From Defluviitaleaceae bacterium (GTDB taxonomy: Bacteria > Bacillota > Clostridia > Lachnospirales > WQUN01): DNA of 60,258 nucleotides. Positions 1-60,258 of the stretch are shown here, in pieces. Within the stretch, counting starts at the first letter, position 1, and each line of letters begins with the position of its first letter. The translations under genes and the position numbers were made by a program. The notes under the pieces were generated by a model, which made no database searches, had not been told where the DNA came from, and saw only the letters and a list, made by a program, of their open reading frames with translations. The DNA is taken from contig WRDO01000018.1 of NCBI GenBank assembly GCA_009779755.1, positions 1-60,258 on the forward strand, given 5' to 3'.

Positions 1-36
1 TAGACTTACGGGAAATCCGTGTGAAACAAAGCAAAC

Positions 37-66
37 AAAAAAACCCTTTGGAATAGGGTTTTTTTA
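37..66 (-). terminator. Rho-independent terminator after tRNA-Leu
   Basis: A short GC core (ACCCT pairing with AGGGT) is flanked by runs of A and T on both sides, so the hairpin can act in either direction. On the minus strand it lies just downstream of the tRNA-Leu gene and is followed by a run of U, which fits termination of that transcript. Confidence 0.75.
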
Positions 67-70
67 TCTC

Positions 71-154
71 TGCGGCTGACAGGACTTGAACCTGCACAAT
101 CATAGGATCACTAGAACCTGAATCTAGCGCGTCTGCCAATTCCGCCACAGCCGC
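71..154 (-). tRNA. tRNA-Leu (anticodon CAG)
   Basis: The minus strand folds as a class II tRNA. The seven-base acceptor arm GCGGCTG pairs with CAGCCGC. A D-arm, an anticodon stem CTAGA/TCTAG around loop TTCAGGT (anticodon CAG), a long variable arm and a T-arm containing GGTTCAAGTCC follow. The long variable arm and the anticodon give leucine, reading CUG. The 3' CCA is not encoded. An A/T-flanked terminator lies directly downstream. Confidence 0.93.
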
Positions 155-193
155 GTGACGTGAAAGGGATTGTAAAACGCCTGTCGTTGGTTG

Positions 194-3100
194 TCAAGCG
201 AGGGGTCCCCCGATTGCAAGGGATTCTCTGATATTTTCATTTTGCCCTGTTAAGGCTAAAGCAACGTTTTTATTTTGTTTTTCAAGGTTCCTCCGCGCCG
301 CGCTTAACATGAGTTTGATTCGGTTGAGTTGGTTCACTTCGCTTGCGCCGGGGTCGTAGTCCACGGCTACGATGTTGGCGGAGGGGTAACGGTTGTGTAG
401 GGCTTTGATCGCGCCCTTGCCGGTTACGTGGTTGGGTAAGCAAGCGAAGGGTTGGGTGCAAACGATGTTACCCACGCCGGATTCGATGAGCTCGACCATT
501 TCGGCGGTCAGGAACCAACCTTCACCCGTCATGTTACCCAGTGAAACGATGGGGGCGGCGAGTTCACCCATTTTTGCGATGGGGAGGGGAGGGTGGAAAC
601 GGACGCTCTCCTCAAGCGCGCGGCGCGCGTGACGGCGGAAAAGCTCGATGATTTTGATGCCCAAGTTGCCGAAGAAGCGGGTTTTCTTGGGGAAACCCAG
701 GAAACGCGTCTTAAAGCTCGCGTTGAGCGACCCGTATAAAAGGAAATCGATGAGGTCGGGTACGACGGCTTCCGCACCTTCCGATTCGAGCAGTGTGACG
801 ATGTCGTTGTTGGCGGTGGGGTGGTATTTAACGAGGATTTCACCCACCACACCCACACGGGGGATAATGATATCGCGCAAGGGCAGCGTGTCAAACGCCT
901 CCACGATGGCGCGGCAATTTTTCTTGAATGTACGCAGGCTGCCTTTACGGACGGATTCTTTGGCGATACCGTTCCAATAATCGTACAGCGCGTTTGCGGA
1001 GCCGGGTACGGCTTCGTAAGGGCGTACGCGGTACAGAACACGCATAAAAAGGTCCCCGTACACCAAGGCTTGGAAGGCTTTATTAATCAGCTTGGGCGTA
1101 AACCTGAGCCCCGGGTTCTTTTCCAATCCGCTTGCGCTGAGGGACACGACGGGGATGTGCGCCATACCCGCACGCGCCAACGCCTTGCGGATAAACGCGA
1201 TGTAGTTGGAAGCACGGCACCCGCCGCCCGTTTGCGACATAATTATGGAAACGTTATCGAGGTCGTATTCGCCGCTCGTGAGCGCATTCATCACTTGCCC
1301 CACCACGATAAGCGCGGGGTAACAGGCGTCATTGTTTACATATTTTAGGCCTGTTTCGATGCAGGCGCGGTCGATGGCGGGCATCACCACCATATGGTAA
1401 CCCTCCGACCCGAAGGCTTCCTTTATGATATCGAAATGCAGGGGTGCCATTTGCGGGGAGATTAACGTGTGCTTCTTACGCATCTCGCGGGTAAAGATGC
1501 GGCGCGGGGTGCGGGGTGCGGGGTGGATGGGGGTGGTACCGCGCCGTTCCCTTTCGCTTAACGCCGCCAACAGGGAGCGTATACGGATTCGTACCGAACC
1601 GAGGTTTGATACTTCGTCGATCTTAAGCAGCGTGAAGATTTTTCCGCTTGCTTCCAATATCCCCTGCACTTCGTCGGCGGTGACGGCATCCAACCCGCAG
1701 CCGAAAGAATTTAATTGCACGAGCTCAAGGGTCTCGGAAGTGCCGCCTCCTTTGTGCGTCCGTACGAAATGCGCCGCCGCGTATAACCGCGAATGGTACG
1801 CCCATTGGTCGCGCACGCCGAGGGGCCGTTCGATTTCGCCCAAATGCGCCACGGCGTCCTCGCTTAATACCGCAACGCCGTAGGAAGTGATCATTTCGGG
1901 GATTCCGTGGTGGATTTCCGGGTCTATGTGATAGGGCCGCCCGGCTAAGACGATGCCGTTTATATTGTTTTCCGCGATGTAAGCCAATGCCTCTTCACCC
2001 ATTTTTTGCACATCGGCTTTGTAACGGTCGAGCTCTGCCAGGCCCTTGTACGCGGCGGCTTTTACTTCCTCCTCCGGAATATGCGGGAACTCCTCGATCA
2101 GCCGCGCGACAAGGTTTTTCCGCCGTCCCAAGTGGAGAAACGGATTATGGAAGCGGATATCCGTGCCCTCAGATAATTCCTCCACGTTATTTTTGATATT
2201 CTCCGGATACGACGTGACGATCGGGCAATTAAAGCAATCGTCCGCACCTTGCGTCGCTTCCTGCTCGTACGCGATGCTGGGGTAAAAGATATATTTTATA
2301 CCCTGATGTATCAATGCCATGATATGCCCATGCGCCAGCTTTGCCGGATAGCATTCGCTTTCGCTGGGGATCGATTCGATACCCAGTTCATACAAATCGC
2401 GGCTCGAACGCGGCGACAACACCACCCGATACCCCAATTCCGTAAAGAACGTCGCCCAAAGGGGATAATTTTCATACATATTCATTACGCGCGGCAGCCC
2501 GACCGCACCGCGTTTCGCCTTAAACTCCGGCAACGGCTCATAATCAAATACGCGCTTATACTTCGCTTCAAACAAATTGGGCAAATGGTTAATATTCGTG
2601 CTGCCAAGGATAGCCTTTTCGCACCGATTCCCCGAAATAAAACGCGTAACCGCCCCGTCCGTCAGCTTCTGCTCAACACGGACGGAAGTCGTCCCCGAAC
2701 CCTTCGCCGAAAAACGGTTTACGGTCAGCAAACAATTATTTTCACACGCCCTGCACCTCGTATGCGACGTGGCGACGGTTAGGGCTTTTAACGCATCAGG
2801 GGAAAGTAACGTAGTTTCTACGGGTATCGTGCCTTCCACGCCATCGAAGAAACGCTCCCGTGCAATCAGCGCCGCCCCGTAAGCACCCATCAACCCCGCG
2901 ATATCGGGCCGTATGGCTTCACGTTCACTCACAAACTCGAACGCGCGCAGCACCGCGTCGTTGTAAAACGTACCGCCCTGTACAACGATGCGCTTGCCCA
3001 TTTGCGAAGGGTCGGTAATCTTGATGACCTTTTGCAAGGCGTTTTTAATGACGGAATAGGCTAGGCCCGCGGAAATGTCCGCCACCGCCGCGCCTTCTTT

Positions 3101-4597
3101 TTGAGCTTGTTTTACGCGGGAATTCATAAAGACGGTGCAGCGGCTGCCGAGGTCCACCGGGTTTTCCGCAAACAGGCTCTGCTCGGCGAAGGTTTCGATC
3201 GGCAAATCCAATGAACGGGCGAATGTCTCAAGAAACGACCCGCAGCCCGCGGAGCAAGCCTCATTAAGCAAAACCGTGTCTATTACGCCGTTTTTGATAC
3301 GCAGGCACTTCATATCCTGCCCGCCGATGTCAAGGATAAAATCCACTTCGGGATCGAAAAAAGCGGCCGCGCGGTAATGCGCCACGGTTTCGATTTCGCC
3401 GATATCCGCGCCCAAAGCGGTTTTTAACAAACCCTCGCCGTAGCCCGTTACGCAGGATTGCCTGATGACCGCTCCCGTCGGCAGGTGGTCATATATTTGT
3501 GTCAGCGCGGCGCGGGCGACGGCCAACGGATTGCCTTCGTTGTTGGCGTAGACGGTGTATAAAAGCGCGCCGTTTTTGTCTGTCAAAACGGCTTTGGTCG
3601 TGGTCGAACCCGCATCGATACCTAAAAAACAATCACCCTCGTGCGAAGGCAGTGATGCCTTAGGTACGACGTGTTTTTCATGGCGTGCCGCAAACGCGGC
3701 GTATTCCCCTTGCGAGGTGAACAAGGGCGTTAATCGGTCGATTTCGAACGGCAACTCCTGTTTGGCGCGGAGGTTTTCGAGCAACCGGTCGATATCCATC
3801 TCCGCGCCTTCGTTTTGCGCGCGGTACGCCGCACCCATGGCGGCGAAGAGGTGCGAATCATCGGGCGAAATCACCTGATCGCCCGAAAGTTTTAATACAT
3901 CGATAAAGCGGGCGCGTAATTCCGAAAGGAAATACAGCGGCCCGCCTAAAAACGCGATATTGCCCCGTATGGGTTTGCCGCAAGCCAACCCGCTGATGGT
4001 TTGGCTTACGATGGCTTGGAAAATGGAAACGGCTAAATCGCAGCGTGCCGTCCCTTCATTGATAAGCGGTTGCAAATCGCTCTTGGCGAACACACCGCAA
4101 CGCGCCGCGATGGGATAGATGACTTTATATTCCTTCGCCAAATCATTAAGCCCTGCGGCGTCGGTATCCAAAAGCGTCGCCATTTGGTCGATGAACGACC
4201 CCGTACCGCCCGCGCAAATACCGTTCATACGCTGCTCGATCGAATTGCCGAAATAGATGATCTTCGCGTCCTCGCCGCCGATCTCGATGGCGACGTCGGT
4301 TTTACCGCCCCTGTTGCGTTCATATAATTCCAGTGCATCGGATACGGCGATCACTTCCTGCATAAACGGCACGCCCACCCAATCCGCAAGACTCAGCCCG
4401 CCCGAACCCGTGATCATCGCGCGGAATCCGAACGCCCCCAGCGTATCGCGCGCTTCCTCAACCATTGAGGTCAGCGTGCCCCGTATATCCGAATGGTGGC
4501 GCCGATACCGGTTAAAAACGGAATGGCTGTCAGCATCAACGGCCACCATTTTGATCGTCGTGGAACCGATATCGATCCCCATGGTATATTTATGCAT
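194..4597 (-). CDS. Giant 2-hydroxyacyl-CoA dehydratase activase / CoA-substrate enzyme activase (BcrA/BadF-type)
   Basis: This 1467-residue protein carries two ASKHA-fold BadF/BcrA-type ATPase modules, each opening with a phosphate loop: [11 protein letters not shown] near residue 7 and [12 protein letters not shown] near residue 325. A DUF2229 region and a C-terminal dehydratase-subunit-like region follow. The cysteine contexts [11 protein letters not shown] and [10 protein letters not shown] are those that hold the bridging [4Fe-4S] cluster in activases such as HgdC, and CRACENNC lies further on. Family members couple ATP hydrolysis to low-potential electron transfer into 2-hydroxyacyl-CoA dehydratases or related enzymes. 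The long two-module form is common in anaerobic Firmicutes, and its exact partner is usually unknown. I chose the start MHKYTMGID because a G-rich ribosome site precedes it. A longer upstream reading lacks homology. The gene is monocistronic and divergent from the methyltransferase at 4724. Confidence 0.88.
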
Positions 4598-4696
4598 CCG
4601 GCATCCCCCCGAAAGCGTTTTGTGCCAAACAAAAAACAACCTAGCCATTATAACGGTTCGACCGCGTACGACAAGCGGGAAGTAAAGGATATGGCA

Positions 4697-4705
4697 TGAT
4701 ATAAT
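4697..4705 (+). promoter_or_regulatory. Extended -10 promoter (TGATATAAT)
   Basis: A perfect TATAAT box with TG one base upstream lies 18 bases before the methyltransferase ATG. The expected start would leave a short leader that still contains the GAGGTG ribosome site. No good -35 box is visible, as is usual for extended -10 promoters. Confidence 0.5.
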
Positions 4706-4723
4706 GCGCAAACCGAGGTGATT

Positions 4724-5296
4724 ATGTTGAATTGGATAAAATTCGCAAAGCAATATATTACGAAACCGCGCTCAATCGGCGCGATAGCCCCCAGCTCCCG
4801 CTTCCTCGCGCGTAAGATGGTCGCAACCATCGATTTTGATAAAGCGCGGTGCATTGTGGAATTCGGCCCGGGCACGGGGGTGTTTACCGACCGGATTTTA
4901 CATCGCCGCAATACGGAAACCGTTGTCATCATCATCGAACGTAACGGTGACTTCTGCGACGCGCTGCACAGGAAATATAAGGATACCCCCAATCTGCACA
5001 TCATCAACGGCTCCGCCGAAAGGATCGGGACATACCTTGCGGAAAGGGGGATCCCCCGCGCGGATTACATCGTTTCCGGCTTACCCTTCGCCAGCTTACC
5101 CAAGGAAGTTTCGGGGAGTATATTAACGCAAACGAGAAAATATCTGCACGATGAGGGCCGTTTCATCACCTTCCAATACACGTTGATCAGGAAGGATTTA
5201 ATTTCGCGCCATTTCGGCTCGATCCAAATCACACGCGAAATACGCAACCTACCCCCCGCCTATGTATTAAGCTGCAAAAAGAATCCGCCGATATAA
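4724..5296 (+). CDS. Class I SAM-dependent methyltransferase (phospholipid methyltransferase-like)
   Basis: This 190-residue protein has a Rossmann methyltransferase core. Motif I is [11 protein letters not shown] near residue 47, followed by an acidic strand end (IIIERN) and an [11 protein letters not shown] motif near residue 118. That last motif resembles the NLPF/GLPF loop of KsgA-like and PmtA-like enzymes. The N-terminal [16 protein letters not shown] stretch is typical of small proteins annotated as phospholipid N-methyltransferases or rRNA adenine dimethylase-like. The substrate cannot be told from sequence. The start ATG has GAGGTG seven to eight bases upstream; a GTG two codons earlier falls inside that ribosome site and is rejected. 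The next gene follows after 33 bases and may be co-transcribed. Confidence 0.75.
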
Positions 5297-5329
5297 AGGC
5301 GTATGCCGTACATAAAATAGGGGGCCCGA

Positions 5330-6085
5330 ATGAATATCAATCACTTCAACACAACCCTGACACCGACCCTGAGCCAAAATTCGGGGTCTGTTTTAATGCG
5401 GAGGCAAAGCCGCTTGGATGAAATGCGCGCCCTCCGACGCGAACGGGAAATGAATATACAGGAACGGGAAAACGAGTTTATCAAAGAATTAAACGAACGA
5501 ATGGATTTCATCAACGAAACGGAATTAAACTCCGACTTGCGAAAAAGCAAGCTGACCGCTTTGGCCGATCAAATCGAAAAGATATATAAAGACCGTACCG
5601 AACGGGAGCAAGCCTTATCGGAATGGGAAACGCACATGCAAATGGCCGAACAGGAAAAACGGATGCAAGAACGCGAAGAGGAAGCGGAGCGTGCCGCCGA
5701 AAATAGGATAAAAACAAAGGATAGGGAAGAAATCGAACGCTTTAACGAGCGGAGCGATATCCGCGGCTTCGTAAAGATCGCGTCCCAAAAGGAAAACAAC
5801 CGCCAGCTTTCGCGCACCCGTGCCGATATGTCCATGGAGGCGACCCAATTGCGCCACGCCATCGCGTTTGAACCCGGCGAACCCGGTGATTTCCGCAACA
5901 CGCAATTGGAAAAATTAAACCAAGGCATTACGCGGATCGAAATGACGGTGCAAGCCAATGTAGCGAACATGTACAGGCAAAGCAACCAAGCGGGGGCGAA
6001 GGCTCCCGTCGGCGTGCCCGAGGGACAAGACCCCGCGGAAGAGCGGGAAAACGATTACACTTCACCCTTCATAGCCCTGCGGTGA
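5330..6085 (+). CDS. Hypothetical charged coiled-coil protein
   Basis: This 251-residue protein is dominated by Glu, Arg, Lys and Gln. Residues about 20-160 form long amphipathic helices with heptad character (for example RREREMNIQERENEFIKEL). The C-terminus is looser, with Gly and Pro. There is no signal peptide, membrane span or recognisable enzyme motif, so it is probably a soluble cytoplasmic scaffold or filament-like protein. A G-rich stretch precedes the ATG. It follows the methyltransferase by 33 bases. Its last 31 bases overlap the 3' end of the convergent Lon-like gene, so the two reading frames share DNA. Function unknown. Confidence 0.6.
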   Translation: MNINHFNTTLTPTLSQNSGSVLMRRQSRLDEMRALRREREMNIQERENEFIKELNERMDFINETELNSDLRKSKLTALADQIEKIYKDRTEREQALSEWETHMQMAEQEKRMQEREEEAERAAENRIKTKDREEIERFNERSDIRGFVKIASQKENNRQLSRTRADMSMEATQLRHAIAFEPGEPGDFRNTQLEKLNQGITRIEMTVQANVANMYRQSNQAGAKAPVGVPEGQDPAEERENDYTSPFIALR

Positions 6086-8466
6086 TACATGCGCAGCTTA
6101 CGGTACGCCTTACCGTGTACGGTATCATGGGGGTAGAGGTTCGCGAGGGTTTTGGGGTTGCCGTCATTGGCCGGTACGCCCCCCGCGGGTTCACCCAATA
6201 GGATTTCCAAACCCTCGTTTGCGTGTGTGATGGGATAGATATGGAACAAGCCATCCTTTACGGCTTCTACGACTTCGTCTTTCAAAACCAAATCGCGGAC
6301 GTTTCGGGCGGGGATGATTACCCCCTGCCGCCCGGAAAGGCCGCGTTTTTTACATAGGTCGAAGAAGCCTTCTATTTTATACGTCACACCGCCGATGGGT
6401 TGGATTTCGCCGTGTTGGTTTATCGAACCCGTTACGGCGATGTCCTGTCGGATCGGCAAACCCGAAAGCGCGGAGATAATCGCATACAATTCCGTGGAGG
6501 ATGCGCTGTCGCCGTCAATGCCGCCGTAGTTCTGCTCAAAGCAAATGCGGCACGAAAGCGAAAGCGGAAAGTCCTGCGCATAGGTCTGCCCCAAATAACC
6601 GATGAGGATCTGCACACCCTTGTCGTGCGTTTCGCCCGAAAGGTTGGCTTCTTTTTCGATGTTTACGATACCCGACTTACCCATATACACCGTAGCCGTA
6701 ATACGCGACGGCACGGCGAATACATGCTCGCCCGCGTCGATTACGGCCAAGGCGTTGATTTGCCCCACTTTGCCGCCATCGGTCGAGATCATGATCGTGT
6801 CTTCCTCGATACGCTCGACGAGTTTTTCCTCATACATGTTATAGCGGTATTCGCGTGCGGTTATCGCGTCCTTTACGTGTTTTTCCGTGACTTCCCCCGC
6901 GTTTTCCCCCGAAGCGGAAGCAACCGATTCGGCCAGCAAATCGGACAAGCGGTTAAAGCACGTGGTGAGTTTGTCCTGACGTTCGGCCAAGCGCGTCGCG
7001 TGCTCGATGATGGCGGCTGCGGCGGATGCGGAGAAGGGGAGGCGGCTTTCGTATTGGTGGATAAACCTTACTATCTCCGTCATGTTCGCTTCGTTTAGGT
7101 TCATCTCGTAATCGAAGTCCACGCGGACTTTAAACAGTTTTTCGAAATAATCGTCGTAGGCGTACAGCACGTTGTAATAATACCCGCCGCCGATGATGAT
7201 GACCTTGATGTCCAGCGGAATCGATTCCGGCTTGATACCCGAAACCGCCACCCCCGTCGTGTACTCCCGCAGCGGTTCGGTGACGATTTGGCGTGTGACG
7301 AGCGCGCGGCGCAACGTTTCCCACGCGTGGGGGCTGCCGAGGATATCCTGTGCTTGCAATATCAGATACCCGCCGTTCGCACGGTGCAGAAGGCCGGGTT
7401 TGATCTTCATAAAGTCCGTGGAAAAATTGCCGAATTCGTTGTCGTATTCCACTTCGCCCACGAGGTGCGTGTAACCGGGGTTGTAATCGATGACGACGGG
7501 TGCGCCCCGCAGGTCGGTGTTGTCGGTGAGCAGGTTTACCTTATATTTCGTAAGCAAATCCTCGCTGTTCTTTTTGTTGTACCACGGCAGGAAGGCCTGC
7601 ATTGCTTCCTGTTCCTCCTCGTTTTCGTCCGAGACGAACTCCGCGAGGTTTTCCAATATGTCTTCCTTTACGGCTTTCAGGTAGGTAAGGAGCGAGGGTT
7701 CGTCGGCGAAGGTTTCGATAATGTCATTCATATAACGCCCTACGGTAAACAACCCCAGCGCATACTCTAATTCCTCCACGTCTTTTTTTGTGGTTTTTTC
7801 GTGTTCCTTGATTTGCCGCATTACTTCGGCGGCGCGTTTCTGTATGGCTTCGGAATTGACGGAAATGCCGTCGCGTTGTTCCTGCGTTAAGGCGTCGAAT
7901 TGCTCCTCGCTGATGACCTCGCCCTCGATGATGGGCATAAAGTAAATGCCCGAGTTCGTATTCTTCACGCCGAAGTTTTGCCTGTGGGCTTCCTCGGTCA
8001 TGATCTTGATCAATTCGTCGCGGCGGTTGTGCAGAATGCGTACGATCTCGTTTTTTTTCTGTTCGTGTTCCTTACCGGTGAATGTCTTGGGCAATTCGGC
8101 GGCCAAGCGCCCCATCAGGTCGTTTAACTCATCCTTTAAGCGGCGGCCCGTACCCGCGGGCAGGCGCAGCAACTTGGGGCATTTGGGATTGGTGAAGTTG
8201 TATACATAACACAAATCCGGCGGGGTGGGTTCGGTCAGGGCTTTTTGGCGTGCGTATTCCTGCGCGAAAGTGGTGCGCCCCGTACCCGCTTGGCCGCAGA
8301 CGTAAATATGATAACCGTGGGCCTTCATTTGCAAACCGAAGCGGAGGGCTTTGGCGGCGCGGTCTTGGCCGATCAGATCCTTACACGGACCGTCACTTCC
8401 CGACGGAACGGACCCGCAAAAATATTTTAACTCACGCCATGATAATTCCTTGTGGTTTAACGCCAT
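6055..8466 (-). CDS. Lon-related ATP-dependent protease (AAA_32 / Lon_C type)
   Basis: This 803-residue cytoplasmic protein combines an N-terminal ATPase-like part with a C-terminal Lon protease domain. The P-loop GQAGTGRTT (residues 58-66) has Arg where classical Walker A has Lys. The protease dyad is visible: Ser654 in GGIDGDSAS and Lys697 in GGVTYKIEG, with the substrate-groove strand GSINQHGEIQPIGG between. Size and order match Lon-related putative proteases (LonB/LonH-like), which lack the canonical LonA N-domain. The ATG has GAGGTGA just upstream. The gene starts 9 bases after rimI and probably shares its transcript. Its 3' end overlaps the convergent coiled-coil gene by 31 bases. Confidence 0.88.
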   Translation of the reverse strand: MALNHKELSWRELKYFCGSVPSGSDGPCKDLIGQDRAAKALRFGLQMKAHGYHIYVCGQAGTGRTTFAQEYARQKALTEPTPPDLCYVYNFTNPKCPKLLRLPAGTGRRLKDELNDLMGRLAAELPKTFTGKEHEQKKNEIVRILHNRRDELIKIMTEEAHRQNFGVKNTNSGIYFMPIIEGEVISEEQFDALTQEQRDGISVNSEAIQKRAAEVMRQIKEHEKTTKKDVEELEYALGLFTVGRYMNDIIETFADEPSLLTYLKAVKEDILENLAEFVSDENEEEQEAMQAFLPWYNKKNSEDLLTKYKVNLLTDNTDLRGAPVVIDYNPGYTHLVGEVEYDNEFGNFSTDFMKIKPGLLHRANGGYLILQAQDILGSPHAWETLRRALVTRQIVTEPLREYTTGVAVSGIKPESIPLDIKVIIIGGGYYYNVLYAYDDYFEKLFKVRVDFDYEMNLNEANMTEIVRFIHQYESRLPFSASAAAAIIEHATRLAERQDKLTTCFNRLSDLLAESVASASGENAGEVTEKHVKDAITAREYRYNMYEEKLVERIEEDTIMISTDGGKVGQINALAVIDAGEHVFAVPSRITATVYMGKSGIVNIEKEANLSGETHDKGVQILIGYLGQTYAQDFPLSLSCRICFEQNYGGIDGDSASSTELYAIISALSGLPIRQDIAVTGSINQHGEIQPIGGVTYKIEGFFDLCKKRGLSGRQGVIIPARNVRDLVLKDEVVEAVKDGLFHIYPITHANEGLEILLGEPAGGVPANDGNPKTLANLYPHDTVHGKAYRKLRMYHRRAMKGEV

Positions 8467-8475
8467 GAGGTCACC

Positions 8476-8922
8476 TCAACAAACCAGATTTTTATACATT
8501 AGGATCGCGTCTTCATTCGGGTCGCGGTAATAGTCCCGACGATACCCTTCGACAAGAAAGCCATACTTATGGTAAAGCGCCATCGCCGCACGGTTGCCTT
8601 GGCGTACTTCCAAGGCCAAACCGATCATTTCGCGGGTTAGGGCTTCCGCCAGCAGCGCGTCCATCAGCAACGAGGCGATCCCCCTGCCGCGATGAAGCGG
8701 CGCGACGGCTATATTATTAATATGCCCTTCGTTTATGATGTGCCGCATAAAGGTATAACCCGCCAATTCGTCCGTGACGGTATCAAACGACGCGAACGCG
8801 ATCGTATGCCTGTCCTTAAGCTCTTGCAAAAACGCGGTTTTCGACCACGGGGTGGAAAAACATTCGCATTCGATCGCGTATATCGCATCGACGTGCGCCG
8901 GGGTGACGGGGACGGTCAGCAT
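8476..8922 (-). CDS. rimI: Ribosomal-protein-alanine N-acetyltransferase RimI
   Basis: This 148-residue GNAT acetyltransferase shows the acetyl-CoA pyrophosphate loop HRGRGIASLLMDAL near residue 78, the upstream strand INNIAVAP, and the terminal ALYHKYGFLVEGYRRDYY segment typical of RimI. RimI acetylates the N-terminal alanine of ribosomal protein S18; many bacterial homologues are broader N-terminal acetyltransferases. The gene overlaps the tsaB stop by 7 bases, and tsaE-tsaB-rimI is a classic Firmicute operon, which supports the name. The start ATG follows a GGGGAA site within the end of tsaB. Confidence 0.88.
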   Translation of the reverse strand: MLTVPVTPAHVDAIYAIECECFSTPWSKTAFLQELKDRHTIAFASFDTVTDELAGYTFMRHIINEGHINNIAVAPLHRGRGIASLLMDALLAEALTREMIGLALEVRQGNRAAMALYHKYGFLVEGYRRDYYRDPNEDAILMYKNLVC

Positions 8923-9563
8923 TTCCCCGTCGCTTCACGTACCGCTTGCGGCGCGCGGATATACAATAGTTCCGCGTTTTGAATGGGCATGGCATTATCC
9001 GGTTCGTTGGGTTTTGGATTAATGTTTTCCATCGCCCATGCAGCCACCGCCGCCGGGTCAACTGCGTCGTTTACGATAACGGCGTCCCCCGCGATTTCCG
9101 TAACTTCTTCAATGGGTGCGGCGAAATAATCAGAAACCCTTTCCATTTTACCATCCGCGTCGCGTTTATATACCGCCGCGTAAACCTGACCGCGGCGCGC
9201 ATCCATTACGGGGACGACCTTTGTTTCCCCCGACGTTATTTTAGTGTATGCCATCGCATCCAGCGTAGGAACACCCACGCAAGGCAAGCCCGAACCTTTT
9301 GCCAAGCCCAAAGCCGTAGCCGCGCCGATACGTAAGCCCGTAAACGAACCCGGCCCGCAGGTGTACGCGATACAACCGATGTCCGCAAGCGTGAGCCCCG
9401 CTTCGTTTAGTAAACGCGCGATTGCGGGCAACAGTATTTGGGAATGGCGCCATTCCTTCGGATGCGTGTGCGCCGCCGCGACGGTTCGCCCCAACGTCTT
9501 ACCGTTTTCCGCGACAGCTGCCCCCGCTTGTTGGCCGGAGGTATCAATCGCCAATATTTTCAT
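8916..9563 (-). CDS. tsaB: tRNA threonylcarbamoyladenosine biosynthesis protein TsaB
   Basis: This 215-residue ASKHA-fold protein begins ILAIDTSGQQAG and contains the TsaB hallmark CGPGSFTGLRIGAATALGLA near residue 73. TsaB is the non-catalytic partner that joins TsaD and TsaE in making t6A37 on ANN-decoding tRNAs. I chose MKILAIDTS because AGGGAGAT precedes it at good spacing; an in-frame start 12 codons earlier adds residues without homology. The 5' end overlaps tsaE by 20 bases and the 3' end overlaps rimI by 7, so translation is probably coupled. tsaD is not in the window. Confidence 0.92.
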   Translation of the reverse strand: MKILAIDTSGQQAGAAVAENGKTLGRTVAAAHTHPKEWRHSQILLPAIARLLNEAGLTLADIGCIAYTCGPGSFTGLRIGAATALGLAKGSGLPCVGVPTLDAMAYTKITSGETKVVPVMDARRGQVYAAVYKRDADGKMERVSDYFAAPIEEVTEIAGDAVIVNDAVDPAAVAAWAMENINPKPNEPDNAMPIQNAELLYIRAPQAVREATGKC

Positions 9564-10032
9564 GGATGATAATCTCCCTGTAGTTGATGTCACGTTCAAA
9601 GAACGTTTTTATTTCGAGCCGGCGGATCGGGTTCGATAATTGTGTCCCTTCGAAAAGGTATTTGCCCTGCTCGGGCCATTCCAATACGCACACGCCGCCC
9701 GCATTAAAAAATTCCTCGCAGCCTACGCTTTCGATGTCCGCTTCGCCGTCCAGGCGATACAAGTCGAAATGGTATACCGTCAAACGTCCGCCCTCATATA
9801 CATTCATCAACGTAAAAGTGGGCGAAGTCACCCTTCCGAGGTAACCCAGCCCACGCGCCAAACCCTTTGTAAAAACCGTTTTGCCCGCGCCCAATCCGCC
9901 CGAAAGGCAAATAATATCCCCCGCTTTTATACTGCGGGAAAATTCCTGCGCGAACATTTCCGTTTCGTTTGCGTCATTTAACCGATAAACCAAAATAAAA
10001 ACACGCTCTCCGATTTTTGTTGTTCGGCGCAC
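9544..10032 (-). CDS. tsaE: tRNA threonylcarbamoyladenosine biosynthesis ATPase TsaE
   Basis: This 162-residue P-loop ATPase has Walker A GGLGAGKTVFTKGLA near residue 45, the TSPTFTLMNVYEG segment and the HFDLYRLDG motif characteristic of TsaE (YjeE). It drives the TsaBDE complex through cycles of t6A synthesis. The start is uncertain. The reported GTG adds about a dozen residues (RRTTKIGERVF) not usual in the family. A TTG about 16 codons in, with GGAGAG upstream, would give a family-like N-terminus starting near LVYRLNDANE. It is the first gene of the tsaE-tsaB-rimI-lon group and is divergent from cheV. Confidence 0.92.
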   Translation of the reverse strand: MRRTTKIGERVFILVYRLNDANETEMFAQEFSRSIKAGDIICLSGGLGAGKTVFTKGLARGLGYLGRVTSPTFTLMNVYEGGRLTVYHFDLYRLDGEADIESVGCEEFFNAGGVCVLEWPEQGKYLFEGTQLSNPIRRLEIKTFFERDINYREIIIHENIGD

Positions 10033-10067
10033 TTTACCATAAGTTATTAAAAATCACAAAATTCATA

Positions 10068-10095
10068 TTGAGATTAGCGTAACACATGTTATAAT
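10068..10095 (+). promoter_or_regulatory. Sigma-A-type promoter of cheV
   Basis: TTGAGA (10068-10073) and a perfect TATAAT (10090-10095) are separated by 16 bases, with TG one base before the -10 box. The pair lies 46 bases upstream of the cheV ATG and points toward it. Confidence 0.65.
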
Positions 10096-10141
10096 AAACG
10101 TGAAACTTTATATCGAATTATAAATTCGGGAGGCATATATC

Positions 10142-11056
10142 ATGGTGGGTAGCAAAAAAGACAGTAAATCCGAAAACACCCAACAGCTGCAGCTCTTGGA
10201 ATTCATCGTCGCGGGCGGTAATTTTGGCATCAACGTAGCCAAGGTGGATGAAATCATAAAATACATCCAATACCCCATTACGCCCATGCCCAACTCAAAT
10301 CCCTTCGTCGAGGGTATATTCCGCCCGCGTGACGATACCATGACGGTTATAAACCTCGCGGCGTACATGGGTTTGCCCCCGTCGGAGGACGAAGAACGCG
10401 ATATATTGATTATCACCAAGCTAAATAACGTGAAAACCGCCTTCCACGTACACGGGGTTAAAGCCATCGACAACGTAGACCTTTCCAAAATCGAAAAGCC
10501 GGATAAAACGATTTACGGGGAAGAGGAAGGGATGGCCACGGGTGTCGCGCAAGTGGAGGACAGGTTGATCACGGTCGTTGACTTTGAAAAGATCCTGATG
10601 GATATCAACCCCCAAGGCGCGATACAAGCCCGTTCGCTGGAGCGTTTCGGTACGCGCCCGCAATCCAAGAAGCCCATCCTGTTGGCGGAAGACTCCCCAA
10701 CGCTGGAACGCCACGTGGCGGAATCCTTGGAAAAGGTCGGCTACGTCAACGTAACCCGCACCCCCAATGGTAAGGAAGCATGGGACAAACTGCAATATTA
10801 CAAGACCTTGGGCGGCAACATCGCCGACCATGTCAGCATTGTGGTCACCGACATAGAAATGCCCATCATGGACGGCCATCGCCTGCTTAAGCTGATCCGC
10901 GAGGACGATGTATTAAAGAACCTGCCGGTCATTATCTTCTCCACGTTGATTACCCCCGATTTATACAGCATAGGGGAGCGGCTTAAGGCGACGGCGCAAG
11001 TGGCGAAGTCGGATATTTCGGACTTGGTCGACTTGGTAGACGCACACATCCTGTAA
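10142..11056 (+). CDS. cheV: CheV-type chemotaxis coupling protein (CheW + receiver)
   Basis: This 304-residue protein has an N-terminal CheW-like domain (about 15-155, with EFIVAGGNFGINVAKVDEII and VEGIFRPRDDTMTVINLAAYMG) and a C-terminal response-regulator domain (about 176-304). The receiver has the acidic pair in LLAEDSPT, phospho-acceptor Asp237 in VVTDIEMPIMDG, and Lys289. CheV couples chemoreceptors to CheA, and its phosphorylation tunes adaptation. The start has GGGAGG upstream and its own promoter. The helicase gene follows after one base. With the flagellar genes near 47 kb, it supports a motile organism. Confidence 0.92.
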   Translation: MVGSKKDSKSENTQQLQLLEFIVAGGNFGINVAKVDEIIKYIQYPITPMPNSNPFVEGIFRPRDDTMTVINLAAYMGLPPSEDEERDILIITKLNNVKTAFHVHGVKAIDNVDLSKIEKPDKTIYGEEEGMATGVAQVEDRLITVVDFEKILMDINPQGAIQARSLERFGTRPQSKKPILLAEDSPTLERHVAESLEKVGYVNVTRTPNGKEAWDKLQYYKTLGGNIADHVSIVVTDIEMPIMDGHRLLKLIREDDVLKNLPVIIFSTLITPDLYSIGERLKATAQVAKSDISDLVDLVDAHIL

Positions 11057-11057
11057 A

Positions 11058-14000
11058 ATGAATTCTGCCGCAATAACCAAAGGCACGATCCTAAACCTAA
11101 GCTCTAACGAGGACGTATACGAACGCGGGGAACGTAATTTCCGTGAGGGAAAACTCCTAACCTTTAAAACGCAGGATAACCCCGAGGGCGGTTTGCTCGT
11201 CCGTTCCACCGTGGAGGGGAATTATAAAAATTATGACGTTACGCTGAAGATAAAAGAAGACGGTTCATTAGGCGATTATACCTGCGGTTGTGAAAGCCAC
11301 AGCATTTGGCGCGGTGCGTGCAAACATGTTGTGGCTGTTTTATTTGCCCACGTAGAGGGGCGCGGCGGCCATTTGTCCGCCGAAACCATGAAGAACCAAT
11401 CGGAAGCCCTTGCCAACACGCTGGAAAAATTAATATTCGACAGTATCGACGAAGAATTGGCGCAGCCCATGATCCAATCCGGCCCGCAGATAAAACTTAC
11501 GCCCATCATCCATTCGGAGGAACGGGGGGTATACATAACCCTGACTGTGGGCTTAAACCGTATGTACGTGGTTAAGAATATCGCCTTGTTCGTGGAAAGT
11601 TGCAAACGGGAGGAAACGATTTCCTACGGTCAGGGATTATCCTTCCTTCATCGGCGCAACCAATTCGACGAAGAAGGACAAGCCCTGTTGGACTTTATAT
11701 TAAAAGAAGATTACCTGTACACCGAAGTAGTTAAGAAGTTGAGCAAACAGTTCCAATTTTCCCGCCGTCCTTTGGCGGGCGCAAGGGAAGTGCCGATAAA
11801 CGCCCGCAACATAGATGAATTCTTCGATATGTACGAGGGTAAAACGCTTCAATCGTCGGGTGATTTGCCTGCGGAAATATCCCTCGGGGAAGGCACACCC
11901 CCTTTGGTTATTACCATCGCGCATACGGGCAGCGGTACCGCGTTAAGAGCCGAATTCCCGACCTTCCGTTCCGTATCGGGGCGCAAGTCGCATTATATAT
12001 TTATCGAGGACAAGCTGCTTCGCCTGCCGTTAAACGACGGGGCCATAATCATCCGTCTGTTGGAAGCCTTGGTCGCTACGCCCAATAAGGAACTTATCTT
12101 TACCGGGCAAGAGGAGCAGCGCTTCCTGTCCATTATATTACCCAAACTGACCAAAATGGGATTGATACACCATACCGAAGGCGCGCCGCCAAGCCATAAA
12201 AACGCGACGCTCGTCACGCGCGTTTATTTGGAGGTGACCGGGTCCGGGCGTATGGATATGTTCGCGCGGTTCGAGTTCCATTACGGCAACGTTGTGATTA
12301 AACCCAGCATACCGAAGGAAAACGACAACCAAATACCCCGCGACATGCTTACGGAATATACCTTAAAGCGGATGCTTATTTCATGCGGCTTTAAGGAAAC
12401 GAGCGGTTTGTTTTACTTAAGCGGTAACGACATGATGTACAACTTTTTATACGAACCGTCGGGCGGGTTGGAAAATTTGCGTAAAATGGCGGAGGTATTC
12501 ATCAGCGAGGAATTGGGCAAAAAAATTAAACGCCCGCCTACGCCCAACATGGGTATCCGTTTAACGGGTAACCTGCTGAACATCACGCTCGAGGAAATCG
12601 GCTACACGCTGGCGGATTTGCTGGAGGCCTTGGATGCCTACCGCACGCGTAAAAAATTTATCCGGTTAAAGGACGGGCGTTTCCTGTCGCTGTCGGATGA
12701 ATCGATTGCCAAACCGTTGCAATTGTTGGACGCGTTGGATGCGACGCGGAAAGACGTGAAGGGTAAAACCTTCACCCTTCCGGCATACCGCGCGTTGTAT
12801 GTGGATGATTTGGTGCAGAAGGAAAACCTCTCCGTCGCGCACAGGCGGGACGGAAATTTCGAAAAACTCGTCAACGATTTTAAGAATAACGAAAACCTTG
12901 GCTTCAAAACCCCGTCGATCCTAACGGATATCCTGCGCGATTATCAAAAGTCGGGCTTTTATTGGCTTAAAACACTGGCATATTACGGCTTCGGCGGAAT
13001 CTTGGCGGACGATATGGGCTTGGGTAAGACGTTGCAAGTCATCGCCCTGTTGGAAAGCGAACGTAAAAAAAGCAAAAAACCGTCGCTGGTGGTTGCGCCC
13101 ACTTCCCTTTTGTATAATTGGGAAAACGAGTTCGCCCGTTTCGCGCCGGATATCATTACGCAAGTGGTTTCCGGCTTCCCGGAAAAAAGGCGTGAACTGT
13201 TGGGTTACAAATTGGTGGATGTATTTATCACGACGTACGATATGCTTAAACGGGATGTGGATGCCTATAAGGCTATGTCTTTTGCCTATATCATCGCGGA
13301 CGAAGCGCAGAATATAAAAAACCCCTCGACGCAAGCGGCGAAAAGCATAAAAATTTTAAACGGGCAGTTTCGCTTCGCTCTGACGGGTACGCCCATCGAA
13401 AATAACTTGTCGGAGCTGTGGAGTATCTTTGACTTCATTATGCCGGGGTATCTGTATTCGGCGAATAAGTTCCAACGTTTGTACGAAACGCCCATTGTGC
13501 GGGACGACGATAAGGCCCGCGCGGCGCAATTGCGTTCGCAGATATCACCCTTTGTATTGCGGCGCGTGAAGGGGAGCGTATTAAAGGAGCTCCCCGAAAA
13601 AACGGAAACAACCCTGCCCGCCGAACTTACGCCCGAGCAAAACTTGGTTTATCAAGCACACCTCATGGAAGCGTTGGGGGCGTTGGACGATTATATAAAG
13701 CGGGACGCGTTCGCGGACAACCGTATGCGTATACTCGCGCAGCTTACGCGGCTGCGGCAGATATGCTGCCATCCCTCCCTGTTTGTGGACGATTACAAGG
13801 GCGGGTCGGGCAAATTCGAACTGGCGTTGGAAACGATCCAAATCGCATTGGAATCGGGGCATCGGGTATTATTCTTCTCCCAATTCACGGGGATGCTGGA
13901 TATATTACGCAAGAAGCTGGACAAGGATAAGGCAATTTCCTATTTCTATTTGGATGGCGCGACCAAAGCGAAGGACCGTATGGAGATGACCACACGGTTT

Positions 14001-14321
14001 AACGAAGGCGAAAAGGATATCTTCCTGATATCTTTAAAAGCCGGCGGCACGGGATTAAATTTGACCGGGGCGGACGTGGTCATCCACTACGACCCGTGGT
14101 GGAACCCCTCCGTAATGGACCAAGCCAGCGACCGCGCCCACCGCTACGGCCAAAAACGGGCCGTTCAGGTATACAACATCGTAGCCAAGGATTCCATCGA
14201 GGAAAAAATAATGGCATTGCAAGAAAAGAAGCGGGGCCTGATAGACAGCGTCATCACCGAAGGCGGCAGCTTTATCAATCTGCTTACCGCGGAGGAAGTA
14301 AGGAAATTGTTCGTAGGTTAA
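11058..14321 (+). CDS. SNF2-family DNA-dependent ATPase with SWIM zinc finger
   Basis: This 1087-residue protein has an N-terminal SWIM finger (YTCGCES then ACKHVVAVLFAH, residues about 74-98), a long SNF2-associated middle region and a two-lobe SF2 ATPase. Motif I is DDMGLGKTLQ (near 654), motif II DEAQNIKNP (near 750), motif III ALTGTPIENNLSELW. Motifs V and VI include SLKAGGTGLNL and DRAHRYGQ. Family members translocate on duplex DNA and remodel protein-DNA or RNA polymerase complexes. Length and order match the Firmicute SWIM/SNF2 proteins (YwqA-like). No good ribosome site precedes the ATG, so translation is probably coupled to cheV, which ends one base before. The 3' end overlaps the convergent SLH-like gene by 4 bases. 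Confidence 0.9.
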   Translation: MNSAAITKGTILNLSSNEDVYERGERNFREGKLLTFKTQDNPEGGLLVRSTVEGNYKNYDVTLKIKEDGSLGDYTCGCESHSIWRGACKHVVAVLFAHVEGRGGHLSAETMKNQSEALANTLEKLIFDSIDEELAQPMIQSGPQIKLTPIIHSEERGVYITLTVGLNRMYVVKNIALFVESCKREETISYGQGLSFLHRRNQFDEEGQALLDFILKEDYLYTEVVKKLSKQFQFSRRPLAGAREVPINARNIDEFFDMYEGKTLQSSGDLPAEISLGEGTPPLVITIAHTGSGTALRAEFPTFRSVSGRKSHYIFIEDKLLRLPLNDGAIIIRLLEALVATPNKELIFTGQEEQRFLSIILPKLTKMGLIHHTEGAPPSHKNATLVTRVYLEVTGSGRMDMFARFEFHYGNVVIKPSIPKENDNQIPRDMLTEYTLKRMLISCGFKETSGLFYLSGNDMMYNFLYEPSGGLENLRKMAEVFISEELGKKIKRPPTPNMGIRLTGNLLNITLEEIGYTLADLLEALDAYRTRKKFIRLKDGRFLSLSDESIAKPLQLLDALDATRKDVKGKTFTLPAYRALYVDDLVQKENLSVAHRRDGNFEKLVNDFKNNENLGFKTPSILTDILRDYQKSGFYWLKTLAYYGFGGILADDMGLGKTLQVIALLESERKKSKKPSLVVAPTSLLYNWENEFARFAPDIITQVVSGFPEKRRELLGYKLVDVFITTYDMLKRDVDAYKAMSFAYIIADEAQNIKNPSTQAAKSIKILNGQFRFALTGTPIENNLSELWSIFDFIMPGYLYSANKFQRLYETPIVRDDDKARAAQLRSQISPFVLRRVKGSVLKELPEKTETTLPAELTPEQNLVYQAHLMEALGALDDYIKRDAFADNRMRILAQLTRLRQICCHPSLFVDDYKGGSGKFELALETIQIALESGHRVLFFSQFTGMLDILRKKLDKDKAISYFYLDGATKAKDRMEMTTRFNEGEKDIFLISLKAGGTGLNLTGADVVIHYDPWWNPSVMDQASDRAHRYGQKRAVQVYNIVAKDSIEEKIMALQEKKRGLIDSVITEGGSFINLLTAEEVRKLFVG

Positions 14322-14854
14322 TCCCCGTGCGGGTTTAATCCCCGCAAACGGTACGCGGCCTTCGCCATTTCGGCGAGGGTCATTTCTTTTTCGGGGTCGA
14401 AACCGCCGTCCGCGTCGGGTTCGAGGATACCTTCGTCGGGCAGGTTATGGAATACGTAGTTGAGGTATAAAAGGAAATCCCGCCGCGTGAGGGGTTGTTC
14501 GGGGTCAAAATTTTCGTTGTCAATCAAAATACCGTAGAAGCTCACGGTATCCCAATCCAACGCCGCGATCTGCATAATCATCGCCACCGCTTCCCCGTGG
14601 GTGGCGATTTTGTTTTCCACATAATCCGCACCTGCCAACCAGCCTTGCTGTATAGCGTAACGGCCTTCGACGGAGACGAAGAGCCTTGCGGGCGGGGGAG
14701 GTTCGGGGGCTTCGCGTTTTTCCTCGGTATAAAAGGGGTGCTTTATTTCATCTTCGAATGAGGCTGCCATAAACGACTCCGTTCCCCATCCGCTCGATGC
14801 CCAATATCCGTAGGATACGATCGCCATAAAGAGGCTTTGTATCAATCGTCGCAT
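14318..14854 (-). CDS. Secreted SLH-like domain protein
   Basis: This 178-residue protein has a short basic, hydrophobic N-terminus (RRLIQSLFMAIVSYGYW) that could be a signal peptide. A Pro-rich stretch near residue 52 and a C-terminal half resembling S-layer homology repeats follow. The SLH-like signatures are FDPEQPLTRRDFLLYLNYVF and FDPEKEMTLAEMAKAAYRLRG, including the conserved F-D-P...T-R pattern. SLH repeats bind pyruvylated wall polymers. One and a half to two repeats are visible rather than the usual three, so wall anchoring is uncertain. GGAG lies 8 bases before the ATG. It overlaps the convergent helicase gene by 4 bases. Confidence 0.6.
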   Translation of the reverse strand: MRRLIQSLFMAIVSYGYWASSGWGTESFMAASFEDEIKHPFYTEEKREAPEPPPPARLFVSVEGRYAIQQGWLAGADYVENKIATHGEAVAMIMQIAALDWDTVSFYGILIDNENFDPEQPLTRRDFLLYLNYVFHNLPDEGILEPDADGGFDPEKEMTLAEMAKAAYRLRGLNPHGD

Positions 14855-14886
14855 ACCGTTCGCTCCAAACTAACCTTTACGGGTTT

Positions 14887-15624
14887 TTATGTAGTATGCG
14901 ATTTTTGCGTCTGATTTATCCGCTTTTCCGCGATATGAAAATAACCCGTGTCCGTATCCGCGCCGATAAAATGTCGGTTCAATTTTAACGCCGCAACGCC
15001 CGTGCTTCCGCTGCCCATAAAGGGATCGAGCACGGTTTCGTTTTCATCGGTGAGCGTACGGATGAAAAATTCCATCAGCTTTACGGGTTTTTGCGTGGGG
15101 TGTTTCCCCTGCTTACGTTCGGAAGGGGGTGCGGCCGTGCATTCAACGAAGTCGTGCAGGGCTTTCCCATCATTGTTAAACGTCCCCGTCGCTTTACGGT
15201 TGACGAAATAAATCCACGCCTCGGTGGAGTTGACGTAATGCAAATGCATGTTGCGCGGCATGGGGTTGGTCTTATGCCAAATACCCGTGGTTTTGTAGTA
15301 CAACTTATATTTCCGCGCGATTTTAATTAATGTCTCGGCTTTAATAATAGCCGTAAACACGATAACCGCGCCGCCTACCTTCACCACGCGCGCCGCCTCA
15401 CAAAAAAAACCATCCATTGATGATTCCCATTCTTCGTCGGTCAGATTGTCCCAATCCACCGCGGTAAAAAAGTTTTCCCGCATGGCAACCAAGTTGGTTG
15501 CGCGCGCTTTCATAAAATTAGCCAAATGATAAGGCGGGTCGGTAAGGATCAAATCCACCGAACCACCCCGCAAGCGTTTCATTGCAGTAATACAATCTTC
15601 ATTATAAAGTAATGTCTGCGGCAT
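14887..15624 (-). CDS. Orphan DNA methyltransferase (N4-cytosine / N6-adenine, beta class)
   Basis: This 245-residue enzyme has the catalytic motif IV LTDPPYHL near residue 28 ahead of the SAM-binding motif I, FMGSGSTGVAAL near residue 207. That order defines the beta group of amino-methyltransferases. KQGKHPTQKPVKLMEF before motif I is typical of site-specific methylases. No restriction endonuclease or specificity subunit lies next to it, so it is probably a solitary, possibly regulatory or phage-derived methylase. Target base and site cannot be read from sequence. I chose the start MPQTLLYNEDC because GGAGGG lies just upstream; a longer frame starting 17 codons earlier lacks support. Confidence 0.85.
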   Translation of the reverse strand: MPQTLLYNEDCITAMKRLRGGSVDLILTDPPYHLANFMKARATNLVAMRENFFTAVDWDNLTDEEWESSMDGFFCEAARVVKVGGAVIVFTAIIKAETLIKIARKYKLYYKTTGIWHKTNPMPRNMHLHYVNSTEAWIYFVNRKATGTFNNDGKALHDFVECTAAPPSERKQGKHPTQKPVKLMEFFIRTLTDENETVLDPFMGSGSTGVAALKLNRHFIGADTDTGYFHIAEKRINQTQKSHTT

Positions 15625-15746
15625 AGGTCCCTCCGTTAATGCGACGATTGTACCAAACGCCCGTATGTTATGCATTATATATGAAGGAATACGTTTTATA
15701 TAAAGACGGCGTGATGCCGGCGGGCTAAAAATATTTTAAAAAATGC

Positions 15747-15775
15747 TTGACATTAATAAGGATGCGTAGTATTCT
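15747..15775 (+). promoter_or_regulatory. Sigma-A promoter of hrcA heat-shock operon
   Basis: A perfect -35 TTGACA (15747-15752) and -10 TATTCT (15770-15775) are separated by 17 bases. The predicted transcription start falls at or just before the CIRCE operator, the usual arrangement for HrcA-repressed operons. Confidence 0.8.
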
Positions 15776-15782
15776 TCGTTCG

Positions 15783-15809
15783 TTAGCACTCGTCACGAGT
15801 GAGTGCTAA
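15783..15809 (+). promoter_or_regulatory. CIRCE operator (HrcA binding site)
   Basis: A perfect TTAGCACTC-N9-GAGTGCTAA inverted repeat sits between the promoter and the hrcA start codon. HrcA binds CIRCE and represses class I heat-shock genes. A second perfect copy lies upstream of hsp20 at 58567. Confidence 0.97.
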
Positions 15810-15840
15810 CAAAGAAGTCGCACGAGAGGGGGAATCGGTC

Positions 15841-16896
15841 ATGGAACTAACCGAACGCAAGTTTAAAATCCTCGAAGCCATCGTCAACGACTACATCCAC
15901 ACCGCGGAACCGATAGGTTCACGCACGATCGCCAAAAAGTACGGGCCGGGCATCAGCTCCGCCACCATCCGCAACGAGATGAGCGACTTGGAAGATTTGG
16001 GCCTGATCTCCCGATTGCATTCCTCCAGCGGGCGCGTACCTTCACAAAAGGGCTACCGTTTTTACGTGGACCGCATGATGCGTGAGCAACCGCTGGCAGG
16101 GGACGAAGCCCTCTTTTTGCAAGGTATGATCATCCAAAACATCAACCAAGTGGAATTTATGATGCAGGAAACGGCAAAGGCCCTGTCACGCCTGACGCGC
16201 TGCCCGGCAATCGTAAGCGAACCGTATTTGAAGAAAACGAAGATCCGCCATTTGCAACTCGTCCCCGTGGATGAACGCGCGGTGTTGCTGGTGCTCGTGA
16301 CGGACACCAAAGCGGTTAAGAACCAAGTGGTCACTTTGCCCGACGCGCCGGGATACGACGTGCTCGCCCGTTTGTCCCAAGCGCTTAACAAGCACCTTGT
16401 GGGGAAAAACGTACGCGAAATAGATCGGACTTGCATTGATTCATTACTGGAGGTATTCGGGCCCCAAGCGCACATGCTTATGCCGCTGTTGGGTATCGTC
16501 GCGGGTATGATACAAGCCGAAGATGATGTGCGCGTATTCACCAGCGGGGTGAAAAATATCCTCGCCTTCCCCGAATTTTCCGACCGAAACAAAGCCGACG
16601 CCCTCTTTCAGGCCCTTGAGGAGCGCGAATCGCTTATGTCCCTGTTTGCCCCCATCGCAAACGCGTCGTCATCCCGCAAGGGCATACAGATCGTCATCGG
16701 AGACGAAAATGATTTTGAATGGCTTAAGGATTGCAGCTTGGTGCGGGCGGGATACTCCATCGATAACCAAAGCACAGGTTATATCGCCATCATTGGGCCA
16801 ACCCGAATGGATTATGCACATGCGGTTTCGGTGCTGACCGGAATATCGCAAAATATAAGGCAAGTGATACAAGCCCTATCAGGAGGAAACGCATGA
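15841..16896 (+). CDS. hrcA: Heat-inducible transcription repressor HrcA
   Basis: This 351-residue protein has an N-terminal winged helix (ERKFKILEAIVNDYIHTAEP and SSATIRNEMSDLEDLGLI) followed by the GRVPSQKGYRFYVD signature and the HrcA dimerisation domain. It represses CIRCE-controlled chaperone genes and is itself kept active by GroEL in known species. The ATG is preceded by GAGAGGGGG. An in-frame GTG 14 codons upstream lies inside CIRCE and is rejected. The stop overlaps the grpE start in ATGA. It is the first gene of the chaperone cluster and carries its operator, giving autoregulation. Confidence 0.96.
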   Translation: MELTERKFKILEAIVNDYIHTAEPIGSRTIAKKYGPGISSATIRNEMSDLEDLGLISRLHSSSGRVPSQKGYRFYVDRMMREQPLAGDEALFLQGMIIQNINQVEFMMQETAKALSRLTRCPAIVSEPYLKKTKIRHLQLVPVDERAVLLVLVTDTKAVKNQVVTLPDAPGYDVLARLSQALNKHLVGKNVREIDRTCIDSLLEVFGPQAHMLMPLLGIVAGMIQAEDDVRVFTSGVKNILAFPEFSDRNKADALFQALEERESLMSLFAPIANASSSRKGIQIVIGDENDFEWLKDCSLVRAGYSIDNQSTGYIAIIGPTRMDYAHAVSVLTGISQNIRQVIQALSGGNA

Positions 16897-17467
16897 AGAA
16901 AAAGAAACGCGGTAAAAATAAATCGCAAACGGGCGAACCGATGGTTGACGCGCTTGCCCCCGATGAAATCGAAATGTTGGATGGGGAGGACGAAGCGGAC
17001 GAAACCGACGGGCTTGATAATAACGGCTCAAGCCACGAAACCCTGTATAAGGAAACGCTCGATCGGTACACCCGCACGTTGGCGGAGTTCGATAACTTCC
17101 GCAAGCGCAGCATCAAGGAAAAGCCGTCCAATATGACGACGGGGTACGCGCCGTCGCCGAAAAGCTCCTGCCTTTGGTAGACAACTTCGAACGTGCGATG
17201 TTAGCCGGCGAAGGGACCCACGCGGACGATACCTTTTACCAAGGTATCGCCCTCATCGCCCGCCAATTTACGCAGATATTACAAGACCTCCGCGTGGAGG
17301 AAATCCCCGCCGCGCCGGGGGACGACTTCGACACCAAAATCCATTACGCCGTGGCGCATGAGGAAAACGACGCCTTCGGCGCAAACCAAGTAGCAAGCGT
17401 GCTGCAAAAAGGGTATATGCATAAGGATAAGGTGCTGCGTTACAGCATGGTAAAGGTCGCGAATTAA
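16893..17467 (+). pseudogene. grpE: grpE, split by a one-base frameshift
   Basis: GrpE is the nucleotide-exchange factor of DnaK. The first frame (16893-17180, 95 codons) gives the acidic N-terminus, a coiled coil and LAEFDNFRKRSIKEK, then runs out of homology. The -1 frame continues exactly where expected, with AVQYDDGVRAVAEKLLPLVD, then NFERAM and the C-terminal beta domain ending at 17467. The full span is 575 bases, one short of 192 codons, so a single missing base near 17122-17126 explains the break. The junction reads GAAAAG followed by CC. Possibilities are a sequencing or assembly error (most likely), a real mutation, or -1 frameshifting on the weak A-AAG slip tetramer present there. 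A GGAGG site and overlap with hrcA support the start. Confidence 0.88.
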
Positions 17468-17481
17468 ACAGCGGAAAAGGT

Positions 17482-17509
17482 TTGACATTATTATCAAGAA
17501 AAATATGAA
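17482..17509 (+). promoter_or_regulatory. Candidate internal promoter for hicBA
   Basis: TTGACA (17482-17487) and TATGAA (17504-17509) with a 16-base spacer lie between grpE and hicB. They would let the toxin-antitoxin pair, and possibly dnaK, be transcribed independently of CIRCE. The -10 box is imperfect. Confidence 0.4.
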
Positions 17510-17523
17510 AGTGTGGTGTTTGT

Positions 17524-17744
17524 ATGAAATGTAAAATTGACCTTGTTTGGGATTACGAATCAGACCGATGGCACACGGAAACGGAAGATGTTCCGGGCAT
17601 GGTGTTGGAATCGGGTTCCTTCGACGCGCTGGTTGAAAAAGTTAAGCTGATCGCGCCGGATATGTTGGAAATGAATTGTAATTACACAGGCCCCATACAC
17701 TTCGACTTCAACGCCAAGCGTGTCGAAACTATCAGAGCGTCATA

Positions 17745-17745
<1 letters not shown>
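17524..17745 (+). CDS. hicB: HicB-like antitoxin (DUF1902)
   Basis: This 73-residue protein has the HicB/DUF1902 fold signature: KIDLVWDYESDRWHTETEDV, then PGMVLESGSFDALVEKVKLIAPDMLE, a degraded RNase H-like core that blocks HicA. No C-terminal DNA-binding domain is present, so autoregulation would need another factor. Its stop shares one base with the hicA start (TAATG), giving strict coupling. The order is antitoxin first. The pair interrupts the otherwise conserved grpE-dnaK adjacency. Confidence 0.82.
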
Positions 17746-19815
<2,070 letters not shown>

Positions 19816-19855
19816 ATACTCCCACCACCCCGTTTTTCGGGTCTGGCAGCCACGG

Positions 19856-20018
19856 ACCGATCGCGCGGGGTGGGTGTTGGAGTGAGGTGTACCGCGATGT
19901 ATACGAATGTCGGAGGGGTGGGGAGTTGCGCTCTCTTGAAGGCGAAGTCGTTCGCCGCAACTCCCCACCCCTCCGACAGCGGCTTGCACGGACCTCCGGG
20001 TGACCCCGCGCGGTCGGT
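19856..20018. repeat. Nested palindromic region downstream of dnaK (outer arms)
   Basis: Outer arms at 19856-19870 and 20004-20018 are inverted copies of each other, 14 of 15 bases matching. They enclose a perfect 23-base inner inverted repeat. The whole gives a large cruciform-like structure in the dnaK-antitoxin gap. It could be a transcript-stabilising or attenuating structure or a small non-autonomous element; no reading frame is supported here. Confidence 0.55.
19908..19978. repeat. Palindromic repeat element, copy 1
   Basis: Perfect 23-base arms (19908-19930 and 19956-19978) flank a 25-base loop (19931-19955). The reverse complement of the loop matches 23 of 25 bases of the loop of the element at 59601-59663, and the stems share GGAGG...GGTGGGG. 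This identifies a repeated REP/MITE-like family in the genome. Confidence 0.8.
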
Positions 20019-20074
20019 TCGCTGCTCTGTGTGAAACGATTGTTTATGGTATATTAAAAAGGGAGGGATTTATC

Positions 20075-20278
20075 ATGCAGGTAGCACTTGCTAAGCAAGA
20101 GGTTCATTGTTTGGTGGATACTTTACCGGCGTCATTGTTGCAAGAGGCCGCCAATTTTATTAAGTTTATTAAGATACGCGAGGAACGAAAACTGTATAAA
20201 GACTTGGAAGCGTTAAGCGTTTCCAGTACAAATTTTTGGGATAATGAAATTGACGACGAGGTTTGGAATAATGCATAA
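20075..20278 (+). CDS. Putative type II antitoxin (PemI/DUF2281-like)
   Basis: This 67-residue protein begins QVALAKQEVHCLVDTLPASL and continues LLQEAANFIKFIKIREERK, resembling small DUF2281-type antitoxins that start with a short helix bundle and end in an acidic tail (FWDNEIDDEVW). No clear DNA-binding fold can be seen. GGGAGG lies 8-9 bases upstream of the ATG. A longer in-frame start 25 codons earlier runs into the palindromic repeat and is rejected. The 3' end overlaps the toxin start by 8 bases. The identification rests mainly on its partner. Confidence 0.65.
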   Translation: MQVALAKQEVHCLVDTLPASLLQEAANFIKFIKIREERKLYKDLEALSVSSTNFWDNEIDDEVWNNA

Positions 20279-20615
20279 CCAAGGGGATGTAATTCTTGTT
20301 CCTTTGCCGTTTACGGACTTAACGGCACAGAAGAAACGTCCTGTTCTTGTATTGTCCGGCGATGAATATAACAGCACATCGGATGATTTGATTGTGGTTG
20401 CGATTACTTCAAACATTGAAGCCAAGCCTTATGTTGTTTTATTGACTAATAATGATATGATTAACGGTGCTTTAACAAAGGATTCGTGCATACGGGCAGA
20501 TAAAATATATACCATATCACGGAATATTGTGATTAAGAATTTTGGAAAAGTAAAAATGGATATAATTGAAAAAACGAAAAATAGATTATTTGAAGCGATA
20601 AAACATACAACCTAA
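20271..20615 (+). CDS. PemK/MazF-family endoribonuclease toxin
   Basis: This 114-residue protein has the MazF/PemK barrel signature: GDVILVPLPFTDL near the N-terminus, KKRPVLVLSGDEY, a DLIVVAITSNIE strand and KDSCIRADKIYTISRN toward the end. Such toxins cut mRNA at short sequences. The chosen ATG lies within the antitoxin's last codons; an in-frame start nine codons earlier would lie deeper in it. This is the second toxin-antitoxin module of the chaperone cluster, between dnaK and dnaJ. Base composition is AT-richer than dnaK and dnaJ, which suggests insertion by transfer. Confidence 0.85.
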   Translation: MHNQGDVILVPLPFTDLTAQKKRPVLVLSGDEYNSTSDDLIVVAITSNIEAKPYVVLLTNNDMINGALTKDSCIRADKIYTISRNIVIKNFGKVKMDIIEKTKNRLFEAIKHTT

Positions 20616-20664
20616 CTTGTGCCTCGGCGGGGCGTAGGTTAAACCACATGGGGGAGCCAAACAG

Positions 20665-21801
20665 ATGGCAGACAAGCGTGACTATTATGAAGTTTTGGGC
20701 ATAAGCAAGCAGTCTAGTGATGATGAGATTAAGAAGTCTTATCGCAAGCTGGCCAAGCAATACCATCCTGACGCGAATCCCGGTGATAAGAAGGCTGAGG
20801 AGAAGTTTAAGGAGGTCAGCGAAGCGTACGGCGTGTTGAGTGACGGCGACAAGCGGTCGGCTTATGATCGGATGGGCCATGCGGCGTTTAGCCAGGGGGG
20901 CGGGTTTGGCGGCGCCAGTATGGACTTGAACGAGATTTTCAGCCGGTTCGGGGATATATTCGGCGGCGGGGATTTCTTCGGTATGGGCGGCGGGAGAAGG
21001 TCGGGACCCAAACGCGGCGCGGATTTGCAAATGCGTTTGAATATAAAGTTTGAGGAAGCCGTTTTCGGATGTTCCAAGGAAGTATCGCTTAACACGTATG
21101 AGACTTGCGCGACTTGTAAGGGCAGCGGTGCGCAGCCCGGCACGTTTGCGGAGAATTGCAAGAAGTGCAACGGTTCGGGCTCGGAGCGGATCATGCAACA
21201 AACGATGCTGGGGTACATGACATCGGTGGTGGCGTGTTCGGCGTGCCGGGGCGAGGGGAAGATTATTAAGGAGCCGTGTACGGGCTGCCGCGGCGCGGGG
21301 CGCGTCCGCGCGAACAAAACGCTGACGGTCGTCGTACCCAAGGGTATAGACAACGGACAGCAGATTCGTTTGCAGGGCAAGGGCGAGTTCGGCGAAAAGG
21401 GCGGGCCCGCGGGTGATCTGTACATTGTCGTGCAGATTTCGCCGCACAAATTATTTAACCGCGAGGGGAATAATTTGTATTTGGATATCCCCATCACGTT
21501 TGTGCAAGCGGCGTTGGGCGACGAAATATCGATACCCATGCTGGACGGCAAGGAAGAAAAGCATAACTTGAAGCCCGGCACCCAGCCCGGCGCGGTTGTG
21601 CACCTGCGCGGAAAGGGCGTACCCAGCGTACGCAATAACCGTAATATGGGGGATTTGGTGGTTAAATTTATCGTGACCGTACCCACCGTGATGAACGAAC
21701 GGCAAAAGGAATTGTTGGTTAATTTTAACGAGGCGATGGGGGACGATTACAAGAACCATAAGAAGCGTTGGTTTGATAAGGTGAAGGAATATTTTAAATA
21801 A
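20665..21801 (+). CDS. dnaJ: Chaperone DnaJ (Hsp40)
   Basis: This 378-residue type I Hsp40 has a J-domain with HPD at residues 34-36 and a Gly/Phe-rich linker (about 75-115). Four zinc-binding repeats follow ([32 protein letters not shown]), then the C-terminal substrate-binding domains. It delivers clients to DnaK and stimulates its ATPase. The GGGGAG ribosome site precedes the ATG. It is the last gene of the heat-shock cluster and ends 20 bases before a strong terminator. Confidence 0.98.
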
Positions 21802-21821
21802 AAACTAAAATTAATTTATCG

Positions 21822-21850
21822 CAGCCGCTTACAAAGCGGCTGTTTTTTTT
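21822..21850 (+). terminator. Rho-independent terminator of the chaperone operon
   Basis: A 9-base perfect stem (CAGCCGCTT/AAGCGGCTG) with a three-base loop is followed by eight T, directly downstream of dnaJ. Confidence 0.93.
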
Positions 21851-22129
21851 GTGAGAAATGTCAAGGGGTGCGGGCTTGACACAAAAATAGGGCAAGACAG
21901 TTGTCAAAAAAATGCGTAATAAGACAAGCCGTAATCATAATGTAACAAAAATATTCACAAAAATATTCTAACTGTTCAAATAAAAAATATACATATTAAA
22001 CAAGAAAAATAAAAGATAATTATTAATCGTTCATTAGACAAAGCGAGATGTGATGTGTTATAGTCCGCGGAACTAATTTTTTTGCCGCATCATATGTTTG
22101 CCGGCAATGAGTTTGAGAGGAGAAAAAAC
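21851..22129. other. AT-rich intergenic region upstream of the ABC importer
   Basis: About 280 bases of AT-rich DNA hold no supported gene. A TTGACA...TGTCAA inverted pair lies at 21876-21907 and could be an operator, but it has no matching -10 box. The only promoter-like signal aimed at the binding protein is listed separately at 22034-22064. Confidence 0.5.
22034..22064 (+). promoter_or_regulatory. Candidate promoter of the oligopeptide ABC locus
   Basis: TATAGT (22059-22064) with TG one base upstream forms an extended -10 element. A weak TTAGAC -35 lies at 22034-22039 with a long 19-base spacer. It lies 66 bases before the binding-protein ATG. It is the best candidate in the gap but not certain. 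Confidence 0.4.
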
Positions 22130-24340
22130 ATGAAGAAGCTCTTGTTTCTAGCACTGTTACTGGCTGCGGCAATGTTTGCGCTTGCGGCATGTAACAGGGG
22201 CGGCAATGAAGGGGACGGACCCGCCGGGCCTGTGGCAACGGCAACACCCGCACCCACCGCAACCCCCGCGCCCTCGTTGGCACCCACACCGCCTCCGATA
22301 CCTGAAGGATCCCGTGCGCACATTGTGGCGCAAGCCGCCTCAATGGTACCCGAGCCCGGCAGCTACATCGTAAACGCGACGGGTACCCGCGTGGACCAAA
22401 ACATTTTGGGCGGATGGACGAACCCGACCCCCAACGCCCACGCAAGGGTATTGATGGGCGGACTCGGAACCATGGACCGCAACCACTTTAACGACTGGTT
22501 CCCCAACCCCATCGTAATGGTAGACGGTGCATGGCCCGAAATCAGGGACAATGCGGACGGTTCCCGCACCTACACCTTCACCATCTACACCGAAAACAGA
22601 TTCTCTGACGGTACCTTTGTTACCGCCGCCCATTATGCGGGTGGTTGGGCATTGGGTCTCAGCCCCCAATGGACTGCTTTAGTACCTTCAAATAACAGCG
22701 GATTGCATGTGCAAGGCCGCACCCCGTTCCTTAACGGCGATGCCGCTACGCTGACGGGTGTGCGCCTGTATGACAGCGTGTGCGCCGAGGGCCGCCCCAA
22801 CAGGTTCTCCGTAACCGTAATCGCCGAAGAATTGCCCAACGTATGGGAAGCCTCCATGTATATGGGCCAAGGCCCCTCCCCGCTGCATATGTACGGCGCG
22901 GATGTACGTGACAACGGCGACGGCGTATTCGTGGTCGCAGCCGACGGCGGCGAGCTTACCTTCGAAGCCCTCAGGCAAATCGTTGAAGGCGGCGAACCCT
23001 TCTTCGTGCAATTCATTGACGAACACGGCGAACCCATGTACAGGGCCGACGGCGAACCGGACGGCACCATGGTCAGCGACGGTGTAAGATACAGACCCAC
23101 CGTTTTCTCCGGGCCTTATATGTTTGACAGCATTGACGTGGGTAACGGCGTAATGACCTTGCTTGCCAACCCCCACTTCCCCGGTACTTGGGACGGTTTC
23201 CGCCCCCGTATCGAACGCGTTATCTGGCGTTTTACCCCCGCTACTCTTATGGTTGACGCATTGGCTGCCGGGGAAGCGCACCTGATGCTCGCCGTAACCG
23301 ACGGTCAAGCGACGGAAAACGCATTCCTCACCTTGGTGGACGGCGGAACCCACTCCTTCCACGGCTATGACGACCACGGCCAACGTTTGATCCAATTCCA
23401 CACCGACACAGGCCCCACCCAGTTCAGGGAAGTACGCCAAGCCATTTCCTATATGGTTGACCGCGACAGGTACAACGCGGAAGTGGGACGCGGATATTCC
23501 GTCGTAGCCCACGGCCCTTGGGGACCCGCCTGGTGGTGGTACCAAGAAGCCGCGGACAGGGATTTGTATGACCGTGTGACCATGTACAGCTTAAACCTTG
23601 ACCGTGCCATCCAACTGCTGGAAGAAGGCGGCTGGAACTATAACGCCGACGGCACACCCTATGTAGGCCCCGGTATTGCTAACGGCGTCCGTCACAAATG
23701 GGTGGACGAATGGCATTACGGAACGGATGACGACGGCAATACCGTAAGGTTTATCTATGAAATAAACGATGACGGAACCCGCGGAAGACCCTTGGAAAGC
23801 AATCGGGTATACACCGGCGAACGCGTGCTTATGCCCTTGGTCATCAACTGGGTAGTAGGCACCGCAGCCAACCCCGGACGCGACTCATTGGAACGCTTCC
23901 TGTTTGAGCATATGGCTCACTGCGGCGGGCTGCTCGTACAAGAGCGCAGCGACCGTTGGGGTGCGATATTGCAAGGCGGTTACCGTGAAGCCCAACGCTT
24001 TGAAATGATTTACCTGGGCGTGGGTATGGCGGTTACTTGGGCACCGTGGTTGCTTATGTCTTTGGAATGGATCCCGCAAAGCAACTGGGGCCAAGTAGAC
24101 AGCGCACTCACCCGCGAATTGTCCGACCGTTTCCGTGTGCTTGATATCACCAACCCGGAAGGTTATGACGCCTTTATCGAAGCCTTTATCGACTATATGG
24201 AACACCTGACCTTCGAAGCCTACACCCTTCCCATGCGGATAGCGACGGTTCATGACTTCATCCCCGTTAACTTGGGCGGATGGTTTACAACCGGCTTGTG
24301 GAACTTCTCCGAGGCGGTAACAAGGGCATACTGGCGTTAA
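22130..24340 (+). CDS. Oligopeptide ABC transporter substrate-binding lipoprotein (family 5)
   Basis: This 736-residue lipoprotein has a signal peptide KKLLFLALLLAAAMFALAA and lipobox Cys21. A Thr/Ala/Pro linker of about 35 residues leads to a family 5 binding domain: EIRDNADGSRTYTFTIYT with SDGTFVTAAHYAGGW early, SYMVDRDRYNAEVGRGY later, and a C-terminal lobe. Family members deliver peptides or other small solutes to Opp/Dpp permeases. It is about 200 residues longer than OppA or DppA. GAGAGGAG precedes the start. A stem-loop separates it from the permease genes, consistent with higher expression of the binding protein. Substrate unknown. Confidence 0.9.
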   Translation: MKKLLFLALLLAAAMFALAACNRGGNEGDGPAGPVATATPAPTATPAPSLAPTPPPIPEGSRAHIVAQAASMVPEPGSYIVNATGTRVDQNILGGWTNPTPNAHARVLMGGLGTMDRNHFNDWFPNPIVMVDGAWPEIRDNADGSRTYTFTIYTENRFSDGTFVTAAHYAGGWALGLSPQWTALVPSNNSGLHVQGRTPFLNGDAATLTGVRLYDSVCAEGRPNRFSVTVIAEELPNVWEASMYMGQGPSPLHMYGADVRDNGDGVFVVAADGGELTFEALRQIVEGGEPFFVQFIDEHGEPMYRADGEPDGTMVSDGVRYRPTVFSGPYMFDSIDVGNGVMTLLANPHFPGTWDGFRPRIERVIWRFTPATLMVDALAAGEAHLMLAVTDGQATENAFLTLVDGGTHSFHGYDDHGQRLIQFHTDTGPTQFREVRQAISYMVDRDRYNAEVGRGYSVVAHGPWGPAWWWYQEAADRDLYDRVTMYSLNLDRAIQLLEEGGWNYNADGTPYVGPGIANGVRHKWVDEWHYGTDDDGNTVRFIYEINDDGTRGRPLESNRVYTGERVLMPLVINWVVGTAANPGRDSLERFLFEHMAHCGGLLVQERSDRWGAILQGGYREAQRFEMIYLGVGMAVTWAPWLLMSLEWIPQSNWGQVDSALTRELSDRFRVLDITNPEGYDAFIEAFIDYMEHLTFEAYTLPMRIATVHDFIPVNLGGWFTTGLWNFSEAVTRAYWR

Positions 24341-24367
24341 TCATTTAACACTCTAGCATCACGTTTT

Positions 24368-24400
24368 GTCCCTGCGGTACAGCGTTGCCGCAGGGACTTT
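24368..24400 (+). terminator. Stem-loop between binding protein and permease genes
   Basis: Perfect 10-base arms (GTCCCTGCGG/CCGCAGGGAC) with a 10-base loop are followed by only three T. This fits an attenuator or 3'-end stabilising structure that leaves some read-through to the permease genes, a common device in ABC operons. Confidence 0.6.
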
Positions 24401-24424
24401 ACATAACAAGTGGGAGGTACGGAT

Positions 24425-25420
24425 ATGGTCAAATATGTAATAAGGCGCATCCTGTATATCATCATGGTGCTGTTTATGGTTTCTTTCGTGATTTTTATGC
24501 TGTACCGCACCATGCCGGTAGACCCGGTGGAGCTGTACCTACCCATAGAGGCGCAATCGGGCCTGCAACCCGAGCAACTCGCCATCATGAGACAGGAAAT
24601 CATTGATACCATGGGACTGGATCGGCACCATGTCATACAATACTTTTATTGGCTGGCCGGTATGTTCAGGGGTGACTTCGGTATCTCTATGGAAACCCGT
24701 GCCTCGGTGCTGGATCATGTACGCTCCCCCATGATTAACACCATCATGATCAATATCCTTAACCTGATTATCGTATTCCTCATCACCATACCCGTGGGGG
24801 TGTACTGCGCCATAAAGAGAGGAAAGATGTTTGACAACGTGGCGCTGGTGGGTTCGGTTATCGGCTTGAGTATACCCAACTTCCTGTTCGGCCTTATCCT
24901 TATCGTGTTGCTGGTCATTTTGCCCCCGTGGAATATCTTCCCCATGTTCGGCATGGCTTCGATTATGCCGCCCCCCGCGGGGACGCTGGCATGGTATCTT
25001 GACAGGTTGCGTTATATGGCCTTGCCGTTAATGACCATGGTACTGGTGGGCTTGGCCGGGATGATACGTTTTATCCGCTCCGCCATGATAGACGCCCTCA
25101 ATATGGACTGCGTACGTACCGCCCGCGCTAAGGGGCTTGCGGAAAAAACCGTTGTTTACGTCCACGCCTTCCGTAACGCGCTGATACCGATTATCACCAT
25201 AATGGCGGGCTTCTTTATCGGTATATTCGGCGGGTCCATGGTAATAGAAGCGACCTTTGCTTGGCAGGGAATGGGGCAAATCATGATTATCGCCCTCAAC
25301 TACCAGGATATCGCGGTACTGATGGCCATGAACGTCTTCTACGCGCTTATCGCCTTCTCGGGGCTTTTGGTGCTGGATATACTTTACGTGCTTGTTGACC
25401 CGCGTATCCGATTCGAATAA
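24425..25420 (+). CDS. oppB: ABC importer permease, OppB/DppB type
   Basis: This 331-residue membrane protein has the OppB/DppB pattern: VKYVIRRILYIIMVLFMVSF as TM1, then five further spans, and the cytoplasmic EAA loop ARAKGLAEKTVVYVHAFRNA near residue 235 that docks on the ATPases. It ends LVLDILYVLVDPRIRF, the usual C-terminus. It forms half of the translocation pore with the next gene product. GGGAGG lies nine bases before the ATG; an in-frame GTG inside that ribosome site is rejected. No insertion is seen here, unlike its partner. Confidence 0.93.
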   Translation: MVKYVIRRILYIIMVLFMVSFVIFMLYRTMPVDPVELYLPIEAQSGLQPEQLAIMRQEIIDTMGLDRHHVIQYFYWLAGMFRGDFGISMETRASVLDHVRSPMINTIMINILNLIIVFLITIPVGVYCAIKRGKMFDNVALVGSVIGLSIPNFLFGLILIVLLVILPPWNIFPMFGMASIMPPPAGTLAWYLDRLRYMALPLMTMVLVGLAGMIRFIRSAMIDALNMDCVRTARAKGLAEKTVVYVHAFRNALIPIITIMAGFFIGIFGGSMVIEATFAWQGMGQIMIIALNYQDIAVLMAMNVFYALIAFSGLLVLDILYVLVDPRIRFE

Positions 25421-25435
25421 CAGGGGGAGAACATA

Positions 25436-27274
25436 ATGGATGACAAAAAAGAAATAAAAGCCAAAAAGAAATCCTTTTTCGGCATGTTGATGAGTATGCT
25501 GTTCGGCGAACGGCTGGGCGGCAAGATGACCCTGATGGAAGAAGAGCAGGTACAAAGCCCTTTCAAAACCATCGTGAGGGAATTTTTCCGCAGAAAGCTG
25601 ACCATTGTGGGGCTGATCGGGTTCTTCTCCATGCTGCTTGCCAGTACGATTATCCCCTTTTTCTTCCCGCTGAACGTATCCGATACCGACATCGGGCAGT
25701 TTAACCAGCCGCCTTCCATGAATATGATGCGTATCCCCCGGGCAATACGGGGTGATATCGTCATGATGAGTGCCGGCCCGGGGTACGGCGTGGGGGTAAC
25801 CTCCGATAACGTGGTGCATGTGTGGGGGACGGTAAACACCGTTGCCGCGCCCTTGCTTAACCCTCCCCAGCCCGGCAGGCCCATCAAGCATGTTTCCGCG
25901 GGCGAATACCACGCTTTGGTGGTTACGGAGGACGGGCATGTGTATGTATGGGGCAACGAAAGCCCTGCATTCGAAATCGCCAATGTACCCCCCGAGATAC
26001 AAGGCAGGGTAGTGACCGCAACGGCGGGGATGCGTATATCGGTGGCGATTACCGACGACGGGCAGCTCCATGCCTGGGGCGGTATCACGCTGGACAGACG
26101 GGACACGGCGGCTACGGGCAGGGTGCCCAGAGGGGCCGTACCGGTGCAGGTTGAGGCCAATTCCCTTACCTTCGGTGTGCTGACCGATGACGGGCACGTA
26201 CACGTATTGATAAGAACCCCCAGAGGCATACGCGACGTACCGGAGGAAATACAAGGCCGCATCATTGATTTATCCATGTCGGACGACAATGTTATCGCTT
26301 TGCTGGACGACAATACCGTAGTGGTATGGGGGAACCCCATTAACGTTGACCTCTACGATATACCCGCCGAAATCCAAGGCAGGGTAGTTAACGTAAACGC
26401 GGGCCGCGGGCATTTTACGGTTTTGCTGGACAATGGCAGCGTGGTCGCTTGGGGCAGAAATGAACACGGGCGTACCAATGTCCCGAATTTGAGCAACGTC
26501 GTTTCCCTTGAGGTTGCCGGGGACCATAACTACGCCATACTTGCGGACGGCAGTATACAGACATGGGGCTTAAGGGGTTTCCCCTTCGGTACGGACGCAC
26601 AAGGACGCTGCGTATTTACACGCCTTTGGCACGCGGGCAGGTATTCGCTGTTGATCGGTATGGTAGCCGTAATGGTACAAGGTACGATAGGGCTTTTGTT
26701 CGGCGGATTGTCGGGTTTCTACGGCGGTAAAGTGGATATGTTCCTTATGCGCTTCGCCGAAGTGGTGAGCTCCCTTCCTTTCCTTCCGATCGCTTTGATA
26801 TTGAATTTCCGTTTCAGGCATGTTTTCGGCCCGATTGGGGGGATGATGTTCCTGATGGCTATATTGGGTGTACTGAGCTGGCCCGGGCTGATGCGCCTGG
26901 TGCGCGCACAGATATTGCAAGCAAGGGGATCGGAGTATGTGCTTGCCGCGCAGGCGTTGGGCGTAAAACAGTTAAAATTGATTTTCAGGCACATTATGCC
27001 TAACGTGGCTTCCACGGCGATCGTATTGCTTACCCTTGCCTTGGCCACGTCCATGCTGACCGAGACAGCGATGTCGTTTATCGGCTTCGGCGTAAGTGAG
27101 CCTACGCCCACTTGGGGCAATATGCTTAACGGTGCCAATAATTCCATCGTATTGCGACAGCAGTGGTGGCGTTGGGTATTCCCCGCCATATCGTTGGTTA
27201 CGGTTGCCATCAGCATCAATCTTATCGGGGACGGCCTGCGTGAAGCTACCGACCCAAGGGCGCAGGGGAGGTAA
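25436..27274 (+). CDS. oppC: ABC importer permease, OppC/DppC type, with inserted RCC1-like beta-propeller
   Basis: This 612-residue protein is about twice the family length. Residues 1-80 are a normal OppC N-terminus with TM1 (about 55-78). Residues about 105-379 hold seven repeats of the RCC1 type (pattern: strand, AG..., A/V-xx-DG-xVxxWG), for example VSAGEYHALVVTEDGHVYVW and VNAGRGHFTVLLDNGSVVAW; the fourth is degenerate. The permease resumes at FPFGTDAQGRCVFTR, the position of the family motif GTDxxGRDxxxR (here Asp becomes Cys). The remaining spans and the EAA loop AAQALGVKQLKLIFRHIMPN follow. Topology places the propeller outside the membrane. RCC1 repeats mediate protein contacts, so the domain may dock the binding protein, the nearby RCC1 lipoprotein or a ligand. 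No frameshift is seen and the frame is continuous. Confidence 0.93.
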   Translation: MDDKKEIKAKKKSFFGMLMSMLFGERLGGKMTLMEEEQVQSPFKTIVREFFRRKLTIVGLIGFFSMLLASTIIPFFFPLNVSDTDIGQFNQPPSMNMMRIPRAIRGDIVMMSAGPGYGVGVTSDNVVHVWGTVNTVAAPLLNPPQPGRPIKHVSAGEYHALVVTEDGHVYVWGNESPAFEIANVPPEIQGRVVTATAGMRISVAITDDGQLHAWGGITLDRRDTAATGRVPRGAVPVQVEANSLTFGVLTDDGHVHVLIRTPRGIRDVPEEIQGRIIDLSMSDDNVIALLDDNTVVVWGNPINVDLYDIPAEIQGRVVNVNAGRGHFTVLLDNGSVVAWGRNEHGRTNVPNLSNVVSLEVAGDHNYAILADGSIQTWGLRGFPFGTDAQGRCVFTRLWHAGRYSLLIGMVAVMVQGTIGLLFGGLSGFYGGKVDMFLMRFAEVVSSLPFLPIALILNFRFRHVFGPIGGMMFLMAILGVLSWPGLMRLVRAQILQARGSEYVLAAQALGVKQLKLIFRHIMPNVASTAIVLLTLALATSMLTETAMSFIGFGVSEPTPTWGNMLNGANNSIVLRQQWWRWVFPAISLVTVAISINLIGDGLREATDPRAQGR

Positions 27275-27279
27275 AGGGA

Positions 27280-28335
27280 ATGGACCTGAAGATTAAAGTG
27301 AATACCGTAAAAGAAAATGCCGACCCGGTTCCCGCAGGTAAGCAGGAGGATGTTTTACTCGAGCTTAAAAACCTGCATACCTATTTCGAAACCCGCCGAG
27401 GTACGGTCAAGGCCGTCAACGGGGTTAACTATTCGGTGGAAAAAGGTAAGACCCTCGGTATCGTAGGGGAGAGCGGCAGCGGAAAGTCCGTTTCCGCCAT
27501 GAGTATATTAAATCTGCTGGACGGTAACGGCAGGGTGGTGGAAGGGAATATTTTCTTTAAGGACAAGGACATGGTGGGCCTTAACCGCAGGGAGCTGGCC
27601 AAGATACGCGGGAACGAAATCTCCGTTATCTTCCAAGAGCCCATGACCAGCCTTAACCCGATTTTTACCGTACGCAGGCAAATCGGCGAATCCTTCCAAG
27701 TCCACCAAGGCATGAGCAAAAGACAAGCCTATGCGGAATCCGTCAAGATGCTTGAGGACGTACGGATTCCCGACGCGGAACAGGTGTCGCGGCGTTATCC
27801 GTTTATGCTTTCCGGCGGTATGCGCCAGCGGGTCATGATTGCGATGGCGCTGGCGTGTAAACCCGACTTGTTGATCGCCGACGAACCGACAACAGCTTTG
27901 GACGTAACCATACAGGCGCAGATATTAAAGCTCATGAATGACCTGAAAAAGGAAAAGGGTACGGCGATTATGTTCATTACCCACGACCTTGGGGTAATCA
28001 ACGAAATGGCGGACGACGTTGCGGTCATGTATTGCGGGCAGGTGGTGGAGCAAGCCCCGGTACGGGTCATCTTCGATGATTCGGTCTATTCCCATCCCTA
28101 CACGGAGGGTTTGATGACCTCGATACCCCGTTTGGACACGCCCGTCGGCGCAAAGCTGGACGTTATCGACGGCGCGGTGCCCCATCCCTTGGACTTACCC
28201 GTGGGTTGCAAATTCGCACCCCGTTGCAAATACGCAACCGACCAATGCCATAAGCATGAACCCGAACTGATAAAGGTCGCCGACGACCAACTCGTACGTT
28301 GTTTTTATCCTGAAAAGGGGGCCCGCAAACAATGA
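27280..28335 (+). CDS. oppD: Oligopeptide ABC transporter ATPase, OppD/DppD type
   Basis: This 351-residue ATPase has Walker A GESGSGKS (63-70), Q-loop SVIFQEPMTSLNP (from 115), ABC signature LSGGMRQRV (177-185) and Walker B LLIADEPTTALD (197-208). The C-terminal oligopeptide-transport extension carries the cysteine pattern CKFAPRCKYATDQC...C. Related Opp/Dpp ATPases have been reported to hold an iron-sulfur cluster at these positions. It pairs with the OppF-like protein to power the two permeases. GGGAGG precedes the ATG. Its stop overlaps the next start in ATGA. Confidence 0.95.
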   Translation: MDLKIKVNTVKENADPVPAGKQEDVLLELKNLHTYFETRRGTVKAVNGVNYSVEKGKTLGIVGESGSGKSVSAMSILNLLDGNGRVVEGNIFFKDKDMVGLNRRELAKIRGNEISVIFQEPMTSLNPIFTVRRQIGESFQVHQGMSKRQAYAESVKMLEDVRIPDAEQVSRRYPFMLSGGMRQRVMIAMALACKPDLLIADEPTTALDVTIQAQILKLMNDLKKEKGTAIMFITHDLGVINEMADDVAVMYCGQVVEQAPVRVIFDDSVYSHPYTEGLMTSIPRLDTPVGAKLDVIDGAVPHPLDLPVGCKFAPRCKYATDQCHKHEPELIKVADDQLVRCFYPEKGARKQ

Positions 28336-29903
28336 CGGACATAAAAACGGAAAAAAAGCCGCTGATCAGTATAAGGAACCTAAAGCAATACTTTCCCATC
28401 AGAGGCAGGCGCAACATGTTTGTACGCGCCAACGACGGTGTCAATTTGGATATCTACGAAGGGGAGACGATGGGCGTAGTAGGGGAATCCGGCTGCGGAA
28501 AGTCCACCCTTGGGCGGGTATTGGTACAACTGTACAGGCAAACCGACGGCGAAACGATATACTACGGCCAAAACATAGACGATATCGTCCCCCGTTACGT
28601 GTTGGATATCTATAACCGGCTGGAACGGAAGGTTGTCGAAACGAAGATATTAACGGAGGAATCCAAAAAGCAGGAAGAGGAGTACCAAGCCGTTAAGGCG
28701 GAGTACAACGCGGCGGCGGACAAGGAAAAGCTGAGGGCAAAATATTTCGCAAAACGAAACGAACGCAACGAAGCCCGTAAAAAAGCCAACAGCGAATACT
28801 TAGCCGTTGTACGCCTTATCGGCGGCTTTTATGTGGCCAAAAAAGAGGATTACAACGACATTATGCTTGCGCTCAAAATGCATTTCTATGCGGCGAGGGC
28901 TTTGTTTATCCTCAACATGGCGATATTAAAGGTTTCCGTAAAGGCGGAAGAAATCAAATATAAAATCGACAACAATCTTTTTGGCGCCAACGAAAGCAGG
29001 TACAAAAGCCTGATGAAAAAAGTCGAGCATATGAAAGGCCCCGAAAAGGATAAATACATGGCCGAAAAAGCCAAAACCCAAGGAGCCATCGACGCCATCC
29101 GCGCAAGGTATGCCGACGACGAGGAATTCCAACGATACGAGGGGATGCGGGACAACGGTATCGACCTTGCCCGTTTGACCTATAACGAAATGCGCTATTT
29201 GCGTAAGGATTTACAGCTTATTTTCCAAGACCCGTATTCGTCGTTAAACCCGAGGCTTTCCATCGGGCAGATTATTTCCGAAGGGGCCATCACCCACAAA
29301 AAATTCGTAAAAAACAACGAACGTATGCAAAAGTACACCATGCGTATCATGGAGGATTGCGGCCTTGCCCCCTATATGATACACCGCTACCCCCACCAGT
29401 TTTCCGGCGGTCAGCGGCAGCGCATCGGGATTGCACGCGCCTTAAGCACGGAGCCGAAATTCGTCGTCTGCGACGAAGCGGTATCGGCACTGGACGTAAG
29501 CATACAATCACAGATCATCAACCTGTTAAAGGATTTGAAGGACAAGGAAAACCTGACGTATATGTTCATTTCCCATGACCTTTCGGTGGTGAAGTATATC
29601 TCCGACCGTATCGCGGTTATGTATTTGGGCGTTATCGTCGAGCTGTGTACCTCCGAGGAACTGTTTGCCAACCCGTTGCACCCGTATACCAAGGCCCTGC
29701 TTTCCGCCATCCCCACAACCAATGCGGAAAAAGGGGAAATGATTATCCTTGAGGGAGATATCCCAAGCCCCATCAAACCGCCGCCGGGTTGCAAATTTAA
29801 CACCCGTTGCAAGGATTGTATGGAGATTTGTTTATCCGTGGTGCCTGAATGGCGGGAACAAAGGCCGGGCCACTTTGTGGCTTGCCACTTGTACGAAAAT
29901 TAG
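28332..29903 (+). CDS. oppF: Oligopeptide ABC transporter ATPase, OppF type, with about 200-residue helical insertion
   Basis: This 523-residue protein has Walker A GESGCGKS (51-58), signature FSGGQRQRIG (357-366), Walker B VVCDEAVSALD (378-388) and the C-terminal cysteine motif CKFNTRCKDCMEIC. In ordinary OppF about 43 residues separate the Walker A lysine from the Q-loop glutamine; here it is about 240 (Lys57 to Gln299 in LIFQDP). The extra roughly 200 residues (about 85-285) are highly charged and helical, with coiled-coil segments (EESKKQEEEYQAVKAEY) and a less polar middle (about 185-200). The insertion keeps the frame and all ATPase motifs, so the protein is likely active. Confidence 0.93.
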   Translation: MTDIKTEKKPLISIRNLKQYFPIRGRRNMFVRANDGVNLDIYEGETMGVVGESGCGKSTLGRVLVQLYRQTDGETIYYGQNIDDIVPRYVLDIYNRLERKVVETKILTEESKKQEEEYQAVKAEYNAAADKEKLRAKYFAKRNERNEARKKANSEYLAVVRLIGGFYVAKKEDYNDIMLALKMHFYAARALFILNMAILKVSVKAEEIKYKIDNNLFGANESRYKSLMKKVEHMKGPEKDKYMAEKAKTQGAIDAIRARYADDEEFQRYEGMRDNGIDLARLTYNEMRYLRKDLQLIFQDPYSSLNPRLSIGQIISEGAITHKKFVKNNERMQKYTMRIMEDCGLAPYMIHRYPHQFSGGQRQRIGIARALSTEPKFVVCDEAVSALDVSIQSQIINLLKDLKDKENLTYMFISHDLSVVKYISDRIAVMYLGVIVELCTSEELFANPLHPYTKALLSAIPTTNAEKGEMIILEGDIPSPIKPPPGCKFNTRCKDCMEICLSVVPEWREQRPGHFVACHLYEN

Positions 29904-29915
29904 GGGGTTGATCGG

Positions 29916-30134
29916 ATGTTTTTAAATAAAAAGCTCAAACGCCCGAGGATGACCCGCAAGGAAGCGGACGCCATCATCGAAAGGGCGAAAACGGAAGCAC
30001 CCTTGGAGTTGGAGAAGGGTGACATACCCGCGATGATGCTTGCCGCCGTTATCGTGTTCCTTCCTTTTATATTAATCCTCGGCGGGTCGATGGTTTTCCT
30101 GTGGTGGTTTATCTTCCATATTTGGGGCGGGTAA
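29916..30134 (+). CDS. Small single-span membrane protein
   Basis: This 72-residue protein has a basic N-terminus (LNKKLKRPRMTRKEADAI), an acidic middle and one strongly hydrophobic C-terminal segment (about 39-70) ending in HIWGG. A TTAGGGGG stretch precedes the ATG at reasonable spacing, and it sits 12 bases after oppF and 3 bases before the next gene. I do not recognise a family. The context suggests an accessory subunit of the importer or of the following membrane proteins. Confidence 0.6.
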   Translation: MFLNKKLKRPRMTRKEADAIIERAKTEAPLELEKGDIPAMMLAAVIVFLPFILILGGSMVFLWWFIFHIWGG

Positions 30135-30137
30135 GCC

Positions 30138-31463
30138 ATGAGGCTCCGTTGGTATTTGCTTCGCACACATATAGGGATATTTATTACGCGGTACAGAAGG
30201 GCGTTAAGCCGTTTGTATTGGGCGTGCGTGACAGTTATATGCGTTACGCTGATTGCCATACCCCTAACCTTGGCGATACGCAGCCCCCATGTACGGCTGC
30301 CCCATATCCACGGGATATCCCCCGAGGTTAACATGCTTATACAGGAATGGAACCGCGTCGCGGCACAATACAGGCGGGAGGCCAGCCGTTTGGGCGGGTT
30401 TACCACACTGGTTAACAATATGATGGCAAACTATCCTTTTTTTGATATTTTCGTTGAGCGTACGGGTTTGGATTATTTGGAGATTGCCATCGGGCTGCAC
30501 GAGGAGCTGTCGGAAACGGCGCGTTACAACCCCGCCCCCGATTTTTTCGAAAATTTTGCGCGGGAACGGTTTATCGATATGTTTGAGGGTTTGGGGGATG
30601 TTCAATTAGGCGGGGAAATCAGGGGTATCATCCCTTGGATATCGGAGCCGTACTTTATGGGGCATTACGACTGGCGTTTCTACGACGACCGATATGATAT
30701 AGAGGTATTGGAAGGCAATATCACCACCGAAACGTTTGCCGAAGAGGGTATAACGTATCTGCGTATCAACCACTTTTTGCCCAAGGGTTATGAGCCGATA
30801 AGCCGCCATCCCTATTGGCGTTTCGATTTTGACGCGGACAAGGAATATTTAACGGATTTTTTCAACGGGCTTTATGAATACGAACATTTGGTGATTGACA
30901 TACGGGGGATCAATGCCGGATTTGGGGATTATTTCCTGCCCTTGGTGCTGGAGCTCCTTGTCAACGAAGTGATAAGAAAGCAGTTTTACGCCTTCCAAAC
31001 GGAAGGAGGGTTCGCGCGCCGCGTAAGCGAGGCGTACCGAACATGGTACGGCTTTAACCCGCAGTTGACGCGGAGCGCTTTGTTAACCCAAGAATTTACG
31101 TATGAAATACCCGAAGCCTTGACGGAGGGTTTTCCCATAGTCATTACGGCACGGCCTGCCGAAGAAAACAGACCCGTGTTTAACGGGCAAATATGGCTGC
31201 TGACCGATTCGAATAACTTTACGGGGCCAAACCCCATGTACTTACAAACCGCAAGGGATGCGGGCTTTACGATTATCTATGAGGAGACCCCCCAACCCGA
31301 GGGCTGGGAAACCTCCTTTATGCGACTTAATTACGGAGGCTTGGTATTGCGGTTAAACCCGCTGTATTTCACAAACGATGAGGGCAAATCCTTTGAAGGG
31401 ATGGGTGCGTTTTACGACTACCGCTTGGACGGAGAATGGATGGATATAATCAAAAAGGGGTGA
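30138..31463 (+). CDS. Membrane-anchored S41-peptidase-like protein, catalytic serine apparently missing
   Basis: This 441-residue protein has a basic N-terminus, one TM (about 28-47) and an extracytoplasmic domain resembling C-terminal processing (S41) proteases. ITYLRINHF and HLVIDIRGINAGFGDYFLP match the strands YxRIxxF and LxxDLRxNxGG. IWLLTDSNNFTGPNPMYLQ falls where S41 enzymes carry the nucleophile (SxAE). There the serine-alanine pair is replaced by Thr-Gly, so proteolysis is doubtful and a peptide-binding role is possible. No PDZ domain is obvious. It is packed between the small membrane protein and the RCC1 lipoprotein. Confidence 0.55.
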   Translation: MRLRWYLLRTHIGIFITRYRRALSRLYWACVTVICVTLIAIPLTLAIRSPHVRLPHIHGISPEVNMLIQEWNRVAAQYRREASRLGGFTTLVNNMMANYPFFDIFVERTGLDYLEIAIGLHEELSETARYNPAPDFFENFARERFIDMFEGLGDVQLGGEIRGIIPWISEPYFMGHYDWRFYDDRYDIEVLEGNITTETFAEEGITYLRINHFLPKGYEPISRHPYWRFDFDADKEYLTDFFNGLYEYEHLVIDIRGINAGFGDYFLPLVLELLVNEVIRKQFYAFQTEGGFARRVSEAYRTWYGFNPQLTRSALLTQEFTYEIPEALTEGFPIVITARPAEENRPVFNGQIWLLTDSNNFTGPNPMYLQTARDAGFTIIYEETPQPEGWETSFMRLNYGGLVLRLNPLYFTNDEGKSFEGMGAFYDYRLDGEWMDIIKKG

Positions 31464-31468
31464 GAGGC

Positions 31469-32950
31469 GTGAAAAGGAGTATTTTGTTGATAATCATGAC
31501 GGTTATCCTTTTATTGCTTGCCGCTTGCACAGGCGGCGGGCTTAGTGACGGGGATTATCCCCTACCCGAAGAAACGCCGATACCTACGCCAACGCCGACA
31601 CCCACACCTACCCCGGCATTGCCGCTCCCCGCTAATCCGCCGCCCGTGCTGATACCCGGCAGGGTGCAAGCCACGCCGGAGCCGGAACCCGCGGCGCTTA
31701 TCCCCCAACCGTCGGAGGCCCTTACAGTACCCGTCAACCGCCGTACGATAAGTGCCGGTAAAAGTTTTTCCACCGTCATAACCGAGGACGGCGGTATGTG
31801 GATGTGGGGTGCGCTTCCCATGCCGGATGGGTTTACGTTCTTTTTCCATGTATTTTATGCCGTGCTTGATGGTACGCTCTTTCTTTGGGACGCGGCGGGG
31901 AATGCCTTTATACCGGATCCCAATATGATGAGCGGCGACGGCACCCATTATTTTTTATTTTGCGCCGAAACAGGCGTACAAAGAAATATTAACACCCTGC
32001 GTATCGAAGACGCCGAGGGCAATCCTTTTACCCTAAACGATATGCCGCAGATGGCTTTGATAAACGCTTTTCTCGTCCCCGGTCAAGTAGCGGAAAACGC
32101 CTTTTCCGTATACGTCGATATCATCCATTCGTCGGTTTATATGATAGACGAGGCGGGTACCTTATATTGGGTGGCATTTAACCATAACGTGGAGGATGTC
32201 CACCCAATGGAGGAAAACGTGGCGGATTTTATGACCGTTCAGTTCAGCAGGAATATCGGGCCCGGGCCGTTAAATAATACCCGATATTTCAGCGCCGTGT
32301 TGCATACCGACGGTTCCTTTTATCTGGATGGGGACCCGGACGGCAGAACGAGACTCGTTGACGCGAATATCATCGCCATGGACTACGGGACAACCCATGC
32401 CTTGTTTCTCGCTTACAACAACCAGCTTTGGGCCATGGGCTCGGGCAGTGCCGTAGGCATACCCAATCATATAGGTGCGGCACCCCCCGCGTGGGTTATG
32501 GACGGCGTTGTCCAAATCGCGGCGGGCAGTGTACACAGCGTTGCGCTGACAGAGGAAGGCAGGTTGTATACTTGGGGGATGAATACCCGCGGCCAGTTGG
32601 GTACGGGTGACTTCACCAATCAAGTGCGGCCCGCTTTTATCATGGATAATGTAGTCGCGATATCCGCCGGGGATTTGTTTACCATGGCGATAACCGCGGA
32701 CGGCAATTTGTGGGGCTGGGGATGCAACCGATACGGGCAAATAGGTAACCCCGCCCTTGTGACGTTCGCGCCGATGCTGATCATGGAGGATGTGGTTGCT
32801 GTTTCCGCCGGGTACGGTCATACATTGGCGCTTACCTCCGACGGAACCTTGTGGGCTTGGGGGAATAACGTAAACGGCCAATTGGGCGACGGCACCCGTA
32901 ATAACAGCCGCGAACCCATCATGGTCATGAAGGGGGTAAAACTACCTTAA
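31469..32950 (+). CDS. RCC1-repeat lipoprotein
   Basis: This 493-residue protein begins with a lipoprotein signal (KRSILLIIMTVILLLLAAC, Cys20) and a Thr-Pro linker (PTPTPTPTPTP, from about residue 37). An RCC1-type propeller region from about 85 to the end follows. The last three repeats are textbook, for example IAAGSVHSVALTEEGRLYTW and VSAGYGHTLALTSDGTLWAW with the GQLGxG motif; the first ones are degenerate and two may be lost. I chose the GTG start because AGGGGTGAG lies just upstream and it gives a clean signal peptide; the gap to the preceding gene is 5 bases. It is a likely partner of the RCC1-bearing permease. Confidence 0.85.
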   Translation: MKRSILLIIMTVILLLLAACTGGGLSDGDYPLPEETPIPTPTPTPTPTPALPLPANPPPVLIPGRVQATPEPEPAALIPQPSEALTVPVNRRTISAGKSFSTVITEDGGMWMWGALPMPDGFTFFFHVFYAVLDGTLFLWDAAGNAFIPDPNMMSGDGTHYFLFCAETGVQRNINTLRIEDAEGNPFTLNDMPQMALINAFLVPGQVAENAFSVYVDIIHSSVYMIDEAGTLYWVAFNHNVEDVHPMEENVADFMTVQFSRNIGPGPLNNTRYFSAVLHTDGSFYLDGDPDGRTRLVDANIIAMDYGTTHALFLAYNNQLWAMGSGSAVGIPNHIGAAPPAWVMDGVVQIAAGSVHSVALTEEGRLYTWGMNTRGQLGTGDFTNQVRPAFIMDNVVAISAGDLFTMAITADGNLWGWGCNRYGQIGNPALVTFAPMLIMEDVVAVSAGYGHTLALTSDGTLWAWGNNVNGQLGDGTRNNSREPIMVMKGVKLP

Positions 32951-33019
32951 TTTTTCACGCAACCTGAAAAGATCCGTTGTCGGTGATTATATGCGTAGTG
33001 TTATAGGAGGAGAACCGAC

Positions 33020-36000
33020 GTGAAAATCAATATTTTTTTGAAGTCCGTGTTGCGTCAGCCCATACGGACTTTTGTTTTATCCTTACTTATTGCGGCGGCT
33101 TCGTTTGCCTTGGTGGCAAGGGTTACGGAGTACATCGTCGTAAGCAATGAAATCAAAAGGATAGAAGGGTACTACCGATCCATCGGTATACTTTCGCCTT
33201 TGTATTTCAACGATTTTACCGGCTATCACGATGTAAGACGGGCAGCGGAGCTCATCGAAGGGAGCCGTCATGTATCGATTTCCGATACCCGCCGCTTTAC
33301 ACAGGGTGTAATGGCGGATCGGCTCAACATCGTGACCCAAAGCAACGTTAATTTTTTCCATCCCACGCTGCACGGCTTGGACATGGAGCTGATGGATCAT
33401 TATTTCGTCGGTTATCTGATGATGGAGCCGCGGTTCACACGTTCGGGGGGTGTCCCGATGCTGTGGGTTGGCATCAACGTTGTGGAGCTTGTTTTGGGTG
33501 ACCCCAGATCCTTGATTTCGGGTGATCGAACCTTTGTCAACGAACGGGGACAGGTAGCCACCGTACAAAGCAGGCAGCACATGTACCTGACGCTGACCGA
33601 GGAAGAAGGGGAACTGTACGAGCGAGGGCTTTGGAGCCCCTTTGACGGCTTGCGGATTGCCGAACATGCCCTATTCCGGGCTACGGCCGCGGATATGGAC
33701 AGGGGCGATTGGGGTACTGTATGGGGGCATTTTATCTGGTACCTCCTGCCCTTTAACGAGGATCGTGTTTTTTATTCAAGCCCCACGGACGTGGATATCA
33801 TCGAAAACTTTGAGATGCATTCGCAAAACCTTTCCTCCGTTACCGTCATCGACACAAAGGACATGACGGCCATCCCCCGCTTTACCAACAACCGCACAAC
33901 CCGCTTGCTGGATACCATGCTGTACCCCGCGGGGCGTTGGCTTACCCATGAGGATTATCTGACGGGCAATCGGGTAGCCGTGGTTTCGGCCCAGTTGGCC
34001 ATACGGCGCAACCTGCATGTGGGGGAAACCTTTACGATTACCCTGCGGGACAATCCCCGCCCCAATTGGATTGACCGCTCCGTTGTTGACCCGGACCCTT
34101 GGGCAAGCGGTATCGAGCATTGGTGGGATAACCACCCTGCCGGCTGGTGGAGCATGATCGATTCCACCCACGACAATTGGCGGGACTTTCCGACTTACGA
34201 GTTGGAGTTGGAAGTGGTGGGGGTATTTTGGAACATACCGCACTTTATCCACAACTTTACCTCGACGGAAATATTCATCCCCGCGGGTTTGATGCCCGAG
34301 GGCTTCGGTTGGGACGATGCGCCGCTGCTTTCGGCGATGTACAGCTTTGTACTGGATTCGCCCCGTTCCGAACGGCTCTTTATACGGGAAAACCGTGCGG
34401 CTTTGGCCGACTTGGGTTTTGCCCTGTTGTTTTTGCCAAACGGCTTTGAAGCCCTTGCCGCCGCCACCGACCCCATCCGTACCTCCATTACCGTAAACCT
34501 CGGCATCTTTACCGGGGTGTCGGTATTGGTTATGTTGCTGGTTATCTTCTTATATATTCGGCAATGGCGCAGGAACGTAGCCATCGCCAAGGCGTTGGGC
34601 GTGCCTTCGTCAAGGGTGCTCGCCCAGCTTTTTACGCCCGTTATTTATATATGGATACCCGCCGTGATTGTCGGCTCCGTGGTGGGTTGGTCCTTTGCGC
34701 TGGGGGAAGCGGAAGCCACCCTTGGGGGCTTCGCCGAACAATATGAAGTATATACGGAGGCGTTGATCGGGACGGTATGGCTGGCGGTGATGGTCGGGGC
34801 AATTTCGTTGACTATTTTTACGGGGATATACCTTGCGGGTTTTTCCTTGGTACGCCGCCCGGTGCTTGAACAATTACAAGGCAACGTTCAAAGGCGCCGC
34901 AGGGAAAAAGTAATCGAATCGGGTATCGTACCCGAAAACTTTACCGTCGAAGGTATTTCCATACCGCAGGAGCCGCTGACCAAAACCCGTATCGGCGTCA
35001 TGTATTCCGTATTGCGGCACGGTTATCGGCATATCGTCCGTTCCCCGGTAAAAACGGGGCTGGCGTTTATCGTCGCCATGCTTTTTGTGCTTTCGTTGGC
35101 TTGGCTTAACGATACGATTTATTTTACGGAAAGCGAAGTCGAACGGCTGTGGAATGAAACCGTAATCACCGCCGAAATCGTGCGTATCATCGATCCCTTC
35201 GACATCGATGAAGTGAATCTCCCTTGGCAAGCGCATATTGCCCCGTCCAGTTGGGATTCGGTTTTGGCTACGGGTTTTGTGACGGAATCCTACAGGGAGG
35301 CGTTATCCGTAGGACATTCGCAATATCTGTTGGGAATCAGCCATTTGGAGGGTTTTATCGAAGAAAATACGAAAACCCCGTTGGATGAACAGCTTGGGAT
35401 TTTCTGCGATGACATCGTTATCGAATACTCCCCCGGCTTCGGCGCGGAGGACTTTGTGTTCACACCGGATATGCCTACCCCCATTTTCGTCCAGCGGAGC
35501 TATTTGGAGGATTTCGAGGTTACCATCGGTGAAACCATTACCTTTATGGTTTATGACATAAATAATATATTGCAGGTAAATTATGCGACGATTATCGGCG
35601 CATTTGACGGCGGCCTGCGCCGGGGGGTCAACCGCTTTGACCTGCATGTATTCGTGATGCCTATATCCGCTTTGTATCACCACGCGCAAGGCCTTTGGCT
35701 CTTTGATGAAGGAAACACGGAATGGGGTATGTTTGGGATGCAAACAGGGCGCCCCACGTATCTGACGGCGCGTTTCGTATCAGACCCCACCCGCAACCGT
35801 GAGCTTGCCCAACTGCGCGAGCTGACCGAAATCGTCCTGGCACAAAACAATTTGGGCAGGTATGTGGGACCGGTACCCCTCGAAATGCTGTTGGACGACG
35901 ACGTTATCGAAAACGTTATCCAACCCATGGAGCGTAACCTGTCCCTGCTGCGTGTCCTGTACCCCATCGCCATCGGCTCCGCTTTTGTGCTGGCGTTGGG

Positions 36001-36289
36001 CTTGTCATTATTAATCATGATGCAAAACGCCAAAAACGCCGCCATCATGCGGGTGCTGGGCAAGGCGAAGGGTGCGTCACGGGCGGCCCTTTGTTTGGAA
36101 CAGTTGGTTGTGTGTTTGATCGGGGTGATTATGGGCTTTGCCGCCATGCTGTTGGTTGGCGTAACCTTTGGCGTGACACCCCTTGCTTTGGCGGGGGTTT
36201 ACTTTGCCGGAGCGGCCGTCGGTTCGCTTGTCGGGGCGTTTGTCATCAGCGCAAAGTCCCCGATGGAATTGCTTCAAGTGCGTGAATAG
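33020..36289 (+). CDS. MacB/FtsX-family ABC permease
   Basis: This 1089-residue membrane protein has an N-terminal TM (SVLRQPIRTFVLSLLIAAAS), a large extracytoplasmic domain (about 45-480), then a three-span FtsX block (from about 495: SITVNLGIFTGVSVLVMLLVIF). A second TM (FIVAMLFVLSLAWL), a second extracytoplasmic domain and a C-terminal FtsX block follow. This is the two-FtsX architecture of MacB-like mechanotransmission or lipoprotein/peptide export complexes. GGAGG precedes a GTG start. The cognate ATPase follows after 13 bases. It may export peptides or drive an envelope enzyme; the substrate is unknown. Confidence 0.85.
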   Translation: MKINIFLKSVLRQPIRTFVLSLLIAAASFALVARVTEYIVVSNEIKRIEGYYRSIGILSPLYFNDFTGYHDVRRAAELIEGSRHVSISDTRRFTQGVMADRLNIVTQSNVNFFHPTLHGLDMELMDHYFVGYLMMEPRFTRSGGVPMLWVGINVVELVLGDPRSLISGDRTFVNERGQVATVQSRQHMYLTLTEEEGELYERGLWSPFDGLRIAEHALFRATAADMDRGDWGTVWGHFIWYLLPFNEDRVFYSSPTDVDIIENFEMHSQNLSSVTVIDTKDMTAIPRFTNNRTTRLLDTMLYPAGRWLTHEDYLTGNRVAVVSAQLAIRRNLHVGETFTITLRDNPRPNWIDRSVVDPDPWASGIEHWWDNHPAGWWSMIDSTHDNWRDFPTYELELEVVGVFWNIPHFIHNFTSTEIFIPAGLMPEGFGWDDAPLLSAMYSFVLDSPRSERLFIRENRAALADLGFALLFLPNGFEALAAATDPIRTSITVNLGIFTGVSVLVMLLVIFLYIRQWRRNVAIAKALGVPSSRVLAQLFTPVIYIWIPAVIVGSVVGWSFALGEAEATLGGFAEQYEVYTEALIGTVWLAVMVGAISLTIFTGIYLAGFSLVRRPVLEQLQGNVQRRRREKVIESGIVPENFTVEGISIPQEPLTKTRIGVMYSVLRHGYRHIVRSPVKTGLAFIVAMLFVLSLAWLNDTIYFTESEVERLWNETVITAEIVRIIDPFDIDEVNLPWQAHIAPSSWDSVLATGFVTESYREALSVGHSQYLLGISHLEGFIEENTKTPLDEQLGIFCDDIVIEYSPGFGAEDFVFTPDMPTPIFVQRSYLEDFEVTIGETITFMVYDINNILQVNYATIIGAFDGGLRRGVNRFDLHVFVMPISALYHHAQGLWLFDEGNTEWGMFGMQTGRPTYLTARFVSDPTRNRELAQLRELTEIVLAQNNLGRYVGPVPLEMLLDDDVIENVIQPMERNLSLLRVLYPIAIGSAFVLALGLSLLIMMQNAKNAAIMRVLGKAKGASRAALCLEQLVVCLIGVIMGFAAMLLVGVTFGVTPLALAGVYFAGAAVGSLVGAFVISAKSPMELLQVRE

Positions 36290-36302
36290 AGGGAGGAACG
36301 AT

Positions 36303-36998
36303 ATGTTTAAGCTGGACAACGTATGCTACCGCTATAAAGCGGGCACACAGGACGTACTTAAAAACGTAAACGCGGAAATGGAGGCGGGTAAGCTCCACGC
36401 CATCGTAGGCCCCTCGGGCAGCGGGAAAACCACGTTGCTCTCCATTATGGCGGGGATGGACCGACCCATGGAGGGCGCGGTGTACATCGACGGGGAGGAT
36501 CTGTCCAAGCTGGATTTGGACCGTTATCGGCGGGAAAAGGTCTCCATGGTGTTTCAAGCGTTCCATTTGTTCCCCCTGCTGACGGCTATGGAAAACGTAT
36601 GCTACCCCATGGAAACCTTGGGGGTGTCGCGCAAGAAGGCGATGGAACGCGCCAAACCCCTGTTGGAATCCGTAGGCATCGACGGGGATAAGTACAGCCG
36701 CTATCCCTCCAACCTTTCCGGCGGGGAGCAACAGCGCGTAGCCATTGCCCGCGCATTAGCCTCGGGCGCAAAGTTGATATTGGCGGACGAACCTACGGGT
36801 AACTTGGACTCCGCCAACGGCAACGCCGTAATGGATATCCTTCGTTATTTGGCGCACGAACGGAGCTACTGCGTAATCATCGTCACCCACAACCCCGAAA
36901 TCGCCGAATCCGCCGACCAGGTATTTAGGATGAAGGACGGAAAATTGGAGGTAAAAACCCATGAACGGGATGATCACGCGCGTTATCGCAAACCTTGA
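36303..36998 (+). CDS. ABC transporter ATPase, MacB/LolD type
   Basis: This 231-residue ATPase has Walker A GPSGSGKT (near 38), the Q-loop [11 protein letters not shown], signature [15 protein letters not shown] and Walker [17 protein letters not shown]. The LDSANG D-loop is typical of the MacB/LolD/FtsE group. It energises the preceding two-FtsX permease. GGGAGGAACG precedes the ATG; a reading 40 codons longer lies wholly within the permease gene and is rejected. Its last 38 bases overlap the MoxR gene, so translation is probably coupled. Confidence 0.93.
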
Positions 36999-37920
36999 AA
37001 AAGTAATCATCGGGAAAACCGAGGAAATAAAACTCATCCTCGCCGCCTTGCTGGCAGGGGGGCATGTACTCCTTGAGGACGTACCCGGTACGGGCAAAAC
37101 CGTGCTGGCCAAGGCGTTGGCGAAATCCTTCGACTGCGAATTCTCAAGGGTGCAGTTTACGCCGGATTTGCTGCCGTCGGAGCTGACGGGGATTAACTTC
37201 TACAGCCCCAAAAGCGGCGAATTTACCTTCCGTAAGGGGAGCCTGTTCGCCAACATCGTGCTGGGGGACGAAATCAACCGCGCCACCCCGCGCACCCAGT
37301 CCGGCTTGCTGGAATCCATGGAGGAGCGGCAGATTACGGTGGACGGCGTAACACATCCCTTACCCGCGCCCTATTTCGTCATCGCAACCCAAAACCCCAT
37401 CGAAACGCAAGGGACGTTCCCCCTGCCCGAAGCCCAGTTGGATCGCTTTTTATTACAATTGAAATTGGGTTATCCTTCTTCCGAAGAAAGCGCGGCGATA
37501 TTAAAGCGTTTTATCGACCCGGAAGAAGCGGGCCGCGACCCGTTAAAAACCTTGCAACCCGTATGCGGCTTGGAGGATTTGCTGGATATGCAAGCCTCCG
37601 TCAAAAATATCTACGTACATGAAGTGATTTTCAAATACATCGTGGACTTGGCCGAAGCCACCCGAAACCACGAAAACGTGTCATTGGGGATTTCCACCCG
37701 GGGTATACTGGCCCTGACCAAAATCGCCCAAGCCTATTGCGCCATCCGCGGGGAGGAATTCGTTACCCCAAAGGCTGTGCTGGATGTAATGCCTTATGTG
37801 TTCGCCCACAGGCTTATCATAAAAGGGGGTATCCACCGCAGGGGTTCGGCGTTTGCGATTTTGGACGAAATAAAGGACAGCGTAACCGCCCCCGTCGAGG
37901 AATGGAAGGCCAAGCGGTAA
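36961..37920 (+). CDS. MoxR-family AAA+ ATPase
   Basis: This 319-residue AAA+ protein has Walker A EDVPGTGKTVLAK (near 39), Walker B VLGDEINRATPRTQSGLLE with MEERQ, sensor 1 FVIATQNPIETQGTFPLPEAQLDRF and a helical lid. MoxR proteins act as chaperones that assemble or activate metal- or protein-partner complexes, typically with DUF58/VWA partners as here. GGAGG lies 8 bases before the ATG. It overlaps the ABC ATPase by 38 bases and is followed by DUF58 and the two membrane paralogues, the usual MoxR-DUF58-transglutaminase layout with the last member altered. Confidence 0.93.
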   Translation: MNGMITRVIANLEKVIIGKTEEIKLILAALLAGGHVLLEDVPGTGKTVLAKALAKSFDCEFSRVQFTPDLLPSELTGINFYSPKSGEFTFRKGSLFANIVLGDEINRATPRTQSGLLESMEERQITVDGVTHPLPAPYFVIATQNPIETQGTFPLPEAQLDRFLLQLKLGYPSSEESAAILKRFIDPEEAGRDPLKTLQPVCGLEDLLDMQASVKNIYVHEVIFKYIVDLAEATRNHENVSLGISTRGILALTKIAQAYCAIRGEEFVTPKAVLDVMPYVFAHRLIIKGGIHRRGSAFAILDEIKDSVTAPVEEWKAKR

Positions 37921-37926
37921 GCCCCC

Positions 37927-38964
37927 GTGTTTATCATTGCCTTAGGCGTTATCGTATTGGCCGTAACCCTTTTACAAGCCCTTGTCTACCGAAAATACTG
38001 GGACAAGGATTTGACCATGGATTTCCGATTTTCGGGTAAGGAAGCCTTTGAGGGGGAGGGTTTGTCCTTATATTCGGAAATCGTAAACAAAAAGCCCCTG
38101 CCTCTGCCGTGGCTGATGGTGGAATACCAACTGTCGGCGAACCTGATCTTCTCCGGCGACAGCGGCTTTGAAGTTGGCGAAACGATGAAAACGGGCTTGT
38201 TTTCCGTGTTGATGTACCGACGCGTACGGCGCAAGCTGCCCTTCACCTGCGGCAAGCGGGGTTTCTATCGGTTGCGCCGCATCCGTCTGTCGGGGAGCAA
38301 TCTGCTCCATACGCAAACCTACCATAAGTATATGCAATGCCTTTCGGATTTAACGGTTTTCCCAAGGTTGTTAACGGATTACGAGGAATTCCCCCTTATC
38401 ATCAATAATCTGGACGCCATGCTGCTTGTCCGTTCCCTAATCAACCCCGACCCTTTTACCTTTCGGGGTCTGCGGGAATATACGCCCACCGATCCGCTGC
38501 GTAATATTAATTTCAAAGCCACCGCCATCGCACAGCAGCTGATGGTGAACATCCACGCGCCCACCTCGTCCAAGCAATTGGAAATCATTTTAAATTTGGA
38601 GCACGGCGACGGATGCAGCGACGAACTGTTTGAACAAAGCATACGCTTGGCGGCGACCGTCGCAAACCATTACATCAGCGAGGATGTCCTCGTGGGCTTT
38701 TACACCAACGGCAGGGATGTCTTAACCGGGGAAAACGCCCGCATCCCCGGCGGGACGGAATCGGCGCAGCTGTACGCCATCTACCAAACGCTGGGGCGAC
38801 TGGGCCTCGCTTACAAACCCGGGCATATTTCGGGTTATTTGGATACCCTTACCGATACGCGGAGCGTGTATGTCGTGATTTCCGCCTATCGCGGGGAGGA
38901 CTTTGTGACGGCTATCGGCGAAATGGAAGCCCGCGGCTTATCCGTATCGGCGGTGCGGCCGTGA
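37927..38964 (+). CDS. DUF58 domain protein (MoxR partner)
   Basis: This 345-residue protein has an N-terminal hydrophobic segment (FIIALGVIVLAVTLLQALVY), a beta-rich stretch and the DUF58 signature TDPLRNINFKATAIAQQLMVN (near 180), followed by a VWA-like region. DUF58 proteins are encoded beside MoxR ATPases and are thought to be their membrane-linked partners. The start is a GTG six bases after the MoxR stop, with no strong ribosome site between. Its end overlaps the next start as GTGA. Confidence 0.88.
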   Translation: MFIIALGVIVLAVTLLQALVYRKYWDKDLTMDFRFSGKEAFEGEGLSLYSEIVNKKPLPLPWLMVEYQLSANLIFSGDSGFEVGETMKTGLFSVLMYRRVRRKLPFTCGKRGFYRLRRIRLSGSNLLHTQTYHKYMQCLSDLTVFPRLLTDYEEFPLIINNLDAMLLVRSLINPDPFTFRGLREYTPTDPLRNINFKATAIAQQLMVNIHAPTSSKQLEIILNLEHGDGCSDELFEQSIRLAATVANHYISEDVLVGFYTNGRDVLTGENARIPGGTESAQLYAIYQTLGRLGLAYKPGHISGYLDTLTDTRSVYVVISAYRGEDFVTAIGEMEARGLSVSAVRP

Positions 38965-40166
38965 ACATCCGCGAAACCGTAAAGGACATACTGGCTAACA
39001 CAGTCGTTTTCCTGCTGTTTTTCGGCGGCCTTGCTTCCGTGTATATGATTATGTTTAACGAGCTGCCGTGGGTATATATATTGCTGGTTGTCCCGTTTTT
39101 TATCCTGTATTTGGTGCGGAGGCTTGTATTCGTAAAATTTACGTTTTTCGCCATCCACGGCTTATGCCTTGGGTTGCCTTTTTTGTTTACAAGCAACCCC
39201 ATCGAAATGATCCCTTTTTATATCGCTGTCGTCTTTATCATCATCTATTCCGTCCGTATCCGCACGAAACAAGAATGGCGGCCCGAAACCGGGCAAATCT
39301 TCGGCTTGACCCTTTCCTTCGCCGCTATGTTCTTTTTGGTTTCCACTATTTTCAGCGCATCGGTTGAAGATACGGACAGGTTCTTTTTTGCGGTGACGTT
39401 AATCGCGATTTCTTCCGCTATCTTGGTCGCGCAAATGGAAAATATAGACAACCGCCTCCGCTTCCTCCCCGACCACCTGAAGGAATCCTCCCGCGTTGTG
39501 CTGTCTGTAAACAACAAGCTGATCAGCGGTTTTATGATTTTCCTTGTCACCGTGGGTATGCTTGCCTTGTTTTCCCCCAATATATGGCGTCTTGCGCGGT
39601 ATGGCGTGATGGTTACGCTTTATGCCCTTAGGGCGTTGTTTATGGTCCTTGCCGTTCATTGGCTTTTTGGGGGAGAAGCGGACGCGGGGGAACTTGAAGA
39701 AACACCGTTTATGATGGAAGCGGATGATGAAGAGAGCACCCTCAATATTTATGATTCCGATGAATTGTACGAAGCCTTTATCACACTGTATAACATTCAT
39801 GTAATTATCTTTATCCTAATACTGGTCATTTTGATCCTGTATGCCTCACGCAACGTAATCAAAGCCCTGCTCAAAAATTTCTTTAACAAAACAAGCGGTG
39901 ACGAAGAGGAATCCCTCATGCCCGACGATGCCATGGGCAAGCTAAAATTCCTGTTCGGCGACATCGCTTCCTTCCTGCCCCGCTTCCGCTCCCACGGGCA
40001 TCCCGTTCGCCGCGCCTACGCCAAAAAAGTAAACCGCCATATAAAAAAGGGCGCGCCCATTACCCTAAGCGACACCCCGGATAAAATCGCCGATAAAATA
40101 CGCCCGACGGAAAATATCGACGAACTGACCGCCCAATACGAGCGCGTGCGGTACGGGAAGCTATGA
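38961..40166 (+). CDS. Polytopic membrane protein, paralogue A (transglutaminase-less TgpA-like, inferred)
   Basis: This 401-residue protein has about eight N-terminal TMs, an acidic linker (EADAGELEETPFMMEADDEE), one more TM and a basic cytoplasmic tail (HPVRRAYAKKVNRHIKKG, then DTPDKIADKI and a terminal QYERVRYGK). The tail resembles DUF4129, which ends transglutaminase-like TgpA proteins encoded next to MoxR-DUF58. Here the catalytic transglutaminase domain is replaced by the short acidic linker. That comparison is inference from layout and motif style. The GTG start overlaps the DUF58 stop. It is almost identical to paralogue B at both ends. Confidence 0.8.
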   Translation: MNIRETVKDILANTVVFLLFFGGLASVYMIMFNELPWVYILLVVPFFILYLVRRLVFVKFTFFAIHGLCLGLPFLFTSNPIEMIPFYIAVVFIIIYSVRIRTKQEWRPETGQIFGLTLSFAAMFFLVSTIFSASVEDTDRFFFAVTLIAISSAILVAQMENIDNRLRFLPDHLKESSRVVLSVNNKLISGFMIFLVTVGMLALFSPNIWRLARYGVMVTLYALRALFMVLAVHWLFGGEADAGELEETPFMMEADDEESTLNIYDSDELYEAFITLYNIHVIIFILILVILILYASRNVIKALLKNFFNKTSGDEEESLMPDDAMGKLKFLFGDIASFLPRFRSHGHPVRRAYAKKVNRHIKKGAPITLSDTPDKIADKIRPTENIDELTAQYERVRYGKL

Positions 40167-41380
40167 ACACCCGCGAAACCGTAAAGGACATACTGGCTAA
40201 CACAGTCGTTTTCCTACTGTTTTTCGGCGGTCTTGCTTCCGTGTATATGATAATGTTTAACGAACTGCCGCGGGTATATATATTGTTGGTTGTCCCGTTT
40301 TTTATTTTGTATTTGGTACGAAGGCTTGTATTCGTAAAATTTACGTTTTTCGCCATCCACGGCTTATGCCTAACGCTGCCTCTTTTGTTCGCAAGCACCT
40401 TTACCGAAATGATTCCCTTTTATATCGTTGTCGTCCTTATCATCATCTATTCCCTCCGTATCCGCACGAAACGGGAATGGCGGCCCGAAACCGGGCAAAT
40501 CTTCGGTTTGACCCTAACCTTCGCCGCTATGTTTTTCTTGGTTTTCCTGTTTTCCACCATTTACAACACATCGGTTGAAGAAGCGGACAGGTTCTTTTTT
40601 GCGGTGGCACTGGTTGCAATCTCTTCAGCCATTTTGGTAACACAAATGGAAAATATAGACAACCGCCTCCGCTTCCTCCCCGGCCGGTTGAAGGAATCCT
40701 CCCGCGCGGTGCTGTCGGTTAATAACAAGCTGATCAGCGCTTTTATGGTTATCCTTGTCACCGTGGGTATGCTTGCCTTGTTTTCCCCCAACATATGGCA
40801 TTTTATGCGGTATGGCGTGATGGTGATGCTCTATGCCCTGAGAACCCTTTTTGTATTATTAACGGCTCCCTTTCACCTTGTCATCAGGGATGAACCGGAA
40901 GCAATAAGCGAAGCATTGACCGATGAATTATTGCCGGATGAGGAAGCGGACACGGAGCCTTTGTCTTCCCTTGGTTATGGGGACAGCGATGCGAATCTTA
41001 CAATGCTTTATATATTTGCCGCTATTCTGATTATCTTGCCGGTTGTTTTGCTTATTTATGCTTCACGTAACATAATCAAAGACCTGCTTAAAAATTTCTT
41101 TAACAAGGCAAGCGGCGACGAAGAGGAATCCCTCATGCCCGACGATGCCATGGGCAAGCTAAAATTCCTGTTCGGCGACATCGCCTCCTTCCTGCCCCGC
41201 TTCCGCTCCCACGGGCATCCCGTTCGCCGTGCCTACGCAAAAAAAGTAAACCGCCACATAAAAAAAGGTGCGCCCATTACCCTAAGCGACACCCCGGATA
41301 AAATCGCCGATAAGATACGCCCGACGGAAAACATCGACGGGCTGACCGCCCAATACGAGCGCGTGCGGTACGGGAAATAA
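40163..41380 (+). CDS. Polytopic membrane protein, paralogue B
   Basis: This 405-residue tandem paralogue of the preceding gene overlaps it in ATGA. The first about 70 residues and the last about 90 are nearly identical to paralogue A, also at DNA level. The middle TMs and especially the acidic linker (here EPEAISEALTDELLPDEEAD) diverge. The pattern of conserved ends and divergent middle suggests duplication followed by selection or local gene conversion. The two may form a heterodimer with different extracytoplasmic linkers. Function unknown. Confidence 0.8.
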   Translation: MNTRETVKDILANTVVFLLFFGGLASVYMIMFNELPRVYILLVVPFFILYLVRRLVFVKFTFFAIHGLCLTLPLLFASTFTEMIPFYIVVVLIIIYSLRIRTKREWRPETGQIFGLTLTFAAMFFLVFLFSTIYNTSVEEADRFFFAVALVAISSAILVTQMENIDNRLRFLPGRLKESSRAVLSVNNKLISAFMVILVTVGMLALFSPNIWHFMRYGVMVMLYALRTLFVLLTAPFHLVIRDEPEAISEALTDELLPDEEADTEPLSSLGYGDSDANLTMLYIFAAILIILPVVLLIYASRNIIKDLLKNFFNKASGDEEESLMPDDAMGKLKFLFGDIASFLPRFRSHGHPVRRAYAKKVNRHIKKGAPITLSDTPDKIADKIRPTENIDGLTAQYERVRYGK

Positions 41381-41485
41381 GCAAGCCCGGCATGTGCATA
41401 TATGAGGGTTCGCCGATGGATTGCAAAAACGGAAGCAGCCGCCGGCGCGTTGGGATATCATTATATGAAAAGGAGAATCGCTGCC

Positions 41486-43165
41486 ATGTTTATACATAAA
41501 ATAAAATTATTGATAGACGTTTTTATCCTTAAGCATAAACGAAATATCATAATCGCCTCGGTTTTTGTACCCATCGGGATCATCGCAATAATAATGAGCG
41601 TTTATTTTGCGCACAAGTCATATCTAATAAGAGTAGAAGAAAGGTTGGAAGCACAACGTTTGTTAAGCCTTCATCCGGTTACGTTTTCCGAAGCTAACAT
41701 ATTCAGGCAAAGATATGGCTTCGTAACCGCTGCCATGGCGGAAACACCGGACTTTACCCTTACATTTTATTTTTCGGAAGGCATTGATACCCAAGCCCGT
41801 GATATCTGCGATACGATTCAACGGTACATCGACGTTTTTATCAAAGCCCGCGATTATTTTGCACGGGGGTCCCAGTTCGTCTTCTTTATCGACCGGGAGC
41901 AATTGCAACAAATGAGGGTAAGGATACCTTATATTCCATTAATGAAAGATTTAATGCTCAGTGGAAATTTATTTTTACATTCCGTTAATACAACCGGATA
42001 TGTATTATCTTTGTATTTCAGGTGTGCGTATCAAAGGGAATTCCCCGCTTGGCTGTGTTCGGGCTTGGAAGATTATTTGATGGAAAACGAAGACGTCGTT
42101 TTCTTAAGCGATGAAGAATTAAAGCAATGGTTACATGAAAATACATATGGGAGCAACCCGCCCTTTGGGGACTATTGGTTCGCAAGGCAATTGACTATTG
42201 ATCCCGCAGCCCGCAGTGCAGCGCGTAATGTCGCGTATACCCTCGTACGCAGATGGTCTGACACCGGTTTGCTGCGTGAAATGGTATTATCCGCAACGGC
42301 AAGTCGGGACCATATCAATGGAGCCCTTACCGATTACATGAGTACGCTTGTTGAATGTACCGATAACGAAATAGGTCATTCATACTTTTACAATTTCAGC
42401 GACATTGAGGTATTAACGGAGCAAGGAAGGTATGTTTTTAAAGAATCGGAAAATGTTATGTGGATGTCATATAACAGACAAAGTTACGTTATACAAGAAT
42501 ACATTAGCTACATGGACGCCGGCAGCGTATTTTTGAAGGAATTTTTACATGTCAAAGACCAAGCAAGAGCGGTCACGCATTTTTATCCTAATTTAATACC
42601 TATTAAAGATTATGGGATTATTGATTCTGATTTGCATAGACGAGGATTTGCTCAGGGAAATTATGCTGTATTGGCTAATGCTACCCTTCAATTATATATT
42701 CATGAATTGACCCATGTTTATATGGGGCGTGTTGGTCACCCCCCACCATGGTTGGTAGAGGGTATGGCTGTTTTAAGCGAAATAAAATGGCCTCTGTCGG
42801 ATTTGAATCCGCATCCCAATCCGTCCCATCGGCATAGAGGTTTGAACACTCTTGTCAGGTGGGGGCAAGGGTGGCAATTAATTTACTTTGTTGACGGAAG
42901 CCCATACAACAATATATTCAGTACTTACCAAGACGGCGGTTCCTTTGTTACGTTTTTATATGAAAATTTCGGTATGGAAAAACTGTTGGAATTCTACGCT
43001 GATGCCAATTATATGAACAACACGCCGCTAACCCAAAGGATATACGGTTATACAATGGATGAATTGATATACCAATGGCAGCTGCATTTGCTGTCGGGAG
43101 TTACGCAATTAAATTATGTAAGGCCCGATTGGTGGCGGGTATGCTTGGAGGGGGTGAGTCCCTGA
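41486..43165 (+). CDS. Membrane-anchored gluzincin-type zinc metallopeptidase-like protein
   Basis: This 559-residue protein has an N-terminal TM (about 20-43) and an extracytoplasmic part with HELTH at 406-410 and PPWLVEGMAVL (Glu425), the HExxH...E arrangement of MA-clan gluzincins. An N-terminal half contains EFPAWLCSGLEDYL (185-198), which mirrors the PxWLxEG segment but has no HExxH, suggesting a duplicated, degenerate first peptidase domain. I chose MFIHKIKL because AAAAGGAG lies ten bases upstream; longer starts lack ribosome sites. Codon use is AT-richer than neighbours. Its stop shares one base with the next start. Confidence 0.75.
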   Translation: MFIHKIKLLIDVFILKHKRNIIIASVFVPIGIIAIIMSVYFAHKSYLIRVEERLEAQRLLSLHPVTFSEANIFRQRYGFVTAAMAETPDFTLTFYFSEGIDTQARDICDTIQRYIDVFIKARDYFARGSQFVFFIDREQLQQMRVRIPYIPLMKDLMLSGNLFLHSVNTTGYVLSLYFRCAYQREFPAWLCSGLEDYLMENEDVVFLSDEELKQWLHENTYGSNPPFGDYWFARQLTIDPAARSAARNVAYTLVRRWSDTGLLREMVLSATASRDHINGALTDYMSTLVECTDNEIGHSYFYNFSDIEVLTEQGRYVFKESENVMWMSYNRQSYVIQEYISYMDAGSVFLKEFLHVKDQARAVTHFYPNLIPIKDYGIIDSDLHRRGFAQGNYAVLANATLQLYIHELTHVYMGRVGHPPPWLVEGMAVLSEIKWPLSDLNPHPNPSHRHRGLNTLVRWGQGWQLIYFVDGSPYNNIFSTYQDGGSFVTFLYENFGMEKLLEFYADANYMNNTPLTQRIYGYTMDELIYQWQLHLLSGVTQLNYVRPDWWRVCLEGVSP

Positions 43166-44502
43166 TGGTTCGCTGGATATTGGGTGGGGCTGTAGGAGGG
43201 CTTTTATTTTTTGCTATCTTTGCCATATTCATTTTACCGCTTATTGGCGCAAACAAGGCGCAGCCTTTTTACCGCGCTCCATATTTTCATGATTATGAAG
43301 TAATGCGTGTATCGGACGACCCCCTTTTTACTGCCGCCGGAGGTATAAACGAAAATGTACTGGACGCATTGCTGGCCATTTTACATACCCCCTCTTTATC
43401 CCCGGCACTTCGCCCGGTTACCGCGGCGGATTTTTCAAGCTATGTAGTGCCGGAACCGTTAACCATGAGCCACTCCGGTGCGATAATCATTCAACTTTTC
43501 GAATCCGTTCCCGAAGCAAACGGCTTAGCGGGGGCATGGTGGCAGCTTGTATACAGAACAACCGACGAAGGAAACGACGTATTAACGTTGTGGATGACGG
43601 AGCCGTACCGCTTATCGCAATTTAACGGGTCAAGGTATGATAAACAATCGGGACGCGAGGACGAGCGGTTTACCGTCATAACGGGTAACGGTTTGCAATG
43701 GGCTTACATGTCGGATAACGGAACAAACGAATCGGATAACGGTTCATTTTTCCTCGAAAACAATTATGGTACAAGTATCGCACGGGAAGAGCTGTTTTAT
43801 GATATATCCCGGTTGCTGGAAATATTTGATGCTTCGTTATTTTTGGTTGCACCCCGCGACATACCGGGGCAATGGCAAAGCGCGTATGCGCAAACAGGGG
43901 AAAATGCCTACGGGCGTTATTATGTTACCGGACAGTTTCAAACACCCAATGAAAATGAAAACGGTTCTGCCAATCCAAACGACGGACTTGGCGCGGCGGG
44001 TCTTATTTGGGGACACCATGCACATTTTTCCTTAAATAACGGTAAGGATGGAAAGTCCGCAGGGCCCTTTGAAAACGCATGGCCGCATACGACCGTTATT
44101 TCCACATGCCATGATTTGATATGGCTGCCATCCGATTTTGAAACGCGCAGTATGGGTCACAACAATGAAAGCGCCCGCTTCCAAACCTTTATCGCAGACC
44201 CCGGCGACACCTACAGCGCGTTGCGTTGGAATTATATTGTACGGGATGAGGACCCCCGGCGACATTCAACCGATTGGCGTTCCGGATTGTGGCAATTAAA
44301 CGGGTTCGACCGTGCGTTTTATGCCCGAAGCGGTGATTTTTCTTCCCGTGCGGTGTGGCTGCGTTCCGCGGATTCATTGGCGATTGGTAATATAAATACG
44401 ATATACCACACAGGTAATCGTTATAGCTTGGGGGTGAACCAATCAGCCGGTTTGCGCCCTGCCGTACATATTTCTGTTACCCGATTGGAACGGGAAAATT
44501 AA
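43165..44502 (+). CDS. Membrane-anchored protein with DUF6273-like C-terminus
   Basis: This 445-residue protein begins with one TM (VRWILGGAVGGLLFFAIFAIFILP). Its C-terminal part contains repeated WRS/WLRS-type segments and ends YSLGVNQSAGLRPAVHISV, which resembles the DUF6273 terminus (G-x-R-P-A) common on Firmicute surface proteins. It has no catalytic motif that I recognise. It overlaps the peptidase gene by one base (TGATG) with a GGAGGGGGTGAG site upstream, so the two are probably made together. It is the last gene of the 22-44.5 kb array. Confidence 0.65.
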   Translation: MVRWILGGAVGGLLFFAIFAIFILPLIGANKAQPFYRAPYFHDYEVMRVSDDPLFTAAGGINENVLDALLAILHTPSLSPALRPVTAADFSSYVVPEPLTMSHSGAIIIQLFESVPEANGLAGAWWQLVYRTTDEGNDVLTLWMTEPYRLSQFNGSRYDKQSGREDERFTVITGNGLQWAYMSDNGTNESDNGSFFLENNYGTSIAREELFYDISRLLEIFDASLFLVAPRDIPGQWQSAYAQTGENAYGRYYVTGQFQTPNENENGSANPNDGLGAAGLIWGHHAHFSLNNGKDGKSAGPFENAWPHTTVISTCHDLIWLPSDFETRSMGHNNESARFQTFIADPGDTYSALRWNYIVRDEDPRRHSTDWRSGLWQLNGFDRAFYARSGDFSSRAVWLRSADSLAIGNINTIYHTGNRYSLGVNQSAGLRPAVHISVTRLEREN

Positions 44503-44589
44503 TTTCGAACCTAAGCAACCCATTACCGTAAGCGGAAGACATGAAGTAATTATCACATTCCGGCAAACTATTATACCCGGGTTAATTTC

Positions 44590-44618
44590 GTGACAATTTT
44601 TTCCCGTTCTGTTATTGT
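44590..44618 (+). promoter_or_regulatory. Promoter of the Na/Pi cotransporter gene
   Basis: GTGACA (44590-44595) and TATTGT (44613-44618) with an ideal 17-base spacer lie 41 bases upstream of the chosen ATG. This marks the end of the long upstream array. Confidence 0.55.
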
Positions 44619-44659
44619 GTACTTTATTGGGCGCAGGAAATGACAAGGGGCATACATAT

Positions 44660-46282
44660 ATGGGGATGCGTGAGATATTTTTAGTCACCGGCGGGTTGGG
44701 TTTATTCCTGTATGGCATGAAGATGATGTCAACCGGGCTGGGGATTGTCGCCGGGGACGGTTTGCAAGGTATTTTGAGGAAGGCGACGAGCAATCGCTTT
44801 TTGGCCGTTATTGTGGGTATCTTGGCCACGATCGTGATCAATTCCTCCACGGCCACCACGATCATGACCGTGAGCTTCGTCAATTCCGGCATGATGAACC
44901 TGACCCAAGCGATCGGGATTATCATGGGGGCAAACGTGGGCACCACGTTCAGCGCGCAGCTGATTGCCTTCAGGATCGATACGTTTGCGCCGCTCTTTAT
45001 CTTTGTGGGCGTGATCATGCATTTGTTCTTCAGGAAGGCGAGCATAAAGAATACCGGCTTCATCGTGATGGGGTTCGGTATTTTGTTTTTCGGCGTTTCG
45101 GTGATGGGCGGGCCGTTTAAGGAACTGGCGCAGCAACCCGGCTTCAATGCGATATTAACGGCTTTCAGCAATCCGTTTATGGCGTTGCTGGCGGGTTTTG
45201 CATTTACGGCGATTATACAAAGCTCGTCCGCAACCACGGCCTTGCTGGTGACGCTGCACTTAAACGGCGTACCGATACCGTTTGAGACTTCGGCGTTTAT
45301 TATATTGGGTACCAACATCGGTACCAGCATCACCACGGTAATCGCGTCGATCCCCGCCAACCGCGAATCGAAACGCGCCGCGTTTTTCCATATCATGTAC
45401 GACATTATCGGGTCAACGGTGTTCGGCACGTTGATTTACGTGTTCCCGGGGATATTGGGTTGGTTTACGTCCACATGGTCGGAGGCGGCGCGTCAGGTCG
45501 CCATGTTCCATACCCTGTACAACGTCGCCACGATGTTCCTCCTGTTGCCGTTCGTCACGTTCATCGCGCGTATGATGGAAAGGATCATACCTTTCAAAGC
45601 TGATGCGATTGACGAAACGTACGAACGTAAGCTCCTGTACCTGAGCGCACCCATGATAACCTCCTCTGCGGCGGCGTTGGTCAACACCAACAACGCGAAG
45701 CTGGAAATCAACCGTATGGGTAAAATCGCCGACGAAGGCTTCCGCTTGGCGACCGAGGCGTTTTTGGAAAACGATCCCGAAAAAGCGAAGCGGGCGCGCG
45801 GATACGTAAAAACCGTCGAATACTTAAAACGGAAAATAAAGGCGAAACTGATTGAAGCGAACAGCCAAGCGGTTTCGGCGCAGGAAGACGAACGTATACA
45901 AAAGATGCTCACCGTTCTGCTCGAAATCGGGAAGATCAGCGAATGTACGGAAAAGATGGTGCGGACGAAAACACGGATGCATGAAAACGGCATCGTGTTC
46001 TCCGAAGCGGAGGCGGGCGAATTAAAGATGCTGGGGGACGTATGCGTCAATATCGTCAGCGAGGCGTTAACCGCCTACGGCAACGACGATAATACGAAGC
46101 ACCCCACGATCAAATCGCAGCGGAAGATCGTCAAATCAATTAAAGCCGCCTGCGTGGAGAACCATATGGAACGCTTTAAGACCGAAAACATGAAACCCGA
46201 AAGCCTCGCCGTCTTTTCCGACATGGTAAAGCGATTGGAAAAGGGTGTGGAGCACGCGAAGGAAATCGCGGCTTTGATATAA
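44660..46282 (+). CDS. Na+/phosphate cotransporter family protein (NptA type with PhoU-like tail)
   Basis: This 540-residue protein has two Na/Pi-cotransporter repeats, marked by the QSS-like motifs INSSTATTIMTVSFV (near 65) and IQSSSATTALLVTL (near 190), each followed by GANVGTT/GTNIGTS. A C-terminal cytoplasmic helical PhoU-like domain (about 340-540) follows. It imports phosphate with sodium. I chose MGMREIFLV because AAGGGG lies at good spacing; an upstream start adds a polar segment with no homology. It is monocistronic with its own promoter, upstream of mbl. Confidence 0.9.
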   Translation: MGMREIFLVTGGLGLFLYGMKMMSTGLGIVAGDGLQGILRKATSNRFLAVIVGILATIVINSSTATTIMTVSFVNSGMMNLTQAIGIIMGANVGTTFSAQLIAFRIDTFAPLFIFVGVIMHLFFRKASIKNTGFIVMGFGILFFGVSVMGGPFKELAQQPGFNAILTAFSNPFMALLAGFAFTAIIQSSSATTALLVTLHLNGVPIPFETSAFIILGTNIGTSITTVIASIPANRESKRAAFFHIMYDIIGSTVFGTLIYVFPGILGWFTSTWSEAARQVAMFHTLYNVATMFLLLPFVTFIARMMERIIPFKADAIDETYERKLLYLSAPMITSSAAALVNTNNAKLEINRMGKIADEGFRLATEAFLENDPEKAKRARGYVKTVEYLKRKIKAKLIEANSQAVSAQEDERIQKMLTVLLEIGKISECTEKMVRTKTRMHENGIVFSEAEAGELKMLGDVCVNIVSEALTAYGNDDNTKHPTIKSQRKIVKSIKAACVENHMERFKTENMKPESLAVFSDMVKRLEKGVEHAKEIAALI

Positions 46283-46303
46283 AAAGGAACAAGGAGCGCG
46301 CTT

Positions 46304-47317
46304 ATGTTCAGTACGGATATAGGGATTGATTTGGGTACGGCTTCCGTTGTTGTGTACATCCGCGGGCAGGGTACGGTATTAAAGGAACCCGCCGTGGTCG
46401 CCATTGATAAAAATACCGACACGATATTGGCGGTAGGTGAGGAAGCGCGCAGTATGCTGGGCCGCACGCCCGGCAATATCGTGGCCATCCGCCCCCTGCG
46501 CGAGGGCGTTATCTCCGATTATCATATAACGGAAAAAATGCTTAAGTATTTTATCAACAAGGCCGTGGGGCGCCCGCTTATGCGCAAGCCCCGTATCGCC
46601 ATATGCGTGCCCTCCAACGTCACCGAGGTGGAACGCCGCGCCGTGGAGGACGCCGCCCGCCAAGCGGGTGCGCGGCAGGTATTCGTCATCGAGGAACCGA
46701 TTGCCGCGGCGATCGGCGCGGGCATCGACATCGCGCGCGCGTGCGGCAGTATGGTCGTGGACATCGGCGGCGGCACGACCGACATCGCGGTTATTTCCCT
46801 CGGCGGGACCGTGGAAAAATCCTCCGTAAAAATCGCGGGCGACCACTTCGACGAAGCCATCGTACGCTACATGCGGCGCAGGCATAACCTGCTTATCGGC
46901 GAGCGTACGGCGGAGGATTTGAAGATAAACGTGGGTACGGCGTACCCCCGGCTGACGTCGGCCAGTATGGACATACGGGGCCGAAACCTGGTTACGGGCC
47001 TGCCCAAGACGATCAACATCACCTCCGAGGAAATGATGGAGGCCCTGCACGAATCCGTATTCTCGATAATCGAAGCGGTGCATCAGGTGCTGGAACGCAC
47101 CCCGCCGGAATTGGCGTCCGACATTGCCGACCGCGGCATCGTGATGACGGGCGGCGGCAGCCTTTTATACGGGTTGGACAAGCTGCTGGAGGAACGGACG
47201 GGTATACAAACCGTCATCGCGGAAGAAGCCGTCAATTGCGTCGCGGTGGGTACGGGTAAATATATCGAATTCGTTTCCGCGGGGAAGATTAACCTTACAG
47301 ACCCTTACAGACGATAA
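46304..47317 (+). CDS. mbl: Rod-shape determining actin homologue (MreB/Mbl family)
   Basis: This 337-residue actin-fold ATPase has phosphate 1 IGIDLGTASVVVY, phosphate 2 VVDIGGGTTDIAVISLGG and adenosine motif GIVMTGGGSLLYGLD. The EEPIAAAIGAG and IAGDHFDEAIVRYMRR segments are typical of MreB paralogues. It organises lateral wall synthesis. The name Mbl rests on context: in Bacillus the order mbl-flhO-flhP matches the next two genes. AAGGAACAAGGAG precedes the ATG. Confidence 0.93.
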   Translation: MFSTDIGIDLGTASVVVYIRGQGTVLKEPAVVAIDKNTDTILAVGEEARSMLGRTPGNIVAIRPLREGVISDYHITEKMLKYFINKAVGRPLMRKPRIAICVPSNVTEVERRAVEDAARQAGARQVFVIEEPIAAAIGAGIDIARACGSMVVDIGGGTTDIAVISLGGTVEKSSVKIAGDHFDEAIVRYMRRRHNLLIGERTAEDLKINVGTAYPRLTSASMDIRGRNLVTGLPKTINITSEEMMEALHESVFSIIEAVHQVLERTPPELASDIADRGIVMTGGGSLLYGLDKLLEERTGIQTVIAEEAVNCVAVGTGKYIEFVSAGKINLTDPYRR

Positions 47318-47359
47318 TCATTTAGGCGGGGCTGAGCTCCGCTTGAATGGGGGCTACAT

Positions 47360-48124
47360 ATGATTCGAGGTCTGTACACTTCCGCGCTGGGTATGATCAC
47401 CAACATGCAGCGTATGGATGTTATAACGAACAACATGGCGAACGCCGACACCACCTCTTTCAAACGCGACCATGTCGTATCGCACCAGTTTTCCGAATTG
47501 ATGATGAACCGGCTGCACGACCCTTGGAGTATGCCGGGCCTCAGGCTTTTCCATCACACACCCGTCGGCCCGGTGGCACCGGGCGTATTTGTGGACGACG
47601 TGTTTACCGATTGGACGCAGGGCTCCTTCCGGCAAACAGGGTCGTCCTTTGACTTGGCGCTGCAAGGGCAGGGCTTTTTTATCGTCAACTTGAACGGCGA
47701 GGAGCTGTATACCCGCGACGGTTCGTTTACTTTGTTTAACGGTATGCTGCTAACCGCCGAGGGCGGGCGGGTGCAGGGGATGAGCGGGGATATCGTAATC
47801 CCCGACGGCATCGCCTCCATCAGCGAACGCGGGCGTATTTACGTCAACGGCGAATACGTGGACACCTTGCAATTCACAAACTTCAGTGACCTGCACTCCC
47901 TGCGTAAAATGGAGGACAACTTCTTCCGCACCACGGAAGACTCCGTGCGGATTCCCTTCGGGGGACGGGTACATCAGGGTTATTTGGAAAATTCCAATTC
48001 CAGCATCGTCAACGAGATGGTGCAGATGATAACGGCGTCACGTGCGTTCGAAACCAACTCGCGTATGGTTACGGTACAGGACCAAACGTTGCAACGTGCG
48101 GTCAACGACATCGCAGGCCGTTAA
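47360..48124 (+). CDS. Flagellar basal-body rod/hook protein (FlgG/FlhO family)
   Basis: This 254-residue protein has the flagellar rod N-terminus SALGMITNMQRMDVITNNMANADTTSFKR, a central domain and the C-terminal VQMITASRAFETNSRMVTVQDQ helix. Both ends form the coiled coil of axial rod and hook proteins. It corresponds to Bacillus FlhO by order. It is exported by the flagellar type III system without a cleaved signal. The ATG follows GGGGGC. It precedes a FlgG-like paralogue by 20 bases. Confidence 0.9.
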   Translation: MIRGLYTSALGMITNMQRMDVITNNMANADTTSFKRDHVVSHQFSELMMNRLHDPWSMPGLRLFHHTPVGPVAPGVFVDDVFTDWTQGSFRQTGSSFDLALQGQGFFIVNLNGEELYTRDGSFTLFNGMLLTAEGGRVQGMSGDIVIPDGIASISERGRIYVNGEYVDTLQFTNFSDLHSLRKMEDNFFRTTEDSVRIPFGGRVHQGYLENSNSSIVNEMVQMITASRAFETNSRMVTVQDQTLQRAVNDIAGR

Positions 48125-48144
48125 AAAGAAAGGGGTAATCTGAC

Positions 48145-48966
48145 ATGATGCGATCACTTTGGACGGCGGCTTCCGGTATGTCGAGCCAAATGCTGCAAAT
48201 CGATAATATCTCGAATAACTTGGCCAACGTAAACACTACGGGCTTTAAGCGCGAGCGGATAGAGTTCAAGTCCCTCGTGTACGAAACGATGAAACGCGCC
48301 GACCTTGACCCGGTCAACATGACGGGACGCCCGGTTAACCTGCAGGTAGGCCACGGCGTGCGTCCGATGGCGGTATCGCGCATCTTTATGCAGGGGCCGC
48401 TCCAGCGTACTGAAAACCACACCGATGTCGCCATCGAAGGCGACGGATGGTTCCGCGTACGCTCCACCTTCGGGGAATATTACTTCACACGCGACGGCAC
48501 GTTTAAACTGATGCCCACGGAGGACGGTACGCTGATACTCGCCACTTCCGAAGGGTATCCCATCATGAGCACGGACGGCGACATCATCGAAATCCCCGGC
48601 GATATCGCCGCACGGGACGTAAGCATAGACGATTTCGGCGTATTCCGCTATGTGGATATGTTCGGCGAATCGATTGACTTGGGTTATCAGCTCGCTATTT
48701 ACCAGTTCTCCAACCCGCAGGGCTTGGAAGCCCAAGGGCAAAACCTGTTTATACAAACCGTCGCGTCCGGCCCGGCATTGGCCGAATATGAAGGTGAAAC
48801 CGCCCGCACCAGCCGAATTATCCAAGGCTACCTTGAAATGTCCAACGTACAGGTCGCCGAGGAAATGGTGAACCTCATCGTCGCGCAACGCGCATTTGAC
48901 CTCAATTCGCGTGCGATCACCACTTCGGACGAAATGTTGCAAACGGCCAACAACTTGAAGCGTTAA
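48145..48966 (+). CDS. flgG: Flagellar basal-body rod protein FlgG (FlhP-like)
   Basis: This 273-residue protein has WTAASGMSSQMLQIDNISNN with LANVNTTGFKRERIEF at the N-terminus, a central domain, and the C-terminal MVNLIVAQRAFDLNSRAITTSD signature of FlgG distal-rod proteins. A stronger FlgG match than its neighbour is suggested by the QVGHGVRP segment near residue 70. AAAGGGG lies upstream of the tandem ATGATG; the second ATG could also serve. Confidence 0.92.
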   Translation: MMRSLWTAASGMSSQMLQIDNISNNLANVNTTGFKRERIEFKSLVYETMKRADLDPVNMTGRPVNLQVGHGVRPMAVSRIFMQGPLQRTENHTDVAIEGDGWFRVRSTFGEYYFTRDGTFKLMPTEDGTLILATSEGYPIMSTDGDIIEIPGDIAARDVSIDDFGVFRYVDMFGESIDLGYQLAIYQFSNPQGLEAQGQNLFIQTVASGPALAEYEGETARTSRIIQGYLEMSNVQVAEEMVNLIVAQRAFDLNSRAITTSDEMLQTANNLKR

Positions 48967-49014
48967 AACGTCTCATCGGGTGGGGCTAAGCCCTGCCGAA
49001 AGAAGAGGTAATGT

Positions 49015-49392
49015 ATGGAAATCATAGGCGCATACAACACGCAATTCAGGGATTTTTCCATGACCCAGCAGCGGCATGAGTCGGAGCTCGGGCGCTTTTC
49101 CGATATGTTCAGCCAGGCGATGGGGAATTCGGCCGGCCCCGTCGAAAACAACGCCATCGACCGCGCGGAGATACGGAACGCGGCCGAAATGTTCGAATCC
49201 TATTTCTTGCAAATCATGTTCCGTGAAATGCGCAGGACCACACTTAACGAAAACAGCTTCATCCCCAAGAGCCACGCCGAAGAGGTGTTCACCGAAATGA
49301 TGGACGAACAGGTGTCGAAGGATGCCGCTTCCGCGGGTGGGATTGGGCTGGCGGATATGATTTATAAACAGATGACGAGGCATTTGGATTAA
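49015..49392 (+). CDS. flgJ: FlgJ-like rod-binding protein (rod-binding domain only)
   Basis: This 125-residue protein has the rod-binding domain: AAEMFESYFLQIMFREMRRT, then AEEVFTEMMDEQVSKDAASA and GGIGLADMIYKQM. The muramidase half of enterobacterial FlgJ is absent, as in many Firmicutes, so it caps the rod but does not cut peptidoglycan. AAGAGGTAAT precedes the ATG. It is the last gene of the mbl-flgG-flgG-flgJ run and borders an AT-rich island. Confidence 0.88.
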   Translation: MEIIGAYNTQFRDFSMTQQRHESELGRFSDMFSQAMGNSAGPVENNAIDRAEIRNAAEMFESYFLQIMFREMRRTTLNENSFIPKSHAEEVFTEMMDEQVSKDAASAGGIGLADMIYKQMTRHLD

Positions 49393-49409
49393 TAAAGGTA
49401 CTTTCTGTA

Positions 49410-49418
49410 TGATATAAT
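49410..49418 (+). promoter_or_regulatory. Extended -10 promoter (TGATATAAT) of the AT-rich island
   Basis: A perfect TATAAT with TG one base upstream lies 53 bases before the 80-residue repeat gene. It is identical to the nonamer at 4697. Confidence 0.45.
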
Positions 49419-49470
49419 AAATAAATTATTAATAATTATTATAATTATGAATTAAGAAAGGTAAGAAAAT

Positions 49471-49713
49471 ATGATTACTTTGCGTGATATAAATGGAAAT
49501 ATAACTGCACGAATTGAAGATAATTCAATATTTGACATACACGGAAATATTATGTATCGTATAAATAATGATAATATAACAGATATACATGGAAATCTTA
49601 CTCATCGTATAGATAATAATGTAATAAGAAACATTTATGGAGACATCACACACAGATTAAATAATAATACTGTAGTTGATATAAATGGTAATATAATTTC
49701 TAGAGTCGATTAA
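49471..49713 (+). CDS. Small tandem-repeat beta protein (beta-flower-like)
   Basis: This 80-residue protein is built from about five tandem 16-17-residue repeats of the form DIxGNIxxRIDNNxI (DINGNITARI, DIHGNIMYRI, DIHGNLTHRI, NIYGDITHRL, DINGNIISRV). This predicts a regular beta-hairpin fold such as the four-fold beta-flower type. AGAAAGG lies at good distance before the ATG. Base composition is far AT-richer than flanking genes, indicating recent transfer. Function unknown; no signal peptide. Confidence 0.7.
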   Translation: MITLRDINGNITARIEDNSIFDIHGNIMYRINNDNITDIHGNLTHRIDNNVIRNIYGDITHRLNNNTVVDINGNIISRVD

Positions 49714-49725
49714 ACGGGGACAGAT

Positions 49726-50238
49726 ATGTCAAATTATACCATAGAGCAAATACCAACTTGTATGCTTTGCGGCAAAGTAAAATCTTTGGGTGTGATATGC
49801 TCTTGTTCTCAAAAATCAATGTCAAATGGCAGTAAATTAACAGATAATGAATTTAAAAAGAAAATTAAAGAAGAATTTTTACTAAATTTAGCATACAGAG
49901 AAGCATCATTTAAAAAATTACAACGAGAAAAAATGCTTTTGTATAACGTTTCGTTAATTTTATACGGCGTTTCAATATTTTTTTTATTTTCTTCAAACAT
50001 AACCACACTATTTGGTGTAATTTTTATGTTTATTATTCATATAATATTTGCAAGTTTAATTCTAATAAAAAAGGATAAAAATAGAAAGCGCATCACTTTA
50101 TTTATACCCCTTTTTATATGGTCAATATTTATTATTATAAAAGGCATAGGAGTCATCAATATATTATTTGTATTATATGGTATATCGTGCCTTATTGCTA
50201 CGATGATCTTGTTGTATAAATGTATTGAATATTATTAA
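49726..50238 (+). CDS. Hypothetical membrane protein with N-terminal CxxC
   Basis: This 170-residue protein starts with PTCMLCGKVKSLGVICSC, which could form a small zinc ribbon. A Lys-rich polar stretch and about four TM segments (from residue 68) follow. It is very AT-rich and uses AT-ending codons, like the preceding small gene. The two are 12 bases apart and probably one transcript. I do not recognise a family; the pair may be a defence, immunity or mobile-element cargo, but nothing direct shows it. Confidence 0.6.
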   Translation: MSNYTIEQIPTCMLCGKVKSLGVICSCSQKSMSNGSKLTDNEFKKKIKEEFLLNLAYREASFKKLQREKMLLYNVSLILYGVSIFFLFSSNITTLFGVIFMFIIHIIFASLILIKKDKNRKRITLFIPLFIWSIFIIIKGIGVINILFVLYGISCLIATMILLYKCIEYY

Positions 50239-50264
50239 TTATCCATATTTCATAGGGGTATTTA

Positions 50265-51527
50265 ATGAATCCCGATATTGTTATTTATCTTATCGTTTTA
50301 TTGTCCCTGCTCCTTCTCGGGACTTTTTTTAGTGCGGCGGAGATGGCGTTTTCGGCGTTGTCGCGCCCGCGTGTCAAGACGATGGGCGAAAACGGAAGTA
50401 AGCGCGCGTCGCTGGTGCTTTCGATGCATGAACGCTTCGACGAATTGCTCTCCACTCTGTTGATATGCAACAACATCGTGGCGATAACGGCGGCTACGGT
50501 GGGTGTCGTCTTTTTCGTGCGGTTGGCGGGGGAGGAACACGGACCCTGGATTTCCGCTGTCGTTATCACCGCCGTCGTGGTGGTATTGACCGACATTTTC
50601 CCCAAGAGCGTGGCAAAGGAATCGCCCGAACGCGCGGCGATGTTTTGCGCGCCGTTTTTAAATTTGCTGATGACGTTGCTTAAGCCCGTCAACCGATTGA
50701 TCGCCAAACTGCGCAAGGGCCTAAGCAATGCACTGATCAAAAAGGAAGAGACGAATGAAGAGGACGAAAGGGCGATGGTCGGGCAGGAGCTATTGTTCCG
50801 CGTGGAGGAAGCGGAAAACGACGGCGACATCAGCGAAGCGGATTCGCTGTTGATCTCCAACGCCATCGAGTTCAATGACCTGCGCGCCGAGGATATCCTC
50901 ACGCCGCGCGTAAATATCGCGGGTATCCCCAAGGACTCGACGCTGGAGCAAATGGCGGATATCTTTATGGAGTCGGGGTATTCGCGCTTGCCTGTATACG
51001 AGGAATCGCTGGATAACGTCCAAGGGGTCGTGCATATCCGCGACTTTTTAAAATGTATGGCGGATGAAAGCCGTCCGCTGGAAGCCATCATCGTACCCCC
51101 GGTGTACGCCGCCCCGACGGCACGCGCACGTGACCTGCTGGGTATACTCAAGAAAGCCAAGAGCCATATGGCCATCGTAATCGACGAATACGGCGGTACC
51201 GAAGGGCTCGTTACGATGGAGGACATCCTCGAGCAGCTGGTGGGTGACATCTACGACGAAAACGACGAGGTTATCGAGGAATTCGTTAAGCTGGAGGACG
51301 GCAAGCACCAAATCAACTGCTCCGCCGATATCGGCAAGATGTTCGAATACTTCGGCATGGACGAGGACGAAGAGGAAACCGCGCACCTTTCGACGGTAAG
51401 CGGCTGGATCATGAATACCTTGGGCCGTATCCCCGAAGTGGGGGATACTTTTACCCATGGGAAGCTAACCGTAACGGTTACGCAAGCCGACCAACGCCGC
51501 GCGGAGTTGTGCGTGGTGGAGGTATAA
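50265..51527 (+). CDS. CNNM/CorC (HlyC-CorC) family transporter with CBS domains
   Basis: This 420-residue protein has an N-terminal four-TM DUF21/CNNM domain with GTFFSAAEMAFSALSRPRV. A CBS pair (about 195-320) shows DILTPRVNI, GYSRLPVYEESLDNVQGVVH and VIDEYGGTEGLVTMEDILEQLVGDI, and a CorC/HlyC C-terminal domain ends the protein. The family moves Mg2+ or Co2+, or protects against their excess. The ATG follows a weak TAGGGG site. GC content returns to the local normal here, marking the right edge of the AT-rich island. Confidence 0.92.
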   Translation: MNPDIVIYLIVLLSLLLLGTFFSAAEMAFSALSRPRVKTMGENGSKRASLVLSMHERFDELLSTLLICNNIVAITAATVGVVFFVRLAGEEHGPWISAVVITAVVVVLTDIFPKSVAKESPERAAMFCAPFLNLLMTLLKPVNRLIAKLRKGLSNALIKKEETNEEDERAMVGQELLFRVEEAENDGDISEADSLLISNAIEFNDLRAEDILTPRVNIAGIPKDSTLEQMADIFMESGYSRLPVYEESLDNVQGVVHIRDFLKCMADESRPLEAIIVPPVYAAPTARARDLLGILKKAKSHMAIVIDEYGGTEGLVTMEDILEQLVGDIYDENDEVIEEFVKLEDGKHQINCSADIGKMFEYFGMDEDEEETAHLSTVSGWIMNTLGRIPEVGDTFTHGKLTVTVTQADQRRAELCVVEV

Positions 51528-51652
51528 AACCCCGTTATTCCTTGCGGGTACTACATAATATTCCAAAGCGCAGCATAAAAAAGAAGCAAACGGAACCATG
51601 CGTAAAAAAATACGTTATATAGGTCAAAGGAAAACGAAAGCGAGGTGTGTCC

Positions 51653-52459
51653 ATGCGTTGGATTGTACTTGCCGTATGCCTGCTGTTGTCGGGTTTGGTT
51701 TTCTCCTTACCCGTTTCGGCGTCGGGGATGCGGATGCAGCGGCATTATTCGATCAGCATCACGGTGGAATGCTTGGAAGCGGCGCTCGAAACCCTGCGCG
51801 ATTTGCCGGGTTATAATTTGAACTCCAACGTTACCAACGTGGAGCCGCACACGGGCCGGCCGGTAAGGCAAGCGAGCTTTACCCGCAGGGTGGACGCGTG
51901 GGCCTTCCGCCACATGCAAGCCGTATTGCGCGATATGGGCGAAGTCACGACGGAAAGCGAAAACGCGTGGCATATGGGCGGGGAATGGGCTTCGCTGGAA
52001 ACGCGGATAAGGGTGCTCACGCAGGAAATCGAACGGCTGTCGATCATGATGGCCGCCAGCAACACGCTGCATGTCCTTATCGCGATCGATAACCAATTGA
52101 GCCGCGTATCATGGGAGCGTGACCGCCTGATGGGAAGGCGAAACCAAATCCTGGCCGAATCCGAAAGCGTGGTTATGTATATTTGGCTTTCCGAGGAAAC
52201 GGAATACATTAGACCCGAAGCGCCGGGTTTCGGTACACGCGTAACGGACAGCTTCCTTCGGTCGTGGAACGCGTTGTTACGTAACGCGGGTAATTTCACG
52301 GTATTTATGGCACGGGTCAGCATCCCGTTTGTGATTTGGCTTGCGGCAGGCGCGGTTATCCTCGTCGTGTGCATAAAAATAAAGAAGATGAAGTTCGGGA
52401 AACCCAAACCCGCGGAAACCGAAGGCACGGAGGAAGGAGCGGTTAAAGATGAGGAATAG
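51653..52459 (+). CDS. DUF4349-like secreted membrane protein
   Basis: This 268-residue protein has a signal peptide (RWIVLAVCLLLSGLVFSLPVSA), a DUF4349-like region with a central coiled coil (LETRIRVLTQEIERLSIMM) and a C-terminal TM (FVIWLAAGAVILVVCI) with a basic then acidic tail. It shares layout with the next gene, so the two are probably paralogues. The ATG two codons after an in-frame GTG is preferred because GAGGTGTG is the ribosome site. Function unknown in the family. Confidence 0.72.
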   Translation: MRWIVLAVCLLLSGLVFSLPVSASGMRMQRHYSISITVECLEAALETLRDLPGYNLNSNVTNVEPHTGRPVRQASFTRRVDAWAFRHMQAVLRDMGEVTTESENAWHMGGEWASLETRIRVLTQEIERLSIMMAASNTLHVLIAIDNQLSRVSWERDRLMGRRNQILAESESVVMYIWLSEETEYIRPEAPGFGTRVTDSFLRSWNALLRNAGNFTVFMARVSIPFVIWLAAGAVILVVCIKIKKMKFGKPKPAETEGTEEGAVKDEE

Positions 52460-53432
52460 ATATATACGGAACGGTTTAATCGCCTTGTTAATCGTCCCGA
52501 TAGCGGCGGCGATAACCGCTTGCAGCGGGGGTATGAATAGCGAAGCCACGTTCGGCGGGGCGGATATACGGCGTACGAACCGTGACAGCATGGAAGCGGA
52601 AATATATTGGGCGACGGCGCAAAACGCTCCCATGGCAACACCCATGCCGGTTGCCGCACCCGCGATGGATATGCCCGTCGGTGAAGGGTTTATGTATGGT
52701 TCGGTTGCCCCGGGTAATGTCGGATGGGAGGATGTCGCCGGGCAAAACGAACGGCACCTCATCCAACGCGCCAACATGGACCTTGAAAGCGATCATTTCA
52801 ACGACACCGTATCGGCCTTGCGGCAGTTCGCGCCATCGGTTGAGGGTTACATCGAGTCGGAAATGCTGACGACCCAAGGCTGGCCGCGTTTCACCATCGT
52901 ATTGCGCGTACCGTCGAACCGTTTCGAAGAGGTTTTGCGCCATATCGAATCGCTTGCCGTTGTCCGCAACCAAAACCAATGGGCCGATGACGTAACCGAC
53001 CAATTCTATAATTTGGCGGGTAACTTGGAAACGCGCCGCATCGAGGAGGACCGTATATTGGCCCTCATTGATCGGGCCACCGAAATCCACGAATTGTTGG
53101 CGCTCGAATCACGCCTGTCCAACGTGCGGCACGCCATCGAATCTTATCTTTCCCAGCTGAACCAAATGGCCGGGCAAATCGCTTATTCCACCATCAGCGT
53201 AACGCTGACCTGCACCGCTATCCCGCCCGTTGCCGCCACATCCACTTTGGGCGAACGCATCGGCGGCGCGTTCGGGGATTCCGTGGACGGTACCGTTCGG
53301 GCGTTGCAGGGTTTTATCGTATTCCTCGCCGGCGCGGTGATCCCGCTGGTTTTAATCGGGTTGGTTGGGACGGCGTTGTTTCTGATAGGGAAAAACATAC
53401 GGAGGAAGATAATCGCCGCACGTTCGGTTTAA
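52449..53432 (+). CDS. DUF4349 lipoprotein
   Basis: This 327-residue lipoprotein has signal GLIALLIVPIAAAITAC and a low-complexity Met/Ala/Pro stretch. The DUF4349 domain follows (LIQRANMDLESDHFNDTVSA, then EGYIESEMLT and FTIVLRVPSNRFEEVL), with the conserved QFYNLAGNLETRRIEEDRIL coiled coil, and a C-terminal TM ends the protein. The family occurs in Firmicutes, often with anti-sigma or envelope stress genes; its role is not established. It overlaps the previous gene by 11 bases and the convergent GH67 gene by 4. Confidence 0.88.
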   Translation: MRNRYIRNGLIALLIVPIAAAITACSGGMNSEATFGGADIRRTNRDSMEAEIYWATAQNAPMATPMPVAAPAMDMPVGEGFMYGSVAPGNVGWEDVAGQNERHLIQRANMDLESDHFNDTVSALRQFAPSVEGYIESEMLTTQGWPRFTIVLRVPSNRFEEVLRHIESLAVVRNQNQWADDVTDQFYNLAGNLETRRIEEDRILALIDRATEIHELLALESRLSNVRHAIESYLSQLNQMAGQIAYSTISVTLTCTAIPPVAATSTLGERIGGAFGDSVDGTVRALQGFIVFLAGAVIPLVLIGLVGTALFLIGKNIRRKIIAARSV

Positions 53433-55354
53433 TAAATTTTGCGTCCCTTGTCGTCGGGTACCCCCGTGACGCGGTAAAAGTAATTATTAATCACATCGCG
53501 CCATTCACGGGCGTTGGCAAGCTGCATGTCAAACTTTTCCCGCACGGAGTCATACGCGTCCTGCGGGATTTTTTCATTTAACGATTCCCATATTTTAATA
53601 AAGCGCTTCACGTCCCCAACGCCTTCGAAGTGGGTGTCGTAGATATATTGGATAAGCGTTTGTCCGTTCTTTAACTTGTACGTGTACGGCAGGCGATGGA
53701 AGAAGAGGAGCAGCTTTTCGGGGCAGGTTTTTTTGCTTTCGTACAAATCTCGTACATAGTTGTGGTACTGGGCGGTATAACCCGTGCCATGGGTGGTACG
53801 GTCCACGCCGATATGGGTGTGGGTGGCGCGGTGGTAAGTACCCCATTTCATATATTCGTAGCCTTCGGGGCTGGGGCCGTAGTGGTGGCTGATGTTCACC
53901 ATCCAACCGAGGCCGAGGGGGGCGTTGTATTTTTCGTAAACGTGACGGGATTCCAAAAGCATGGAAGTAAGCGTCTCCACCAAAGAAGGGTCTCTGCCAA
54001 AAGTAAGGGCGGCCCAGTCGCGGGTCAACTGCTCGGCGGTTTGGGCGGGGTTCCACGCCATACGGCCAAAGGCGTAGAGGTTGGCCTGCGCCAGCAAGTG
54101 CCCCGTCCAGTTCGCGTCCGCGCCCGTGTTGGATACGGCTACGATAGCCGTCACTTCATGCCCCACAAGGTCGCGGGTCATACACGCGTCGGTTACGGGA
54201 GTGTCGAGGATTTCCTCCCATTGTACGGCGGTTGCGTACAAATCCTTTTGCTGGCCGGTATATTCCTGCGTAATTTGAAATTCGAGCCCCTGATGTGTTT
54301 GCGTCATCGCGCCCAAGAGCGGCGAGTTGGGTTCGCGTACTTGGAAGTCGGACGGCCCGTGCTTGATTTGCAATATTACGTTATCGTCGAACTTGCCGTC
54401 CAGCGGGTGGAATTCGTTGTACGCCGCTTTCGGGCGGTCGGTTTCCGTATCGCGCCAATCCTGCGCGCAATTGTATATAAAGCAACGCCAATAGATATTC
54501 CCGCCGAAGGGGGCAAGCGCCTTAGCGATCACGTTCGCGCCTTCGTCCTGCGTGCGCCCCAGCGCGGCGGGTCCAGAGCGGAACTCCGAATCCGCCTTCA
54601 TTAAAAACCCCGCCAAATCGGGTACATATTCGTACACACGCCGGGCGGATTCCTCCCAAAACCTTGCGACAGCCCCGTCAGCGGGGTCGGCGGTTTCCAA
54701 TCCCCCAAGGATCACGGGGCTGTCAAAATGCACGGCGATAATCAACCGAATACCAAACGGCCGGAAGACCTCCGCCACCCTTGCCAAGTCCGGCAGCATT
54801 TCATCCGTCAGCAGCTTTGCGCTGTCGCGGTAGACGTTAACATTATTCACACATATCTCATTGATGCCGACGCTGGCGAGCAATCGGGCGTAATCCTTAA
54901 GTCTAACCAAATCATACCCGATGCGCCCCCCCTTAAAGAACAGCGAAGCCCCCGCGTAACCGCGCTCCACCGTGCCGTTTGCGTTATCCCAATGGTTAAG
55001 CACACGGTGCCTGACGGCGGGTTTTTCCCGTACGTTCATCGTTTCCACCGGTTCGCCCAAGCAAAGCCTTGAAAGCAAACCGTACACGCCGTACAACAGC
55101 CCTTTTTCACAGCCGCCCGTTACGGTCAACCCCTCGGGCCCGCCGCGCAGGGTATAAGCCTCGGGAGCCGGGTCGGGCGACGTCTCCAGCGTTATCGTAT
55201 AATCGCCGCGGTTGGTGGGCTTCCTGCCGAAAAGCGCCTCCAACCCGTGGGCGCATTCCTCCCATGCGAAGTCCTTCGCGCCCTTTAACCTCGGTATAAA
55301 CCCGAGCTGCGCCTTGGAAGGCTGTAACCACGCGCGGTAACCGAAACCGTCCAT
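53429..55354 (-). CDS. aguA: GH67 alpha-glucuronidase
   Basis: This 641-residue enzyme removes 4-O-methyl-glucuronic acid from the non-reducing end of glucuronoxylan oligosaccharides. The catalytic acid sits in DLAGFLMKADSEFRSGP, and the Asp/Glu pair in PLDGKFDDNVILQIKHG with SDFQVREPNSPL. The N-terminal DUF-like domain and C-terminal helical domain are complete. No signal peptide is seen, so it acts in the cytoplasm on imported oligosaccharides. GGGGGA precedes the ATG. With the GH3 gene at 59.7 kb it points to xylan use. It overlaps the convergent DUF4349 gene by 4 bases. Confidence 0.95.
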   Translation of the reverse strand: MDGFGYRAWLQPSKAQLGFIPRLKGAKDFAWEECAHGLEALFGRKPTNRGDYTITLETSPDPAPEAYTLRGGPEGLTVTGGCEKGLLYGVYGLLSRLCLGEPVETMNVREKPAVRHRVLNHWDNANGTVERGYAGASLFFKGGRIGYDLVRLKDYARLLASVGINEICVNNVNVYRDSAKLLTDEMLPDLARVAEVFRPFGIRLIIAVHFDSPVILGGLETADPADGAVARFWEESARRVYEYVPDLAGFLMKADSEFRSGPAALGRTQDEGANVIAKALAPFGGNIYWRCFIYNCAQDWRDTETDRPKAAYNEFHPLDGKFDDNVILQIKHGPSDFQVREPNSPLLGAMTQTHQGLEFQITQEYTGQQKDLYATAVQWEEILDTPVTDACMTRDLVGHEVTAIVAVSNTGADANWTGHLLAQANLYAFGRMAWNPAQTAEQLTRDWAALTFGRDPSLVETLTSMLLESRHVYEKYNAPLGLGWMVNISHHYGPSPEGYEYMKWGTYHRATHTHIGVDRTTHGTGYTAQYHNYVRDLYESKKTCPEKLLLFFHRLPYTYKLKNGQTLIQYIYDTHFEGVGDVKRFIKIWESLNEKIPQDAYDSVREKFDMQLANAREWRDVINNYFYRVTGVPDDKGRKIY

Positions 55355-55424
55355 ATGGATTCCCCCGATATTTTATAATAATGTTTGCAAACCGTATTTT
55401 ATCAGCAATTCGTCGGTAATATCA

Positions 55425-56592
55425 ATGGGAAGTTGTTTGTTTGTGTATTCCATTGTATATAGTCGCAGGCGTGTAGGGAAAACCGAAACCCTCCGCGAGT
55501 TTTGCAAGGATAAGGAGCATGTCTTCTATTCCTGCCGTGAGTGTGCCGATGATGAACAGTTAAAGTCATTCTCCCAAAGGATGATTAAGCCCGATATGCC
55601 TATCTCCAAATATGTTACAACCTTTAAGGATTGGACGCAGGCGTTCTCGGCCATATCGGAGCTTCCCGGGGGCGGAAAGAAATTATTAATCATCGACGAG
55701 TTCCCTTACATGGCGAAAAATAATAAGAGTATCCCTTCCATCATACAGAACCTTTGGGACGAAAAACTAAAGAACGAGAACATCATGTTCGTACTCTGCG
55801 GGAGCGCCATGAGCTTCATAGAAAATGAAGTATTGGCCGAGAAGAATCCCCTTTACGGCAGAGCCACCGGAATCCTTAAAATGCTCGAAATGGGGTTCTA
55901 TGACGCGATTCAATTCTTCCCTAACTATAGCCATGAGGATAAAATCCTCGCTTACTCGATCTTGGGGGGTGTTCCCCATTACCTCAAACAATTCGATGAC
56001 AGCGAACCTATCGGACGGAATATCAAGAATCATATTTTAACCCGCGGCAGTATCTTATACAGCGAGGTCGAATTCCTCATGCGTCAGGAGTTCCGCGAGA
56101 CTACGCTGTACAACACCATCATAGAAGCGGTGGCGTTGGGTAATACGAAGCTGAACGATATATTTCGTCTTTGGCAATATCTCTGAACCGGAAGCCGGGG
56201 ACGCGGAAGGTGTCTACAAGTACACCGCAGAGCCGGAGCTTGCATTATATGCTTCTCATAAGTTTGAGGACATCTGCCGTCAGTATATCCGGAAATTGAA
56301 TATTTCCGGCGACCTTCCGTTCCGTTTCACTAAGATGGGGCGATTCTTCGATGGTAACGCAGAAATCGACATCGCAGCGACCTCGAAGGATAAGAAGAAA
56401 GTTCTTATCGGGGAATGTAAGTATAAGAACAGCCCCTTTGATATGGACGAGTTTAACGCATTAAAGGGGAAGTCGGTTAATAACGATGCGGAAAGATATT
56501 ATTATCTATTCTCAAAATCCGGATTTACTAAAGACTTATCGGAATTGGAAAGTGAAAAGGTACGGTTGATTCCGATTCAAGATTTATTCTAA
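55425..56592 (+). pseudogene. Decayed AAA ATPase gene (ATPase_2 / DUF234 type)
   Basis: The left frame (55425-56186) encodes a P-loop region (SRRRVGKTETLREF), Walker B KLLIIDEFPYMAK and a LYGRATGILKM-like segment of the archaeal-type ATPase family. Its N-terminus is missing: homology begins abruptly at the strand before the P-loop. The right frame (about 56178-56592) encodes FEDICRQYIRKL and the DUF234 nuclease-like end IDIAATSKDKKKVLIGECKY. The two meet out of frame near 56178, and the winged-helix segment expected between them is gone, so an internal deletion plus frameshift has occurred. These genes are frequently mobile; this copy is probably dead. Confidence 0.8.
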
Positions 56593-56627
56593 GACACAAG
56601 CACAAACCACGCCTATACACGGTTCAT

Positions 56628-56737
56628 TCCACGCGTTTCAACTTACGCGTGCGGATGTGATTGCGGAGCAAACGCGTTCCTTAGATGAAGCGATGGAAGA
56701 TTTACGCAGACGTTTTATCGTAGGTCCGAATGGATAA
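56628..56737 (+). pseudogene. Possible gene remnant
   Basis: A short open stretch encodes FHAFQLTRADVIAEQTRSLD then EAMEDLRRRFIVGPNG before a stop, with no start codon or ribosome site in reach. The regular amphipathic composition suggests the C-terminal end of a lost protein. It lies between the dead ATPase gene and the candidate small RNA. Unrecognised. Confidence 0.3.
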
Positions 56738-56767
56738 TTACTAGATAGTTATCATTAAATCGATCAT

Positions 56768-56803
56768 AAAAAACCCCACGCGGGAGCTCACGACCGCGCA
56801 GGG
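56768..56803 (-). terminator. Rho-independent terminator (minus strand)
   Basis: On the minus strand an eight-pair stem (CCCTGCGC with GCGTGGGG, allowing G-U pairs) is followed by six T. It would stop transcripts coming from the promoter at 56956-56983 or from the toxin-antitoxin pair further upstream. Confidence 0.6.
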
Positions 56804-56949
56804 CAAACAGGGCGTTTATCACTTTTATGTGACACGCATTTTTGTTTTTATATCTTTTTATTTTTACTGCATCGGAAAGGTTTGCAAGGGGGATCCCTTT
56901 ACACGCATACTTGCGGGGTGACTCGGATGCGCATCCTTAATGAGTCGAT
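56768..56949 (-). ncRNA. Candidate small RNA (about 180 nt)
   Basis: A good promoter and a terminator on the same strand bound a region without any credible reading frame. The predicted RNA contains a hairpin with arms GACTC/GAGTC enclosing palindrome GGATGCGCATCC (56920-56946), a GCAAG/CTTGC hairpin (56884-56914), a third hairpin GCGT-TCAC/GTGA-ACGC near 56815-56840, and the terminator stem. It does not match 6S, SRP, RNase P, tmRNA or a riboswitch that I can recognise. Confidence 0.45.
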
Positions 56950-56955
56950 GTGTCC

Positions 56956-56983
56956 ATTATATTCACATTGGGTAAAAAGTCAA
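56956..56983 (-). promoter_or_regulatory. Sigma-A-type promoter, minus strand
   Basis: TTGACT (56978-56983) and perfect TATAAT (56956-56961), read on the minus strand, are separated by 16 bases. No gene starts downstream on that strand before the terminator at 56768-56803. Confidence 0.65.
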
Positions 56984-57050
56984 TATGTTCGACGAACAAT
57001 ATTTTTGTATATATCTGTTTTATCAGTTATATAAATCTATTGTAATGTCG

Positions 57051-57080
57051 TTAAGGAGCTTGTGAAAACAGGTTCCTTAA
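57051..57080. repeat. 13-base-pair hairpin with GAAA loop
   Basis: The arms pair along 13 positions (two G-U wobbles) around a GAAA tetraloop, 31 bases beyond the antitoxin stop. Neither side has a U-tract, so it is more likely a 3'-end stabiliser, processing site or protein-binding structure than a terminator. Confidence 0.55.
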
Positions 57081-57110
57081 ATAACACGGGTGTTGACTTT
57101 TACAACAAAA

Positions 57111-57356
57111 TTAGGTGTTTGCCACCAGTTGTTCTTTAATCGCATATTGGATAACTTCCGATGGCGACAGCAACATGGCTTTGGCTTTCATATTAATAAT
57201 GCGCGCATAATCAGGCGACAGCAATTCGTTTACAAGTTTTGTTTCACGCATGTGAGACAAGAACCCGGGCTTGCCTGAAAGTTGCGGAGGATCTTGTTCA
57301 TATTCAAGGCTTAAATTTTCATATTCTTTATCAGATAATCTACCGCTTGCTTTCAT
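57111..57356 (-). CDS. Putative antitoxin partner
   Basis: This 81-residue protein has a charged N-terminus and a C-terminal helical part (KLVNELLSPDYARIINMKAK, then AMLLSPSEVIQYAIKEQLV) of the kind found in small antitoxins. Its ATG directly abuts the stop of the upstream toxin-like gene with no gap, so translation must be coupled. The C-terminal helix may contact DNA or the toxin. The family is not certain; the call rests on pairing and size. Confidence 0.55.
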   Translation of the reverse strand: MKASGRLSDKEYENLSLEYEQDPPQLSGKPGFLSHMRETKLVNELLSPDYARIINMKAKAMLLSPSEVIQYAIKEQLVANT

Positions 57357-57635
57357 TTACTTCATCATCCTTTCGATATAATATTTACGACAAGGCATCG
57401 CGTGAAAAACCACTATATGCTCGTCAGACACAACATGAAATATTATTTCCAGTAACTTGGCATTTTTGTCATAACCAATTGCCAGTGTTTTATTCGGCTC
57501 ATTTTCCAGCATTTCATCATATATACTCTGTTCAAGAGCGCGTAAAATATCCTCATTACTCTGCCCGTGCTTTCTTGCTGACGGAAGGATTTCAATGTTA
57601 ACCCATGATTCACCGATTACAATTTTTTCAATCAA
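57357..57635 (-). CDS. Putative toxin (RelE/BrnT-like small protein)
   Basis: This 92-residue protein contains EILPSARKHGQSNEDILRAL near the start and LAIGYDKNAKLLEIIFHVV, then IVVFHAMPCRKYYIERM. That pattern (ARKHG-S-EDI, IG-D..-LLE, V-HAMP-R..Y) is shared by a family of toxin-like proteins next to small antitoxins. The start codon is TTG, with GGAGG ten bases upstream; the nearer ATG is followed at once by a stop. Toxin-first order with an abutting antitoxin resembles RelE- or BrnT-type pairs. A GAACA-N5-TGTTC palindrome lies 20 bases upstream. Confidence 0.6.
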   Translation of the reverse strand: MIEKIVIGESWVNIEILPSARKHGQSNEDILRALEQSIYDEMLENEPNKTLAIGYDKNAKLLEIIFHVVSDEHIVVFHAMPCRKYYIERMMK

Positions 57636-57655
57636 TTGTCACATTCCTCCTTAAT

Positions 57656-57670
57656 GAACAACTTGTGTTC
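57656..57670. promoter_or_regulatory. Possible operator (GAACA-N5-TGTTC)
   Basis: A perfect five-base-arm palindrome sits immediately upstream of the ribosome site of the toxin-antitoxin pair, a usual place for autoregulatory binding. Confidence 0.35.
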
Positions 57671-57741
57671 ATCGTTGGCGTAGAGAGTGTTTTTATACTG
57701 CGGCATTTGTTGTAGACGCTATATAATTAAGTCGTTCAACT

Positions 57742-57816
57742 TCACAGTATGGCAGTATCAAATTTGTAACTCGGTGGCGTTAGTTCGCGTCCGTCCTTTG
57801 ACAAAAATGATTTCAT
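57742..57816 (-). CDS. Possible 24-residue peptide
   Basis: A short frame beginning KSFLSKDGRELTPPSYKF overlaps the stop of the preceding peptide frame in ATGA, which suggests translational coupling. It could be a fragment or a signalling-type peptide. No family is recognised and it may be chance. Confidence 0.2.
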   Translation of the reverse strand: MKSFLSKDGRELTPPSYKFDTAIL

Positions 57817-57914
57817 GATAAGTCTACCTCTTCGTATGCCCATACTGTCATTATGGCGATTGTAGCAAGCATAAAAGCAAATAGCAATATTACTTTCTCA
57901 AGCCTCTTGACCAC
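57813..57914 (-). CDS. Possible 33-residue single-TM peptide
   Basis: A GTG-started frame encodes KRLEKVILLFAFMLATIAIM followed by TVWAYEEVDLS: a basic end, a clear TM segment and an acidic tail, typical of small membrane peptides including type I toxins. AAGGTGG overlaps the GTG rather than preceding it, and an internal TTG is an alternative start. Too short to be sure. Confidence 0.3.
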   Translation of the reverse strand: MVKRLEKVILLFAFMLATIAIMTVWAYEEVDLS

Positions 57915-58029
57915 CTTGCAATCATTTATATTACATATTCATAAGATACTAACTCGTAAGATAGCAAGTGGAGCATGTTCATCGAATGACGATGCGGCGA
58001 TATTTTGCTAATGCAAAAGCCGCAAACAA

Positions 58030-58069
58030 AAAACGCGGTATCGCCCGTTTTCCGGCAATACCGCGTTTT
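58030..58069 (-). terminator. Rho-independent terminator of hsp20
   Basis: Perfect arms AACGCGGTAT/ATACCGCGTT around an imperfectly paired loop are followed, on the minus strand, by a run of T, 12 bases after the hsp20 stop. Confidence 0.88.
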
Positions 58070-58080
58070 ATTGTTTGTCC

Positions 58081-58536
58081 TTATTCGATATTGATTTTGC
58101 GTATGGTTTCTTCTTTGTTTTGCTTGGGAATGGTGACGGTCAGTATACCTTCGTCGAGCTTTGCCTTGATGTTGTCCAGCTTTGCGTTGGCAAGGCGTAC
58201 GCGGCGGCTCATGGAGGAGGCGCGGCGTTCCCTGTGGATATAGTTTTTGCCTTCGTTGTTCACTTCCTCCGTGCGGGTTACGGAAATGCTCAGGTTGTCA
58301 TCTTCGATGTTTAGGGTGATGTCGTCTTTTTTGATGCCGGGCAGCTCCGCTTCGATGAGGTATTCCGTTTCGGTTTCCTCAATGTCGATTTTGAAGGTGT
58401 CCCGTGACAGGCTGCGGTTTTGTTGCAACCAGTTGTCGCTAAAAAAGTCATCAAGCATGTTGTAAAAATCGTTGAAGCCTGTGCTTGTGCGCATCAAATG
58501 GTTTCCTCTGCGGTTTAAGGGGATAAGTCCTGCCAT
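58081..58536 (-). CDS. hsp20: Small heat-shock protein Hsp20 (alpha-crystallin family)
   Basis: This 151-residue protein has a short N-terminal arm, the alpha-crystallin domain (about 50-140: EYLIEAELPGIKKDDITLNI) and the hallmark AKLDEGILTVTIPK with the I-x-I-type tail RKINIE. It binds unfolding proteins without ATP. I chose MAGLIPLNRRG because AAAGGAG lies at nine bases; an upstream TTG in frame falls in that spacing. It has its own strong promoter with a CIRCE element between promoter and gene, so it belongs to the HrcA regulon together with the cluster at 15.8 kb. Confidence 0.95.
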   Translation of the reverse strand: MAGLIPLNRRGNHLMRTSTGFNDFYNMLDDFFSDNWLQQNRSLSRDTFKIDIEETETEYLIEAELPGIKKDDITLNIEDDNLSISVTRTEEVNNEGKNYIHRERRASSMSRRVRLANAKLDNIKAKLDEGILTVTIPKQNKEETIRKINIE

Positions 58537-58566
58537 GTTTAACAACTCCTTTATAATTTTTATTTG

Positions 58567-58593
58567 TTAGCACTCGCACGTGTCGAGTGCTAA
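58567..58593 (-). promoter_or_regulatory. CIRCE operator upstream of hsp20
   Basis: A second perfect TTAGCACTC-N9-GAGTGCTAA lies 30 bases before the hsp20 start and immediately downstream of its -10 box, where HrcA would block transcription. Confidence 0.97.
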
Positions 58594-58597
58594 CAAA

Positions 58598-58626
58598 AAT
58601 ATACCATGGTGTTTTTCGCATGTCAA
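58598..58626 (-). promoter_or_regulatory. Sigma-A promoter of hsp20
   Basis: On the minus strand TTGACA (58621-58626) and TATATT (58598-58603) have an ideal 17-base spacer. The box is followed directly by CIRCE. Confidence 0.85.
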
Positions 58627-58666
58627 CACTTTTTTGAAAAATTTATAAAAAATTTTTTGAAAATTT

Positions 58667-58694
58667 TTGACAATTCCTTAACAAGGGTTAAACT
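58667..58694 (+). promoter_or_regulatory. Candidate promoter of the toroid-protein gene
   Basis: TTGACA (58667-58672) and TAAACT (58689-58694) with a 16-base spacer point toward the gene at 58751, divergent from the hsp20 promoter. Confidence 0.45.
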
Positions 58695-58750
58695 AGGGGA
58701 AACAAACCGTTTAAGGTTTTATTACGATTCATTCGGCGGGGCGATTAACG

Positions 58751-59596
58751 ATGGAAAAAATCAACAAACACCAACCCGACATCGACCGCATCCTCTCCCG
58801 CCGCCATGACTTGGGCGCGGATTGGTGGACGACACCCGATAAAAGGTTGACCAAGGGTTCCCCATTCTCAACCTGCGACTGCGCAATAATACTGTTGGAA
58901 TTGGGCATGGAACCCGAAGACCCCATACTTTCAGCCGTGGCAAATTTATTCTTCAGCGTATGGCGGAAGGACGGGCGTTTCAAGCTCTCCCCGTCCGGCG
59001 GCATCCTCCCGTGCCATACGGCATACGCGGCAAGCCTCATGTGCCGCCTGGGGTACGCCAAAGACGAACGAATCCAAACCACCCTTCGCCACTTCCTGGA
59101 AACTCCATACACCGACGGCGGTTGGCGTTGCAACAAATTCTCCTTCGGGCGCGGACCGGAAACAAACCATTCCAACCCCCTACCCACCCTCAACGTACTG
59201 GACGCCTTCCGCTTCACCCCCCACCTAAACAAAGAACCCAAACTAAACAAAGCCGTAGAATTCCTCCTCTCCCACTGGCGCATCCGCAAACCCATAGGCC
59301 CCTGCCAATACGGCATAGGCAAGCTGTTCATGCAAATCGAATACCCCCTATGGAGCTACAGCCTCCTCCCCTACGTCTACACCCTTTCCTTCTACGAAAA
59401 AGCCCAAAAAGACGAACGCTTCCAAGAAGCCTACGAAGCGTTAAAAAGCAAACTCATAAACAACCAAATCACAGTAGAACGCAACTCCCCCCGCCTTAAA
59501 GAATTAGCTTTTTGTAAAAAAGGGCAACCCAACGAGCAAGCCACCCAACGCTTTAACGAAATCAAAACGCGAGTGGAACGCGGCGTCACCCAATGA
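58751..59596 (+). CDS. Prenyltransferase/squalene-cyclase-like alpha-toroid protein
   Basis: This 281-residue protein has repeated helical-hairpin segments of the terpene-cyclase/prenyltransferase toroid: CDCAIILLELGMEPEDPIL, YAASLMCRLGYAKDERIQTT with LRHFLETPYTDGGWRC (a QW-like motif), NVLDAFR and a VEFLLSHWRIRKP segment. The DxDD motif of squalene-hopene cyclases is not seen, so cyclisation is unlikely and a binding role is possible. It is cytoplasmic, with no signal. A palindromic repeat element begins 4 bases after its stop. Its start has no strong ribosome site. Confidence 0.7.
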   Translation: MEKINKHQPDIDRILSRRHDLGADWWTTPDKRLTKGSPFSTCDCAIILLELGMEPEDPILSAVANLFFSVWRKDGRFKLSPSGGILPCHTAYAASLMCRLGYAKDERIQTTLRHFLETPYTDGGWRCNKFSFGRGPETNHSNPLPTLNVLDAFRFTPHLNKEPKLNKAVEFLLSHWRIRKPIGPCQYGIGKLFMQIEYPLWSYSLLPYVYTLSFYEKAQKDERFQEAYEALKSKLINNQITVERNSPRLKELAFCKKGQPNEQATQRFNEIKTRVERGVTQ

Positions 59597-59600
59597 CAAA

Positions 59601-59663
59601 GGGAGGCGGGTGGGGTTCGGCGACCGACTTCGCCTTCAAGGGAGCGAACCCCACCCGCTTCCC
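59601..59663. repeat. Palindromic repeat element, copy 2
   Basis: Arms at 59601-59619 and 59645-59663 pair along 19 positions (one G-U) around a 25-base loop (59620-59644). The loop matches 23 of 25 bases of the reverse-complemented loop of copy 1 at 19931-19955. Both copies lie just downstream of genes. Confidence 0.8.
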
Positions 59664-59725
59664 GCCCGCCACCGTGAACCCCATCCCTCTCACGTTTTAA
59701 TATAATCATGAAAGGATTGATCCAA

Positions 59726-60258
59726 ATGCAAAATTACAAGGAAAAAGCCCGCGCCCTAATCGCGCAAATGACCGTAGAGGAAAAAGTCTCCCAAATGCTC
59801 CACACCGCCCCCGCCATCGACCGCTTGGGCATCCCCGCTTACAATTGGTGGAACGAAGCCCTGCACGGCGTGGCACGCAGCGGCACGGCCACGGTATTCC
59901 CGCAGGCAATTGGGCTGGCGGCAGCCTTCGACCCGGACTTGCTAAAGGAAATCGCAACCGCAATCGCCGACGAAGCGCGGGCCAAATTCCACGCCTACCA
60001 AAAGGAAGGCGACACGGACATATACAAAGGGCTGACGTTTTGGTCGCCCAATATTAATATCTTCCGCGACCCGCGCTGGGGACGGGGGCATGAAACGTAC
60101 GGCGAGGACCCGTACCTCACTTCGCGCTTGGGCGTGGCGTTTATCCAAGGCTTGCAAGGGGACGACCCGGAAAGTTACAAAGCCGCCGCGTGCGCCAAGC
60201 ACTACGCCGTACATTCCGGCCCGGAGGAGGACCGCCACCATTTCGACGCGGTTTGCGA
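59726..60258 (+). CDS. GH3 glycoside hydrolase (beta-xylosidase/beta-glucosidase), 3' end outside window
   Basis: The 177 visible residues show a GH3 N-terminal barrel: KARALIAQMTVEEKVSQML, IPAYNWWNEALHGVA, TVFPQAIGLAAAFDPDL, SPNINIFRDPRWGRGHETYG with EDPYLTSRLG, and CAKHYAVHSGPEEDRHHF. NWWNEALHGVAR is typical of GH3 xylosidases and related enzymes rather than broad beta-glucosidases. There is no signal peptide, so it acts on imported oligosaccharides. AAAGGA lies nine bases before the chosen ATG; an in-frame ATG six codons earlier has no ribosome site. The catalytic nucleophile lies beyond the window edge. Confidence 0.9.
   Translation, partial: MQNYKEKARALIAQMTVEEKVSQMLHTAPAIDRLGIPAYNWWNEALHGVARSGTATVFPQAIGLAAAFDPDLLKEIATAIADEARAKFHAYQKEGDTDIYKGLTFWSPNINIFRDPRWGRGHETYGEDPYLTSRLGVAFIQGLQGDDPESYKAAACAKHYAVHSGPEEDRHHFDAVC

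Follow-up and report, generated by a model that had tools for sequence, protein, structure and literature searches.

The OppC-type permease of a five-gene importer, encoded in a 60,258-nucleotide stretch of Defluviitaleaceae DNA (the window), carries in its first outer loop seven RCC1-type repeats that are predicted to form a complete seven-bladed propeller of the BLIP-II type. We give about an even chance to the reading in which this propeller docks the substrate-binding protein (SBP) encoded in the same operon. Type I importers usually comprise two permeases, two ATPases and an SBP gripped by small loops; here a whole propeller is found in one permease. It travels with an insert in the ATPase assigned to the same half, which would make this importer a natural system for outer-domain control of SBP docking and ATPase firing. 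The features of the operon are listed in Table 1.

Table 1. Features of the propeller-bearing importer operon in the window (positions are those of the whole stretch).
Feature	Position	Strand	Basis
Family-5 substrate-binding lipoprotein (SBP), 736 aa from the ATG at 22130, lipobox-like LAAC	22130..24340	+	Pfam SBP_bac_5; PDB profile match 9p48
OppB-type permease, 336 aa	24410..25420	+	
Permease gene of oppC type (612 aa), bearing the RCC1/BLIP-II-type propeller insert	25436..27274	+	Pfam, AlphaFold2 model, structure match
OppC_N region with TM1 (about residues 41-94)	25556..25717	+	Pfam; helix 54-76 in AlphaFold2 model
Residues 95-379: seven RCC1 repeats in the first extracytoplasmic loop, a predicted seven-bladed propeller	25718..26572	+	Repeats, model, BLIP-II match
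GTD motif and BPD_transp_1 transmembrane domain, EAA-type loop (AAQALG at 504)	26573..27271	+	
OppD-type ATPase, 351 aa, four-cysteine C-terminal motif	27280..28335	+	
OppF-type ATPase, 523 aa, with inserted segment	28332..29903	+	
OppF insert (residues 89-273), between Walker A and Q-loop, co-occurring with the propeller	28596..29150	+	

The oppC frame was open over all of its codons at the place given in the initial annotation, and the permease landmarks noted there were retained: OppC_N (residues 41-93, 33.6 bits against a cut-off of 23.9), BPD_transp_1 (residues 419-609, 105.5 bits against 26.4), the GTD motif and the EAA-type loop. The motif itself had been misread as GTDxxGRD. The OppC of the window has GTDxxGRC, and most of the aligned sequences have GRD. 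RCC1_2 matched three stretches of the protein (101.3 bits, cut-off 22), and WD40_RLD matched residues 143-378 with 93.1 bits, under its cut-off of 150. The best NCBIfam model, Opp4C (NF045476), scored 292 bits, under its curated cut-off of 350, and the protein is therefore not assigned to this equivalog. TM1 and the EAA loop, which is cytoplasmic in this family, place the propeller loop on the extracytoplasmic side.

The seven RCC1-type repeats claimed between TM1 and the GTD motif, in the first outer loop, were recovered by the repeat register and a repeat HMM. The repeats start at residues 95, 137, 179, 220, 263, 304 and 345 and are 41-43 residues long. The HMM detected seven in the window OppC and likewise in 148 of the 150 OppC entries longer than 570 aa, among which a few proteins appear twice with different ids. 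Because 48 of the 96 rows of A1 went into building the HMM, it is not independent for those rows. The two exceptions were L067, with five repeats detected, and P0044, with eleven. P0044 (876 aa, named from a Defluviitaleaceae MAG) has an insert of about 570 residues, roughly twice the usual length, which is probably two seven-bladed propellers in tandem.

Structure prediction with AlphaFold2 gave 21 strands in seven blades, a closed seven-bladed fold, as had been proposed from the repeats. The pTM of the model was 0.80, and the orientation of the propeller relative to the membrane is uncertain in it. BLIP-II was the best structural match of the propeller. In phmmer searches the same chain matched both BLIP-II (2.1e-18) and OppC (1.8e-43), which excludes a chance resemblance. 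BLIP-II is a free secreted inhibitor, whereas the propeller described here is inserted in a permease loop, and nothing points to an inhibition of beta-lactamase by it.

An assembly chimera was rejected on account of a paralogue, homologues and the even third-position GC across the insert boundaries (0.69, 0.67 and 0.65), so the initial reading of a real architecture and not an assembly join stands. The paralogue is a second propeller OppC in the same genome, on contig C5 (L001), with 72% identity over residues 34-612. The domain-architecture search showed that the combination of BPD_transp_1 and RCC1 recurs in other bacterial genomes. In the protein search 346 of the 7,996 candidates scored matched at E <= 0.001; 119 of the best 120 had both an RCC1 and a permease domain, and the remaining one, P0046, is a 441-aa piece without a permease domain. 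Such proteins are already present in domain annotation under names such as ABC transporter permease, and the databases call them simply permease. Whole-genome searches recovered the long form of OppC from three samples: the family (8 of 38 genomes, with 9 copies), the class (17 of 391) and the phylum (14 of 398). These make 36 distinct genomes in total, since the samples overlap (G000 is in all three and G097 in two); in G714 a contig end truncates the copy. For the class and the phylum, genomes of at least 80% completeness were sampled evenly, and mostly only the three best candidates per genome were scored. The phylum name, Bacillota, was taken from the names of relatives in the protein search. 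Copies in Sphaerochaeta, which may be misbinned, go by the source's own name for one cluster.

The importer was assigned to the Opp/Dpp type from Pfam and structure matches: OppB- and OppC-type permeases with BPD_transp_1, together with OppC_N, two ATPases with the oligo_HPY C-terminal region, and a family-5 SBP within the operon. As in Opp and Dpp of E. coli and M. tuberculosis, an SBP, B, C and ATPase subunits with EAA-type loops are present, and the OppC fold aligns over all 278 residues of 8z21_B. The four-cysteine C-terminal motif in D and F is a further likeness. Both ATPases (27280-29903) retain it as C-x5-C-x6-C...C; in E. coli DppD and DppF a [4Fe-4S] cluster is bound by cysteines in this arrangement (PMC12136057). 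Unlike the OppC of the window, the solved OppC/DppC chains of E. coli and M. tuberculosis are about 290-300 residues long and therefore have no propeller domain.

An SBP match was found in 33 of 37 fetched propeller neighbourhoods (34 of 38 counting the window). The four others (L002, L054, L061, L111) reach no further than OppB in that direction before the contig stops. Since an SBP beside the permeases is the usual Opp layout, seen also in 15 of 17 control loci, its presence discriminates nothing. Complete SBP, OppB, OppC and OppD genes were available in 31 of 37 loci (the window included and L002 left out), in the order SBP-B-C-D-F. L066 has two SBP genes, and at L071 the SBP adjoining OppB is split in two frames.

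Were the loop a slot for a domain that handles the SBP, propeller and SBP would be expected to evolve together, and distances among the subunits of these operons were therefore compared. Over the 31 operons the partial distance correlation was 0.44 for SBP and propeller, against 0.29 for SBP and OppB, 0.10 for SBP and OppD and 0.09 for SBP and the TMD. In partial Mantel tests, with the TMD, OppB, OppD and the OppF core as controls, r for SBP and propeller was 0.43-0.46 in the 26 operons with long OppF and 0.47-0.48 in 19 non-redundant operons; p was 0.0005 in both, which is the floor of 2,000 permutations. For L071 the nearest long SBP of the locus was used in place of the split one, and with this locus left out the value was 0.44-0.47. 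When rate-matched fast permease columns were added, a set that is part of the TMD and OppB and collinear with both, the strongest partial partner of the propeller was the SBP in 10 of 10 variants (0.29-0.45). From the side of the SBP, OppB beat the propeller as partial partner in 8 of 10 variants. The OppF insert, which evolves even faster, gave a weak partial Mantel r of 0.14-0.25 with the SBP (p 0.006-0.07). The correlation of SBP and propeller supports contact between the two, short of proof.

Among the three roles suggested initially, holding the binding protein fares best on this evidence. In the docking model the propeller would touch the SBP, hold it above the pore formed by OppB and OppC and help to position it or keep it in place through the transport cycle, in the way that MalF-P2 serves maltose-binding protein. 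MalF-P2 differs from the OppC propeller in permease position and fold. The resemblance, offered as an analogy only, is that of a large folded outer domain on one permease subunit, which in MalF-P2 contacts the SBP MalE (PMC3150292) and in OppC would do so. In E. coli Dpp, DppA is gripped by a scoop of the partner subunit in the pseudo-dimer, DppB, where it is found between TM1 and a3 (PMC12136057). By pseudo-symmetry this scoop may be the counterpart of the OppC loop.

The propeller could instead capture a substrate itself (peptide, glycan or protein) and pass it to the SBP or the pore as a second site. The best structural match, BLIP-II, is a protein binder, and the first half of the between-blade segments is the most variable part (mean 1.33 against 2.95 in strand C). 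AztD, a propeller, works with the SBP-dependent importer AztABC, but as a separate protein with zinc as ligand. Zinc can pass from AztD to the SBP AztC by direct transfer (PMC6689063). Face-specific conservation, however, showed no clear patch and no conserved surface pocket on the propeller, the top positions being mostly repeat scaffold (W, G, H), and for capture an SBP is already available in the operon. A second capture site is therefore considered unlikely.

The other unusual feature of these operons is the OppF insert. The span from the Walker A side to the Q-loop side was 157-222 residues in 24 of 25 aligned propeller operons compared to 24-25 in seven other operons, so that about 130-200 extra OppF residues are present. 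The exception, L052, has a split OppF frame; its genome (G013) nonetheless shows the insert. E. coli OppF matched on either side of the insert but not within it. A PDB profile search with the insert returned mostly coiled-coil or other helical proteins, and judged by its sequence the insert is probably helical.

An insert-only search of the family picked out 8 of 38 genomes, the very ones that have the propeller. In the class the insert matched at 5.3e-24 or better in 17 of 391 genomes, the same 17, and these strong matches start 1.2-1.5 kb downstream of the propeller gene. Nine more genomes of the class gave only partial matches to the model (3.9e-5 to 7.5e-4), as is common with coiled coils. 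Among the fetched propeller neighbourhoods, those at phylum level included, 35 of 37 had the insert against none of 17 controls; it was missing only in L001, which has no ATPases, and L102, at a contig end. At the level of genomes propeller and insert were seen only together. Since a single branch holds all propeller operons, the pairing does not represent many independent events.

In E. coli Dpp, DppC pairs with DppF (PMC12136057), and for this reason the OppF insert was assigned to the half of the transporter that carries the propeller, on which it would act. A broader and tentative reading, to which we give clearly less than an even chance, is that one half of the importer has been rebuilt on both sides of the membrane, the OppC propeller holding and gating the SBP outside and a helical arm of OppF coupling that state to the ATPase or a cytoplasmic partner, and that this forms a separate peptide-importer class across Bacillota. 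If so, it would be an outside-to-inside control line, for which no description in Opp/Dpp was present in the literature found.

The same pairing bears on a sensory role, in which an outside signal would pass from the propeller through OppC and the OppF insert to a cytoplasmic regulator. Permeases of the BceB/VraG type, with their large outer domains, provide a precedent for sensing (PMC7951975, PMC3023708), and the occurrence of propeller and insert in the same genomes and not apart, with C pairing with F in E. coli Dpp, agrees with such an arm. Against it, no sensor kinase is a regular neighbour (HATPase_c matched 2 of 113 flanking ORFs), and the distances of OppF insert and propeller barely correlate (r 0.08-0.16). 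A sensor arm is thus somewhat less probable still than a second capture site.

An unrooted tree was made from the C-terminal permease part alone. The 44 propeller rows, some from outside the class, formed one side of a branch (100/99), and 15 rows with a different insert formed another group (95/94). All 14 plain rows lay on the non-propeller side. L087 (plain, branch 4.71), placed beside the propeller rows in an earlier tree, was dropped. The different insert is seen in the OppC of L011 (1495-3240, 581 aa) and L012 (520-2196, 558 aa), where about 260-290 residues occupy the same outer loop. No Pfam domain was found in it; AlphaFold2 predicted four alpha/beta repeats (pLDDT 84.7, pTM 0.61). 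Foldseek and VIA searches matched the permease part only, and as the whole chain was used this does not imply a new fold.

In the search for relatives 7,563 of 7,999 candidates matched at E <= 0.001, plain OppC being expected among them. The best 120 (P0177-P0296) are 512-603 aa long and 92-100% covered, and some are named by the source as Blautia, Oscillospiraceae or Treponema. Like the window, the two loci combine a large insert in this loop with a large SBP upstream (833 and 873 aa). In contrast, the predicted fold is different, OppF has its ordinary length (322 and 339 aa) and the clade is separate. Since the second insert forms a separate clade, the first outer loop of OppC has received large domains at least twice. 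The initial annotation had read the architecture and the seven blades correctly but missed the paralogue, the breadth of the propeller family, the OppF insert and this other domain.

The occupation of this loop by an unrelated insert in another clade is consistent with the loop being a slot for domains that engage the SBP, as in the docking model. It could also be read as a loop that tolerates a passenger without function. For the propeller this is very improbable, as 148 of 150 entries keep seven repeats and none of the 14 plain rows falls among the propeller rows, which lie on one side of a branch.

The window's genome encodes further RCC1 proteins, on contigs C22 and C1 and, at 31436-32950, downstream of the operon; the last has a lipobox-like start and had been suggested as the docking partner of the propeller. 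Of five own-genus loci, three (the window, L049 and L050; not L048 or L052) have its gene next to the operon, and the paralogue L001 does not have it alongside. In the other neighbourhoods (22 loci, E < 1e-8) its only matches were inside the OppC propeller itself. The lipoprotein was therefore rejected as a general partner, and the suggested docking was not borne out. Another view takes the propeller for an anchor that ties the importer to the cell wall, an S-layer or another surface protein, the loop being outside and other RCC1 proteins being encoded in the genome, one of them next door. With the neighbouring lipoprotein not kept alongside the operon, and the SBP correlation left without explanation by a wall role, anchoring appears improbable.

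The paralogue lies in a second SBP-OppB-OppC(propeller) set (L001:7856-12675), next to a GH130 mannoside phosphorylase and with no OppD/OppF alongside. Only one insert-bearing OppF was found in the genome, so this set probably shares the OppD and OppF of the window.

The transported load is likely, though on weak support, to be a peptide. The best solved relatives of the SBP in the PDB profile search are named peptide binders (9p48, 2.4e-56; AppA, 2.2e-23; OppA, 1.9e-22), with nickel and haem binders among the further matches. These, and the GH130 gene next to the paralogue, count against a peptide load. By phmmer, 6 of 37 propeller loci have a peptidase M3 gene nearby, as does 1 of 17 others, which is too slight a difference for naming the substrate from neighbours. 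No dominant partner emerged among the 113 flanking ORFs (at least 180 aa, within 5 kb, contig-end frames left out) from 19 of the 37 propeller loci; Peptidase_M3, ABC_tran and BPD_transp_2 each matched 5.

No paper on RCC1 with OppC, or with an ABC transporter permease, was found in the full-text literature searched, a body without most subscription journals and without any bioRxiv preprints. Among the looser matches listed, none was by title on a propeller-permease architecture, and in a survey of propeller amplification (PMC9218822) the words permease and transporter are absent.

Within the genus, the operon is followed by a 441-aa protein (30138-31463) with no Pfam match and 41-51% identity in three relatives and 36% in a fourth. 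An FtsX-type protein of 1089 aa (33020-36289) is also encoded after the operon in the own-genus loci.
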